A DNA stretch of 42,804 nucleotides. It comes from Acidimicrobiia bacterium. GTDB lineage: Bacteria > Actinomycetota > Acidimicrobiia > Acidimicrobiales > JAHEJN01. Position 1 is the first letter of the stretch, and each line of letters begins with the position of its first letter. The notes beneath the pieces are model-generated. The model did no database searches, was not told the origin of the DNA, and saw only the letters and a program-made list of their open reading frames with translations. Made by a program: the position numbers and the translations under genes. This document shows, piece after piece, positions 1-42,804 of the stretch. The stretch spans positions 1 through 42,804 of the forward strand of contig JAOTZB010000003.1 of assembly GCA_029861625.1 (NCBI GenBank), read 5' to 3'.

Positions 1-650
1 GCCGCGGCCTCGTCGTATCGACCCTGGTCGTTGAGGAGCACTGCCCGGAAGACCCGGGCATCGGGAAAGCGCGGGTCGGCGACGACTGCGGCGTCGAGGA
101 GCGCTTCGACCTCGGATTCGACCTGGGGTGACGCGTCGGACAAGAAGATGTACCAGCCCTTGTAGGTGAGAGCCTCGACGTTCGATGGCTGCTGTTCGAG
201 GACCTCGTCGTAGCGCTCGATGGCGGCTTCGAGCTCGCCCTGAGCACCCAGGTCGGCCGCTTCGAGCAACGTCGTCCGCACCGACGTTCGGATGTCACCG
301 GTAGCCGACTCGGTCGCACCACGGAAGCCGACGGATCGGGCGAGCAGGAATCCGGCGATAGTCGCGACGGCGAGAGCTCCGACGAGCACGACCGCTGTCC
401 TGGCGCGACTCCGGGGCGGCGCCGCCGAACGGATCGCGGCCTTGCCGGCGTCGATGGCGCGGAGGACCTCGGCGGCGCGCCTCGTGTAGTCGTCTCGCAA
501 TGCGGCGTGGTCGGCCTCGTCGATGTCACCCGCGGCGAGCTCGGCCTCGAGATCGTCGAGCGACCGGAGGAGGAACGATCGTTGCTCCTCCAGCTCTGCC
601 AGCTCGTCGGGACCGAGCCGGCGGACGCGAGCGGTCGGCTCAGCCGCCAC
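1..650 (-). CDS. CcmI-like TPR protein of cytochrome c maturation (partial, C-terminus off window)
   Basis: Read on the minus strand from a GTG at 650, which overlaps the end of ccmH by 11 bases; the frame stays open to base 1, so about 216 residues are visible and the end is missing. The N-terminus is a charged helical segment (LAELEEQRSFLLRSLDDLEA), followed by a single hydrophobic stretch (VVLVGALAVATIAGFLLA). TPR-like helices follow, with residues such as GELEAAIERYDEVLEQQPSN and a second repeat near the edge. A membrane anchor followed by periplasmic TPRs is the layout of CcmI/CycH, which presents apocytochrome c to the CcmF/H heme ligase. Its place as last gene of a ccm operon supports the role. 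Similarity of the TPR part alone would not distinguish it from other TPR proteins. Confidence 0.8.
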   Translation of the reverse strand, partial: MAAEPTARVRRLGPDELAELEEQRSFLLRSLDDLEAELAAGDIDEADHAALRDDYTRRAAEVLRAIDAGKAAIRSAAPPRSRARTAVVLVGALAVATIAGFLLARSVGFRGATESATGDIRTSVRTTLLEAADLGAQGELEAAIERYDEVLEQQPSNVEALTYKGWYIFLSDASPQVESEVEALLDAAVVADPRFPDARVFRAVLLNDQGRYDEAA

Positions 651-1113
651 GGCGTCGGGCCTGGTCGACCAGCACGACATCGGCATCGGTCGCCATCGCA
701 GGGGCAGCGCGGCGCCATCGCGAGAACGCAAACCCCAGGACGACGATGGCAGCTGCCACGCCGACGATCGGGATGATCCACACCAGCCCCTCGAGGCCCG
801 ATCCTGACGGCGTGAGCAGGATCGACGAGCCGTAGCGATCGACGTACACCTGCTGGATCGCCTCGTCGGACTCCCCAGCGTCGACCCGCACCGCGATGTC
901 GGCGCGGATCTCGCGTGCGATCGCCACGTCGGACTCGGCGACCGACTGGCCCGAACACTGTGGGCACCGGATCGAACGGGCGAGATCGAACACCCGGTCG
1001 GCGTTCGTCGTCGATCCGCCCTCGTCGAGCGTGCCGAATGCCAGCGCCGCGACGGCGACGATGGCGATGAGCGTCCACGACACCGTCGTCCGGAGGCGAG
1101 TGTCAGTGCTCAT
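640..1113 (-). CDS. ccmH: CcmH, cytochrome c maturation thiol-disulfide/heme ligation subunit
   Basis: A 157-residue protein starting at the ATG that overlaps the ccmG stop (ATGA). Residues 12-28 form a membrane anchor or signal. The redox motif follows at Cys50 and Cys53 within RCPQCSGQSVAESDVAIA, matching the RCxxCxGQSxxxS signature of CcmH. A second hydrophobic helix (LVWIIPIVGVAAAIVVLGFAF) lies near the C-terminus, as is usual for CcmH with its single periplasmic CxxC domain. In System I, CcmH reduces the apocytochrome CXXCH cysteines or resolves mixed disulfides with CcmG, and acts with CcmF in covalent heme attachment. The frame could be extended upstream but would run through ccmG, so the coupled ATG is preferred. 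Confidence 0.93.
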   Translation of the reverse strand: MSTDTRLRTTVSWTLIAIVAVAALAFGTLDEGGSTTNADRVFDLARSIRCPQCSGQSVAESDVAIAREIRADIAVRVDAGESDEAIQQVYVDRYGSSILLTPSGSGLEGLVWIIPIVGVAAAIVVLGFAFSRWRRAAPAMATDADVVLVDQARRRGG

Positions 1114-1718
1114 TCGCCGAGCTCGCCGGTCGGGCTGTAGCGGGCGATCGTGTCGTCGAGCTGGTCGGCGGTCACCTGGCCGATGTACTGCTCGACGACC
1201 ACGCCCGTGGGTGCGATGACGAATGTCGTCGGCGGTGCGCTGACCCCGAAGTCGATCACCGTTGAGGTGGTGTCGGTCGCGATGGCGGGCCAATCGCCGC
1301 CGAGCTCCTCGAAGAAGGCGCGGACGTCGTCTTCCTCGTCGGTCATCGCCACGCCGACGAGCACGGCGTCCCTGTCAGCGTGCCGTTCGACGAACGCTTC
1401 GAGCTCGGGATGCTCACCACGACAGGGCGGGCACCACGACGCGAAGAAGTTCACGACGACCCATCGACCCCGTTGCGCGTCGCTGTCGAACGTGTCGCCG
1501 TCGATGGTCTGACCCGATACCTGCGGCGCGATCTGTCCGAGCAGCTCTCCCCGACCGGGCTGATTCCGTTCGGTGTCGGCGACAGCGAGCACGATCAAGA
1601 GGCCGGCGAGCACGACCGCGACCGGCGCAACGGCCCAGGCCGCGAGCCGCGGTCGGTCCCGCAGCTCGACCTCGGCGACCTCTTCGTCGAGCGATCCGGG
1701 AGGAGTCGGGTCGGTCAC
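1110..1718 (-). CDS. ccmG: CcmG/DsbE-like membrane-anchored thioredoxin
   Basis: A 202-residue protein. The GTG start overlaps the ccmF stop (GTGA), and the end overlaps ccmH (ATGA). Residues about 26-47 are one membrane helix. The rest is a TlpA/ResA-type thioredoxin fold with the active site FFASWCPPCR at Cys96 and Cys99 and a cis-Pro region at SAPPTTFVIAP. CcmG keeps the CcmH and apocytochrome cysteines reduced outside the membrane. Order and overlap with ccmF and ccmH make the assignment firmer than thioredoxin similarity alone. This redoxin has a normal CxxC, unlike the candidate selenoprotein at 24564-25601. Confidence 0.93.
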   Translation of the reverse strand: MTDPTPPGSLDEEVAEVELRDRPRLAAWAVAPVAVVLAGLLIVLAVADTERNQPGRGELLGQIAPQVSGQTIDGDTFDSDAQRGRWVVVNFFASWCPPCRGEHPELEAFVERHADRDAVLVGVAMTDEEDDVRAFFEELGGDWPAIATDTTSTVIDFGVSAPPTTFVIAPTGVVVEQYIGQVTADQLDDTIARYSPTGELGE

Positions 1719-3730
1719 CGGACCGACACCGGTTCTTCGGCTCGGGGGGCGGGCGTCGACGGGCGCAGGGGCCGAGCCTGACCGACCGGCGCCGAGACGG
1801 CCTCGGTCCCACGGCGGCGACGCCCCGGGAAGATGGAGAGCACCGTCCCGATACCCATCACGATGCCGCCCAGCCACAGCCACATGATCATCGGCTGCAC
1901 CGTGGCGCGCACGATGACCGGTCCGTCGTCGGTGGGGAGAGAGATGATGGCGAGCTGCACGTCCTCGACGAGCGTGCTGCGGGTATCCGGGTCACCGATC
2001 ACCCGGCCGCTGACCTTGAATCGGTCGAGACTCGGCACGAGGGTCTGGCCATCGACGGACACGGTGACCTGGCTGCGGAGCTTCTCGACCGAGTCGATCT
2101 CGTCGAACCGCTCGTAGGTGAGCGTGTGCCCGGAGATGGTGGCCGACTCGCCCTGGAACAGCTCGAACTCGGCCTGACTCAGATAGGAGTTGCTGGCGGC
2201 GAGCGCGACTGCGACGAGGACGACGCCGAGGTGAACGATCATGCCGCCGTTGGTGCGGCCGACCAGCCCTCTCCAGCCCTGTCGCCTCGTCGCGAGCACG
2301 ACCGTGCGCAGCGCGGCGCCGGCCGCGAAGCCGCCGAGCCCGAAGGCCAGGAGCGGGGCGAGCCCGCGAGCGCCCGACAACAGCGCCACCACCAGGGAGG
2401 CGACACCGATCCATGCCGGCCATTCGAGCCGGTGCTGTAGCACCTCGCCGGTCGTCTTCCGCCACGGGAGCGCCGGCGCGATGGCCATCAGGAAGAGCAA
2501 CGTCAACCCGATCGGTGTGGCCATGCGGTTGAAGTAGGGCAGGCCGATCGATATCTGCTCGCCGTTCACCGCCTCGAGGATCAGCGGGAACACGGTGCCC
2601 AGCAGGACCACGAAGGCGAACGCACCGAACATCAGGTTGTTGGCGAGGAACGCCCCCTCCCGCGAGATGGGGGAGTCGACACGGCCCGGCGAACGGAGCA
2701 AATCGCCACGCCAGCCGATGAGGCCCACCGTGACGATCACGATGAGCGCGAAGAACCCGAGCAGCGTCGGACCGATACCCGACTCACTGAATGCGTGGAC
2801 GGAGTCGAGCACGCCCGACCGGGTGATGAACGTGCCGAGGATCGTCAGCGAGAAGGTGGCGCACACGAGCGAGAGGTTCCACACCCGGAGCATGCCGCGC
2901 CGCTCCTGCACCATCACCGAGTGCAGGTAGGCGGTACCGGTCAGCCACGGCAGGATCGACGCGTTCTCGACGGGGTCCCAGGCCCAGTAGCCGCCCCATC
3001 CGAGCACGTCGTAGCTCCACCAGGCGCCCAGGACGATGCCGAACGTGAGGAATCCCCACGCGAACAAGGTCCATCGCCGGGTCTCGATGAGCCACCCCTC
3101 GCCGAGGCGGCCCGTCGCCAGTGCCGCAATCGCGAACGCGAACGGCACCGTGAACCCGACATAGCCGAGATAGAGCAGCGGGGGGTGAAAGGCCACGAGC
3201 ACGTTGTTCTGGAGCAACGGGTTGGGGCCGGGGCCGTCGTAGCCGGGCGGCGGATCGAAGGATGCGAAGGGGTTGGCCGGCCCCTCGAATCCCAGGATCG
3301 GACGCAGCATCAGCCCGAAGAAGAAGATGGCGACGACGAACATCGTGAGCAGTGCCCAGGCGACCATGGGATCGGTGAGCCGGCGGCGGAACTTGGTCGC
3401 GACCACGACGAGGTATCCGGCGAGGACGAGGGTCCACAACAGGATCGAGCCCTCGAGCGACGACCACAGCGCGGTGAAGTTGAACAGGGGCGGGGTGCGG
3501 CTGCTGCCGACCTCGGCCACGTACGCGACGCTGAAGTCGCGGGTGATGAGCGCTCGTTCCATCGCGATGAACGCGAGCGCAGCACCCCCCAGTGCGATCC
3601 ATGCGTAGACCCGACCGAGCGGCAGCAGCTCGCGGCGACCCCGGAGCAGTCCGCCCGCCAGGGTGACGGCACCGAGCACCGAGGCCGCGAACGCCAGGGT
3701 GATGGCGCCGGAGCCGAGTGCGAGGTTCAT
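1715..3730 (-). CDS. ccmF: CcmF, heme lyase subunit
   Basis: A 671-residue polytopic membrane protein of normal CcmF length. The tryptophan-rich heme-handling WWD domain is plain: WWSYDVLGWGGYWAWDPVEN followed by ASILPW. Typical flanking motifs are FHPPLLYLGYVGFTVPFAFA before it and FITRSGVLDSVHAF after it. The C-terminal periplasmic region (about residues 520-615) carries the conserved LTYERFD and VRATVQPMIMWLWLGG. CcmF, with CcmH and CcmI, takes heme from holo-CcmE and attaches it to apocytochrome c. It lies 25 bases after ccmE and is coupled to ccmG. The ATG start gives MNLALGSGAITLAF, directly at the first membrane helix. Confidence 0.97.
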   Translation of the reverse strand: MNLALGSGAITLAFAASVLGAVTLAGGLLRGRRELLPLGRVYAWIALGGAALAFIAMERALITRDFSVAYVAEVGSSRTPPLFNFTALWSSLEGSILLWTLVLAGYLVVVATKFRRRLTDPMVAWALLTMFVVAIFFFGLMLRPILGFEGPANPFASFDPPPGYDGPGPNPLLQNNVLVAFHPPLLYLGYVGFTVPFAFAIAALATGRLGEGWLIETRRWTLFAWGFLTFGIVLGAWWSYDVLGWGGYWAWDPVENASILPWLTGTAYLHSVMVQERRGMLRVWNLSLVCATFSLTILGTFITRSGVLDSVHAFSESGIGPTLLGFFALIVIVTVGLIGWRGDLLRSPGRVDSPISREGAFLANNLMFGAFAFVVLLGTVFPLILEAVNGEQISIGLPYFNRMATPIGLTLLFLMAIAPALPWRKTTGEVLQHRLEWPAWIGVASLVVALLSGARGLAPLLAFGLGGFAAGAALRTVVLATRRQGWRGLVGRTNGGMIVHLGVVLVAVALAASNSYLSQAEFELFQGESATISGHTLTYERFDEIDSVEKLRSQVTVSVDGQTLVPSLDRFKVSGRVIGDPDTRSTLVEDVQLAIISLPTDDGPVIVRATVQPMIMWLWLGGIVMGIGTVLSIFPGRRRRGTEAVSAPVGQARPLRPSTPAPRAEEPVSVR

Positions 3731-3755
3731 CGCCGGTGGCCGCGTCGGGGCCGCA

Positions 3756-4343
3756 TCAGCTCGACTCGCTACCCAGGCGCGCGTCGTCGAGGCGGTCCTC
3801 GTTCTGTTCCTCGTACTCGTTGTCGTGCTTCACGAGGATGCGGTCGCTCGAGAAGTAGTAGCCGTCGACGCTGGTGCCGTCGGTGTTGGCGAACGAGACG
3901 CCGACCGGGCTCGACGCATCGACGAAGTTCCCCTCGAGCACGACCGGGATGCCGGCCGCGAAGAGTTGCGGCGGCGAGCCCTCGTGCGCGACGTCGACCT
4001 GGATGTCGTTGAACTCGACGGCGAACAGGACCAGGTCGCCGTCTTGTTCGACGGAGCCGTCGACGACGAGTCCCTGGAGACGGAAACGACTCTCGCCGAG
4101 ATCGTCGCGGTCGGCGACGGCCTCGTCGGCGTTGCGGAAGAACAAGGCTGCGTCGGTGAGGCCCTTGAACAACACGAACCCGACCGCGGCGAAGGCGAGG
4201 ACCGCCAAGGCGGTGGTCAACCAGCGTCGGACCCCGCCGCGTGCTGCACCCGTGCGCTCCGACGGGACGATCGTGTCGCCGCCGGCATCGTCGGTTCGGA
4301 TCTGCTCGACCGAGGCGGCCGGCGGATCACTCAGCCCATCCAT
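3756..4343 (-). CDS. ccmE: CcmE, periplasmic heme chaperone
   Basis: A 195-residue protein with a long cytoplasmic tail, one membrane helix (about residues 41-60) and the CcmE beta-barrel domain. The heme-binding motif is VKHDNEY, with His173 and Tyr177 in the HxxxY spacing of classical histidine-type CcmE, so this is not the cysteine variant of some archaea and sulfate reducers. CcmE receives heme from CcmABCD and delivers it to CcmF. The start overlaps ccmD by 13 bases. The N-terminal extension of about 40 residues before the anchor is longer than in proteobacterial CcmE; an internal start is possible but there is no clear candidate. Confidence 0.95.
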   Translation of the reverse strand: MDGLSDPPAASVEQIRTDDAGGDTIVPSERTGAARGGVRRWLTTALAVLAFAAVGFVLFKGLTDAALFFRNADEAVADRDDLGESRFRLQGLVVDGSVEQDGDLVLFAVEFNDIQVDVAHEGSPPQLFAAGIPVVLEGNFVDASSPVGVSFANTDGTSVDGYYFSSDRILVKHDNEYEEQNEDRLDDARLGSESS

Positions 4344-4468
4344 CGGCGCCGCTCCGGTGGAACCCGACGGGACAGGCTGCGCCCACGGGTCACGAGGCGC
4401 ACCGCGTAGGCGCCGAGAACACCCGCCGCGGCCGACCAGCCCACGATGATGTAGCCCCAGTTGCTCAC
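4331..4468 (-). CDS. ccmD: CcmD-like small membrane protein
   Basis: A 45-codon gene lying exactly between ccmC and ccmE. Its GTG start shares the GTGA overlap with the ccmC stop, and its end overlaps the ccmE start by 13 bases. The product begins VSNWGYIIVGWSAAAGVLGA, one membrane helix, followed by a basic tail (RGRSLSRRVPPERRRWMG). That is the size, topology and gene position of CcmD, which helps release holo-CcmE from the CcmABC complex. Sequence conservation in CcmD is very low, so the call rests on position, coupling and topology. It is short enough to be missed by automatic gene calling. Confidence 0.82.
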   Translation of the reverse strand: MSNWGYIIVGWSAAAGVLGAYAVRLVTRGRSLSRRVPPERRRWMG

Positions 4469-5268
4469 GTTGTCGCTCCGGTCCCGACGGCCTCGGCCCT
4501 GCGAGCTTCGATGGCGTCGGCGAGGGAGTGGTCGAGGAGTTGCTCCTCGAGCCAGGCGACTCGGAACCGGTGCAACATGAACCACACGTAGACGAGCGTG
4601 AACACCACCAGGCCGACCATCAGGGTGAACAGCATGAGATCGTCGATCTTGGGATCGAAGTCGGAGCTGAGCACCGTTGCCTCCTGGTGCAACGTGCGCC
4701 ACCACTTCACGGAGAAGTGCACGAGCGGGATGTCGACGACCGCGATGAGCGCGACGATGGCCGACCGTCGCGACCGGACATGGGTGTCGGCGGGGATACG
4801 ACGGACGGCGAGGTAGCCGAGGAACATCAAGAACAGGACGAGGGTGGTCACCAGGCGGGCATCACCCCACTCCCAGTAGCTGCCCCAGGTGGGACGGCCC
4901 CAGATCATGCCGGTGACCAGTGCGAGGCCGGTGAACAACACGCCGATCTCGGCGGACGACGCCGCCACGAGGTCCCACCACTCGGAGCGCTTCCAGAGAT
5001 ACATGATGCTGCCCATGGCGGTCACACCGAAGGAGAGGTACGCCAGCCAGGCCGACGGCACGTGGACGTACATGAGACGCACCAGGTCGCCCTGGGTCTG
5101 GTCGTCGGGGCTGAGGCCGAGACCGAGCGCGACCAGCCAGCCGATCCCGATGAGCGACAGGATTCCGAACACCCGTGTGCCCTTCGACGCCGTATTGCGG
5201 GGGTCGTCGCCGGAACGCGTCGGGGCGCCCATGCCTGCCCCCGGCGGGTTGGTGGTCGTGTCGGTCAC
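4465..5268 (-). CDS. ccmC: CcmC, heme exporter/handling protein
   Basis: A 267-residue polytopic protein. The GTG start overlaps the ccmB stop (GTGA). The heme-handling WWD motif is WGRPTWGSYWEWGDARLV, the CcmC form, preceded by the conserved histidine segment LMYVHVPSAWLAYLSFG and followed by the second conserved histidine in VHFSVKWWRTLHQ. CcmC binds heme at the outer face and drives its covalent loading onto CcmE. A longer frame with an upstream start exists but would overlap ccmB by about 90 bases. The residue context (VTDTTTNPPG) and the GTGA coupling seen elsewhere in this operon favour the start given. Confidence 0.95.
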   Translation of the reverse strand: MTDTTTNPPGAGMGAPTRSGDDPRNTASKGTRVFGILSLIGIGWLVALGLGLSPDDQTQGDLVRLMYVHVPSAWLAYLSFGVTAMGSIMYLWKRSEWWDLVAASSAEIGVLFTGLALVTGMIWGRPTWGSYWEWGDARLVTTLVLFLMFLGYLAVRRIPADTHVRSRRSAIVALIAVVDIPLVHFSVKWWRTLHQEATVLSSDFDPKIDDLMLFTLMVGLVVFTLVYVWFMLHRFRVAWLEEQLLDHSLADAIEARRAEAVGTGATT

Positions 5269-5948
5269 GACTCCTCCAGGAGTGGACCGAACGCGAACAG
5301 TCCGAGTGCCACATATATGAGGGCGAAGATCGCGAGGAAATTGAACCACGACCACCCGTCGACTGCGACATCACCCAGGGCGGCACCCATGGCGCGGGTC
5401 GCGCCGATGAGCACCGGGGCGAGGACCGGCAACAACAGCATGGGGAGCAGGGATTCCTTGACCCGGAGCCCGGCGGTGAGCACGCCGTACAGCGTGCCAG
5501 CTGCCGAGATGCCAGCGGCCGCGACCACTGCCGATGCGATCAAGAGCCCCCAGCCCGTCAACGTCGTGCCGAAGAAGACGGCGACACCGACGCCCAGGAG
5601 AACCTCGAGCACGATGAGCTGGACGAAGATCGCGCCGGCCTTGCCGACGAAGACCGACGCCGGCCGCATGCCGGCCAGCCGGAGTGCATCGCGGACACCG
5701 TCGTCGGACTCGACTGCGAACGCGCGCTGCACGATGAGCACCGCTGCGAAGAGGACCGCGACCCAGTACAGACCGCTGGTGAGTCGTTGCAGGGTGGTCT
5801 GGTCGCCGTCGAGCGCGAAGCCGAAGATGACCAACAACAGCACCGCGAAGGGAACGACCTGGCTCACGGCGACTCGCGAGCGCAGCTCGAGGCGGAGGTC
5901 CTTGGCGGCGACGAGGGCCGCATCGTTGACGAACGTTCCGTCAGCCAC
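5265..5948 (-). CDS. ccmB: CcmB, ABC transporter membrane subunit of heme handling
   Basis: A 227-residue membrane protein with about six helices. The N-terminus LVAAKDLRLELRSRVAVSQV is typical of CcmB (a K-D-L-x-x-E-x-R segment). The GTG start overlaps the ccmA stop by 8 bases and the end overlaps ccmC (GTGA). With CcmA it forms the ABC module whose ATP hydrolysis releases holo-CcmE from CcmC. The open frame continues far upstream through ccmA in another phase; that part has no conserved character and was not included. Confidence 0.92.
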   Translation of the reverse strand: MADGTFVNDAALVAAKDLRLELRSRVAVSQVVPFAVLLLVIFGFALDGDQTTLQRLTSGLYWVAVLFAAVLIVQRAFAVESDDGVRDALRLAGMRPASVFVGKAGAIFVQLIVLEVLLGVGVAVFFGTTLTGWGLLIASAVVAAAGISAAGTLYGVLTAGLRVKESLLPMLLLPVLAPVLIGATRAMGAALGDVAVDGWSWFNFLAIFALIYVALGLFAFGPLLEES

Positions 5949-6621
5949 CGAAGACCCCCGTGCCGCCCGGTTCGCGCACGCTGTGCACATGCCCGCCCGC
6001 GAGTGAGACCGATCGGTGCGCGAGCTGTTCGGCTCGACCATGGTCGTGTGACGCCACCAACACCGCTGCCCCACCGGCGGCGGCCTGCCGCAGGACCTCG
6101 TCGAGCACGTCGCGCCCGTTCTCGTCGAGGGCAGCGTGGGGCTCGTCGAGCAGCCAGACCTTCGGGCGCTGCGCCAGGAGGACCGCGAGACCGACCCGGC
6201 GCCGCTGCCCTGCCGACAGCCGGGCCACGATGATGTCGGCGAGCCGGGTGTCGAGATCGAGGCGGACCATGGCGGCGTCGGCGTCGGCGCCGGACGCACC
6301 CGTGGCCCGGGCCCAGAAGCGCACGTTGTCACGCACGGTGAGATCGGCGTACAACCCGGTGTCGTGGCCGAGGTAGCCGACCGAGCGGCGGATGACGCGG
6401 CGATCGGCTCGCAGGTCGTGGCCCAGCACACGAGCGTTGCCGGAGTCGACGGGCACGAGGCCGGCACACACCCGCAGCAATGTCGACTTGCCCGCGCCGT
6501 TGGGACCCCGGACCAGGACGATCTCGCCTGCGTCGACATCGAGGTCGAGCCGGGCGAGCGCGGGAAATCGCCCGAGCAGCGCCACGACGCCGCGGAGCGA
6601 GATCACGGTCTCCGATACCAC
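5941..6621 (-). CDS. ccmA: CcmA, ABC ATPase of cytochrome c maturation
   Basis: A 226-residue ATP-binding cassette protein. Walker A is GPNGAGKS, the signature segment is ARLSAGQRRRVGLAVLLAQR, Walker B with the catalytic glutamate is VWLLDEPHAALDENG, and the switch histidine lies in VASHDHG. Length and motif spacing match the short CcmA family. It is the promoter-proximal gene of the ccm operon. The start is GTG at 6621, placed 6 bases after a TAGCCT element, so the message may be leaderless. Like the sortase gene it diverges from, it has no convincing Shine-Dalgarno sequence. Confidence 0.94.
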   Translation of the reverse strand: MVSETVISLRGVVALLGRFPALARLDLDVDAGEIVLVRGPNGAGKSTLLRVCAGLVPVDSGNARVLGHDLRADRRVIRRSVGYLGHDTGLYADLTVRDNVRFWARATGASGADADAAMVRLDLDTRLADIIVARLSAGQRRRVGLAVLLAQRPKVWLLDEPHAALDENGRDVLDEVLRQAAAGGAAVLVASHDHGRAEQLAHRSVSLAGGHVHSVREPGGTGVFGG

Positions 6622-6627
6622 GAATCG

Positions 6628-6633
6628 AGGCTA
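6628..6633 (-). promoter_or_regulatory. Putative -10 element of the ccm operon (leaderless)
   Basis: On the minus strand TAGCCT lies 6 bases before the ccmA GTG. This would place transcription initiation at or beside the start codon. No clear -35 hexamer is visible 16-18 bases upstream. The same arrangement recurs at several other genes in the window, which is the main support. Confidence 0.45.
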
Positions 6634-6697
6634 CTGGCCCCAGGGTCGACCGGCCCATGGCGGCGACCGGTGACCGGGATAGCCCGGGAGCCACCGG

Positions 6698-6703
6698 TAA
6701 CCT
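6698..6703 (+). promoter_or_regulatory. Putative -10 element of the sortase gene (leaderless)
   Basis: TAACCT lies 7 bases before the ATG at 6711. There is no Shine-Dalgarno sequence between them. It stands back to back with the ccm operon element in an 89-base divergent intergenic region. Confidence 0.45.
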
Positions 6704-6710
6704 CGACGGC

Positions 6711-7841
6711 ATGCGAGTGGCACGCCTCCTCGGCGCCATCGGGCGGTTCCTCATCGGTACGGGTGTGGTGATGTTGTTGTTCGTCGCGTACCAGCTGTGG
6801 GGCACCGGCCTCCAACACGCGGCCGCCCAGGACGACCTCGAGGACGACTTCGCCGAGCTCCTGGAGGTCGTCGAACCCGAGGTCGCGCCCGACCAACAGA
6901 CGTCGGTCGCCGCGGTCGAGGGCGGGACCGTACCTGCTGTCGACGCCGAGCTGGTCGACGACTCCGAGACCGACGAGGCGCCGCGATCGGTGTCGAGCGT
7001 CGATGCGCTCGCCGACTTCGACCCGGTGTTCCTCGAGCTGTTGTACCCGTCGAATGGCGAGGTCCTCGGCCGCCTCGACATCCCGCGAATCGGCCTCGAA
7101 GAGTTCTTCGTCGAAGGTGTCGGGGTCGCCGACCTCCGCCGAGGACCGGGCCACTACCGGACGTCTCCCTTGCCGGGGCAGGCCGGAAACGCGGCGATTG
7201 CAGGGCACAGGACGACCTACGGCGCGCCGTTCCACCGGATCGACGAGCTCGAACCGGGCGACGAGATCAACATCACCACCCTCCAGGGTGACTTCACGTA
7301 CCGCGTGATGCCGCAGACGTCGGCCGACGGCGAGACCAAGGGTCATTTCATCGTCAGCCCGAGTGACACGCAGGTACTCGACGACTTCGGTGACGATCGC
7401 CTCACCCTCACGGCCTGTCACCCGAAGTACAGCGCCCGCCAGCGCATCATCGTGGTCGCCGAGCTGGTCGAGGAGCCCGAGCCGACCCCGCCACGGCCCG
7501 AGGTGGTTGCGGCCGCCCAGGCCGAGCTGCTCGCCTCGGAGTACGACGAAGGTGACGACGACGAGCCTCCCGTCGCTGCCGTTGCCGCCGGAGAGAGCGC
7601 CATCGACCAGACACCGTTCTCGTCCGGTGAGGATTCCTTCGGCGAGGGCCTGAACGGCGACCGCGACGCGATCCCGCCGGCGGTCGCGTGGATGACGGCC
7701 GCCGTCGCCCTGTGGATGACAGCCGGCTTCCTCGGCCGACGCTGGCGGCTGCTCCCGACGTACGTACTGGCGCTGGCGCCCGTGGCCGCGCTCTTGTTCA
7801 TGGCCTTCATCCACATCGATCAGGCCATTCCCTCGTACTGA
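6711..7841 (+). CDS. Class E-type sortase with C-terminal membrane extension
   Basis: A 376-residue protein. A membrane helix at residues 11-28 is followed by an acidic linker and the sortase barrel. Catalytic residues are His166 (GNAAIAGHRTTYGAPFH), Cys236 (TLTACHPKYSARQR) and an arginine at 243 or 245, matching the actinobacterial class E pattern. Such enzymes anchor surface proteins with LAxTG-type signals to peptidoglycan. After the catalytic domain there is an acidic, low-complexity stretch of about 70 residues. Two further hydrophobic helices (AVAWMTAAVALWMTAGFLG and LPTYVLALAPVAALLFMAF) then tether the C-terminus, an addition many sortases lack. The next gene overlaps the stop (TGATG), so the two are probably translated together. 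No substrate with an obvious sorting signal is in the window. Confidence 0.9.
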   Translation: MRVARLLGAIGRFLIGTGVVMLLFVAYQLWGTGLQHAAAQDDLEDDFAELLEVVEPEVAPDQQTSVAAVEGGTVPAVDAELVDDSETDEAPRSVSSVDALADFDPVFLELLYPSNGEVLGRLDIPRIGLEEFFVEGVGVADLRRGPGHYRTSPLPGQAGNAAIAGHRTTYGAPFHRIDELEPGDEINITTLQGDFTYRVMPQTSADGETKGHFIVSPSDTQVLDDFGDDRLTLTACHPKYSARQRIIVVAELVEEPEPTPPRPEVVAAAQAELLASEYDEGDDDEPPVAAVAAGESAIDQTPFSSGEDSFGEGLNGDRDAIPPAVAWMTAAVALWMTAGFLGRRWRLLPTYVLALAPVAALLFMAFIHIDQAIPSY

Positions 7842-8452
7842 TGTCCCGGGCACCGATGCGACGCTCGACCGTCGGACGGGCGGCGCTGCTGGTCGCGGCC
7901 GCGACCCTCGCGGCCTCGGCGTGTGCGAGCACGACCGGTGATTCCGGCGCTGACGGCGACGGGCTGGAGCCGGCGATCATCGCGGCCACCCCGACGCCCG
8001 CCTCCGGAGTCGGCGACGGTTCCGACGAACTGGTCGAGCTCCCCGAGGTGGAGGAAGGCGTGCTCGTCAACCGCTTCGATCTCGACCCGGGCGATTGCTT
8101 CAACACGTACGCCGTTGTCGACTTCGGCGAGGACGCCCAGCCGACAACACGCGTCGTCGAGTGCACGAGGCCCCACGAGAGCGAGGTCTACCTGCAACGC
8201 AGCTTCCCGGCCGGACCGGGCGAGGCGTACCCGGGCGAGGAGGATATCCGGGCGTGGGCCGACGAGCAGTGCTACGGAGATTTCGAGGAATTCGCGGCGG
8301 CCGAATACGAGCTCTCCGCCCTCGAGATCGGTGTGATCCACCCGACCGACACCACCTGGTCCGGGCCGGGCCTTCACCGGGAGATCACCTGCTATGTGTT
8401 CAGCGCGACCGGTGGCGGCCTCCAGGGCTCGATGGACGGAAGCGGGATCTGA
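7841..8452 (+). CDS. Septum-formation-type lipoprotein
   Basis: A 203-residue protein whose ATG overlaps the sortase stop (TGATG). It has a basic N-terminus, a hydrophobic signal and a lipobox-like ALAASAC, followed by a Ser/Asp/Pro-rich linker. The domain after about residue 80 has the paired-cysteine pattern of the actinobacterial 'septum formation' family: GDCFNTYAVVDFG, VVECTRPHESEVY, ADEQCYGDF and HREITCYVF. The four cysteines probably form two disulfides outside the membrane. The biochemical role of the family is not established. Coupling to a sortase suggests a cell-envelope function. An alternative start at the second methionine (MRRSTVG) would shorten the signal by five residues. Confidence 0.75.
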   Translation: MSRAPMRRSTVGRAALLVAAATLAASACASTTGDSGADGDGLEPAIIAATPTPASGVGDGSDELVELPEVEEGVLVNRFDLDPGDCFNTYAVVDFGEDAQPTTRVVECTRPHESEVYLQRSFPAGPGEAYPGEEDIRAWADEQCYGDFEEFAAAEYELSALEIGVIHPTDTTWSGPGLHREITCYVFSATGGGLQGSMDGSGI

Positions 8453-8542
8453 GCGCACTGCTCCACCAGGGCAACGCGAACCTGCACATCCCCGAGCACG
8501 GATCGGAAGCCGCGCCGGGTCGGCTCGTGGCTCAGGAGCTGC

Positions 8543-9751
8543 TCACGACGTGATGATCCGGAGCGGCAGCGCGCGGGGCCCGCGGATCTGGCCCGCAGAC
8601 CAACGGACAGCGGCGGGGTCGGCCAGCTCGAAGTCCGGAATCCGTCTCATCCACTCGTCGATGGCAACGGTGAGCTCCATGCGAGCGAGATTGGATCCGA
8701 GACACCGATGGATACCCAGCCCGAAGGCTGCGTGGCGGTTCTGGGCCCGGTCGAGCCTCACCTCGTCCGCGTCGTCGAACTCCTCGGGATCGCGGTTGCC
8801 GGCGGGGAACGGCAGGAGCACCCAGTCGCCCGCCTCGAGCCGACGGCCGCCGAGCTCGGTGTCGGTGGCGACGAGCCGGGCCATCGTCACGGGCGCGTAG
8901 GCACGGAGCAGTTCCTCCACCGCGAACGGCAAGAGCTCGGGCTCCTCGACGAGCCGGCGTCGATCCTCGGGATGCTGGGCCAGGTGCCAGAGGCTCGCCC
9001 CGATCGCCGACCAGGTCGTGTCGATCCCGGCGATCAACAACAACGCGACCGTGCCCCGTACGTGCTCATCGGACAATGGCGCACCGTCGGCCTCGGCATC
9101 GACGAGGAACCCGATGAGGTCGTCTCGGGGATTCGCCCGATGGTCGGCGATCATCGCGTCGAGGTAGTGGTCGAGCGTCTGGTCGACCGGGACGTCGTCG
9201 TCGCGTCCCGGTGTCTCGAGGATGTTGTGGATGAAGACCCGGAACTTGTCGCCGTCGTCGGGCGGCACACCGAGCATGTGGGCGATCAGCCGGACAGGGA
9301 TGTGCTGGGCATAGCCGACAGCACCGTCGACCGTGGCCGCGCCGTCGCGGACGAGCTCGTCGAGCAGCTCTCGACAGAACTCGCGGGCCGACGGCTCGAG
9401 CGCGGCGATCGGCTTCGGGCCGAACGCCGGGAGCAGGAGGCGTCGGGCCTCGGCATGGAACGGCGGATCCGAGGTGATGGGTGGCGCGAACCCGACCGGC
9501 GGCGGGATGTCGGGTCTGAAGTCGCTCACCACGACGCCCACCGAGCTGAAATGTTCGGTGTCACGAGCGATGTCGGCGATGTCGGCGTGCCGGGTCGGCA
9601 ACCAGGTGCCCCCGAACCGGTCCGAGTGCGCGACCGGACACCGCTCGCGGAGATCGTCCCAGATCTCGTGGGCCCGGGCGGCCCAGTCGGGATGGGTGTG
9701 GTCGAAGTCCGTGGCCCAGTCGGTGACCGGTGGCGTCTCGTGTGCGGTCAT
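8543..9751 (-). CDS. Cytochrome P450
   Basis: A 402-residue soluble bacterial P450. The I-helix oxygen-activation motif is LLLIAGIDTTWSAIG, the ExxR motif is in VEELLRAYAPV, and the heme-ligand loop is FGLGIHRCLGSNLAR with Cys350 as thiolate ligand. The N-terminus is hydrophilic, so the enzyme is cytoplasmic and needs a ferredoxin and reductase, neither of which is adjacent. The TSDPPFHAEARRLLLPAF segment resembles CYPs acting on terpenes, steroids or fatty acids, but the substrate cannot be assigned. It is a single gene. The ATG follows a TAGGGT element by 6 bases, again suggesting a leaderless transcript. Confidence 0.95.
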   Translation of the reverse strand: MTAHETPPVTDWATDFDHTHPDWAARAHEIWDDLRERCPVAHSDRFGGTWLPTRHADIADIARDTEHFSSVGVVVSDFRPDIPPPVGFAPPITSDPPFHAEARRLLLPAFGPKPIAALEPSAREFCRELLDELVRDGAATVDGAVGYAQHIPVRLIAHMLGVPPDDGDKFRVFIHNILETPGRDDDVPVDQTLDHYLDAMIADHRANPRDDLIGFLVDAEADGAPLSDEHVRGTVALLLIAGIDTTWSAIGASLWHLAQHPEDRRRLVEEPELLPFAVEELLRAYAPVTMARLVATDTELGGRRLEAGDWVLLPFPAGNRDPEEFDDADEVRLDRAQNRHAAFGLGIHRCLGSNLARMELTVAIDEWMRRIPDFELADPAAVRWSAGQIRGPRALPLRIITS

Positions 9752-9757
9752 CGGCCG

Positions 9758-9763
9758 ACCCTA
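9758..9763 (-). promoter_or_regulatory. Putative -10 element of the P450 gene (leaderless)
   Basis: TAGGGT on the minus strand lies 6 bases before the ATG at 9751. There is no Shine-Dalgarno sequence in the gap. The spacing matches ccmA, hrpA and the deaminase gene. Confidence 0.4.
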
Positions 9764-9819
9764 CAACGCCGGTCCGAGAGCATCACCGGCGCCGGTCGAC
9801 TGCGGCGACGAGGACGTGC

Positions 9820-12354
9820 TCAGCCGCCCGTCGAGGCCATGCCACGTTCCACCGCCAGGGCCGCGAGTATGAGTCCGAGGTGGGAGTAAGCCTGCGGGTG
9901 GTTGCCGAGCATGGTCTCATTGCGTGGCTCGTACTGCTCGCTCAGCAATCCGGTCGGACCGATGCGGTCGACCATCCCCTTGAAGAGCTGGCGGGCATCG
10001 GCGAGCTGGCCCATCAAGACGTACGCCTCGATGAGCCACGCCGAACAGATCAGGAAGCCGCCCTCGTCTCCGGGGAGACCGTCGTCGAACCGGTACCGGT
10101 AGACGATCGGGCCATTTCGCAGCTTGCGTTCGATGCCCCGGACGGTCGCGACGAATCGGGAGTCGGTGGGCGGCAACAGCCCCGACAGGCCGATGTGCAA
10201 CACGCTGGCGTCGAGATAGTCGTCGCCGTAGGCGATCGTGTAGGCGCGCACGCGGTCGTTCCAGCCGTTCTCGATGACATCGGCGGCGATCAGATGGCGA
10301 AGTGGACGCCAGCTCGCCGGTACGGCACGACCGGAGGCGTGGCCGACCCTCACGGCGCGGTCGACGGCCTGCCAACACATCACCTTCGAGTGCACGTGAT
10401 GGCGCTGCGCGCGGCGCTCCTCCCAGATGCCGTTGTCGGGTTCGAACCAGCGAGCGCGGACGGCGGCAACCATGTCGATGACGAGCTGCCAGTGAGCATC
10501 CTCGAGCGGCTCGCCCCGCGCCACGAGCCGCCAGATCAGGTCGACGACCGGCCCGAAGACGTCGAGCTGCACCTGGCTGTCGGCCGCATTGCCGATCCGC
10601 ACCGGTCGTGACCCTCGGTAGCCGTTGAGGGTGGGAAGCACTGCCTCCGGCAGGAACTCGTCGCCCTCGACGGCGTAAAGCGGACGGAGCTGATCGGGCC
10701 CCGGCAGGTGGTCGACCCGATCGAGCAGCCATGCGAGCAACGCCTTGGCCTCGTCGACGGCACCGAGCTCGACGAGAGCGGCCGCGCTCAACGACGCATC
10801 GCGGGGCCAGCAGTATCGGTAGTCCCAGTTGCGGACGCCGCCCAGCTCCTCGGGCAACGACGTCGTCGCGGCTGCATAGATCGCGCCGGTGGGCTCATAA
10901 CACAGCGCCTTGAGGACGAGCGCGCTGCGCCTGACCTCGTTCGTGGCCACCGTCGGGAGCACGAGCCGCTCTGCCCACCGAGACCAGTGCTCGACCGTGC
11001 CCCGGCGGCGGTCGGCCTCGTCGAGCTCGGTCGGTCGGTCGACATGGGCATCGAAGATCAGCTCGAGCGCGAGCGACTGTCCGTCGAGCTCGACGTGGCC
11101 GACCGCCGATTCGTGGGGGCCCGCGTCGATGATCTCCCAGCTGACGCCTTGCGCACGCAGCTCGATCACGTGCTGGGCGCCCCGCACGATGACGCTGTCA
11201 CCGGACAGCGTGAGACGGGTGAAGGCTCGGCCGTAGTCGGGACGGGGCGCGTACTCGATGATCACCGGCCCCCGACCCTCGAGCACCCGGAGGAGGTCGG
11301 TCCTACCCGCCGGCTCCCGGGTCCGTGCCGCCGCGCAGTCGAGGTAGTCGGTCACGATGAGATCCGACCAGCGAGTCTCGAGCACCATGGTGTCGGGCAG
11401 ATACCGCTGGGAGATCGGCCGCGCGGCGCTGTCGGGCCGAACGGAGAAGTACCCGGCCCGGGGACCACCGAGGAGCTCTGCAAACACCGCGGGCGAATCG
11501 GCTCTCGGATGGCACAACCAGGTGATGCGCGCGTCCGGCGTCACCAATGCGAGCGTGCGTTGATCGGACAGCAGCGAGTGCCGCTCGATGGCCGGCGCCG
11601 TGTCGCCCTCGAGCCACGCCCGGCGTAGCTCACAGAGGCGTGCGAGCAGGTGCGAGAAGGCGTCGGGGTCCGAGACCCGTGCGATCGCGGCGGACTCACC
11701 CGGACCGATCTTGACCCCGAGGTCGGGCCCGGTGAGCCGCTCGAACGCGTCCTCGTCGGTGATGTCGTCGCCTGCGAAGAGGACTGCCTCGACGCCGATG
11801 AGGTGGCGCAGATCGGTGAGCGCCGTGCCCTTGTCGGTCTCGACGACCGCGAGCTCGATCACCATCTTGCCCGGCTTGACCACGACGCCCTCGAGTGAGC
11901 CGGCGCCGGCCACGGCATCGTCCACTGCTTGTTCGTGCAGGGCGACCGGCACCTGTCGGTAATGCAACGCCACGCTGGCCGGCTTGCGCTCGACGATGAA
12001 CCCGGGATGGCCTTGCGCGATCTCGCCGAGCGCCGTGGCGATCTCGTCGCGCCGCTCGAGCTGCGCGTGATTCAGCGCGTGCACGAAGCCGGCATCGAAC
12101 TCGGAGCCGTGGCTGCCGATGAGGTGGATCTCCTCCGGCAGCCGGCTGAGCGCCGCGAGATCGCGGAGGGACCGGCCCGAGATCACCGCGACGTGGGTGT
12201 CGGGCATGGCGGCCAGCGTGCGGAGCGCGGCGATCGACTCGCGGAGCGGTCGCGCCTCGTCGGGGTTGTCGACAATGGGCGCCAGTGTCCCGTCGTAGTC
12301 GCACGCCACCAGGATGACCGGCGTCCGGGCGAAGGCCCGGAGGCTGTCGATCAT
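9820..12354 (-). CDS. Trehalose-6-phosphate phosphatase fused to GH15 glucosidase/trehalase
   Basis: An 844-residue two-domain enzyme whose ATG overlaps the otsA stop (ATGA). Residues 1-235 are an OtsB-type HAD phosphatase: VACDYDGTLAPIVDNPDEA carries the nucleophile and acid aspartates, VISGRSLRDLA follows, and FAGDDITDEDAFERL is motif IV. Residues about 245-840 are a GH15 domain: ITWLCHPRADSPAVFAELLG, RNWDYRYCWPRDASLSAAAL, IWEERRAQRHHVHSKVMCW with the likely general-acid Glu, and LLSEQYEPRNETMLGNHPQA with the likely base Glu. GH15 relatives include glucoamylases and the mycobacterial trehalase. Paired with otsA, the chain would finish trehalose synthesis and perhaps also cleave trehalose or another alpha-glucoside. 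OtsB and GH15 are separate genes in most organisms. Confidence 0.9.
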   Translation of the reverse strand: MIDSLRAFARTPVILVACDYDGTLAPIVDNPDEARPLRESIAALRTLAAMPDTHVAVISGRSLRDLAALSRLPEEIHLIGSHGSEFDAGFVHALNHAQLERRDEIATALGEIAQGHPGFIVERKPASVALHYRQVPVALHEQAVDDAVAGAGSLEGVVVKPGKMVIELAVVETDKGTALTDLRHLIGVEAVLFAGDDITDEDAFERLTGPDLGVKIGPGESAAIARVSDPDAFSHLLARLCELRRAWLEGDTAPAIERHSLLSDQRTLALVTPDARITWLCHPRADSPAVFAELLGGPRAGYFSVRPDSAARPISQRYLPDTMVLETRWSDLIVTDYLDCAAARTREPAGRTDLLRVLEGRGPVIIEYAPRPDYGRAFTRLTLSGDSVIVRGAQHVIELRAQGVSWEIIDAGPHESAVGHVELDGQSLALELIFDAHVDRPTELDEADRRRGTVEHWSRWAERLVLPTVATNEVRRSALVLKALCYEPTGAIYAAATTSLPEELGGVRNWDYRYCWPRDASLSAAALVELGAVDEAKALLAWLLDRVDHLPGPDQLRPLYAVEGDEFLPEAVLPTLNGYRGSRPVRIGNAADSQVQLDVFGPVVDLIWRLVARGEPLEDAHWQLVIDMVAAVRARWFEPDNGIWEERRAQRHHVHSKVMCWQAVDRAVRVGHASGRAVPASWRPLRHLIAADVIENGWNDRVRAYTIAYGDDYLDASVLHIGLSGLLPPTDSRFVATVRGIERKLRNGPIVYRYRFDDGLPGDEGGFLICSAWLIEAYVLMGQLADARQLFKGMVDRIGPTGLLSEQYEPRNETMLGNHPQAYSHLGLILAALAVERGMASTGG

Positions 12355-13742
12355 GTGCGCTCGAGCTCCGCCAGGAAGCTCGTGGCCCATTGCTGGGCCG
12401 ACGTGCGACGAACGAGTCGTCGCATCGGACGCATCCGCGACGACTGCTCGGCCGGTGGCATGGTCGCAGCTGCTTCGATCGCACCCTTGACGCCGTCGAT
12501 GTCGTACGGGTTCACGAGCACCGCCTGCCGCAGTTGGTGAGCGGCGCCCGCGAACTCGCTGAGCACCAGGACCCCACGGTTGTCGACGCGTGCCGCGACG
12601 TACTCCTTGGCGACCAGGTTCATCCCGTCGCGAAATGGTGTCACGACCATGACATCGGCGAGCCGGTAGAGCGCGATGAGCTCGTCGAACGGCTGGCTCT
12701 GGTGGAGGTAGACCACCGCCGGTTTGTCCATGGTGCCGAAGTCCCCGTTTATCTCACCGACGAGCTGTTCGACCGTGACCCGGATCTCGTTGTAGCGGTT
12801 GACGTTCGACCGGCTCGGTTCGGCGATCTGCACCAAGGTCGTGGTCTCGGGGTCGAGCCGGCGTTCCTGCAGGAGCTCGTGATAGGCGCGTAGCCGACGA
12901 TCGATGCCCTTGGTGTAGTCGAGCCGATCGACGCCGAGCAGCACGGTCGTCGGCGACCCGAGGTTCTCCAACAGCGTCTCGGCCCGCTCGGCGGCGGCTG
13001 GGGCGCTGGCCCCATCGCTGAACCGGTCGAAGTCGATACCGATGGGATGGCGGACGGTCGCCACGTCCCGGGACCCGTAGGTGATGACGGACCCGTGCGT
13101 GGTCGCGTCGCACACCCGAGGGACGCTGTGGCGGAAGTTGTGGAGCGTCGTGCGGGTCTGGAAGCCGACGAGGTCGGCGCCGAGCAGCCCCTTGGCGACC
13201 TGCCGGCGCCAGGGGAGCCGCATGAAGATCTCCCGGGCCGGGAAGGGAATGTGCAAGAAGAAGCCGATGCGAAGATCGGGCCTCATCTCGCGCAACATGC
13301 CGGGGACCAGTTGGAGCTGATAGTCGTGCACCCAGACCGTGGCGTCGATCTCGGCCCGGTCGACCACGGCGTGGGCGAAGCGCTGGTTGACGACGACATA
13401 GCGATCCCACCAGTGCCGGTGATAGTCAGCCGGAGAGATCGCATCGTGATACAGCGGCCAGAGGGTGGAGTTCGAGAACCCTTCGTAGTAGTCCTCGACA
13501 TCGCTCGGGTCGAGCGCAACCGGCACGAGGTGCACGCCGTCCAGCTCGAACGGAGCCGGAGCGTCGCCAGGGGCGCCCGCCCAACCGACCCATGTCGATC
13601 CCGGTCGAGCGCTCATGACCGGCCCGAGGGCCGAGACCAGACCACCCGGGCTCGTCTCGTACCGGGTCTCCCCGTGCTCGGTGACGGCGCGGATCGGCAG
13701 ACGGTTGGCGACCACGAGGAGTTGTCGTTGGCGGTCGGGCAT
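12351..13742 (-). CDS. otsA: Trehalose-6-phosphate synthase (GT20)
   Basis: A 463-residue GT20 enzyme of normal length that joins UDP- or GDP-glucose to glucose-6-phosphate. Visible landmarks are [10 protein letters not shown] at the N-terminus, the SPGGLVSAL loop, [33 protein letters not shown] with the sugar-phosphate-binding residues, and [17 protein letters not shown] with the nucleotide-sugar site. The downstream phosphatase/GH15 gene overlaps its stop, so synthesis and dephosphorylation are coupled. Trehalose here is likely an osmolyte or stress protectant. The start ATG lies after a sequence rich in CTC and CCT, without a strong ribosome binding site. Confidence 0.96.
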
Positions 13743-13901
13743 GGTGAGAGGCGTTTCGAGGTGACGTCGAGACGGTGCGCCGGGGGCGGCCGGATCCGCC
13801 GTCGGATCGCGGGCTGCGACGCCCGGATCGTAGCGTTCGTCGAGCCGCGGACCGGGTACCCAGCGAAACGACCCGGCTCGCGTCGACCGGGCGCACCGTC
13901 G

Positions 13902-14114
13902 CTACTCGACGACGAGGAGGACGTCGCCGGGTTGGACCTGCTGGGACTCGACGACCTCGACCGACCGGATCGTGCCGGCGACTGCGGACTCCACCGGGAT
14001 CTCCATCTTCATCGACTCGAGGATCGCGACCTCGTCGCCCACGGCAATGGTCGCGCCGGCCTCGACCCGGATTCTCCAGATCGTCGCCGCCATGTCGGCG
14101 CGGATCTCGGCCAT
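13902..14114 (-). CDS. Stand-alone biotin/lipoyl carrier protein
   Basis: A 70-residue single-domain carrier. The biotinylation site is VAILESMKMEIPV with Lys36 between two methionines, the signature of biotin carriers rather than lipoyl domains. The whole protein is one flattened barrel (EIRADMAATIWRIRVEAG, then AGTIRSVEVVESQQVQPGD). It closely resembles the small mycobacterial biotinyl protein TB7.3 in size and sequence. The partner carboxylase is not in the window, so the protein must serve in trans, or in a role not yet defined. A purine-rich GGGGGAG precedes the ATG, and a TACACT element (14143-14148) could be its promoter. Confidence 0.9.
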   Translation of the reverse strand: MAEIRADMAATIWRIRVEAGATIAVGDEVAILESMKMEIPVESAVAGTIRSVEVVESQQVQPGDVLLVVE

Positions 14115-14203
14115 CGCTCCCCCATCGTCGAATCGTCGGGCGAGTGTAGATCCCGCCGACCGTCTGACGGCAGCCGCGCCCGCCGTGCGCGAGGCTGGGG
14201 CCC

Positions 14204-14458
14204 GTGACCGACCCGATCCTCGCGAGGCGCGAACGTGTCGACCGCATCAGCGCGCTCGGGAAACGCATCGGCTACTCGCTGTTCGCCGTGGCGATCGTCT
14301 TGTTCGTCGTCGGCTTCGTCGTGGGGTTCCGCCCCGTGATCGTGACGCCCATCGTGGCCGCGATGGTCGTGGGGTCGATCATCCTTGCGCCGGCGATCGT
14401 GTTCGCCTACGGCGTGAAGGCCGCGAATCGCGAGGAGCGCGGCGGCAGCTTCCACTGA
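14204..14458 (+). CDS. Small two-helix membrane protein, unknown function
   Basis: An 84-residue protein from a GTG start. A basic amphipathic N-terminus (LARRERVDRISALGKRIGY) leads into two membrane helices (SLFAVAIVLFVVGFVVGF and VTPIVAAMVVGSIILAPAIV), then a short KAANREERGGSFH tail. This layout is common in uncharacterised actinobacterial proteins; no domain can be named. It diverges from the biotin carrier gene and precedes a TetR regulator by 75 bases, without clear operon structure. Confidence 0.7.
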   Translation: MTDPILARRERVDRISALGKRIGYSLFAVAIVLFVVGFVVGFRPVIVTPIVAAMVVGSIILAPAIVFAYGVKAANREERGGSFH

Positions 14459-14533
14459 CCCGTCGGACCCCGGAACATCGCGCATCGGTGCCATCGCCGA
14501 ATACCATTGCTGGCTTCCAGACCAGAGGGCCCT

Positions 14534-15121
14534 GTGACTGTCCGACTTCCCGCCGCAACCCGACGCCGCCAACTGCTCGAGACCGCAACGATCACGTTCG
14601 GCAAGGAAGGTTTCCATGCCACGTCGATGAACGACGTGGCCGACGCCGCCGGCGTCACCAAGCCGGTTCTCTACCAGCACTTCGCGTCCAAGGAGGCGCT
14701 CTTCGAGGCCGTCCTCGCCCACGTCGGCGACGTGTTGCGGACATCGATCGAGGCATCCGTCGCTCCCGCCGAGGGGCCACGAGAGCGGGTCGAGAAGGGT
14801 TTCCAGGCGTACTTCGAGTTCCTGCGCGATCGCCGCGAGGCGGCTCGGGTGCTGTTCGGCGAGGCCCGACGCACCGACGAGTCGATCAGCGCCGAGGCCG
14901 ATCGGGCCGTGCAGTCGATCGCCGACATGGTCACCGACCTCATCGAGGTCGAGGGGCTCGACCGCCCCGCCCGTGAGGTGCTCGCCAACGCCATCGTCGG
15001 CCTGGCCGAAGGCGCCGGACGCCACTGGGCCCGCCATCACGACGAGATCAGCGCCGAGCGGCTGGCATCGCTGGTCGCCGAGCTCGCGTGGGCCGGGCTA
15101 CGGGGCGCCGGCCCCGTCTGA
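14534..15121 (+). CDS. TetR-family transcriptional regulator
   Basis: A 195-residue repressor-type protein. The N-terminal TetR helix-turn-helix is clear: RRRQLLETATITFGKEGF, ATSMNDVADAAGVTKPVLYQ and HFASKEALFEAVL. The C-terminal ligand-binding half is helical and resembles TetR_C domains of actinobacterial regulators of lipid or drug genes. The ligand is unknown. A GTG start (VTVRLPAATRRR) is preferred over a TTG nine codons upstream because it places the helix-turn-helix at the usual distance. The gene ends only 5 bases from the end of the convergent Nudix gene. Confidence 0.88.
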   Translation: MTVRLPAATRRRQLLETATITFGKEGFHATSMNDVADAAGVTKPVLYQHFASKEALFEAVLAHVGDVLRTSIEASVAPAEGPRERVEKGFQAYFEFLRDRREAARVLFGEARRTDESISAEADRAVQSIADMVTDLIEVEGLDRPAREVLANAIVGLAEGAGRHWARHHDEISAERLASLVAELAWAGLRGAGPV

Positions 15122-15126
15122 GGCGG

Positions 15127-15624
15127 CTAGTTCCGGACCGACGGCGAGATGTCGATCGGTTCGTCCGGAATGTCGCCGGCGACGATCGCGGGCAGGAACT
15201 CACGGAGCCGGGTCGGCAACAGCGGCTCGTCGGTGGCGAGGACCTCGTCGATCGTCCACCAGTCGGCACCCTCGAATGCCGCGGCTTCGAGCGCCTCGAG
15301 ATGCATCGGGCGCCATTCGCCACCGTCGCACCACGCGACGTGGATGCGCTCGTCGGAATCGAAGTGATAGCCGGCGAAGTCGAACTCGACGTGTTGCACC
15401 CAGATGCAGGGTCCCATCTCGACCTCGGCGAACCCGGCCTCCTCGTACAGTTCGCGCCTCGCGGCGTCGGAGGAGCTCTCGCCCCAGTTCATCCCGCCGC
15501 CCGGAATCTCCCACCAGGGTGGCTTCGAGCCGTCGATCGGATCGGAGGCGCGCATCAAGAAGATGCGGCCGTCGCGATCGAAGAGCACGACCCGCGCGGC
15601 CGGGCGACGCAACGTGAAGACCAT
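15127..15624 (-). CDS. Nudix hydrolase
   Basis: A 165-residue Nudix protein. The Nudix box fits G-x5-E-x7-RE-x2-EE-x-G with Gly43, Glu49, Arg57, Glu58, Glu61 and Glu62 (GGMNWGESSSDAARRELYEE). The N-terminal strand RRPAARVVLFDRDGRIFLMR is typical of enzymes that sanitise nucleotides or cleave nucleoside-diphosphate derivatives; the substrate cannot be read from sequence. The ATG giving MVFTLRRPAARVV is chosen. The frame stays open 38 codons further and includes a cysteine pair (ICAGCA), but that stretch covers a perfect hairpin and looks non-coding. Confidence 0.9.
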   Translation of the reverse strand: MVFTLRRPAARVVLFDRDGRIFLMRASDPIDGSKPPWWEIPGGGMNWGESSSDAARRELYEEAGFAEVEMGPCIWVQHVEFDFAGYHFDSDERIHVAWCDGGEWRPMHLEALEAAAFEGADWWTIDEVLATDEPLLPTRLREFLPAIVAGDIPDEPIDISPSVRN

Positions 15625-16141
15625 CGGCGCACGATACTTCGCTGCGCATCCAGCGCAGATCTCGCGCCGACCCGCACCCGGACGCGCAGCGGGCACCCCG
15701 CTCGGGGTGCCCGCTCGCGGTGAGATGAGCATTGTCACGATCCTCGGGACGTTCCACCTGGTTCTTCCTCGAGTGGCCTCTCGGGCCCTGCGGGTGAGAG
15801 AAAGCTGCGGGAGAGTCTCGACGTCCGTGACGGCTCAGAAAGTCACCGTTTCGGAGGATCCCGTTCGCCATCGACAATCGGTGGGAACATCTCGATCCAA
15901 CCTCCTTGCCTCTCTGTCACCTGCTGTGTCCGGTGGACCAGTCAGCGTGACTACCGCAACTATCCGCCCGCACGTGGTCTGTGTCAAGCGTCACATGCAT
16001 TGCCGCCATGTTGCTGCCGCGTGACATCTCATCATGGTCTTCCGTTCCCCCCCGTCGTGGCGCTATGGTCTGTCGCCACTAGAGACGAACGCGTCGAGAA
16101 CCACCCGCCGTGTTCGCGATAGCCAACCCATGGAGGGGTAC
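15625..16141. other. 517-base intergenic region upstream of Nudix and ABC transporter genes
   Basis: No gene is supported here. It holds a perfect 12-bp hairpin at 15688-15715, and a segment at 15795-15865 with short self-complementary stretches such as CGTGAC/GTCAC and CGGGA/TCCCG. A weak TATGGT (16064-16069) could be a -10 for the transporter operon with a leader of about 70 bases. I recognise no known riboswitch. It is the longest non-coding stretch in the window, so a leader RNA or small RNA is possible. Confidence 0.5.
15688..15715. repeat. Perfect 12-bp inverted repeat (hairpin)
   Basis: AGCGGGCACCCC is followed by a GCTC loop and the exact complement GGGGTGCCCGCT. No T-run follows on either strand. 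It could be a tract-less terminator or a processing or regulatory hairpin. It lies 64 bases upstream of the Nudix start. Confidence 0.6.
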
Positions 16142-17347
16142 ATGTTGACTCGTAGATGGCTGACCTTGTTCGCCGTCATCGCCACGTTCGGTCTGCTCGC
16201 TGCAGCCTGCGGTAGCGATGACGACGGCGATGAACCAGCAGCCAGTGACGACACCGCAGAAGCCGACGAAGCCGATGCAGCCGACGAAGCCGATGCAGCC
16301 GACGAAGCCGACGAAGCCGACGAAGCCGACGAAGCCGACGAAGCCGACGCAGGCGACGAAGCCGACGAAGGCGACGAGACCGTCGAGCTGACCCAGGACG
16401 GAGGCCGACTCCAGGCCGTCCGCGATCGCGGCAGCCTCATCTGTGGTGGCAACGACACGCTTCCGGGCTTCGGCTTCGTCGACGACGCCGGTGACTTCTC
16501 CGGCTTCGACATCGACTTCTGTCGAGTGGTGGCAGCAGGCGTCCTCGGCGATGCCGATGCTGTCGAGTTCGTGCCGCTCACCGCAGAGGCCCGCTTCACG
16601 GCCCTCCAGTCGGGCGAGATCGACGTGCTGATCCGCAACACCACCTGGACTGCGACCCGCGACGGCCAGGAAGGCGCGAACTTCTTGTTCACGACCTTCT
16701 TCGACGGCCAGGGCGTGATGGTCCCGGCGGCGACAGGCTTCACGACCCTCGAGGACCTCGCCGATGCGAACATCTGCGTGCTGTCGGGTACCACGACCGA
16801 GCTGAACCTCACCGCGGTGTTCAATGCGCGCGGCATCCCGTTCAACCCGGTCGTGTTCGAGGACAACACCCAGCTCCGCCCGGCCTATGAAGAGGGCCAG
16901 TGCGAAGGCTGGACCTCTGACGCCTCGCAGCTGGCGGCCTTCAAGGCCACCATCGAGGGAGAGGGCGGCGAAGACCAGTTCATCATGGCCGAGATCATCT
17001 CGAAGGAGCCGCTCGGTCCCGTCGTCGCCGATGGCGACACGGAGTGGGCACAGGCCGTCGAGTGGTCGGTCATGGCGCCGGTGCAGGCCTGGGAGTTCGG
17101 GCTCGACTCGGGAACCATCGGCAGCTACGACGGTGATGACCCGAACATCTTGAACTTCATCGGTACCGATGGATTCGATCCGGGTCTCGGCCTTCCGCCC
17201 GATTTCGCGGTGACCATCGTGTCGTCGGTCGGGAACTACGAGGAGATCTACAACGCCAACATCGTCCCGATCGGTCTGTCGCTCGCCGGCTCGCCGAACG
17301 ACCTGTGGACGAATGGCGGCCTCATGTACGTCCCGCCGTATCGCTAG
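16142..17347 (+). CDS. Amino-acid ABC transporter substrate-binding lipoprotein (AapJ-like)
   Basis: A 401-residue lipoprotein. The signal MLTRRWLTLFAVIATFGLLA ends in a lipobox with Cys23 (LLAAACGSDD). Residues 41-79 are an acidic Ala-Asp-Glu repeat linker. From residue 85 on it is a family-3 periplasmic binding domain: LQAVRDRGSLICGGNDTLPG, FDIDFCRVVAAGV, VEFVPLTAEARFTALQSGEI and DVLIRNTTWTATRD. The RNTTWT motif and the extended C-terminal half are those of the general L-amino-acid receptor AapJ, longer than ordinary binding proteins. The ATG at 16142 has a GGAGGGG ribosome site; an ATG 12 bases upstream is less well placed. A strong hairpin separates it from the permease genes, which would favour excess binding protein. 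Confidence 0.93.
   Translation: MLTRRWLTLFAVIATFGLLAAACGSDDDGDEPAASDDTAEADEADAADEADAADEADEADEADEADEADAGDEADEGDETVELTQDGGRLQAVRDRGSLICGGNDTLPGFGFVDDAGDFSGFDIDFCRVVAAGVLGDADAVEFVPLTAEARFTALQSGEIDVLIRNTTWTATRDGQEGANFLFTTFFDGQGVMVPAATGFTTLEDLADANICVLSGTTTELNLTAVFNARGIPFNPVVFEDNTQLRPAYEEGQCEGWTSDASQLAAFKATIEGEGGEDQFIMAEIISKEPLGPVVADGDTEWAQAVEWSVMAPVQAWEFGLDSGTIGSYDGDDPNILNFIGTDGFDPGLGLPPDFAVTIVSSVGNYEEIYNANIVPIGLSLAGSPNDLWTNGGLMYVPPYR
16262..16378 (+). repeat. GCCGACGAA 9-bp tandem repeat coding an acidic linker
   Basis: About 13 units of 9 bases (GCCGACGAA and variants GCCGATGCA, GACGCAGGC) encode Ala-Asp-Glu and Ala-Asp-Ala triplets in residues 41-79 of the binding lipoprotein. The first units alternate as 18-base pairs, the later ones are nearly identical. 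Because units are multiples of three, gain or loss would keep frame and change only linker length. Confidence 0.9.
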
Positions 17348-17372
17348 GAACCGCACGATCAGTTGAGCTGAT

Positions 17373-17403
17373 GGGGCGGTCTCGGATGCACCGAGACCGC
17401 CCC
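17373..17403 (+). terminator. Strong intercistronic hairpin after the binding-protein gene
   Basis: A perfect 13-bp stem (GGGGCGGTCTCGG with its exact complement) and a 5-base ATGCA loop start 26 bases after the stop codon. No U-tract follows, as is common in high-GC actinobacteria. It may end most transcripts after the receptor gene or protect that message from 3' decay. Confidence 0.8.
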
Positions 17404-17427
17404 GTCGCTCGTTCGGGGAACGTGCCG

Positions 17428-17457
17428 TTGGTCACATTCGGCCCGGTCGGCTAGCTT
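17428..17457 (+). promoter_or_regulatory. Possible promoter of the permease genes
   Basis: TTGGTC (17428-17433) and TAGCTT (17452-17457) are 18 bases apart, downstream of the hairpin and 43 bases before the GTG of the first permease. It would let the permeases and ATPase be transcribed separately from the receptor. Confidence 0.4.
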
Positions 17458-17500
17458 CTGGCCGCTCCCGTTCCCGCCTCACCCGTCACCAAAGGCTGCC

Positions 17501-19165
17501 GTGACAATCACCGAGTCGACCCAATCGCCAGAGGCTCCGCCGGCCGAGCCCACACCGCGGACGCTGTCGTATCGGCTCCTGGCCCGCATCACCGACGTCG
17601 CGCTCGACGTCGTTGCCGCGGCAGCCACGATCTTCACGATGGGCCTGGTACAGGTAGTCGGACTGTTGACCGGCGTCTCGGCCATCGAGACCTTCGGCGC
17701 CGACGCTCGGTTGCCCCTCACCATCGCCGCAGTGATCGCGTTCCACTTCTACAACAACGCCTATCTCGTCTCTCGCCGCGGCGCGTCGCTCGCCAAGGGC
17801 GAGCTCGGCCTCGCCATCGACAGGAACGAGGCGCTCCCGTCGTTGCCGACCGCGTTGATCCGCGAGGTCGTCTCGATCATTCCGATCAGCTGGTTCGTGG
17901 TCTTCACGAATCGGGAGCGACACTCGCTCGGCGACATGGCAGCTGCCACGGCCGTCGTCAGCCGCGATGCCATCCCCGCTCCCGGGGTTCTGCGCGACGT
18001 CAGGGCACTCAAGCAGATCGGGCAGATCGTCGCGGTCGCGGCGGTCAGCGCGATCGGCTACTGGCTCATCAACAACCTGCTCACGAATCTCGACGAGCAG
18101 GGCATCGGGGTCAGCTTCGATTTCTTGAGCCAGCCGACGAACTTCCAGGTTCCGTTCGATCCCGGCTTCGACCCTCGCAGCCCGGTCCGCAACATGGTCT
18201 GGGTCGGCGTCAAGAACACATTGATCGCCGCGTCGGTGGGCATCCTCATCGCCGTGGTCCTCGGCACGATCATCGGTATCGCCCGCCTGTCCACCAACTG
18301 GCTGGTGGCCAAGCTGGCCACCATCTACGTCGAGGTCTTCCGCAACATCCCGCCGCTCATCATCATCATCTTCTTCGGCGCCGCGGTGTTCACGAACGGG
18401 CCGTTCCCGATCCTGAGCGGCACGAGCTCGCCGAACATCGTCCAGGTGCCCGGGAGCGATTCGGCCCTGCTCATCGTGTCCAACACGGTGGTCGGCATCC
18501 CGTCGTTCTCCAGCGACGGCCCGATCCTGCTCTTCTGGCTCATCGCCCTCGCTGCACTCGCCCTTGCCGTCGGGGTGTGGAGGTGGCGGACCCGGATCAA
18601 CATCGCGACCGGTGACCCGCACCATCGAGTGCTGTGGTCGTTCGGCGTGTTCACGGGCATCACGGTCATCGCGTTCATCGCGCTCCAGGCGCCCTACGTC
18701 TGGTCGTTCCCGGCGGTGGCCGAGAGCGGTCGCAGGATCGACGGCGGCTTCGTGGCGAACTTCGGGTGGATATCGGTCACCCTCGCGCTCGGTCTCTACA
18801 CCGCGAGCCACATCGCCGAGATCATCCGCGGGTCGATCCTCGCCGTCCACTTGGGCCAGAACGAGGCCGCCAACGCGCTCGCTCTCTCGAACTTCCAGCG
18901 TTATCGCTTCGTGATCCTTCCCCAGGCCATGCGCACCGCCATCCCACCCACGATCAACCAGTTCCTCAACCTCACCAAGAACACCTCACTCGGCATCGCC
19001 GTTGCGTACGCCGAGATCACGGCGCTCACGAAGTCGTCGATCGGCAACGGCCGACCCGCGGTGCCCTCACTCGTTGTTCTGGTCGGTATCTACCTCGTGT
19101 TCTCGATCGTCATCTCGACGATCCTGAATCGCGTGAACAAGAAGTTCCAGCTGGTGGGGCGGTGA
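17501..19165 (+). CDS. RDD domain fused to AapQ-like ABC permease
   Basis: A 554-residue membrane protein. Residues about 22-155 match an RDD domain: RLLARITDVALDVV with the first Arg and Asp, then SRRGASLAKGELGLAIDRN, LIREVVSIIP and NRERHSLGDMAAATAVV with the closing Asp145. From about residue 215 it is an AapQ/GlnP-type permease: NMVWVGVKNTLIAASVGILI, FRNIPPLIIIIFFGAAVF, and the EAA loop with EAANALALSNFQRYRFVILP. AapQ pairs with AapM to import a broad range of L-amino acids. The RDD part adds about three helices and is not a usual piece of ABC importers. The GTG start is set by the AAAGGCTGCC just upstream. The gene ends 4 bases before the next permease. Confidence 0.92.
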   Translation: MTITESTQSPEAPPAEPTPRTLSYRLLARITDVALDVVAAAATIFTMGLVQVVGLLTGVSAIETFGADARLPLTIAAVIAFHFYNNAYLVSRRGASLAKGELGLAIDRNEALPSLPTALIREVVSIIPISWFVVFTNRERHSLGDMAAATAVVSRDAIPAPGVLRDVRALKQIGQIVAVAAVSAIGYWLINNLLTNLDEQGIGVSFDFLSQPTNFQVPFDPGFDPRSPVRNMVWVGVKNTLIAASVGILIAVVLGTIIGIARLSTNWLVAKLATIYVEVFRNIPPLIIIIFFGAAVFTNGPFPILSGTSSPNIVQVPGSDSALLIVSNTVVGIPSFSSDGPILLFWLIALAALALAVGVWRWRTRINIATGDPHHRVLWSFGVFTGITVIAFIALQAPYVWSFPAVAESGRRIDGGFVANFGWISVTLALGLYTASHIAEIIRGSILAVHLGQNEAANALALSNFQRYRFVILPQAMRTAIPPTINQFLNLTKNTSLGIAVAYAEITALTKSSIGNGRPAVPSLVVLVGIYLVFSIVISTILNRVNKKFQLVGR

Positions 19166-19169
19166 TGTC

Positions 19170-20756
19170 ATGAGCGATCAGTGGAGCTTCCCGGCAGCCC
19201 CCACCGAGGGGCAGCGCGAGATCAAGGAAGCGCTCGCGAGGGCCCCTGAGGCCAAGAAGCTCCCGCCCCGACAGTGGCTGAAGAAGAACCTCTTCAACAA
19301 CTGGTTCAACGCGGTGCTCACCATCGTGTTGGGTGCGGTGAGCGCGTACCTCCTGTTCCGTACCGTGCGGTTCGTCTTCTTCACCGGCCGATGGGAACCC
19401 GTGCGCGAGAACCTCGAGCTGTTCATGATCGGACAGTTCCCTCGCGACGAACGCTGGCGCATCGTGGGCCAGGTGCTGTTGATCGCAGGCGCCATCGGCG
19501 CGGCGATCGGAGCCCTGCGGGGCGCCTCCATCGACCGCGCCCACGACACCGGCGAACCGAGGGTGGTCGAGAGCTGGCGCACCTACTTTGCGAGCTACTG
19601 GGCCGTCGGATTGTTCGTCGCCGTCATGCTCTCGGCTTTCGTGCGTTCGGCCGGCCCCTGGATCGTCGCCATCTGCTGTCTCGCCCTGGCAGTCATCGGC
19701 TACCTGATCACCGGGTTCCTGCCCACCCGGCTCAGCATCCTCCGTTGGACGATCGCGGCGGTTCCGGCGGTCATCTCCTTCCAGCTCCTGTCGGGCTTCA
19801 GCGGCTGGGCATGGTTCTTCATGACGGTCGCCCTCGCACCCTTGGTGCGCTCAGAGGTCGGGCGCCTGTTGACCGACACCAGTGCGTCGTTGAGCTGGGT
19901 GCTCGCAGCCGTCGGCGCCGCGGTCGGCCTGTACTCGTTCGCCGTCGGCGGCCTCGGGATCTTCAGCTTCGTCTTCACCCTGTTCGGCCTCTACGGCCTG
20001 TTCCAGATGATCTCGGGCGACCGCATCGACGCGGGTCGAACCGGCGCCACGATGGTGTTGGGCCTCGTGGTCTTCCTCGTCTACTCGGCGATCGGTCTCG
20101 ACGGCATCGACTGGACCGACTGGGGCGGGTTCCACATCAGCCTCGTGGCCACCGTCGCCGCCATCGTCCTGGCATTCCCACTGGGGATGTTGTTGGCCCT
20201 CGGTCGTCGATCGAGTCTTCCCGCCGTCCGGGTGATGTCGGTCGCGTACATCGAGTTCTTCCGGGGTGCGCCACTCATCACATTCTTGTTGTCGGCGCAG
20301 TTCTTCCTCGGGTTCTTCCTCGGCTCCGACACTCAGCTGTCGCTCATCACGCGTGCCATCGCGGCGATCACGCTCTTCAGCGCCGCCTATGTGGCCGAGA
20401 TCATCCGGGGTGGGCTCCAAGCGGTCCCGCCGGGGCAGATCGAAGCCGGACAAGCCATGGGGCTCTCGCAACCGAAGATCATGCGGCTCATCGTGATGCC
20501 CCAGGCACTGCGGGCCGTGATCCCGGCGATGGTCGGCCAGTTCATCTCGCTGTTCAAGGACACGACCCTGCTGAGCATCATCGCGATCAACGAACTGCTG
20601 GGCGTCCGCGAGCTCGTGCACGCCCAGGCCGATTTCCGTGGCTTCGGAATCGGCGAGACCCTCGTATTCGTGGCTTTCGGCTTCTGGGCCGTGGCCTTTA
20701 CCATGTCAAGAGAGAGCCAGCGGCTCGAGCGCAGATTGGGAGTTGGCGAACGATGA
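19170..20756 (+). CDS. AapM-like amino-acid ABC permease
   Basis: A 528-residue membrane protein. [20 protein letters not shown] near residue 38 is the AapM-type entry helix. A long polytopic middle (about residues 100-310) precedes the transporter core: [40 protein letters not shown], and the EAA loop with [20 protein letters not shown]. AapM proteins are already longer than GlnP-type permeases, and this one is longer still. The ATG is four bases after the upstream stop, and the stop overlaps the ATPase start (ATGA). It should form a heterodimer with the RDD-AapQ protein. Confidence 0.92.
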
Positions 20757-21532
20757 GCGACACCACCATGGTCCAGAGCGATGCGACCGACATCGGCCGC
20801 CGCGAGGTGATGATCGAGTTGGCCGGGGTCGACAAGTTCTTCGGTGACTTCCAGGCCCTCAGCGGCATCGACATGCTCGTCGGCAAACAAGAGGTGGTCG
20901 TGGTCATCGGCCCCTCCGGGTCGGGCAAGTCGACCCTGATCCGGTGCATCAACCGCCTCGAGGAACACGACGCGGGCCGCATCGTCGTCGACGGCGTCGA
21001 GCTGTCCGACGACATCCGCAACATCCAGGAGATCCGCCGGGAGACCGGCATGGTCTTCCAGTCGTTCAACCTGTTCCCTCATCTCACGGTGCTCGACAAC
21101 GTCACGCTGGCCCCACGTCAGGTCCGCAGGCTGCCGAAGGGCGAAGCCGAGGAGATGGGGATGCAGCTCCTCGAACACGTGAAGATCCCCGACCAGGCCC
21201 GCAAGTTCCCCGGCCAGTTGTCGGGTGGCCAGCAACAACGTGTCGCCATCGCCCGATCCCTCGCCATGAGCCCGAAGGTCATGCTGTTCGACGAGCCGAC
21301 ATCGGCCCTCGACCCCGAGATGATCAAGGAGGTCCTCGACACCATGAAGGACCTCGCCCACGGGGGCATGACGATGATCGTCGTGACCCACGAGATGGGC
21401 TTCGCCCGAGAGGTCGCCGATCGGGTCGTGTTCATGGCCGATGGTGAGATCGTCGAGGTCGGCACCCCGCAACACTTCTTCGAGAGCCCGACCGAAGAGC
21501 GCACGAAGCTCTTCCTCTCCCAGATCCTGTAG
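20753..21532 (+). CDS. AapP-like amino-acid ABC transporter ATPase
   Basis: A 259-residue cassette ATPase energising the transporter. Walker A is GPSGSGKS, the Q-loop is [18 protein letters not shown], the signature is [18 protein letters not shown], Walker B is [15 protein letters not shown], and the switch His is in VVTHEMGFA. These are characteristic of polar amino-acid uptake ATPases (GlnQ/AapP). The ATG overlaps the permease stop. A longer frame open through the permease gene in another phase is not coding. The SDR gene follows 14 bases later and may be cotranscribed. Confidence 0.95.
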
Positions 21533-21546
21533 CCGCCGGTCGCGGG

Positions 21547-22335
21547 ATGACCATGGCTCGGCCCTCGACCGGTTCTCCTCGTTCGATCGCAGGAAGCACG
21601 GCACTCGTCACCGGCGCCGCCAGCGGCATGGGTCGGGCCACGGCCCTACTGTTCGCCGAGGAAGGAGCCAAGGTCGCGGTCACCGATGTCGACGGTGACA
21701 GTCTCGCGGAGGTCGTCGACGAGATCACGGCCGCCGGAGGCACCGCGATCGGCTGGATTCTCGACGTGCGTGACGGCGACGCTATCAAGCAGGTGGTCGA
21801 CGATGTCGCCGAACGCATGGACGGGCTGGACATCGTGGTCAACAACGCAGGCGTGTCGCTCGTGTCGTCGATCCAGGTCCCCGAGTTCGAGGACAACTGG
21901 GCCACCAGCATCGACGTGTTGCTCACGGCCCAGGCCCGGATCGTACGCGCCGCCCTGCACCACCTCCGCCGCAGCAAAGCGCCACGGATCGTCAACATCT
22001 CGTCGACCGAGGGGTTGGGCGCCACTCCTGGCATCTCGGGCTACACCGCGGCCAAACACGGCGTCATCGGACTGACGAAGTCGCTCGCAGTCGAGCTCGG
22101 ACGCGACGCGATCACCGTGAACGTCGTGTGCCCCGGCCCGATCAACACCGGCATGACCGCCGAGATCCCCGACGCCGACAAGCACGTGTTCGCCACGCGT
22201 CGAACGGCCCTGCGACGCTATGGCGAGCCCGAAGAGGTGGCCCACATGACGCTCAGTCTCTGTCTTCCGGCGGCATCGTTCATCACCGGGTCGGTCGTGG
22301 TCGTCGACGGCGGCTTGACGGCCCGCAACGCGTGA
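21547..22335 (+). CDS. Short-chain dehydrogenase/reductase
   Basis: A 262-residue classical SDR. The cofactor motif is TGAASGMGRA, the acidic residue after the second strand is in VAVTDVDGD (suggesting NAD preference), NNAG is at VVNNAGVSL, and the catalytic Tyr/Lys pair is YTAAKHGV, with serines in VNISSTEG. The substrate is unknown; the family is used widely for alcohols, steroids and fatty-acyl chains. It sits 14 bases after the transporter ATPase. Its stop overlaps the start of the next oxidoreductase (TGATG), so the two redox enzymes are likely coupled. Confidence 0.92.
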   Translation: MTMARPSTGSPRSIAGSTALVTGAASGMGRATALLFAEEGAKVAVTDVDGDSLAEVVDEITAAGGTAIGWILDVRDGDAIKQVVDDVAERMDGLDIVVNNAGVSLVSSIQVPEFEDNWATSIDVLLTAQARIVRAALHHLRRSKAPRIVNISSTEGLGATPGISGYTAAKHGVIGLTKSLAVELGRDAITVNVVCPGPINTGMTAEIPDADKHVFATRRTALRRYGEPEEVAHMTLSLCLPAASFITGSVVVVDGGLTARNA

Positions 22336-22802
22336 TGGCCGACAACTCCCCGGCCAGATCGTTCAAGACCCCGCCGCGGTGGATGATCCCGTGGATCTCG
22401 AGAGCGCACGTGCGGCTCTACCGACGCACCGACGGCAGAATCGGCGGCAAGCTCGCCGGGATGCGTGGCGTCCTCGTCACCACCACGGGCCGCCGATCCG
22501 GCCACGAGCACACCGTCTGTCTCCCGTACTTCTCCGACGACGGCGACCGCATCGTCGTGGCCAGCTTCGCCGGAGCGCCGACGCACCCGGCGTGGTACGT
22601 GAACATGCTCGCCGACCCCGCTGTCACAGTCCGAGAGCGCGCCCGATCCTTCCCGGCCCGGGCCGAGACCGTCATCGGAGACGACCGCGCCGGCGTGTGG
22701 GAGCGGCTGACCGACCGCTATCCCTGGTATCTCGACTACCAGTCCGGCACCGAGCGGGAGATCCCGCTCGTGCGGCTGGTCGAGGTCGGTGACGATCAAT
22801 AG
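22335..22802 (+). CDS. Deazaflavin-dependent (Ddn-like) oxidoreductase
   Basis: A 155-residue split-barrel protein of the Ddn/F420-dependent nitroreductase family. The family signature is GVLVTTTGRRSGHEHTVCLP, followed by DRIVVASFAGAPTHPAWYVN and the closing NMLADPAVTVRERARSFPA. Relatives in mycobacteria reduce nitro compounds or quinones with F420H2; cofactor use here is inferred from the family. The start overlaps the SDR stop. Its last 7 bases overlap the end of the convergent aldolase gene. Confidence 0.88.
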   Translation: MADNSPARSFKTPPRWMIPWISRAHVRLYRRTDGRIGGKLAGMRGVLVTTTGRRSGHEHTVCLPYFSDDGDRIVVASFAGAPTHPAWYVNMLADPAVTVRERARSFPARAETVIGDDRAGVWERLTDRYPWYLDYQSGTEREIPLVRLVEVGDDQ

Positions 22803-23734
22803 GCGCTGAGATCCCAGATCGAGGGGTCGACGATGTCGGTTCGAGCCGTCCACGGGGTCGCCTGGCTTCGTGCGATGACCGTGAGCTCGTCGAGGCGCGG
22901 GATCACCTCCCGTTCGACGACTGCCGCTCGCTCGTCGCTGTCGACGACGCCGCCCCAGATGGCCCGTCCGGCCATGAATCCGCTCGCGCCGGCACCGCAG
23001 GCCGCGGCGACCTGGTCTCGGAAGACCTCGTAGGACACACCCCACGACAGCACCGCCCACGGCACCGAGATCGCGGCGGTCACGTCTGCGCACGCCGCAT
23101 CCCAGCCGGCCCGGTCGTCGGTTGCAGCCGGGAACGGCATCTTGACGACGTCGGCGCCGAGTGCCGCCACTCGCTCGGCCGAGCCGAGACACACGCGCCG
23201 TCGGTCGGCGGCATCGGCGATGTCGTAGGGCACCGGCTCGACGAACAGCGCCAGATCGTGATCGTGACACTGGTCCACCACTCGTCGGATCAGTTCCTCC
23301 TGAGCAGCCGTCACCGCGCCGCCGTCGGGTCGGTACAGGACGAGCAGCTTCGCGGCGCTGGCGCCGCAACGTCCGGTCTTGGCCACCGACCAGCCGTCGA
23401 GCAGCTCGTTGCCGGTCACGCCGGGCCGACCCAGATACCCCTGGGCCTCCAACGCACACAGGAATCCGACGGACGGATCCAGCGAACCCGAGGCGATTGC
23501 GGGCACGACGCCGTATTCGGGGTCGAGCATGACGCCCGACGGACGATCGCCGACGGCTGCGAGCACATCGAGCTTGAACCGGGTGAGATCGGCTGCTGCC
23601 ACCCCGTCGGGATCGGCCGCGTCGAGCTCGACCCGGAGCGAGTCACGGTGATCGAGCGCGAGGATCGAGAATACGCCGTCGCGCGAGAGCTGCTGGAGGC
23701 CTCGGACCTTTCCCGGGCCGAGCGGGCCCGTCAC
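22796..23734 (-). CDS. LacD-like class I aldolase (probable sugar-phosphate aldolase)
   Basis: A 312-residue TIM-barrel aldolase. The N-terminus SILALDHRDSLRVEL and the later EYGVVPA, AAKLLVLYRP, LFVEPVPYD and GADVVKMPFP segments fit the LacD/tagatose-1,6-bisphosphate aldolase family. The lysine of VVKMPFP is the likely Schiff-base residue, and GASGFMAGRAIWGG closes the phosphate site. Following the iolB-like gene with a GTGA overlap, it may cleave 2-deoxy-5-keto-gluconate-6-phosphate, the job done by IolJ in inositol catabolism. Other LacD relatives cleave sulfofructose-phosphate or tagatose bisphosphate, so the substrate is inferred only. The other inositol genes (iolC, iolD, iolE, iolG) are absent here. 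Confidence 0.8.
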   Translation of the reverse strand: MTGPLGPGKVRGLQQLSRDGVFSILALDHRDSLRVELDAADPDGVAAADLTRFKLDVLAAVGDRPSGVMLDPEYGVVPAIASGSLDPSVGFLCALEAQGYLGRPGVTGNELLDGWSVAKTGRCGASAAKLLVLYRPDGGAVTAAQEELIRRVVDQCHDHDLALFVEPVPYDIADAADRRRVCLGSAERVAALGADVVKMPFPAATDDRAGWDAACADVTAAISVPWAVLSWGVSYEVFRDQVAAACGAGASGFMAGRAIWGGVVDSDERAAVVEREVIPRLDELTVIARSQATPWTARTDIVDPSIWDLSAY

Positions 23735-24567
23735 GGCTCAACGACCGGCAGCTCCCAGGCCCCTGCGTCCCAGTCGGCCTCGATCCACGTGTAGGACTGG
23801 TGAAAACACGGCGGCGTGACCCGCTCACCGTCGACCAGCTCGCCCGCCAGGTAGTTCAGGAAGAACAGGTGGGAGCCGGGCGCGGCATTGCTCGAGTGGT
23901 ACCCCTTGGTGACCAACACGACGTCCCCGTCGGCAGCCGTGAAGGACTCATCGAAGGGCTCGTCGACGCGCCAGTTGCGATGCATCGCGAACCCGTCGGC
24001 GGGGTCGGTTCGGAAGTAGTACGTCTCCTCGAGGTACGGGGAGCCGTCGTAGCCGTCGTGGCAGTGTGGAGGCCATCCCGACCACGAGCCGCGCGGCACG
24101 TACACCTCGTACAGGATCAGTCGCTCGGCCGGTAACGGCGGAGCGAGGATGTGGTTCACCTGGCGGCGGGCCGCGCCGCCACCGCGAACCTCGGAACGCA
24201 TCTCGGCGGGTGTGAACAGACGCACGGGGTATCTACCGTCGGCCGGGGCGCTGCCGATCGCGAGCTCGGACGCTTCGTGCGCCACCAGCTCGACCCGTGG
24301 GCCCGGCGGAACGTACAACACGTCGGGCATCTGCTCGAAAACGCTGGTACGACCGAGTCGATGGTCGACGCCGTCGACGGTCGCGGTGACCGAGCCCGAC
24401 AGCGGCACGACCGCCGCCTCCTCACCTGGTCGGGCCAGTGCGTACGATTCGCCCGTCGCGAGACCGACGACCGAGAAGCTGAGGTACTCCCACCCCGCGC
24501 TCGCGGGCGTCACCGCCACCTGCTCGACCGAGCTGCGGTCGGGTGTCAGCTGGTGTGGGCCGCTCAT
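23731..24567 (-). CDS. iolB: IolB-like 5-deoxy-glucuronate isomerase
   Basis: A 278-residue bicupin. The diagnostic metal-site segment is PPHCHDGYDGSPYLEETYYF, with His and Glu ligands. It is followed by AADGDVVLVTKGYHSSNAAPG with another ligand His, and by FFLNYLAG. The N-terminal cupin has YVPPGPRVELVAH. IolB converts 5-deoxy-D-glucuronate to 5-keto-2-deoxy-gluconate in myo-inositol breakdown. The ATG overlaps the stop of the redoxin gene (ATGA) and the stop overlaps the aldolase GTG, so all three are translated as one unit. Without the other iol genes nearby the pathway is plausible but not proven. Confidence 0.87.
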   Translation of the reverse strand: MSGPHQLTPDRSSVEQVAVTPASAGWEYLSFSVVGLATGESYALARPGEEAAVVPLSGSVTATVDGVDHRLGRTSVFEQMPDVLYVPPGPRVELVAHEASELAIGSAPADGRYPVRLFTPAEMRSEVRGGGAARRQVNHILAPPLPAERLILYEVYVPRGSWSGWPPHCHDGYDGSPYLEETYYFRTDPADGFAMHRNWRVDEPFDESFTAADGDVVLVTKGYHSSNAAPGSHLFFLNYLAGELVDGERVTPPCFHQSYTWIEADWDAGAWELPVVEP

Positions 24568-25601
24568 CGCTTGGCCGGGATCCCGTGATACGGCGCGCCC
24601 GCCGCCTCCCATTCGCCGTACAGCTCGAAGAACGCCTCTCCGAACGGATCATCCCCCTGGAGCGGCATCATGGCTCGGCGGATGGTGAAGTCGACCGGCG
24701 CCAGCTCGGCTGCCGCCGCGAAGTGCACGTCGGCCGCGTCGGGACGGCCGGAGCGACGCAACTCGACCGCGATGCGGAACTCGAGTCGCGCGTCGATCTC
24801 GTCGGCCGAGAGGTCGTCGACGGCTGTTCGAGCCGTCTCGGCATCGATGCCGACCACATCGTTGCGAACCCAGTCGCGGATCTCGTTCTTGTGGTCCTCG
24901 GGGTCGATGCCGTGGAACTCGGTGAACATGTCGACGCCGAACGCCACGGAGTTGGGCCGGACGATGTTGTCCTCGGCATCGATCCACATCACCGTCGGCA
25001 CGTTGCTGATCGCATACAGCTCGCTGAGCAAGTGCTGTCGGTCGATCAGGACCGGGTAGGTGATGCCGTCGGCGAACTCACGCACGGCCTCGGCATCGTC
25101 GTCGAACGCGACGGCGACGACCATGAAGTTCGCGTCGGCGAGCTCATCGTGTAGTTCCTGCCACCCGGGCAGGTCGTAGCGGCATCCTCACCAGGTCGAG
25201 AAGGCGACGAGGACCTTCCTCTTGCCGAGCCAGTCGTCGAAGCGGTGCGGGTTCCCGTCGAGGTCGGGCAACTCGAACGGTGCCGCCCTGAGATCGCGCA
25301 GTGCATGGTCGCGGTTCTCGGCCCGCTGACCGAGCGCGATGACTGCATCGTCGAGCGCGGCGAGAACGGGCCGGTCGAGTGCCGACATGGTGGCGAACAG
25401 GTCGACGCGCCCGTCGATCAATACGTCGGTCGGTGCGAGCATCGGCACACAGACCTCGCCCTGACAGAACCCTTCGGGCTTGACCTCCCACCCGGCGGCG
25501 ACGGCGAAGTCGGCCGGGTCGAGCAGGACCCGGTCGCCGTCGACGTGCGCGTCGATGACTCGGGCCTCGTCGTCGATGATGGTCAGTTGCATCGGTTCCA
25601 C
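24564..25601 (-). CDS. Candidate selenoprotein: redoxin with in-frame UGA at the active site
   Basis: Two open stretches in the same phase, 25601-25191 and 25187-24564, are separated only by one TGA (25190-25188). Read through as Sec, the protein has 345 residues. Residues 1-105 are an N-terminal domain with WEVKPEGFCQGEVCVPM (Cys46, Cys51). Residues about 106-250 are a thioredoxin fold: FELPDLDGNPHRFDDWLGKR, VLVAFSTW, then U138-G-C140-RYDLPGWQEL, FMVVAVAFDDD, and NVPTVMWIDAEDNIV with the cis-Pro. The last 95 residues are helical with a TPR-like look and end in ELYGEWEAAGAPYHGIP. The UGA falls exactly on the nucleophilic cysteine of a W-C-x-C redoxin site. Downstream sequence stays fully conserved-looking, and a hairpin follows (separate entry). 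The GTG at 25601 is preferred because TACGGT lies 7 bases upstream. The alternative is a pseudogene or a single-base error (TGC to TGA). Confidence 0.72.
25157..25173 (-). promoter_or_regulatory. Candidate bacterial SECIS hairpin
   Basis: In the mRNA, CCUGCC-CGGGU-GGCAGG forms a 6-bp stem with a 5-base loop. The loop opens 21 bases after the UGA and has G as its second base and a GGU run. Bacterial SECIS elements typically have a small apical loop with a G in its first two positions, about 16-37 bases after the UGA. The element is also coding sequence (LPGWQ), so chance pairing in GC-rich DNA cannot be excluded. Confidence 0.5.
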
Positions 25602-25608
25602 CGCGCTG

Positions 25609-25614
25609 ACCGTA
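25609..25614 (-). promoter_or_regulatory. Putative -10 element of the redoxin-iolB-aldolase operon
   Basis: TACGGT on the minus strand lies 7 bases before the GTG at 25601, the spacing of a leaderless start. It supports that GTG over the ATG three codons later. Confidence 0.4.
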
Positions 25615-25624
25615 CAAGACGGGT

Positions 25625-25630
25625 TAGCTT
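25625..25630 (+). promoter_or_regulatory. Putative -10 element of the ABM monooxygenase gene
   Basis: TAGCTT lies 6 bases before the ATG at 25637. The two divergent starts are only 35 bases apart, so the promoters interleave and may exclude one another. Confidence 0.42.
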
Positions 25631-25636
25631 CCCGTC

Positions 25637-26041
25637 ATGGCGACGATCCTCGCCCACATCACCGTGAAGCCCGGCTGCGAGTCCGTGTTCGAGTCGATCG
25701 CGGCGCGCCTGTTCCGCCGAACCCACGACGACGAGACGGCCGTGCGTCGTTACGAGTACTGGCGCGGTGCCGAGCCCCGCACGTACTACACGCTGCTCGC
25801 CTTCGACGACTTCAACGGTTTCCTCGCCCACCAGACGAGCCCGCATCACGAGAACGAGGCTCAGGCCATCCGCGACGCCGTCGAGACGCTGACGTTGGAG
25901 TGGGTCGATCCGATCGTCGGCGCATCGCCGCTGGTGCCCACCGAAGACCGGCCAAGTCCCGACGGGGCCGACGAGCTCGTCCGGCGGTACGCGAATCTGT
26001 ATGCCCCCGACGTTCAGGAGTGGTGGCTCGCCCAGCGGTGA
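25637..26041 (+). CDS. Antibiotic-biosynthesis-monooxygenase (ABM) domain protein
   Basis: A 134-residue protein. Residues 1-95 have the dimeric ferredoxin-like ABM pattern: MATILAHITVKPGCESVFES at the start, VRRYEYWRGAEPRTYYTLLA for the central strands and FLAHQTSPHHENEAQAI for the last helix. Family members include heme-degrading and quinone monooxygenases and many enzymes of unknown reaction. A C-terminal tail (ELVRRYANLYAPDVQEWWLA) is additional. It diverges from the candidate selenoprotein with only 35 bases between starts and ends one base before the end of the convergent membrane-protein gene. Confidence 0.82.
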   Translation: MATILAHITVKPGCESVFESIAARLFRRTHDDETAVRRYEYWRGAEPRTYYTLLAFDDFNGFLAHQTSPHHENEAQAIRDAVETLTLEWVDPIVGASPLVPTEDRPSPDGADELVRRYANLYAPDVQEWWLAQR

Positions 26042-26042
26042 G

Positions 26043-26276
26043 TCAGGCCACGCCCCGGTTGGCCGACCATCGGCCGGCACCGAATCCGGCGAGCCCGGCC
26101 CCGAGGATCAACCATCCCAGTCGCATCGCGGCCCGGCCTCCGAGGAGGCGAACCTCCACGACGACGAAGTTGTCCACGACGATCAGGGTCGCGAGCACGA
26201 CGAGTGCTGCCAGCACAACGTGACGTCTCGCCCGAGACCAGCCGTGGCGGACCCGGTCGTGGTGGTGCGTGATCAT
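26043..26276 (-). CDS. Small membrane protein, LapA/DUF1049-like
   Basis: A 77-residue protein with a His/Arg-rich N-terminus (MITHHHDRVRHGWSRARRHV) and two membrane helices (VLAALVVLATLIVVDNFVVV and AMRLGWLILGAGLAGFGAG). The VDNFVVVEVRLLGG connector is like the LapA/DUF1049 family, where two helices are joined by a short periplasmic beta hairpin. Its ATG overlaps the stop of the phosphodiesterase gene (ATGA). A long open frame covering both genes in this phase is not coding upstream of this ATG. The function is unknown. Confidence 0.72.
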   Translation of the reverse strand: MITHHHDRVRHGWSRARRHVVLAALVVLATLIVVDNFVVVEVRLLGGRAAMRLGWLILGAGLAGFGAGRWSANRGVA

Positions 26277-27124
26277 GGGCCCTCCTCGACCGGCGGCAAT
26301 GCCACCAGGTCGGGCGTCTCGTGTTGTTGTTCGATGAAGGCGAGGTTGTCCGTGGCGGCCCCGTCGACGCCGAGCTCGTGCAGCTCCGCGAGTCGAGCCG
26401 CACCGTTCACGGTCCATGCGATGACGTCGAGGTCGTCGCGTTCGAACGCGGCGACGACATCGCGATCGAGCAGCGACTCGCGCACCGAGACACCGGTGAC
26501 GACTCCCACGAGGTCGGCGTCGAGCGCCCGATCGAGGCCCGATCGACTGCCGATGCTCAGGACCCGGCCGACCGTCGTCCCTCGATCGGCGACGCGGCCG
26601 AGCACCGCGACCGACGGGCTGACCACGATGGCCCGACCGGCCGAGTCGTGCTCGTCGAGAAAGGCGAGCAGGTCGTCGACGACGCCCAGGTTGTTCGTCT
26701 TGAGATCGAGGAACACGCTCGACGCCGACGCCGAGAACTCCCACGCGGCGTCGAGCGTGGGCCGGCGCAGGAACACCGAACCGACGAAATCGGGCGGACG
26801 ATCGTGCGCGGCATAGAGCGTCCCGTCGATCGAGATCACGTCTATCTCGATGGCGCGGGCCCCGAGCGCCAGCGCCGCGGTCGTCGCCCGCCTGCTGGAG
26901 CCGGCGTTGTGGGCGACCAGGAGGAGCTGATCGGGGACCGTCGCCGGATCGATTCCGTCGCGATCGAAGAACAGTCCCGGCTCGACGCCGCTCGTCGCCC
27001 GTTCGACGCGAGCAGGGGCGAGCGCCGCGACCGAGAGCACGGCGACAGCTCCGACGGTGACGGCGATTGCCGCGGCCGACACCGCAGCGGCGGCGACGCG
27101 GTGGAGGCGCGACGGTCGGATCAT
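26273..27124 (-). CDS. Glycerophosphodiester phosphodiesterase family protein
   Basis: A 283-residue protein exported or anchored through an N-terminal helix (VAAAAVSAAAIAVTVGAVAV). The GDPD core is LLLVAHNAGSSRRATTAALA, ARAIEIDVISIDGTLYAAHD and later VFLDLKTNN, with both active-site histidines and the metal-binding Glu and Asp visible. HN replaces the usual HRG of glycerophosphodiesterases, so the substrate may be a different phosphodiester. ITNS-like closure is seen in AWTVNGAARLAELHELGVDG. The ATG giving MIRPSRLHR is used; a TTG four codons earlier is also open. It is coupled to the downstream two-helix protein. Confidence 0.83.
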   Translation of the reverse strand: MIRPSRLHRVAAAAVSAAAIAVTVGAVAVLSVAALAPARVERATSGVEPGLFFDRDGIDPATVPDQLLLVAHNAGSSRRATTAALALGARAIEIDVISIDGTLYAAHDRPPDFVGSVFLRRPTLDAAWEFSASASSVFLDLKTNNLGVVDDLLAFLDEHDSAGRAIVVSPSVAVLGRVADRGTTVGRVLSIGSRSGLDRALDADLVGVVTGVSVRESLLDRDVVAAFERDDLDVIAWTVNGAARLAELHELGVDGAATDNLAFIEQQHETPDLVALPPVEEGP

Positions 27125-27335
27125 CACGCCTACCAAACACCACCGGAAGCGGTTCTGGTCGCATCGTCACGGCATCGTCACGGCATCGACACAGCACCGA
27201 AACTCTCTCGTCAACCACCATGGGTGGTTCTACCCGGGTCACGGATGAGCGCGTCGTGAGGGACGCGACCGGGCGACATCGCCGATTTCGTCGTCCCGGT
27301 AGCCTGCTCGGAGTCGAGGACGCCGGAGGACGTGG
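27125..27335. other. Divergent intergenic region with a short tandem repeat
   Basis: No gene is supported. It contains CATCGTCACGG twice in tandem plus a partial third copy (27162-27190). TAGCCT at 27300-27305 could be a -10 for the downstream gene, with a leader of about 25 bases that holds GGAGG. Confidence 0.4.
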
Positions 27336-27626
27336 ATGGACAGCACGCTGCAGCAGGCATGGGAACAGCCCACGGCGCCCGGGGCGGCGTTCGCATGGTC
27401 GACGACCGATATCCGTGGCGTCCCGACCCGCACCTACAACGCTGCTCCCCCGACGATGCGAGCGATCTGGGAGGCGTCCGTCACCCATGGCGATGCCGAC
27501 TACATCAAGGAACGGCTGGCGAAGTTCAAGGTGCCGGCCGAGATCTGGTTCCTCGACGACGCACTGCCCAGGAATGCCAACGGCAAGTTCCTCAAACGCG
27601 AGCTCCGCAACCGACTGCTGGGCTGA
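27336..27626 (+). pseudogene. Acyl-CoA synthetase remnant: both termini kept, catalytic core deleted in frame
   Basis: A 96-codon open frame with a good ribosome site (GGAGG). Residues 1-57 look like the extreme N-terminus of an acyl-CoA synthetase (IRGVPTRTYNAAPPTMRAIW and ASVTHGDADYI). Residues 58-96 are the extreme C-terminus of an AMP-binding enzyme (KERLAKFKVPAEIWFLDDAL, PRNANGKFLKRELRN) with the C-terminal catalytic lysine of the NGK motif. The roughly 400-450 residues between them, holding all adenylation motifs, are missing, yet the junction is in frame with no stop. It is either a recent deletion product, an assembly collapse, or a retained microprotein. The phosphotransferase gene follows 4 bases later, as in fatty-acid catabolic operons. 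Confidence 0.8.
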
Positions 27627-27630
27627 CGCC

Positions 27631-28665
27631 GTGACCGAGACCACCGGCATCGATCGACCGAGGGTCGTCGCGTGGCTCCGTCGACACGTCGACCACCTGG
27701 TCGACCCGATCGAGTTCGAGCTGATCGCGGGCGGTCGTTCGAACCTCACCTTCGAGGTCCGCGATGCAGCCGGTCATCGGTGGGCGCTGCGCCGGCCTCC
27801 GACGGGACACGTGCTCCAGAGCGCGCACGACATGGGACGCGAGCACCGCATCATCGACGCGCTCCAGCACACATCGGTCCCGGTTCCCACGCTCGTCGGC
27901 CTGTGTGACGACGAGGCCGTGAACGGGGCGCCTTTCTACGTGATGGACTTCGTGCCAGGCGTCATCGTGCGAGACCTTCCCGCCACCGATGCGATCCCGC
28001 TCGACGCCCGCCGGGCGATGGGCGAGTCCCTCGTCGACACCCTGGTCGCCCTCCACGAGATCGAACCGGCCGAAGTCGGACTGGGCGATCTCGGCAAACG
28101 CGGGGACTATGTCGCTCGACAGCTCCGACGCTGGCTCCGCCAGATAGACGAGGGCAGCGATCGACCCCTGGCCGGGCTCCGTGCGCTGCACGCCCGGCTC
28201 GAGGGCGACATGCCGGACCAGCAGGGCGCCGGAATCGTCCACGGCGACTACCGGCTCGACAACTGCATGATGGACCCGAGCGGGCCGGTCGCCGCGGTCC
28301 TCGACTGGGAGCTGTGCACCCTCGGCGATGTCCTCGCCGACCTCGGTGGGCTCGTCATGTGGTGGGGCGACCCCGACGCGGGCCACGTGATGAGCGATGT
28401 GCCGACCGTCGCCACCGGCTTTCCCACCACCGATGAGGTGATCGATCGTTATGCGGCCCGATCCGGCCGTGATCTCTCCGCGCTCCCCTACTACGTCGCG
28501 TTCTCGACGTGGCGGCTCGCCTGCATCACCGAGGGCGTGCGCATCCGTTACGAGAAGGGGGCGATGGGAGACCAGGAATCGAACGAGTTGGTCGACTACC
28601 TCGGAGAGCGGATCGACCGGCTGGCCGACAGCGCGTCCATCTGGCTGGCCCGCATCGGGGCTTGA
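27631..28665 (+). CDS. Phosphotransferase (APH family, acyl-CoA-metabolism type)
   Basis: A 344-residue kinase-like protein from a GTG 4 bases after the ligase remnant. The glycine-rich loop is LIAGGRSNLTFEV, the ATP lysine region is RWALRRPPTG, the catalytic loop is IVHGDYRLDNCMM, and the metal-binding segment is VLDWELCTLGDVLADLG. This subgroup is commonly encoded beside acyl-CoA dehydrogenases and ligases (FadE36-type clusters) and resembles the N-terminal domain of ACAD10/11, which phosphorylates 4-hydroxyacyl-CoAs. That role is inferred. An open frame extends upstream past 27067 in the same phase, but it runs across the remnant and lacks conservation. Confidence 0.88.
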   Translation: MTETTGIDRPRVVAWLRRHVDHLVDPIEFELIAGGRSNLTFEVRDAAGHRWALRRPPTGHVLQSAHDMGREHRIIDALQHTSVPVPTLVGLCDDEAVNGAPFYVMDFVPGVIVRDLPATDAIPLDARRAMGESLVDTLVALHEIEPAEVGLGDLGKRGDYVARQLRRWLRQIDEGSDRPLAGLRALHARLEGDMPDQQGAGIVHGDYRLDNCMMDPSGPVAAVLDWELCTLGDVLADLGGLVMWWGDPDAGHVMSDVPTVATGFPTTDEVIDRYAARSGRDLSALPYYVAFSTWRLACITEGVRIRYEKGAMGDQESNELVDYLGERIDRLADSASIWLARIGA

Positions 28666-28697
28666 CACGTGGTTCTGCCCCCACCATGAACCTCGCG

Positions 28698-28717
28698 AGG
28701 ACCGGGGAACCCGTCCT
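28698..28717 (+). terminator. Possible terminator after the phosphotransferase gene
   Basis: AGGAC-C-GGG-GAA-CCC-GTCCT forms an 8-bp stem with one bulged C, followed by TTTG. It starts 32 bases after the stop codon. The T-run is short. Confidence 0.45.
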
Positions 28718-28774
28718 TTGTGGTCGGGCCGAACGTCGGATATTCTGCCGGCGCGGGCAAAGGACGGATGTCGA

Positions 28775-28945
28775 ATGGCGGTGCAGATCATCATGGGGTG
28801 CGGCACACCCGGGTGCGACGAGCGCGTCGCGCTGCGCAACCGATGGCTGACAGGACGACTCGAGGGTCGCTGCGGCCGCTGCGAGACGACCTGGCACCTC
28901 ACCGGAGGCCGGTTGCTGACCGCCGACGACGCCGGCAGCCGATGA
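28775..28945 (+). CDS. Zinc-ribbon-like microprotein
   Basis: A 56-residue protein starting MAVQIIMGCGTPGCDERVAL. Two cysteine pairs, Cys9/Cys14 and Cys33/Cys36 (GRCGRCETTWHL), are spaced as in a small zinc ribbon. The middle is arginine-rich, which would suit nucleic-acid binding. I recognise no family. The start ATG is chosen because it places the first cysteine pair near the N-terminus; another ATG at 28768 is in a different frame. It is an isolated gene between a possible terminator and a convergent VOC gene. Confidence 0.6.
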   Translation: MAVQIIMGCGTPGCDERVALRNRWLTGRLEGRCGRCETTWHLTGGRLLTADDAGSR

Positions 28946-28963
28946 CCGCGCTGCCTGCCGGGC

Positions 28964-29458
28964 TCAGCCGATCTCGTTGCCGTACATCTCCTCGAGCGGG
29001 TCGCTGATCAGCTCGAGGCGCTCGCCGTCGGGCCCGTTGAAGTACACCGACGAACCCGAGATCGTCGCGCTCGCGACCCCGGCGGCGTCGAGCTTGGACC
29101 TGAGGTGCTCCCACCGTTGGGGTTCGACGGAGATCGCGACGTGGTGGAGTCCGCCGAGCACCTCGGCGTAGGGCCCGAGATCGAGACCGGGGAAGTCGAA
29201 GAACGCCAGAGCGTTGCCGTGGCCGATGTCGAAGAAGAAATGGGTCGAGCCCTGGTAGTCCCGGTTCTCGAAGACCTCGGTCAGCGGAAACTCGAGCAGG
29301 TCCTGGTAGAAGCGGATCGTGGCCTCGACGTCGCTCGAGAGCAGCGCGACGTGGTGCACGCCTCGTGCGCTCGACGCCGGGCGATCGGCGCGAGGCCGGA
29401 GGTGTTCGGCGCGCAGTCTGTCCCATTCCGCGGTTCGGTCGACGGTGGTCTCGGTCAT
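28964..29458 (-). CDS. VOC (glyoxalase/dioxygenase) family protein
   Basis: A 164-residue vicinal-oxygen-chelate protein. The two beta-alpha-beta modules begin at GVHHVALLSSDVEATIRFYQ and GLHHVAISVEPQRWEHLRSK. Metal-ligand candidates are the first His of each module and the glutamate of NGPDGERLELIS. The GSSVYFNGPDG segment is typical of the superfamily, which covers glyoxalase, ring-cleaving dioxygenases and resistance proteins; the reaction is not assignable. A GAAAGGACT ribosome site precedes the ATG, and TAGGGT at 29498-29503 is a plausible -10. Confidence 0.87.
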   Translation of the reverse strand: MTETTVDRTAEWDRLRAEHLRPRADRPASSARGVHHVALLSSDVEATIRFYQDLLEFPLTEVFENRDYQGSTHFFFDIGHGNALAFFDFPGLDLGPYAEVLGGLHHVAISVEPQRWEHLRSKLDAAGVASATISGSSVYFNGPDGERLELISDPLEEMYGNEIG

Positions 29459-29508
29459 GACGAGTCCTTTCGGGGAACACCGGGTGTGGCGGTGCCAACC
29501 CTATGACA

Positions 29509-30513
29509 TCAAAAGCGCGTGACCACGGCCTGGCGGGATCGGAAGGTCGATCGACCGATGTCGCGAACGAGACGCCTCGTGAATCGCCAGCCGCCGCGGG
29601 CCGAACGCACCGGATGGCGCACGACCCGGAAGGGGTTGCCGATCCCACGCAACGGATGAGCGAGCTGTGCGACGATCCCGTCGGGAATCGGCTCGTCGAC
29701 GCCGTAGCGCTGCGGACGTCGATCACTCGGCATGTGATAGCTCCCGAACAACAGATCCCAGAGGGGCAGGAACACCGAGTAGTTGGTGTTGATTGCCGAG
29801 GTCTCGTTGGCGTGGTGCCAGTGGTGGAACTCGGGAGTGATCACCACTCGGTGCAGTGGCCGCAGGCGCCACCTGACGTTCGCGTGGAGGAAGATCCCCG
29901 TCACGATCTGGATGACCGCGAGCAGCCCGGAGAACTCGGCCGTGAATCCGGCCGCGAGCAGGAAGACGAACGGTGGGGCCACGATCGCACCGTCGAAGGG
30001 ATGGCTGCGGAATCCGCTCACCCAGTCGAGGTGCTCGGTCGAGTGGTGGATCGAGTGGAAGCGCCACAGCACCGGCACCTCGTGGCTCCAGCGGTGCACC
30101 CAGTAGATGGCCAGGTCGAACAGCGCGATGCCGACGAAGGGCTTGATGCCGCCCGGGATCATCGCCACGAGAGGTCGGATCGCCAGGCCCGGGACCCACG
30201 CCAGACTGGCGATGCCCACCATCACCGCCACGGCAATGCCGGCGACCGCGAGCGCCGGCTGGCCGATCGCATATGCCATGTCGGTGCCGACGTCGGGACG
30301 TCGCACCCGCTGACCCGGATGTCTCGGGAACAGCTTCTCGAAGGGCACGACCAGGACGAACAACACGGCCACGATGGCGAGCGGAGATCGATCGAACACG
30401 AGGACGCCGATGAGTGCGGCCGCAACGAGCAGTCTCCCGAGTCGCCGTCGCCATCGACGGGTTGCGCGGGGCTCGGTCGAGCGCTTGTCTGTCATCGCCG
30501 GTGTCGTCGTCAT
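29509..30513 (-). CDS. Fatty-acid hydroxylase/sterol desaturase family membrane protein
   Basis: A 334-residue polytopic di-iron membrane enzyme. The histidine clusters are HRWSH (in LAIYWVHRWSHEVPVLWRFH), HSIHHSTEH and PEFHHWHHANET, giving the eight-histidine pattern of the family. Four to five hydrophobic helices surround them. Members hydroxylate or desaturate fatty acids, sterols or carotenoids; the substrate is not predictable. After the catalytic part an arginine-rich tail (RHPVRSARGGWRFTRRLVRD) extends about 50 residues. It is a single gene, diverging from a PPOX gene. Confidence 0.93.
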   Translation of the reverse strand: MTTTPAMTDKRSTEPRATRRWRRRLGRLLVAAALIGVLVFDRSPLAIVAVLFVLVVPFEKLFPRHPGQRVRRPDVGTDMAYAIGQPALAVAGIAVAVMVGIASLAWVPGLAIRPLVAMIPGGIKPFVGIALFDLAIYWVHRWSHEVPVLWRFHSIHHSTEHLDWVSGFRSHPFDGAIVAPPFVFLLAAGFTAEFSGLLAVIQIVTGIFLHANVRWRLRPLHRVVITPEFHHWHHANETSAINTNYSVFLPLWDLLFGSYHMPSDRRPQRYGVDEPIPDGIVAQLAHPLRGIGNPFRVVRHPVRSARGGWRFTRRLVRDIGRSTFRSRQAVVTRF

Positions 30514-30607
30514 ACCGAGCCTGTCGGAGCGACCGCCGCGAACGGTTCACGACCGTCGATGCCTCCGTACATCGGCGTACGGTGGACACGAGCCAACAGG
30601 AGGCGTC

Positions 30608-31030
30608 ATGGACCTTTCAGCTGCACTCGACTTCGCCGCCCGGTACCGCACCGGCGTGCTCATCACGATCCGCAGCGATGGTCGGCCGCAATCGTCCGAC
30701 GTCGCCTACGCGGTCATGGACGGCATCATCAAGATCTCGGTGACCGACGGTCGGGCCAAGACGACGAACATGCGTCGCGACCCGCGGGCGGTCCTGCACG
30801 TGACCCAGCCCGACAGCTGGAGCTACGTGTCAATCGACTGCGACGTCGAGCTGAGCGAGGTGAGCACCGAGCCCGGTGACGCCACCGGGCAGGAACTGGC
30901 AGCCCAGTTCGAGGCGGTCACGGGCTCGCCGCACGAGAACTGGGACGAGTTCTTCGTGGCGATGGTCACCGATGAACGCCTCGTGGTCAGGCTCACGCCG
31001 CGGTCGGTCGTCGGTCAGGTGAACAACTGA
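30608..31030 (+). CDS. PPOX-class split-barrel protein (F420/FMN type)
   Basis: A 140-residue protein. The split barrel is shown by RYRTGVLITIRSDGRPQSSD, GIIKISVTDGRAKTTNMRRD and RAVLHVTQPDSWSYVSIDCD, the layout of actinobacterial TIGR03618-type proteins that bind F420 or FMN. It would reduce or oxidise small molecules in the cytoplasm; which cofactor is used cannot be told here. The ATG at 30608 has an AGGAGG ribosome site, unlike the leaderless genes nearby. The stop is one base from the end of the convergent DUF1330 gene. Confidence 0.85.
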   Translation: MDLSAALDFAARYRTGVLITIRSDGRPQSSDVAYAVMDGIIKISVTDGRAKTTNMRRDPRAVLHVTQPDSWSYVSIDCDVELSEVSTEPGDATGQELAAQFEAVTGSPHENWDEFFVAMVTDERLVVRLTPRSVVGQVNN

Positions 31031-31031
31031 G

Positions 31032-31328
31032 TCAGCCGAAGCCGTTCACCAGGACGGCGGAGTGTTTCGACGTGGCCCGGAGTCGCTTGGGGAGAACCGC
31101 TTGGTAGGCGTCGGAGTGGTAGATCTCCTTGGCCTTCCCGATCGAGTCGAACTCGAGCACCACCGTCTGATGCCCGACATCGTCGCCCTCGAGGACATCG
31201 GAGGCCGGGTCGACCACGAGGACCTTGCACTCGGTGCCGACCTTCAGGGCCGGGCCGGCATCGGCCTGGTATTCGCCGTAGAGATCGGCGTCGTCGACGT
31301 CGTAGTTCACGATGATGTATGCAGCCAT
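31032..31328 (-). CDS. DUF1330 family protein
   Basis: A 98-residue ferredoxin-like protein (MAAYIIVNYDVDDADLYGEY, then VVLEFDSIGKAKEIYHSDAY and QAVLPKRLRATSKHSAVLVN). These segments match DUF1330, dimeric alpha-beta barrel proteins of unknown function. The ATG follows a TAGTCA element by 6 bases, close to the leaderless pattern although the last base is not T. No operon partner is evident. Confidence 0.88.
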   Translation of the reverse strand: MAAYIIVNYDVDDADLYGEYQADAGPALKVGTECKVLVVDPASDVLEGDDVGHQTVVLEFDSIGKAKEIYHSDAYQAVLPKRLRATSKHSAVLVNGFG

Positions 31329-31384
31329 GGCGCCTGACTAGCATGCCAGGCCGAGCCGTACACGTTGACGCCGGGGTGACCCTC

Positions 31385-31714
31385 TCAGTCGTCGTCGGAC
31401 GCGAGGAGATCGCCGGCTGCGGCCAGGGCAATCGACAGCCCGACCGCCTTCTCGTACACCGCGGCGAAGTACGCGTCGGCGGCGGTGTCGTGCCCTGACA
31501 GCGGTGGGGTACCGAGCGAGCGAACCACGGCCGCCGGGTCGATCGAGGGCACGATGACCGGCGGTTCGGCCACTTCGCCCGAGTGGCCGCCCCAGTACGT
31601 GCGAGCGGTGATCTTCTGCTTGCCGCCGCTCTTTCCCTTCCGTCGTTGCCCGTTGCCCTGCTGGGCGTTGTCGGTCTTCGCGCCACTCGACTGGCGGCGC
31701 CGCGAGCGGCTCAT
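31385..31714 (-). CDS. Small basic-N-terminus protein coupled to the SNF2 helicase, unknown
   Basis: A 109-residue protein whose ATG overlaps the helicase stop (ATGA). Residues 1-37 are strongly basic and probably disordered (MSRSRRRQSSGAKTDNAQQG, then RRKGKSGGKQK). The rest has TARTYWGGHSGEVAEPP and a helical C-terminus (AADAYFAAVYEKAVGLSIAL) ending in ASDDD. It has no zinc-binding cysteines. In other actinobacteria this helicase family often neighbours a SWIM zinc-finger protein; this is not that protein, but it may fill a similar accessory place. I recognise no domain. Confidence 0.65.
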   Translation of the reverse strand: MSRSRRRQSSGAKTDNAQQGNGQRRKGKSGGKQKITARTYWGGHSGEVAEPPVIVPSIDPAAVVRSLGTPPLSGHDTAADAYFAAVYEKAVGLSIALAAAGDLLASDDD

Positions 31715-34700
31715 GACGCCTCCTCGAGGATCGCGGCGTCACCGTTGTCGTCGACCAGCAACGTGTCGGCTTCGAGCCCGAGCGCGGTGCGGAGCTGATC
31801 GTTGTCGAGGTCGCTCAGCGAGCTCGATTTCGGCAGGACCATGTCGGCGATGCGACGTTTGCCGGCAACGACCTCCTCGACCCGTTCGTCGACCGTGCCC
31901 GGACACACGAGACGATGGGCGATGACGGTCTTGGTCTGCCCGATGCGCCAGACGCGGTCGCGTGCTTGATCCTCGACCGCGGGATTCCACCATCGGTCGT
32001 ACAGCACGACGTGGCTGGCCGCGGTGAGGTTGAGGCCCGTGCCCCCGGCCTTGAGCGACAGCACCATCGCCCCCGGTCCGGTGCCGCTCTGGAACTCGTC
32101 GACGAGGCGATCGCGGGCACCGCGCGCGAGCCCACCGTGGTAACACGACGTCTCGATCCCGGTTCGCTCGGTGATATGGGCCGAGAGCTTCTCGCCCCAC
32201 TTCGCGAAGTGGGTGAACACGAGCACGCGCTCGTCGGCGGCGAACACCGCTTCGATGATCTCGTCGAGACGGGTCAGCTTCCCGGATCGACCGGCGAGCG
32301 GTTTGCCGTCGTCCTGGTAGGCCACCGGATGGTTGCAGATCTGCTTGAGCGCGGTGATCGCGGCCAGAATATGGCCCTTGCGCTCGACGCCTGGTTCGTT
32401 CTCGTCGATCACGAGGGAGTCGAGCACCGCCTGGTACAGCCCGATCTGTTCGGAGGTCATCGTGCAGTGGTCGAGCTCGTCGATCCGGTCCGGCAGCTCG
32501 GCGGCGATCACCGGTTCGGCCTTGGTCCGGCGGAACACGAGGATGCCGTTCAGCGCCTTCAGCGCCGATTCGGCGCCGGCCTTCTTGTCGCCGGTCACCG
32601 ACAACGCCGAGATGAACGGCGCCCTGGCGCCGACGAGGCCCGGATTCGCGAAGTCCATGATGGCCCACAGATCGCCGAGCCCGTTCTCGATGGGCGTCCC
32701 GGTGAGCGCCAGCCTGGTGCGAGCCGGAATTCGCCGGAGCTGTCGGGCCGTGTCGCTCGTGGGGTTCTTGATGATCTGGGCCTCGTCGAGCACTACGCAG
32801 TTCCAGTCGACCGTCTCGATGGTGTCGATGTCGCGGACTGCCGTGCCGTAGGTCGTCAACACCACGTCGGCGCCGGCCGCGAGCTTCTCGAACTCCCGGG
32901 CCGACGCCCGGTTCTGGCCGTGATGGGTCACGACGCGGAGATCGGGCGTGAACTTCTCGGCCTCGGCGGCCCAGTTGCCGACGACGGCCGGAGGGAGCAC
33001 GGCCAACGAGGGCCCCTCGTCTCTCGTGGAGTGGAGATGCGCCAACATGGTCGGGGTCTTGCCGAGACCCATGTCGAGCGCGAGACAGCCGCCGAGGCTG
33101 GCCGAGTCGAGGAACTGCAGCCAGCCGAGCGCCTCGGCCTGGTAGTGACGGAGCTCGCCCTCGAACCCGTCGGGCGATGTCGGTGGATCGGCGGGGATGT
33201 TCTGTGCGCTCTCCAGGAGATCGGCGGCCCAGCCGCCACCCGCGAGCGACAGCCCACCGCTGAGCGGTGAACCCTCGAGCCCCAGCGCATGGCGCAACAT
33301 CTCGGCGCCGGTGAGCTGTTTCTGGTCGGCGCGTTCGGCGAGCGCGGCCGCGGCCTCGGCGAGGTCGGCATGATCGAGCTCGACCCACTTGCCCCGGGAC
33401 TTGACCAACGGTTTCGCCTGGGCGGCGAGGCGCTGGATCTCGCCGACATCGAGCTCGACGTCGTCGAACACCGCCGACCAGCGGACATCCGCCAGCTGCT
33501 GGGCACCGACGACGGATTCCTGCGCATCGTCGGTGGTGAGACGCAGCGCGGCGGTCGGCTTGCGCCGTGAAAGGGCTGGAACGCGCACGTCGAAGCCGGC
33601 GGCAGCGAGCGTGGGTCCGGTGACCGTCATCAGCTCCCATGCCTCGTCCTGGCTCAGGACGACCTCACCGACGCGATGGCTTCCGGGCCGGAGGAGCACA
33701 GGGAGGAGCTGTTCGAGTCGCTTGAGGCTGTCGCGGACCTCCTTGCGACGATTCGTCGACGCGGTCACCCTGGCGACCTCGACCGGTTCGAGGTTGCCGT
33801 CCTGGCCCGGGGCCAGCACCGAGAGGTGCCAGGCGTTGCCGGAGTCGGGCGGCTGGAGCTGGACGACGAGACGGGACTTGCTCGGCGATGTGACCGGCTT
33901 GGCCCACTGGTCGAGCCGGCGCACGACCTCGCCCCCGGCCTTGGTCGGCGCCTCGAAGTGGGAGCCGTCGAGGCGTGTGAGGAACGACTCGGCGACGTCG
34001 GCGGTCGTCCGGGGCTCGGGAGGCGGCGCCGGCACGGTTACCTGGCGGGCCGCCGTCTTGCAGATCGCATCGACGAGATCAGCGAGCGCGCCCTGGGCAA
34101 CGGTGCGGCGATCGGCCTGCCGGTCGAACGCCGTGGCCGCGCCGGGTAGGGCGGTCGCCAGCCGTTCGAGCTCGCGCGGGTCCGAGAGCGCCGGTGTCCA
34201 CCGCACCATGTAGGCGTTGCGGCCACTCTGGCGCTTTCCGCGCGGCACCTTCGCGGGCGCCAGCTGGGGAACCATCGAACCTCGCGCGGTGTGATCGACC
34301 GCCAGGACCGCAACCTGACCGAGCCACCCCAGGCTGGCCGTGATGTTCTCCGTCTCGGCCTTGGCGCCGACGGCGACCAGCCAACCGAGGACATCGTTGG
34401 TGGTGGCGATGAGGGAATCGGCCCGACCGCCCCCCGGGAGCGGAACAGGATCGTGGGGCTCCCAGCCCGCGGCCGGCGCGCCGGCGGCGACGAGGCTCTC
34501 GCGGATCTCGTCGACCGTGCCGGGTGAGGTCCGCGGGCCACCGACCCATGCCACGACGTGACCGGGGATCCACGACAGCTGGAGCCCGCTGGTTGCCAGC
34601 TCGTCCTCGTTCTTGTCGTCGGCCTCGGGTTCGGCCTCCTCGCCGAAGACGCGGCGACGGACCCGCTTCACCGCGCTGTTGATCTCGGTCCGTTCGCTCT

Positions 34701-34938
34701 CGAAGTCGGCAACGATCTGGGCCCGGTCGGGTCCCTTCATCTCGCGGACTGCGTCGAGGTCGTCCTCGAGGTCGGCGAGAAGGTCCCAGAGCGCGTCGAG
34801 CCACGCCCGTTCGTTGGCCTCGAGCAGCGCCAGATCGTCGTCGGTCGCGGTGCCGTCGATCTCGGCCTGGACGACGGCCGCGAAGTCGGCCGACAGCACG
34901 GTCGGCTGCAACACGTCTCCGGACCGGGCCGAGGTCAC
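31711..34938 (-). CDS. SNF2-family DEAD/DEAH-box helicase
   Basis: About 1075 residues if started at the GTG giving VTSARSGDVLQ. The frame is open 45 codons further, but that part is histidine- and proline-rich without conservation. The N-terminal 550 residues are the family-specific accessory region. The two RecA lobes follow: GCLALDMGLGKTPTMLAHLH (motif I), CVVLDEAQIIKN (motif II, DEAQ), LALTGTPIENGLGDLWAIMD (motif III), VLVFTHFAKWGEKL, SLKAGGTGLNLTAASHVVLY (motif V) and DRVWRIGQTKTVIAHRLV (motif VI). These proteins move on double-stranded DNA and remodel DNA-bound proteins. The physiological role in actinobacteria is not settled. It is translationally coupled to a 109-residue protein. Confidence 0.92.
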   Translation of the reverse strand: MTSARSGDVLQPTVLSADFAAVVQAEIDGTATDDDLALLEANERAWLDALWDLLADLEDDLDAVREMKGPDRAQIVADFESERTEINSAVKRVRRRVFGEEAEPEADDKNEDELATSGLQLSWIPGHVVAWVGGPRTSPGTVDEIRESLVAAGAPAAGWEPHDPVPLPGGGRADSLIATTNDVLGWLVAVGAKAETENITASLGWLGQVAVLAVDHTARGSMVPQLAPAKVPRGKRQSGRNAYMVRWTPALSDPRELERLATALPGAATAFDRQADRRTVAQGALADLVDAICKTAARQVTVPAPPPEPRTTADVAESFLTRLDGSHFEAPTKAGGEVVRRLDQWAKPVTSPSKSRLVVQLQPPDSGNAWHLSVLAPGQDGNLEPVEVARVTASTNRRKEVRDSLKRLEQLLPVLLRPGSHRVGEVVLSQDEAWELMTVTGPTLAAAGFDVRVPALSRRKPTAALRLTTDDAQESVVGAQQLADVRWSAVFDDVELDVGEIQRLAAQAKPLVKSRGKWVELDHADLAEAAAALAERADQKQLTGAEMLRHALGLEGSPLSGGLSLAGGGWAADLLESAQNIPADPPTSPDGFEGELRHYQAEALGWLQFLDSASLGGCLALDMGLGKTPTMLAHLHSTRDEGPSLAVLPPAVVGNWAAEAEKFTPDLRVVTHHGQNRASAREFEKLAAGADVVLTTYGTAVRDIDTIETVDWNCVVLDEAQIIKNPTSDTARQLRRIPARTRLALTGTPIENGLGDLWAIMDFANPGLVGARAPFISALSVTGDKKAGAESALKALNGILVFRRTKAEPVIAAELPDRIDELDHCTMTSEQIGLYQAVLDSLVIDENEPGVERKGHILAAITALKQICNHPVAYQDDGKPLAGRSGKLTRLDEIIEAVFAADERVLVFTHFAKWGEKLSAHITERTGIETSCYHGGLARGARDRLVDEFQSGTGPGAMVLSLKAGGTGLNLTAASHVVLYDRWWNPAVEDQARDRVWRIGQTKTVIAHRLVCPGTVDERVEEVVAGKRRIADMVLPKSSSLSDLDNDQLRTALGLEADTLLVDDNGDAAILEEAS

Positions 34939-35344
34939 TGGCCCGCCCGGCGTCGGTTGGGAACCGGCGCAAGATGTTGACAGCAGGTGGTGATGATCGT
35001 GGTCTCCGAGTCTGGCGACATGTGGTCGGCGTTGCTGCGATCTCGATGGGGGTGCTGCGGACTCCGGCTGCACCGGATGAGCAGATCGGCGGACGGTGAC
35101 AACCCCGAGTCCGCACCGCAGGCACGAAGCCGGCTCTGCTCAGGTGCTCGCGAGCCGGTTCGGCGTCGGACCGAGGCAGTCGCCCTGGCCGAGGCCTACC
35201 AACCCGCTGCGCTGCGCCGCGGCCGGACTGCCAGACCGGCGTGGTCCACGAAGGGATACCGCATCGCTTCGGAACATGGTAGCGGCAACTGCCCGCCAAC
35301 TCACCTCATCTCGTCATCTCGTCGTTCCCGAGCGCGACACGTGG
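34939..35344. other. 406-base region upstream of the SNF2 helicase
   Basis: No supported gene, RNA or repeat beyond short direct repeats such as CATCTCGT near 35307. An open extension of the helicase frame covers part of it (to 35073) and leaves the helicase start uncertain. Confidence 0.4.
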
Positions 35345-36184
35345 TCATTCCAGACCGCGACGAACCCTCGGAAGATCGTCGAAGACGGGAGCCTCGCCGC
35401 TGGTCGTCGCCTCGAACGTGGCCATCATGTCGGCAGGCTGGAACATGCCCGACTGCCAGGTGGCGATGTGGTTCAACGAGTCGGCGACCGAGTGATCGCG
35501 AGCGAAGTTGACGCTCTCCTTGGTTCCCCACACCGCCAGAGGCGACTTGGCCGCGATCTCGGCGGCGACGCCCATCACACCATCGAGCATGTCGTCGTGG
35601 TCGTCGAAGACGTCGTTGACCAGCCCGACCTCGCGTGCGCGCGCCGCCGGCATCCGAGCGCCCGTGTACGCCAGCTCACGGGCGATGCCCTCGGGGATCA
35701 GCTTGGGAAGTCGCTGCAGGGTGCCGACATCGGCCGTCATGCCGATGTTGATCTCCTGGATGCAGAACCACGCGTCGGCGGTCGCGTACCGCATATCGCA
35801 CGCCGTCACCATGTCGACTGCCCCTCCGACGCAGCCACCCTGGATCGCCGCCAGCACCGGCATCCGGGCTCGCTCGAGACAGGTGAACGTCTCCTGGAGA
35901 TGCAGCGCCTGCATCCGCATGTTGGCGTTCTTGCGGCCGGGTTCGACTGCGTCGCCGGGTAATCCCCCCGCGCCGAAGACCGCCAGGTCCATGCCCGCGC
36001 AGAAATGCCTGCCGGTCGATGACAACACGATCGCCCGCGCCGCGCCGTCGTCGCTGATGCCGTTCACGATCTCGGGCAGCTCACGCCAGAACGCCGGGAT
36101 CATGGTGTTCAGCGCATCACCGCGCTTCAACACGATGTGGGCAATCCTGCTCTCGATGGAGACGTCGAAACAGTCGTAGGTCAT
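35345..36184 (-). CDS. Delta(3,5)-delta(2,4)-dienoyl-CoA isomerase (crotonase family)
   Basis: A 279-residue crotonase-fold protein. The oxyanion hole is built by HFCAGMDL and IQGGCVGGAVDMVTACDMRY. Three acidic residues mark the ECH1-type isomerase: the Asp of GGAVDMV, the Glu of FCIQEINIGM and the Asp of TADVGTLQRLPKLIP. Ordinary enoyl-CoA hydratases lack this ADVGTLQRLPK block. The enzyme shifts conjugated double bonds during degradation of unsaturated fatty acids. The ATG giving MTYDCFDVSIE is used; the frame is open 48 codons more, but that stretch overlaps the hrpA start and is not conserved. Confidence 0.9.
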   Translation of the reverse strand: MTYDCFDVSIESRIAHIVLKRGDALNTMIPAFWRELPEIVNGISDDGAARAIVLSSTGRHFCAGMDLAVFGAGGLPGDAVEPGRKNANMRMQALHLQETFTCLERARMPVLAAIQGGCVGGAVDMVTACDMRYATADAWFCIQEINIGMTADVGTLQRLPKLIPEGIARELAYTGARMPAARAREVGLVNDVFDDHDDMLDGVMGVAAEIAAKSPLAVWGTKESVNFARDHSVADSLNHIATWQSGMFQPADMMATFEATTSGEAPVFDDLPRVRRGLE

Positions 36185-36306
36185 CGGACCAATCTGCCAG
36201 CACCACTCGTGCATTGTCACGACGACGGCCGGGCCCGAGCGGCCCGTCGCAGCAGGCGACAAGAGCGGGCACTGAAAACGACCGTCGACCCAACCGCCGA
36301 AGTCAT

Positions 36307-36312
36307 TAGCGT
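36307..36312 (+). promoter_or_regulatory. Putative -10 element of hrpA (leaderless)
   Basis: TAGCGT lies 6 bases before the GTG at 36319. TCGACC 16 bases upstream is a possible -35. No Shine-Dalgarno sequence is present. Confidence 0.45.
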
Positions 36313-36318
36313 GAGATC

Positions 36319-39300
36319 GTGACGGCACTCTCGTATCCGGCCGATCTGCCGATCACCGAACGGCGCGGCGACCTCCTCGATGCCATCGGTGCGAATCAGG
36401 TCGTCGTGGTCGCCGGCGAGACCGGCTCGGGCAAGAGCACGCAGCTGCCGAAGCTCTGTCTCGAGCTGGGGCGCGGCGTCGACGGTCTCATCGGTCACAC
36501 GCAGCCTCGCCGGCTCGCGGCACGGTCGATCGCCGAGCGCGTCGCCGAAGAGCTCGGTACCGAGATCGGCGGCGCCGTCGGTTATGCCGTGCGCTTCGAT
36601 GATCGCGTCGGCGACGCGACCCGAGTGAAGCTGATGACCGACGGTCTCCTCCTCGCCGAGGTCCAACATGATCGGACGCTGCGCCGCTACGACACGATCA
36701 TCATCGACGAGGCGCACGAACGAAGCCTCAACATCGACTTCCTTCTCGGGTACCTCACACAGCTCCTCCCTCGTCGCCCCGATCTGAAGGTCATCATCAC
36801 GTCCGCGACCATCGACACGGAGCGCTTCGCGGCGCACTTCGACGACGCGCCGATCATCGAGGTCTCGGGGCGCACGTACCCCGTCGAGTACCGCTACCGA
36901 CCCGTCGACGGCTCCGACGGCAGGCCCGGACGCGACCAACCCCAGGGCATCTGTGACGCCGTCGAGGAGCTCATCACCGAAGGCCCCGGTGACATCCTGG
37001 TCTTCTGCAGCGGTGAGCGCGACATCCGTGACGCCGCCGAGGCGCTCGACGGCCTCCGGCTCGCGGCCACCGAGATCTTCCCGCTCTTCGCCCGGCTCTC
37101 GTCCGCCGAACAACACCGGGTCTTCAAGAAGCATCGGGGCCGGCGCATCGTGTTGGCCACCAACGTGGCGGAGACGTCGCTCACCGTTCCCGGGATCCGC
37201 TACGTCGTCGACCCCGGCAACGCACGCATCTCCCGGTACAGCAATCGCACGAAGGTGCAGCGCCTCCCGATCGAGGCGGTCTCGCGGGCGTCGGCCGACC
37301 AACGCGCCGGTCGTTGCGGCCGGGTCGGCCCCGGTGTCTGCATCCGCCTCTACTCCGAAGAGGACTACCTCGGTCGACCGGAGTTCACCGAGCCCGAGAT
37401 CACCCGCACGAACCTCGCGTCGGTGATCCTCCGGATGGCGGCCCTCGGGCTCGGCGACGTCGAGGCGTTCCCATTCGTCGACCCGCCCGATCGCCGCAAC
37501 ATCCGCGACGGCATCGCCCTGCTCGAGGAGCTCAACGCGGTCGACCCCGACCGCCACGGCACCAAGCGATGGCTGACACCCATGGGCCGACAGCTCGCGG
37601 AGCTGCCGATCGACCCGAGGTTGGCCCGGATGGTCGTCGAGGCGGGTGAGAACGGATGCCTGCACGAGGTCACCGTGATCGCGGCGGCCTTGTCGATCCA
37701 GGATCCTCGCGAGCGGCCCGCCGACAAGCGCCAGGCTGCCGATGAGCTCCACGCGCGGTTCACCCATCCCGACTCCGACCTGCTCGGCCATCTCGCCCTG
37801 TGGGACTACTTCCATGCCGAGCGCACGGCCCGTGGTTCCAGCCAGTTCCGCAAGATGTGTCGACGCGAACACCTCAACTTCATGCGGCTCCGCGAATGGC
37901 AGGACATCCATGGCCAGCTCCGGCGGGTGGCGCGCTCCTTGCACCTCACACCGAGCGACGAGCCGGCGACCCCCGATCGGATCCATCGATCGTTGCTGGC
38001 CGGGCTGTTGTCGCACATCGGCATGCAGGACACCACGGACAACGCCGCATTCAAGGGTCGCCGGGGCAACGTCAGACCGAAGGGCCGCAAACGCGTCGAG
38101 TACCGAGGCGCACGTGGGGCCAAGTTCGCCATCGCCGCCGGTTCGACCCTCGCGAACAGCGCACCCGGCTGGGTCATGGCGGCCGAGCTCGTCGAGACCA
38201 ACCGGCTCTGGGCCCGCGGCGTCGCCCGGATCGACCCACAGTGGGCCGAGCAGGTCGGTCAGCACCTGGCGACATACACGTACGGCGAGCCCTGGTGGGA
38301 TGCCGATGGCGGCGTCGCCATGGTGCACGAGGGAGTGACGCTCTATGGGCTGCCCATCATTGCGAAGCGGCCGGTGCCGGTCGGCCGCGTCGACGCCGAG
38401 CTGGCCCGCGAACTGTTCATCCATCATGCACTGGTCGCTCGCGAGTGGGATGCGCCCCACGCGTTCCTCGAGCACAACGCCAACGTACTCACACGGGTCG
38501 AGGCCCTCGGCGCCCGATCGCGCCGTCACGATCTGGTCGTCGAGAATCAGGCGGTCTTCGACTTCTACGATGCCCGCGTCGGCAGCGACGTCGTGTCGAC
38601 TCGCCACTTCGACACGTGGTGGAAGGACACTGCCCGGACCGATCCCGAGCTGCTCGACTTGAGCGTCGAAGCACTCGTCGAGAACCCCGATGCGATCGTC
38701 GACGCCGAGGCCTTCCCCGAGACCTGGCACACGCGTGTCGATGGCACGGAGCTCGACCTGGCAATCGGCTACGAGCTCGATCCCGACAGCAGCACCGACG
38801 GTGTCACCGTGACCATCCCGGTCGGCGTCGTGCACCAACTCGACCCGGCAATGTTCGACTGGAGCGTGCCCGGGTTCCGCCGCGAGGTGGTCACCACGCT
38901 GATTCGATCCCTGCCGAAGGATCTGCGGAAACCGTTCGTCCCCATCCCCGAGACGGTCGACGCCGTGCTCCCGAAACTCGACCCAGCCGACGGCTCGCTC
39001 CTCGAGACGCTCAGCGTCCAGCTCAGCCGCATGGGCGCCATCGCCGTCGACCCGAACGATCTCGACCTCGCTCGCGTCGAGCCGCATCTGCGGCCGAACC
39101 TGAAGGTCGTCGACGACAGCGGCGATCAGCTGCTCGTGAGCAAGAATCTGGGGGCGATCGTCGCTGCCCTCCGGCGCCATGCCATGGCGAGCCTGGCGCG
39201 CGAGGGCCACGAGCTCGAACGGTCCGGCCTGCGATCGTGGTCGATCGGGACACTGCCCCGCGTGGTCGAGACCACCAGCGCCGGGTACCCGGTGCGGGCG

Positions 39301-40071
39301 CATCCGGCGCTCGTCGACGCGGGTGACGATGTAGCGGTGCGGCTGTTCGCGACCGAAGCCGAGCAGCTCGCCGCCCACCGCCTCGGGCTGCGTCGGCTCG
39401 TGCGACTCGGGGTCTCGACACCGGCGAAGCGCTTCGATCGACTATTGCCCGACGAGACCAAGCTGGCTCTGGCGAAAGGCTCGGTGCAGTCGACGGTCGA
39501 CTGGTACAACGACGCAATCGACTGTGCCCTCGACGCGCTCATCGACGCGAACGGTGGTGTGGCATGGACCGAGGCCGACTTCTCGATGCTCGTCGATGCC
39601 GTCACCCGTCAGCTCGACGACACGTTGCCGCTGGTCGCCGAGGCCGTGGGTCGTCTCGTCGCCCGTATCGAGCACATCGACCGCTTGGTCGACGATGCCG
39701 TCGCCCCGGCGCTGCAACCTGCGGTCCGGGACGTCCGGGCTCATCTCTCCCAGCTCGTCTACCCGGGATTTCTCGCCGGCGTCGGATTGGACCGCCTGGA
39801 CGACATCGGTCGCTATCTCGACGGCATCGAACGACGCTTGTCGAAGCTTCGGGAACGGGTGCCGCAGGACCGCCGGATCATGCAGCGCTGCACCGCGCTC
39901 GAGCTCGAATACGAACAACTCGGCGAGTCGCTCCCACCATCGGGCGCGCTCGAAGACGTCGGTTGGATGCTCCAGGAGCTCAGGGTCAGCCTGTTCGCGC
40001 CGTCCATCGGCGCGAAGGGACCCGTCAGCGAGCGTCGTATCCGCCAGGCGATGATCGAGCTCGGACCGTAA
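36319..40071 (+). CDS. hrpA: ATP-dependent RNA helicase HrpA
   Basis: A 1250-residue DEAH-box helicase of usual HrpA length. Motif I is VVAGETGSGKSTQLPK, motif Ia HTQPRRLAARSIAERVAEEL, motif II IIIDEAHERSLNIDF, motif III ITSATIDTERF, motif V NVAETSLTVPGIRYVVD and motif VI QRAGRCGRVGPGVCIRLY. The winged-helix/ratchet (HA2) and OB regions follow, then the long HrpA-specific C-terminal half (DUF3418) including LPKDLRKPFVPIPETVD. HrpA resolves stalled or collided ribosomes by acting on mRNA. The GTG start directly after the TAGCGT element gives MTALSYPADLPITERRGDLL, which keeps the complete helicase N-terminus. It diverges from the isomerase gene with 134 bases between starts. Confidence 0.96.
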   Translation: MTALSYPADLPITERRGDLLDAIGANQVVVVAGETGSGKSTQLPKLCLELGRGVDGLIGHTQPRRLAARSIAERVAEELGTEIGGAVGYAVRFDDRVGDATRVKLMTDGLLLAEVQHDRTLRRYDTIIIDEAHERSLNIDFLLGYLTQLLPRRPDLKVIITSATIDTERFAAHFDDAPIIEVSGRTYPVEYRYRPVDGSDGRPGRDQPQGICDAVEELITEGPGDILVFCSGERDIRDAAEALDGLRLAATEIFPLFARLSSAEQHRVFKKHRGRRIVLATNVAETSLTVPGIRYVVDPGNARISRYSNRTKVQRLPIEAVSRASADQRAGRCGRVGPGVCIRLYSEEDYLGRPEFTEPEITRTNLASVILRMAALGLGDVEAFPFVDPPDRRNIRDGIALLEELNAVDPDRHGTKRWLTPMGRQLAELPIDPRLARMVVEAGENGCLHEVTVIAAALSIQDPRERPADKRQAADELHARFTHPDSDLLGHLALWDYFHAERTARGSSQFRKMCRREHLNFMRLREWQDIHGQLRRVARSLHLTPSDEPATPDRIHRSLLAGLLSHIGMQDTTDNAAFKGRRGNVRPKGRKRVEYRGARGAKFAIAAGSTLANSAPGWVMAAELVETNRLWARGVARIDPQWAEQVGQHLATYTYGEPWWDADGGVAMVHEGVTLYGLPIIAKRPVPVGRVDAELARELFIHHALVAREWDAPHAFLEHNANVLTRVEALGARSRRHDLVVENQAVFDFYDARVGSDVVSTRHFDTWWKDTARTDPELLDLSVEALVENPDAIVDAEAFPETWHTRVDGTELDLAIGYELDPDSSTDGVTVTIPVGVVHQLDPAMFDWSVPGFRREVVTTLIRSLPKDLRKPFVPIPETVDAVLPKLDPADGSLLETLSVQLSRMGAIAVDPNDLDLARVEPHLRPNLKVVDDSGDQLLVSKNLGAIVAALRRHAMASLAREGHELERSGLRSWSIGTLPRVVETTSAGYPVRAHPALVDAGDDVAVRLFATEAEQLAAHRLGLRRLVRLGVSTPAKRFDRLLPDETKLALAKGSVQSTVDWYNDAIDCALDALIDANGGVAWTEADFSMLVDAVTRQLDDTLPLVAEAVGRLVARIEHIDRLVDDAVAPALQPAVRDVRAHLSQLVYPGFLAGVGLDRLDDIGRYLDGIERRLSKLRERVPQDRRIMQRCTALELEYEQLGESLPPSGALEDVGWMLQELRVSLFAPSIGAKGPVSERRIRQAMIELGP

Positions 40072-40123
40072 CCACCGACCCGTCCACGTCGGGCCGGCCC
40101 GTGTCGGGCCATCCCCGCTGCCG

Positions 40124-40129
40124 TACGAT
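40124..40129 (+). promoter_or_regulatory. Putative -10 element of the deaminase gene (leaderless)
   Basis: TACGAT lies 6 bases before the GTG at 40136, with no ribosome binding site in between. Confidence 0.42.
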
Positions 40130-40135
40130 CCACTC

Positions 40136-40609
40136 GTGCTCGACGATGATGTCCACCTCGTCCGGACGTTCGTGCTCGCCGCAGAAGCCAGGTCCGCCGG
40201 TGACCACCCCTTCGGAGCCCTGTTGGTCGTCGAGAACGAACGCGTGGCCGAGGCAAGGAACCGGGTGATCACCGATCGCGACATCACCGCGCACGCAGAG
40301 ACCGTCCTCGTCCGCGATCTGGAGCGGCAGCGCCGCTCGGAGCTACTGGCCGACGGAACCGTCTACGCGTCGTGCGAGCCGTGCCCGATGTGTGTTGGCG
40401 CCATGTTCTGGGCCGGGGTCCGACGGGTCGTCTACGGGCTCTCGACCGCCCGACTCACCCAGCTCGCGACCGCGCCCGGTGCCACACCTGTCGGGTTCAC
40501 GATCACCGCACCGGAGATCGGCGCCGCGGCCACGCCGCCGATGACCTTCGACGGGCCCCACCGCGAAGACGATGCCGCTGCACCCCACCTCGGCTTCTGG
40601 GTGCGCTGA
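40136..40609 (+). CDS. Cytidine/deoxycytidylate-deaminase-family nucleoside deaminase
   Basis: A 157-residue zinc deaminase. Zinc and catalytic residues are His53 and Glu55 (ITAHAETVLVRDL) and Cys83 and Cys86 (YASCEPCPMCVGAMFWAGVR). The RRVVYGLSTARLTQL segment after it is typical of guanine deaminase/TadA-type enzymes. The tRNA-binding features of TadA are not evident, and the C-terminus (FDGPHREDDAAAPHLGFWVR) is closer to free base or nucleoside deaminases. Guanine or a related purine or pyrimidine is the likely substrate. The promoter is separate from hrpA. Confidence 0.88.
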   Translation: MLDDDVHLVRTFVLAAEARSAGDHPFGALLVVENERVAEARNRVITDRDITAHAETVLVRDLERQRRSELLADGTVYASCEPCPMCVGAMFWAGVRRVVYGLSTARLTQLATAPGATPVGFTITAPEIGAAATPPMTFDGPHREDDAAAPHLGFWVR

Positions 40610-40659
40610 CCCACGAACTGTCGGTTCGACCTGGGGGTGCGGAGCGGGGCGGGTCCGTC

Positions 40660-41030
40660 GGCTCGGCGATGCCGATGCCGCGCTCGCCGGCCACGGCATA
40701 CAGCAGGTGGGTGTGTCCGTCGTCCTCGAAGATCGCCGGATCGCGCAGCTGGTTCACCGGCTCGTGGACGGCACCGTGCCGCGTTGGTTCGACTGGACGA
40801 TCGGCACCTTCCCACGGCCGTTCCGGGCGAAGGATCTCGACGGGATCCGACGCCTGCCACGACTCCCGGTCGTCGGTGAGGTCGATGGTGCTGCGCCAGA
40901 TGCGCTCCGGAGCATCACCGACACGGGTCCAGTAGACCGCCGGCACGTCGCCGACCTCGTGGAGCCCTGCGTGTCGCATCGTGTCGTCGAACAGGACCGG
41001 CCCGGGCCCGCGAGGCCGGGCCGATGATCG
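40660..41030 (-). pseudogene. Fragment of a beta-propeller glycoside hydrolase (GH43/GH32-like)
   Basis: On the minus strand about 110 residues remain of a sugar-hydrolase C-terminus: GPVLFDDTMRHAGLHEVGDV, VYWTRVGDAPERIWRSTIDL, ILRPERPWEGADRPVEP, EPVNQLRDPAIFEDDGHTHL and LYAVAGERGIGIAE. The RDPAIFED blade with a following LLYAV strand is characteristic of five-bladed GH families. The N-terminal blades with the catalytic residues are missing, upstream sequence meets a stop at 41055, and the frame runs past the expected end into the deaminase gene. No proper start exists. It looks like a deletion remnant left between two intact genes. Confidence 0.68.
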
Positions 41031-41045
41031 GCTCGTCGACGAGCC
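40998..41045. terminator. Inverted repeats downstream of the acyl-CoA dehydrogenase gene
   Basis: CGGCCCGG and CCGGGCCG (40998-41005 and 41016-41023) form an 8-bp stem, and GGCTCGTCGACGAGCC (41030-41045) is a perfect palindrome 24 bases past the dehydrogenase stop. Either could end transcription. No T-run is present. Confidence 0.4.
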
Positions 41046-41069
41046 TCGTGACTCTCACCGGCTCGGCAT

Positions 41070-42182
41070 TCAGCGGCGCGGTTCGCGGGGCAGACCGAGC
41101 ACCCGCTCACCCAGGATGTTGCGCATGATGTTCGACGTGCCGCCCATGATCGTGTAGCCGGGGGCGTAGCTGATCGCACGTGTCCATTCCGAGTCGAGCG
41201 TGGCCTCGGCCCCGAGCATCCGGGCCGCGAAGTCGGCAACCCGTGCCTCGTGCTCGGTGCAGTACACCTTGGTCGCGGCACTGAAGCCGGCCGGGGCCTG
41301 GCGCAGGACCTCGCGGTAGACGAGCAGCCGACCGACTCGGTAGCCGGTCTCGAGCGCGGCGATCTCCTGGCGCACGATCGGGTCGGTCGTGTCGGCCGCG
41401 CCGACCGCATGATCGAAGAGGGCCCGGTTCGAGACGAGCCGGTCGATGCCGCCCCGTTCGTGTTCGAGCTGGCGCATGGTCTGCTTGAACGCGTCGCCCG
41501 GCACCCCGACGAGGTTCACCGCCGGAATCCGTACGTCGGTGAAGTACACCTCGCAGAAGTGCCGGTTCGTCGTCATGTCGGTGATCGGACGCACGTCGAT
41601 GCCCGGAGACGTCATGGGCACGATCAGCTCGCTGATGCCGCGGTGGGGCGGGCCCTCGGCGCCCGTCCTGCAGATGAGATAGCAGTAGTCGGCGACGTCG
41701 CCGAAGCTCGTCCAGATCTTCTGGCCGTTGACCACCCACTGGTCGCCGTCGAGAGTGGCCGATGTCGACAACGATGCCAGGTCGGACCCGGCGTCGGGTT
41801 CGCTCATGCCGATACACCACGTGGTCTCGCCTGCGAGCATCGGCGGCAGGTACTCGGCCTGCTGGTCGGGTGTGCCGTAGGCGATGAGCGTGGGACCCAT
41901 CTGGCGGTCGGCGAACCACATCGCGGCAATGGGCGCGCCGGCACTGATCATCTCGTCGGCGACGATGACGCGCTCGATCGGGGGTCGTTCGCGGCCGCCG
42001 TGTTCCCTCGGCCAGCCCATGCCGATCCAACCCTCGGCCGCCATGACGCCTGCGAACTCCTTGGAGAACCCGTTGATCCAGGAGTCGTTGTGGCGACCGA
42101 ATGCCTCGACACCCTCGGCGGCGACCCGTCTGGCCCTGGCCCGCAGCGCTTCGAGCTCGTCGTCGAGCCGGAAGTCGAGCAT
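41070..42182 (-). CDS. Acyl-CoA dehydrogenase
   Basis: A 370-residue flavoprotein. The FAD/substrate signature CIGMSEPDAGSDLASL and WVVNGQKIWTSFGDVADYCY are clear, and the C-terminal flavin motif is GYTIMGGTSNIMRNILGERV followed by LGLPR. The N-terminus MLDFRLDDELEALRARARRV is the usual helical domain. The family is the actinobacterial FadE type acting on fatty or steroid side-chain CoA esters; the chain length is not predictable. The ATG at 42182 has AGGGGGAG upstream, and a start six codons earlier would leave it no ribosome site. It diverges from the secreted repeat protein at the window edge. Confidence 0.93.
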   Translation of the reverse strand: MLDFRLDDELEALRARARRVAAEGVEAFGRHNDSWINGFSKEFAGVMAAEGWIGMGWPREHGGRERPPIERVIVADEMISAGAPIAAMWFADRQMGPTLIAYGTPDQQAEYLPPMLAGETTWCIGMSEPDAGSDLASLSTSATLDGDQWVVNGQKIWTSFGDVADYCYLICRTGAEGPPHRGISELIVPMTSPGIDVRPITDMTTNRHFCEVYFTDVRIPAVNLVGVPGDAFKQTMRQLEHERGGIDRLVSNRALFDHAVGAADTTDPIVRQEIAALETGYRVGRLLVYREVLRQAPAGFSAATKVYCTEHEARVADFAARMLGAEATLDSEWTRAISYAPGYTIMGGTSNIMRNILGERVLGLPREPRR

Positions 42183-42392
42183 CGTGATCTCCCCCTGCAC
42201 CCGTGCAGCCGTCCGTCACCGTTCGGAGAGCAGTCTGGCAGCTCGTGCCCATCGCGACGTCGGAGACAGGACCGAACCGACCGCGGAGTGTGACTTTCGG
42301 CAGTGGTCGGCTCGGCCTTGTGCTGGGATCATGCTGGTCAGGTTCTCCGGATCGACGAGTTGGTCGGGTGGCACTCGCTCAAGGGGTTCGAC

Positions 42393-42804
42393 ATGGGGCT
42401 GCGCGGATGGATTGCTCGGGTCGTCGTGATCGTGTTGTCAGCGGCGGTCATGCCACTCGTCGCGCGGTCGGCGAGCGGCGCCGGAGACGAGGTGAGCGTC
42501 TGGTTCTTCTCGAACCAGCTCGTCGGCGGCAGCGCTGACTCCGTCCTCTACTTCGGCTCGGCGACCGATGCGGACTTCTCGGTCGGCGATTGGAATGGCA
42601 ACGGTGTGGACGACCTGGCCCGGCGGAGGGGCAACGTTTTCACGGTTCGCGACATCCAGACCGGAGTCGAGTCCGCGGTCGGCTACGGCCGGCCCGGCGA
42701 CGAGGTCTTCGTCGGCGACTGGGACGGCAACGGCACCGACACCTTCGCCGTCCGACGGGGCAACGTCTTCTTCGTCAAGAACACCATCTCCTCGGGCCCC
42801 GCCG
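42393..42804 (+). CDS. Secreted FG-GAP/VCBS-like repeat protein (partial, C-terminus off window)
   Basis: An ATG with AAGGGG upstream opens a frame that runs to the window end, about 137 residues. A signal peptide is visible (RGWIARVVVIVLSAAVMPLV, then ARSASG). Two repeats follow: FSVGDWNGNGVDDLARRRGN and VFVGDWDGNGTDTFAVRRGN, each with the D-x-N-G-N-G-x-D calcium-binding-like loop of FG-GAP/VCBS propeller repeats, then NVFTV or NVFFV. Such proteins are usually extracellular adhesins, or carry a catalytic domain further on. More repeats are expected beyond the edge, and the full function cannot be seen. Confidence 0.75.
   Translation, partial: MGLRGWIARVVVIVLSAAVMPLVARSASGAGDEVSVWFFSNQLVGGSADSVLYFGSATDADFSVGDWNGNGVDDLARRRGNVFTVRDIQTGVESAVGYGRPGDEVFVGDWDGNGTDTFAVRRGNVFFVKNTISSGPA

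Follow-up and report, generated by a model that had tools for sequence, protein, structure and literature searches.

The gene at positions 17501 to 19165 of the window (the whole 42,804-nucleotide stretch of DNA analyzed here) almost certainly encodes a real fused protein, in all likelihood a single polypeptide in which an AapQ-type permease subunit of an amino acid ABC importer carries a captured RDD domain as an extension of its cytoplasmic N terminus. Matches to the RDD family (PF06271) and to permease profiles, each over cut-off, lie in the same open reading frame, which bears out the first-pass annotation in placing an RDD domain at the N terminus of such a permease. From comparison of related sequences, we propose, with a probability of roughly 0.5, that the RDD part is a two-helix accessory module whose role is not ion related but concerns how the importer assembles, how stable it is, or how it is controlled from the cytoplasmic side. 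The features of the gene and its operon are as follows.

16034..17347, + strand: amino acid binding protein (SBP_bac_3) of the operon (profile match, PF00497)
17373..17403, + strand: perfect 13-bp hairpin in the gap between the binding-protein gene and the fusion gene (sequence, folding)
17501..19165, + strand: RDD-AapQ fusion gene, 554 aa (GTG start, AAAGG just upstream)
17561..17965, + strand: RDD domain, residues 21 to 155 (PF06271 over cut-off; alignment with stand-alone RDDs)
17573..17671, + strand: RDD helix 1, approximately residues 25 to 57, with R25 and D32 (AlphaFold RDD model at moderate confidence, hydropathy)
17708..17779, + strand: RDD helix 2, approximately residues 70 to 93 (AlphaFold RDD model)
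17843..17908, + strand: third hydrophobic segment of the RDD, approximately residues 115 to 136, a broken helix, perhaps re-entrant (hydropathy, AlphaFold; topology inferred)
17966..17998, + strand: RDD-permease linker, residues 156 to 166, with the junction as in family f99 (alignment)
17999..18097, + strand: AapQ extra N-terminal helix, residues 167 to 199 (homology to unfused AapQ starts here)
18185..19147, + strand: permease core, residues 229 to 549, BPD_transp_1 (profile matches, predicted structure)
18863..18928, + strand: EAA coupling loop EAANALALSNFQRYRFVILPQA, residues 455 to 476 (sequence; near-invariant in alignments)
19170..20756, + strand: AapM-type second permease, 528 aa, without an RDD (profile match, PF00528)
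20753..21532, + strand: AapP-type ATPase, 259 aa, with an ATGA overlap with aapM (profile match, PF00005)

The frame runs for 554 codons from the GTG with zero internal stops. An AAAGG that resembles a ribosome-binding site lies 5 bases 5' of the GTG at 17501, and no AAAGG-like site precedes any of the internal in-frame start codons listed as far as residue 146. The log-likelihood per codon was 0.31 for the RDD part and 0.50 for the permease part, compared with −0.5 to −0.7 in the other frames, and GC3 was 0.87 and 0.92, respectively. PF06271 matched residues 21 to 135 of the whole protein (28.6 bits; E = 2e-6; Pfam) and scored 32.8 bits (E = 1e-7) against residues 1 to 200 alone, so that the N-terminal region has a significant family match; the curated cut-off is 24.1 bits, and the window RDD scores 28.6 to 33.1 bits. 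A whole-genome scan recovered the fusion site (E = 1.6e-7) among four RDD places in the genome. Two of the other places (L001 and L003) fall within or next to ORFs that contain regular Asp/Leu repeats such as DLDALLQRIDVNEIAGRL. Because MAFFT put stand-alone RDDs onto the permease core when they were aligned with full-length permeases, separate alignments were used. In the alignment with seven stand-alone RDDs from this and related genomes, the window RDD has all of the invariant columns (R25, D32, G94, K99, R121, D145, A148, V152, and V153), including the Arg at the start of helix 1 (R25), the Asp within that helix (D32), and the second conserved Asp (D145), the three residues from which the family takes its name. 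Since these columns are kept through the alignment, the domain reaches approximately residue 155; the hallmarks earlier assigned to residues 22 to 155 are thus present (R25, D32, R121, and D145), in a domain of approximately residues 21 to 155.

The permease part matched BPD_transp_1 (PF00528) at residues 251 to 548 (41.2 bits; cut-off, 26.4) and the HEQRo/polar amino acid 3TM domain model TIGR01726 at residues 232 to 292 (45.4 bits; cut-off, 42.2), and its predicted core is similar to the amino acid transporter 4yms (TM-score of 0.86 by the target's length). The fusion protein passed none of the NCBIfam equivalog cut-offs, and "AapQ" is therefore a class-level name from which no substrate follows. 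Alignments to homologs of 57 to 65% identity begin at residues 141 to 187, mostly 141 to 161. The AapQ core had earlier been said to start near residue 215, which is too late: AapQ homology begins at approximately residue 160, and the extra helix occupies residues 167 to 199. Unfused relatives align only from approximately residue 160, and the RDD stretch is an addition to the protein rather than an ordinary AapQ N terminus.

The importer operon is complete, with the binding protein, two permeases, and the ATPase in AapJ/Q/M/P order (PF00497, PF00528, and PF00005 neighbors). In the binding protein, the probable lipoprotein signal is followed by a long acidic linker with DEADEADEAD-like repeats. 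The hairpin at 17373 to 17403 (z-score of −6.5 for the surrounding 83 bases) is probably a partial terminator or mRNA stabilizer. Hairpins of differing sequence also occur in the same gap of relatives, fused or unfused (for example, L047, L049, L050, L057, L059, and L071), and the hairpin is therefore not linked to the fusion.

The nearest relatives of the permease core (57 to 65% identity; L046 to L049 and L008) are without an RDD and have only ~8 to 75 residues of open frame ahead of the common core, with no RDD features. A resemblance between the start of L046 (SVGDMNNNTA) and the window (SLGDMAAATA) is probably due to chance. Two unfused AapQ relatives (L009 and L010) have another short N-terminal extension, which contains one or two hydrophobic segments but lacks RDD features. 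In one other species of the window's family, the only AapQ-type permease is a distant one without an RDD, and a profile scan of the genome contigs returned a single, distant permease only. In another family of the same order (f99), the permeases have 514 to 517 residues, and their N-terminal extension is an RDD joined at the same junction as in the window; this extension scored 34.6 to 40.4 bits against PF06271, over the cut-off in all three scanned proteins. The RDD-AapQ fusion was present in 22 of the 22 f99 species examined, on a single contig in 21 and split across two contig ends in 1. An RDD-AapQ gene in a species of family f7 (L072; G517:C1) is nested within the f99 clade in the tree, which suggests that the fused gene passed horizontally from f99 to this species; simple contamination is unlikely, as its contig is 1.7 Mb long. 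Among all loci retrieved, both domains occur in one ORF only in the window and the f99-type genes, although 129 of the 148 genomes scanned from the order have RDD proteins as such. A profile of the f99 RDD plus junction found no further fusion in 396 genomes of the phylum, elsewhere matching the permease part only, but this profile misses the window's RDD too, so that divergent fusions could escape the scan. A survey of how widely the fusion occurs had been suggested at first pass, and it shows recurrence in all 22 f99 species and one f7 species and absence from the nearest AapQ relatives.

The occurrence in f99 bears on whether the window gene is an artifact and on how often the fusion arose. 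That an assembly chimera or a missed stop joined two genes here is barely credible. The window-type fusion is known from a single draft assembly of 489 contigs, which lends the idea what weight it has, but the parts are joined in frame at a junction also found in f99, the gene sits within an intact operon, and coding statistics are continuous across the junction. When 56 permease cores were placed in a tree, the window core fell beside the unfused L046 with weak support (81/40), and the f99 fused genes formed a separate, well-supported clade. Constraining all fused genes to one clade lowered the log-likelihood by 29 and was rejected (approximately unbiased [AU] test, p-AU = 0.017), and parsimony on the tree requires either two separate gains or a single gain followed by four or more losses. 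The stand-alone RDDs nearest the window's are types in G344 and G394, and the f99 fused RDD is closest to types from f7, f96, and f104; there is scarcely any match between the two fused RDDs. The tree, the AU test, and the differing stand-alone kin make it the better, though unproven, reading that fusion at this junction happened twice, independently. A single ancient fusion followed by several losses, which would be compatible with any functional role, appears unlikely to us: the junction and the bacterial order are common to both fused types, and the AU test opposes one clade only, leaving room for repeated loss, but at least four losses would be needed in place of two gains, and the two RDDs are barely alike, with different nearest kin and, in f99, no third segment. 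The stand-alone RDDs nearest the f99 type (L165, G399:C35; L166, G263:C12) lie ~10 to 14 kb from their genus's own aap operon on the same contig. It is possible that an RDD of this type was the source of the f99 fusion.

Predicted structure gives some indication of how the RDD may be arranged. The AlphaFold model of the RDD alone (pLDDT of 69.5) has helices at residues 22 to 57 and 70 to 93 and a broken third segment at residues 115 to 126 and 129 to 136, with 10-residue pLDDT means of ~56 to 85 over the helices and third segment. This model, which had no match among solved structures, is in keeping with a chain that spans the membrane twice and has one segment that is re-entrant or lies at the surface. 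In the full-length model, most of the RDD is at a pLDDT of ~50 or less, and no packing site is placed for it. The AapQ extra helix (residues 167 to 199), ahead of a five-helix core, is preceded by the basic residues RDVRALKQ, and its N-terminal side should therefore be cytoplasmic by the positive-inside rule; if this helix starts in the cytoplasm, the RDD must end there. The RDD would contribute two membrane-spanning helices. For both its end and the start of the extra helix to be cytoplasmic, the third hydrophobic segment of the window protein could not span the membrane. The f99 RDD, minus segment 3, would comprise two helices with the junction still cytoplasmic. Common to both fusions is a two-helix part joined to the cytoplasmic N terminus of AapQ.

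Activity has been measured for one RDD, a stand-alone protein of H. andaensis. It is a Na+(Li+,K+)/H+ antiporter that requires D154, R124, R129, and D158, whereas R35 and D42 are not essential (PMC5996927). By offset, as the H. andaensis sequence itself is not in the alignment, D145 of the window fits D154 and R121 probably fits R124. Also by offset only, A149 stands at D145+4 (the D158 place), and there is no Arg 5 residues after R121 (the R129 place). The f99 fusions are without the third hydrophobic segment and without the second RDD aspartate (the equivalent of D154). Among 17 fused f99-type genes, the median dN/dS was 0.18 for the RDD and 0.11 for the permease, so the f99 RDD is under purifying selection; dN/dS covers the f99-type genes, and for the window RDD, conservation of the invariants serves as a substitute.

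These data can be set against two other readings of what the RDD part does. It might be tolerated baggage of a neutral fusion, with no part in uptake. The absence of the RDD from the nearest homologs is consistent with this, as is the window RDD having the lowest family score of the genome's four and being found in one genome only. Against it, the window RDD retains all RDD invariants, purifying selection acts on its f99 counterpart across 22 species, and there are two apparent independent gains, and we regard such neutrality as rather unlikely. Still less likely is a role as a cation/proton exchanger through which the importer is ion coupled or regulated locally. The H. andaensis activity gives this idea its precedent (PMC5996927), and the window retains the counterpart of essential D154 and probably that of R124, but the segment bearing the D154-equivalent Asp is wholly absent from the f99 fusions, and two other essential residues (the R129 and D158 equivalents) appear to be missing from the window, their positions being by offset. 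Moreover, type I importers are ATP driven and need no ion gradient. Because the f99 RDD is kept without segment 3 and the second Asp, ion exchange is unlikely as a shared function, and whatever function is shared needs neither; D145 and R121 leave some room for an ion role in the window RDD. The first-pass suggestion that the RDD gates, regulates, or ion-couples uptake thus stands in part: service to the importer gains from the recurrence and selection in f99, and ion coupling is weakened by the f99 RDDs that lack segment 3 and the second Asp.

That the RDD serves the importer is supported indirectly by the fusion in 22 of 22 f99 species, by purifying selection, and by the apparent passage to f7. 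It is not required for a permease of the AapQ type, since close relatives work without one. As an accessory module, the RDD would pack next to the AapQ extra helix and help the AapQ-AapM-AapP complex to assemble or remain stable, or would tune the activity of the complex from the cytoplasmic side, without a separate ion pathway. The remaining probability is divided among neutral baggage, ion coupling, and other roles. A broader and more doubtful, though tenable, conjecture is that RDDs are interchangeable membrane modules repeatedly recruited by ABC importers as built-in regulatory or assembly subunits and that they generally bind and control partner membrane complexes instead of moving ions. 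If so, the fusions would offer a first handle on the general function of RDD proteins. RDDs are a widespread membrane family with almost no assigned function, and fusion, apparently twice, to a well-understood importer subunit makes their role testable by a clear readout (uptake or complex stability). The f99 version, in which the antiport-essential aspartate is dispensable in a fused setting, also separates ion exchange from another role of the RDD fold.

Both component families are known, and their combination is new relative to the open-access literature searched, where no RDD fused to an ABC permease is described. With AapQ of AapJQMP-type importers (polar amino acid permease family, TIGR01726, PF00528), the window protein shares the permease core, EAA loop, and extra N-terminal helix, and the operon has the same order (binding protein, Q, M, and P), but unfused AapQ is without the ~155 N-terminal residues that form the RDD. 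With stand-alone RDDs (PF06271; three other places in the genome and the H. andaensis antiporter), it shares R25, D32, D145, other invariants, and two predicted helices; it differs from them in being fused to a permease, in its shortened third segment, in the apparent loss of two of the four antiport residues, and in the decay of the G(Q/R)TPGK motif to GASLAK. The f99 fusion lies in a corresponding operon, with the binding protein upstream and the RDD at the same junction. Its whole proteins are 44 to 50% identical to the window's (cores, 50 to 56%), and its RDD retains a GQTPG motif but, unlike the window's, is without segment 3 and the second Asp. The nearest precedent for the window fusion is the RDD region of the Mas1B proteins, which are encoded in mycobacterial mce operons (PMC1810536). 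There, as here, an RDD is encoded with an importer-like ABC system, but it is on a separate Mas protein and not on the permease (PMC1810536).
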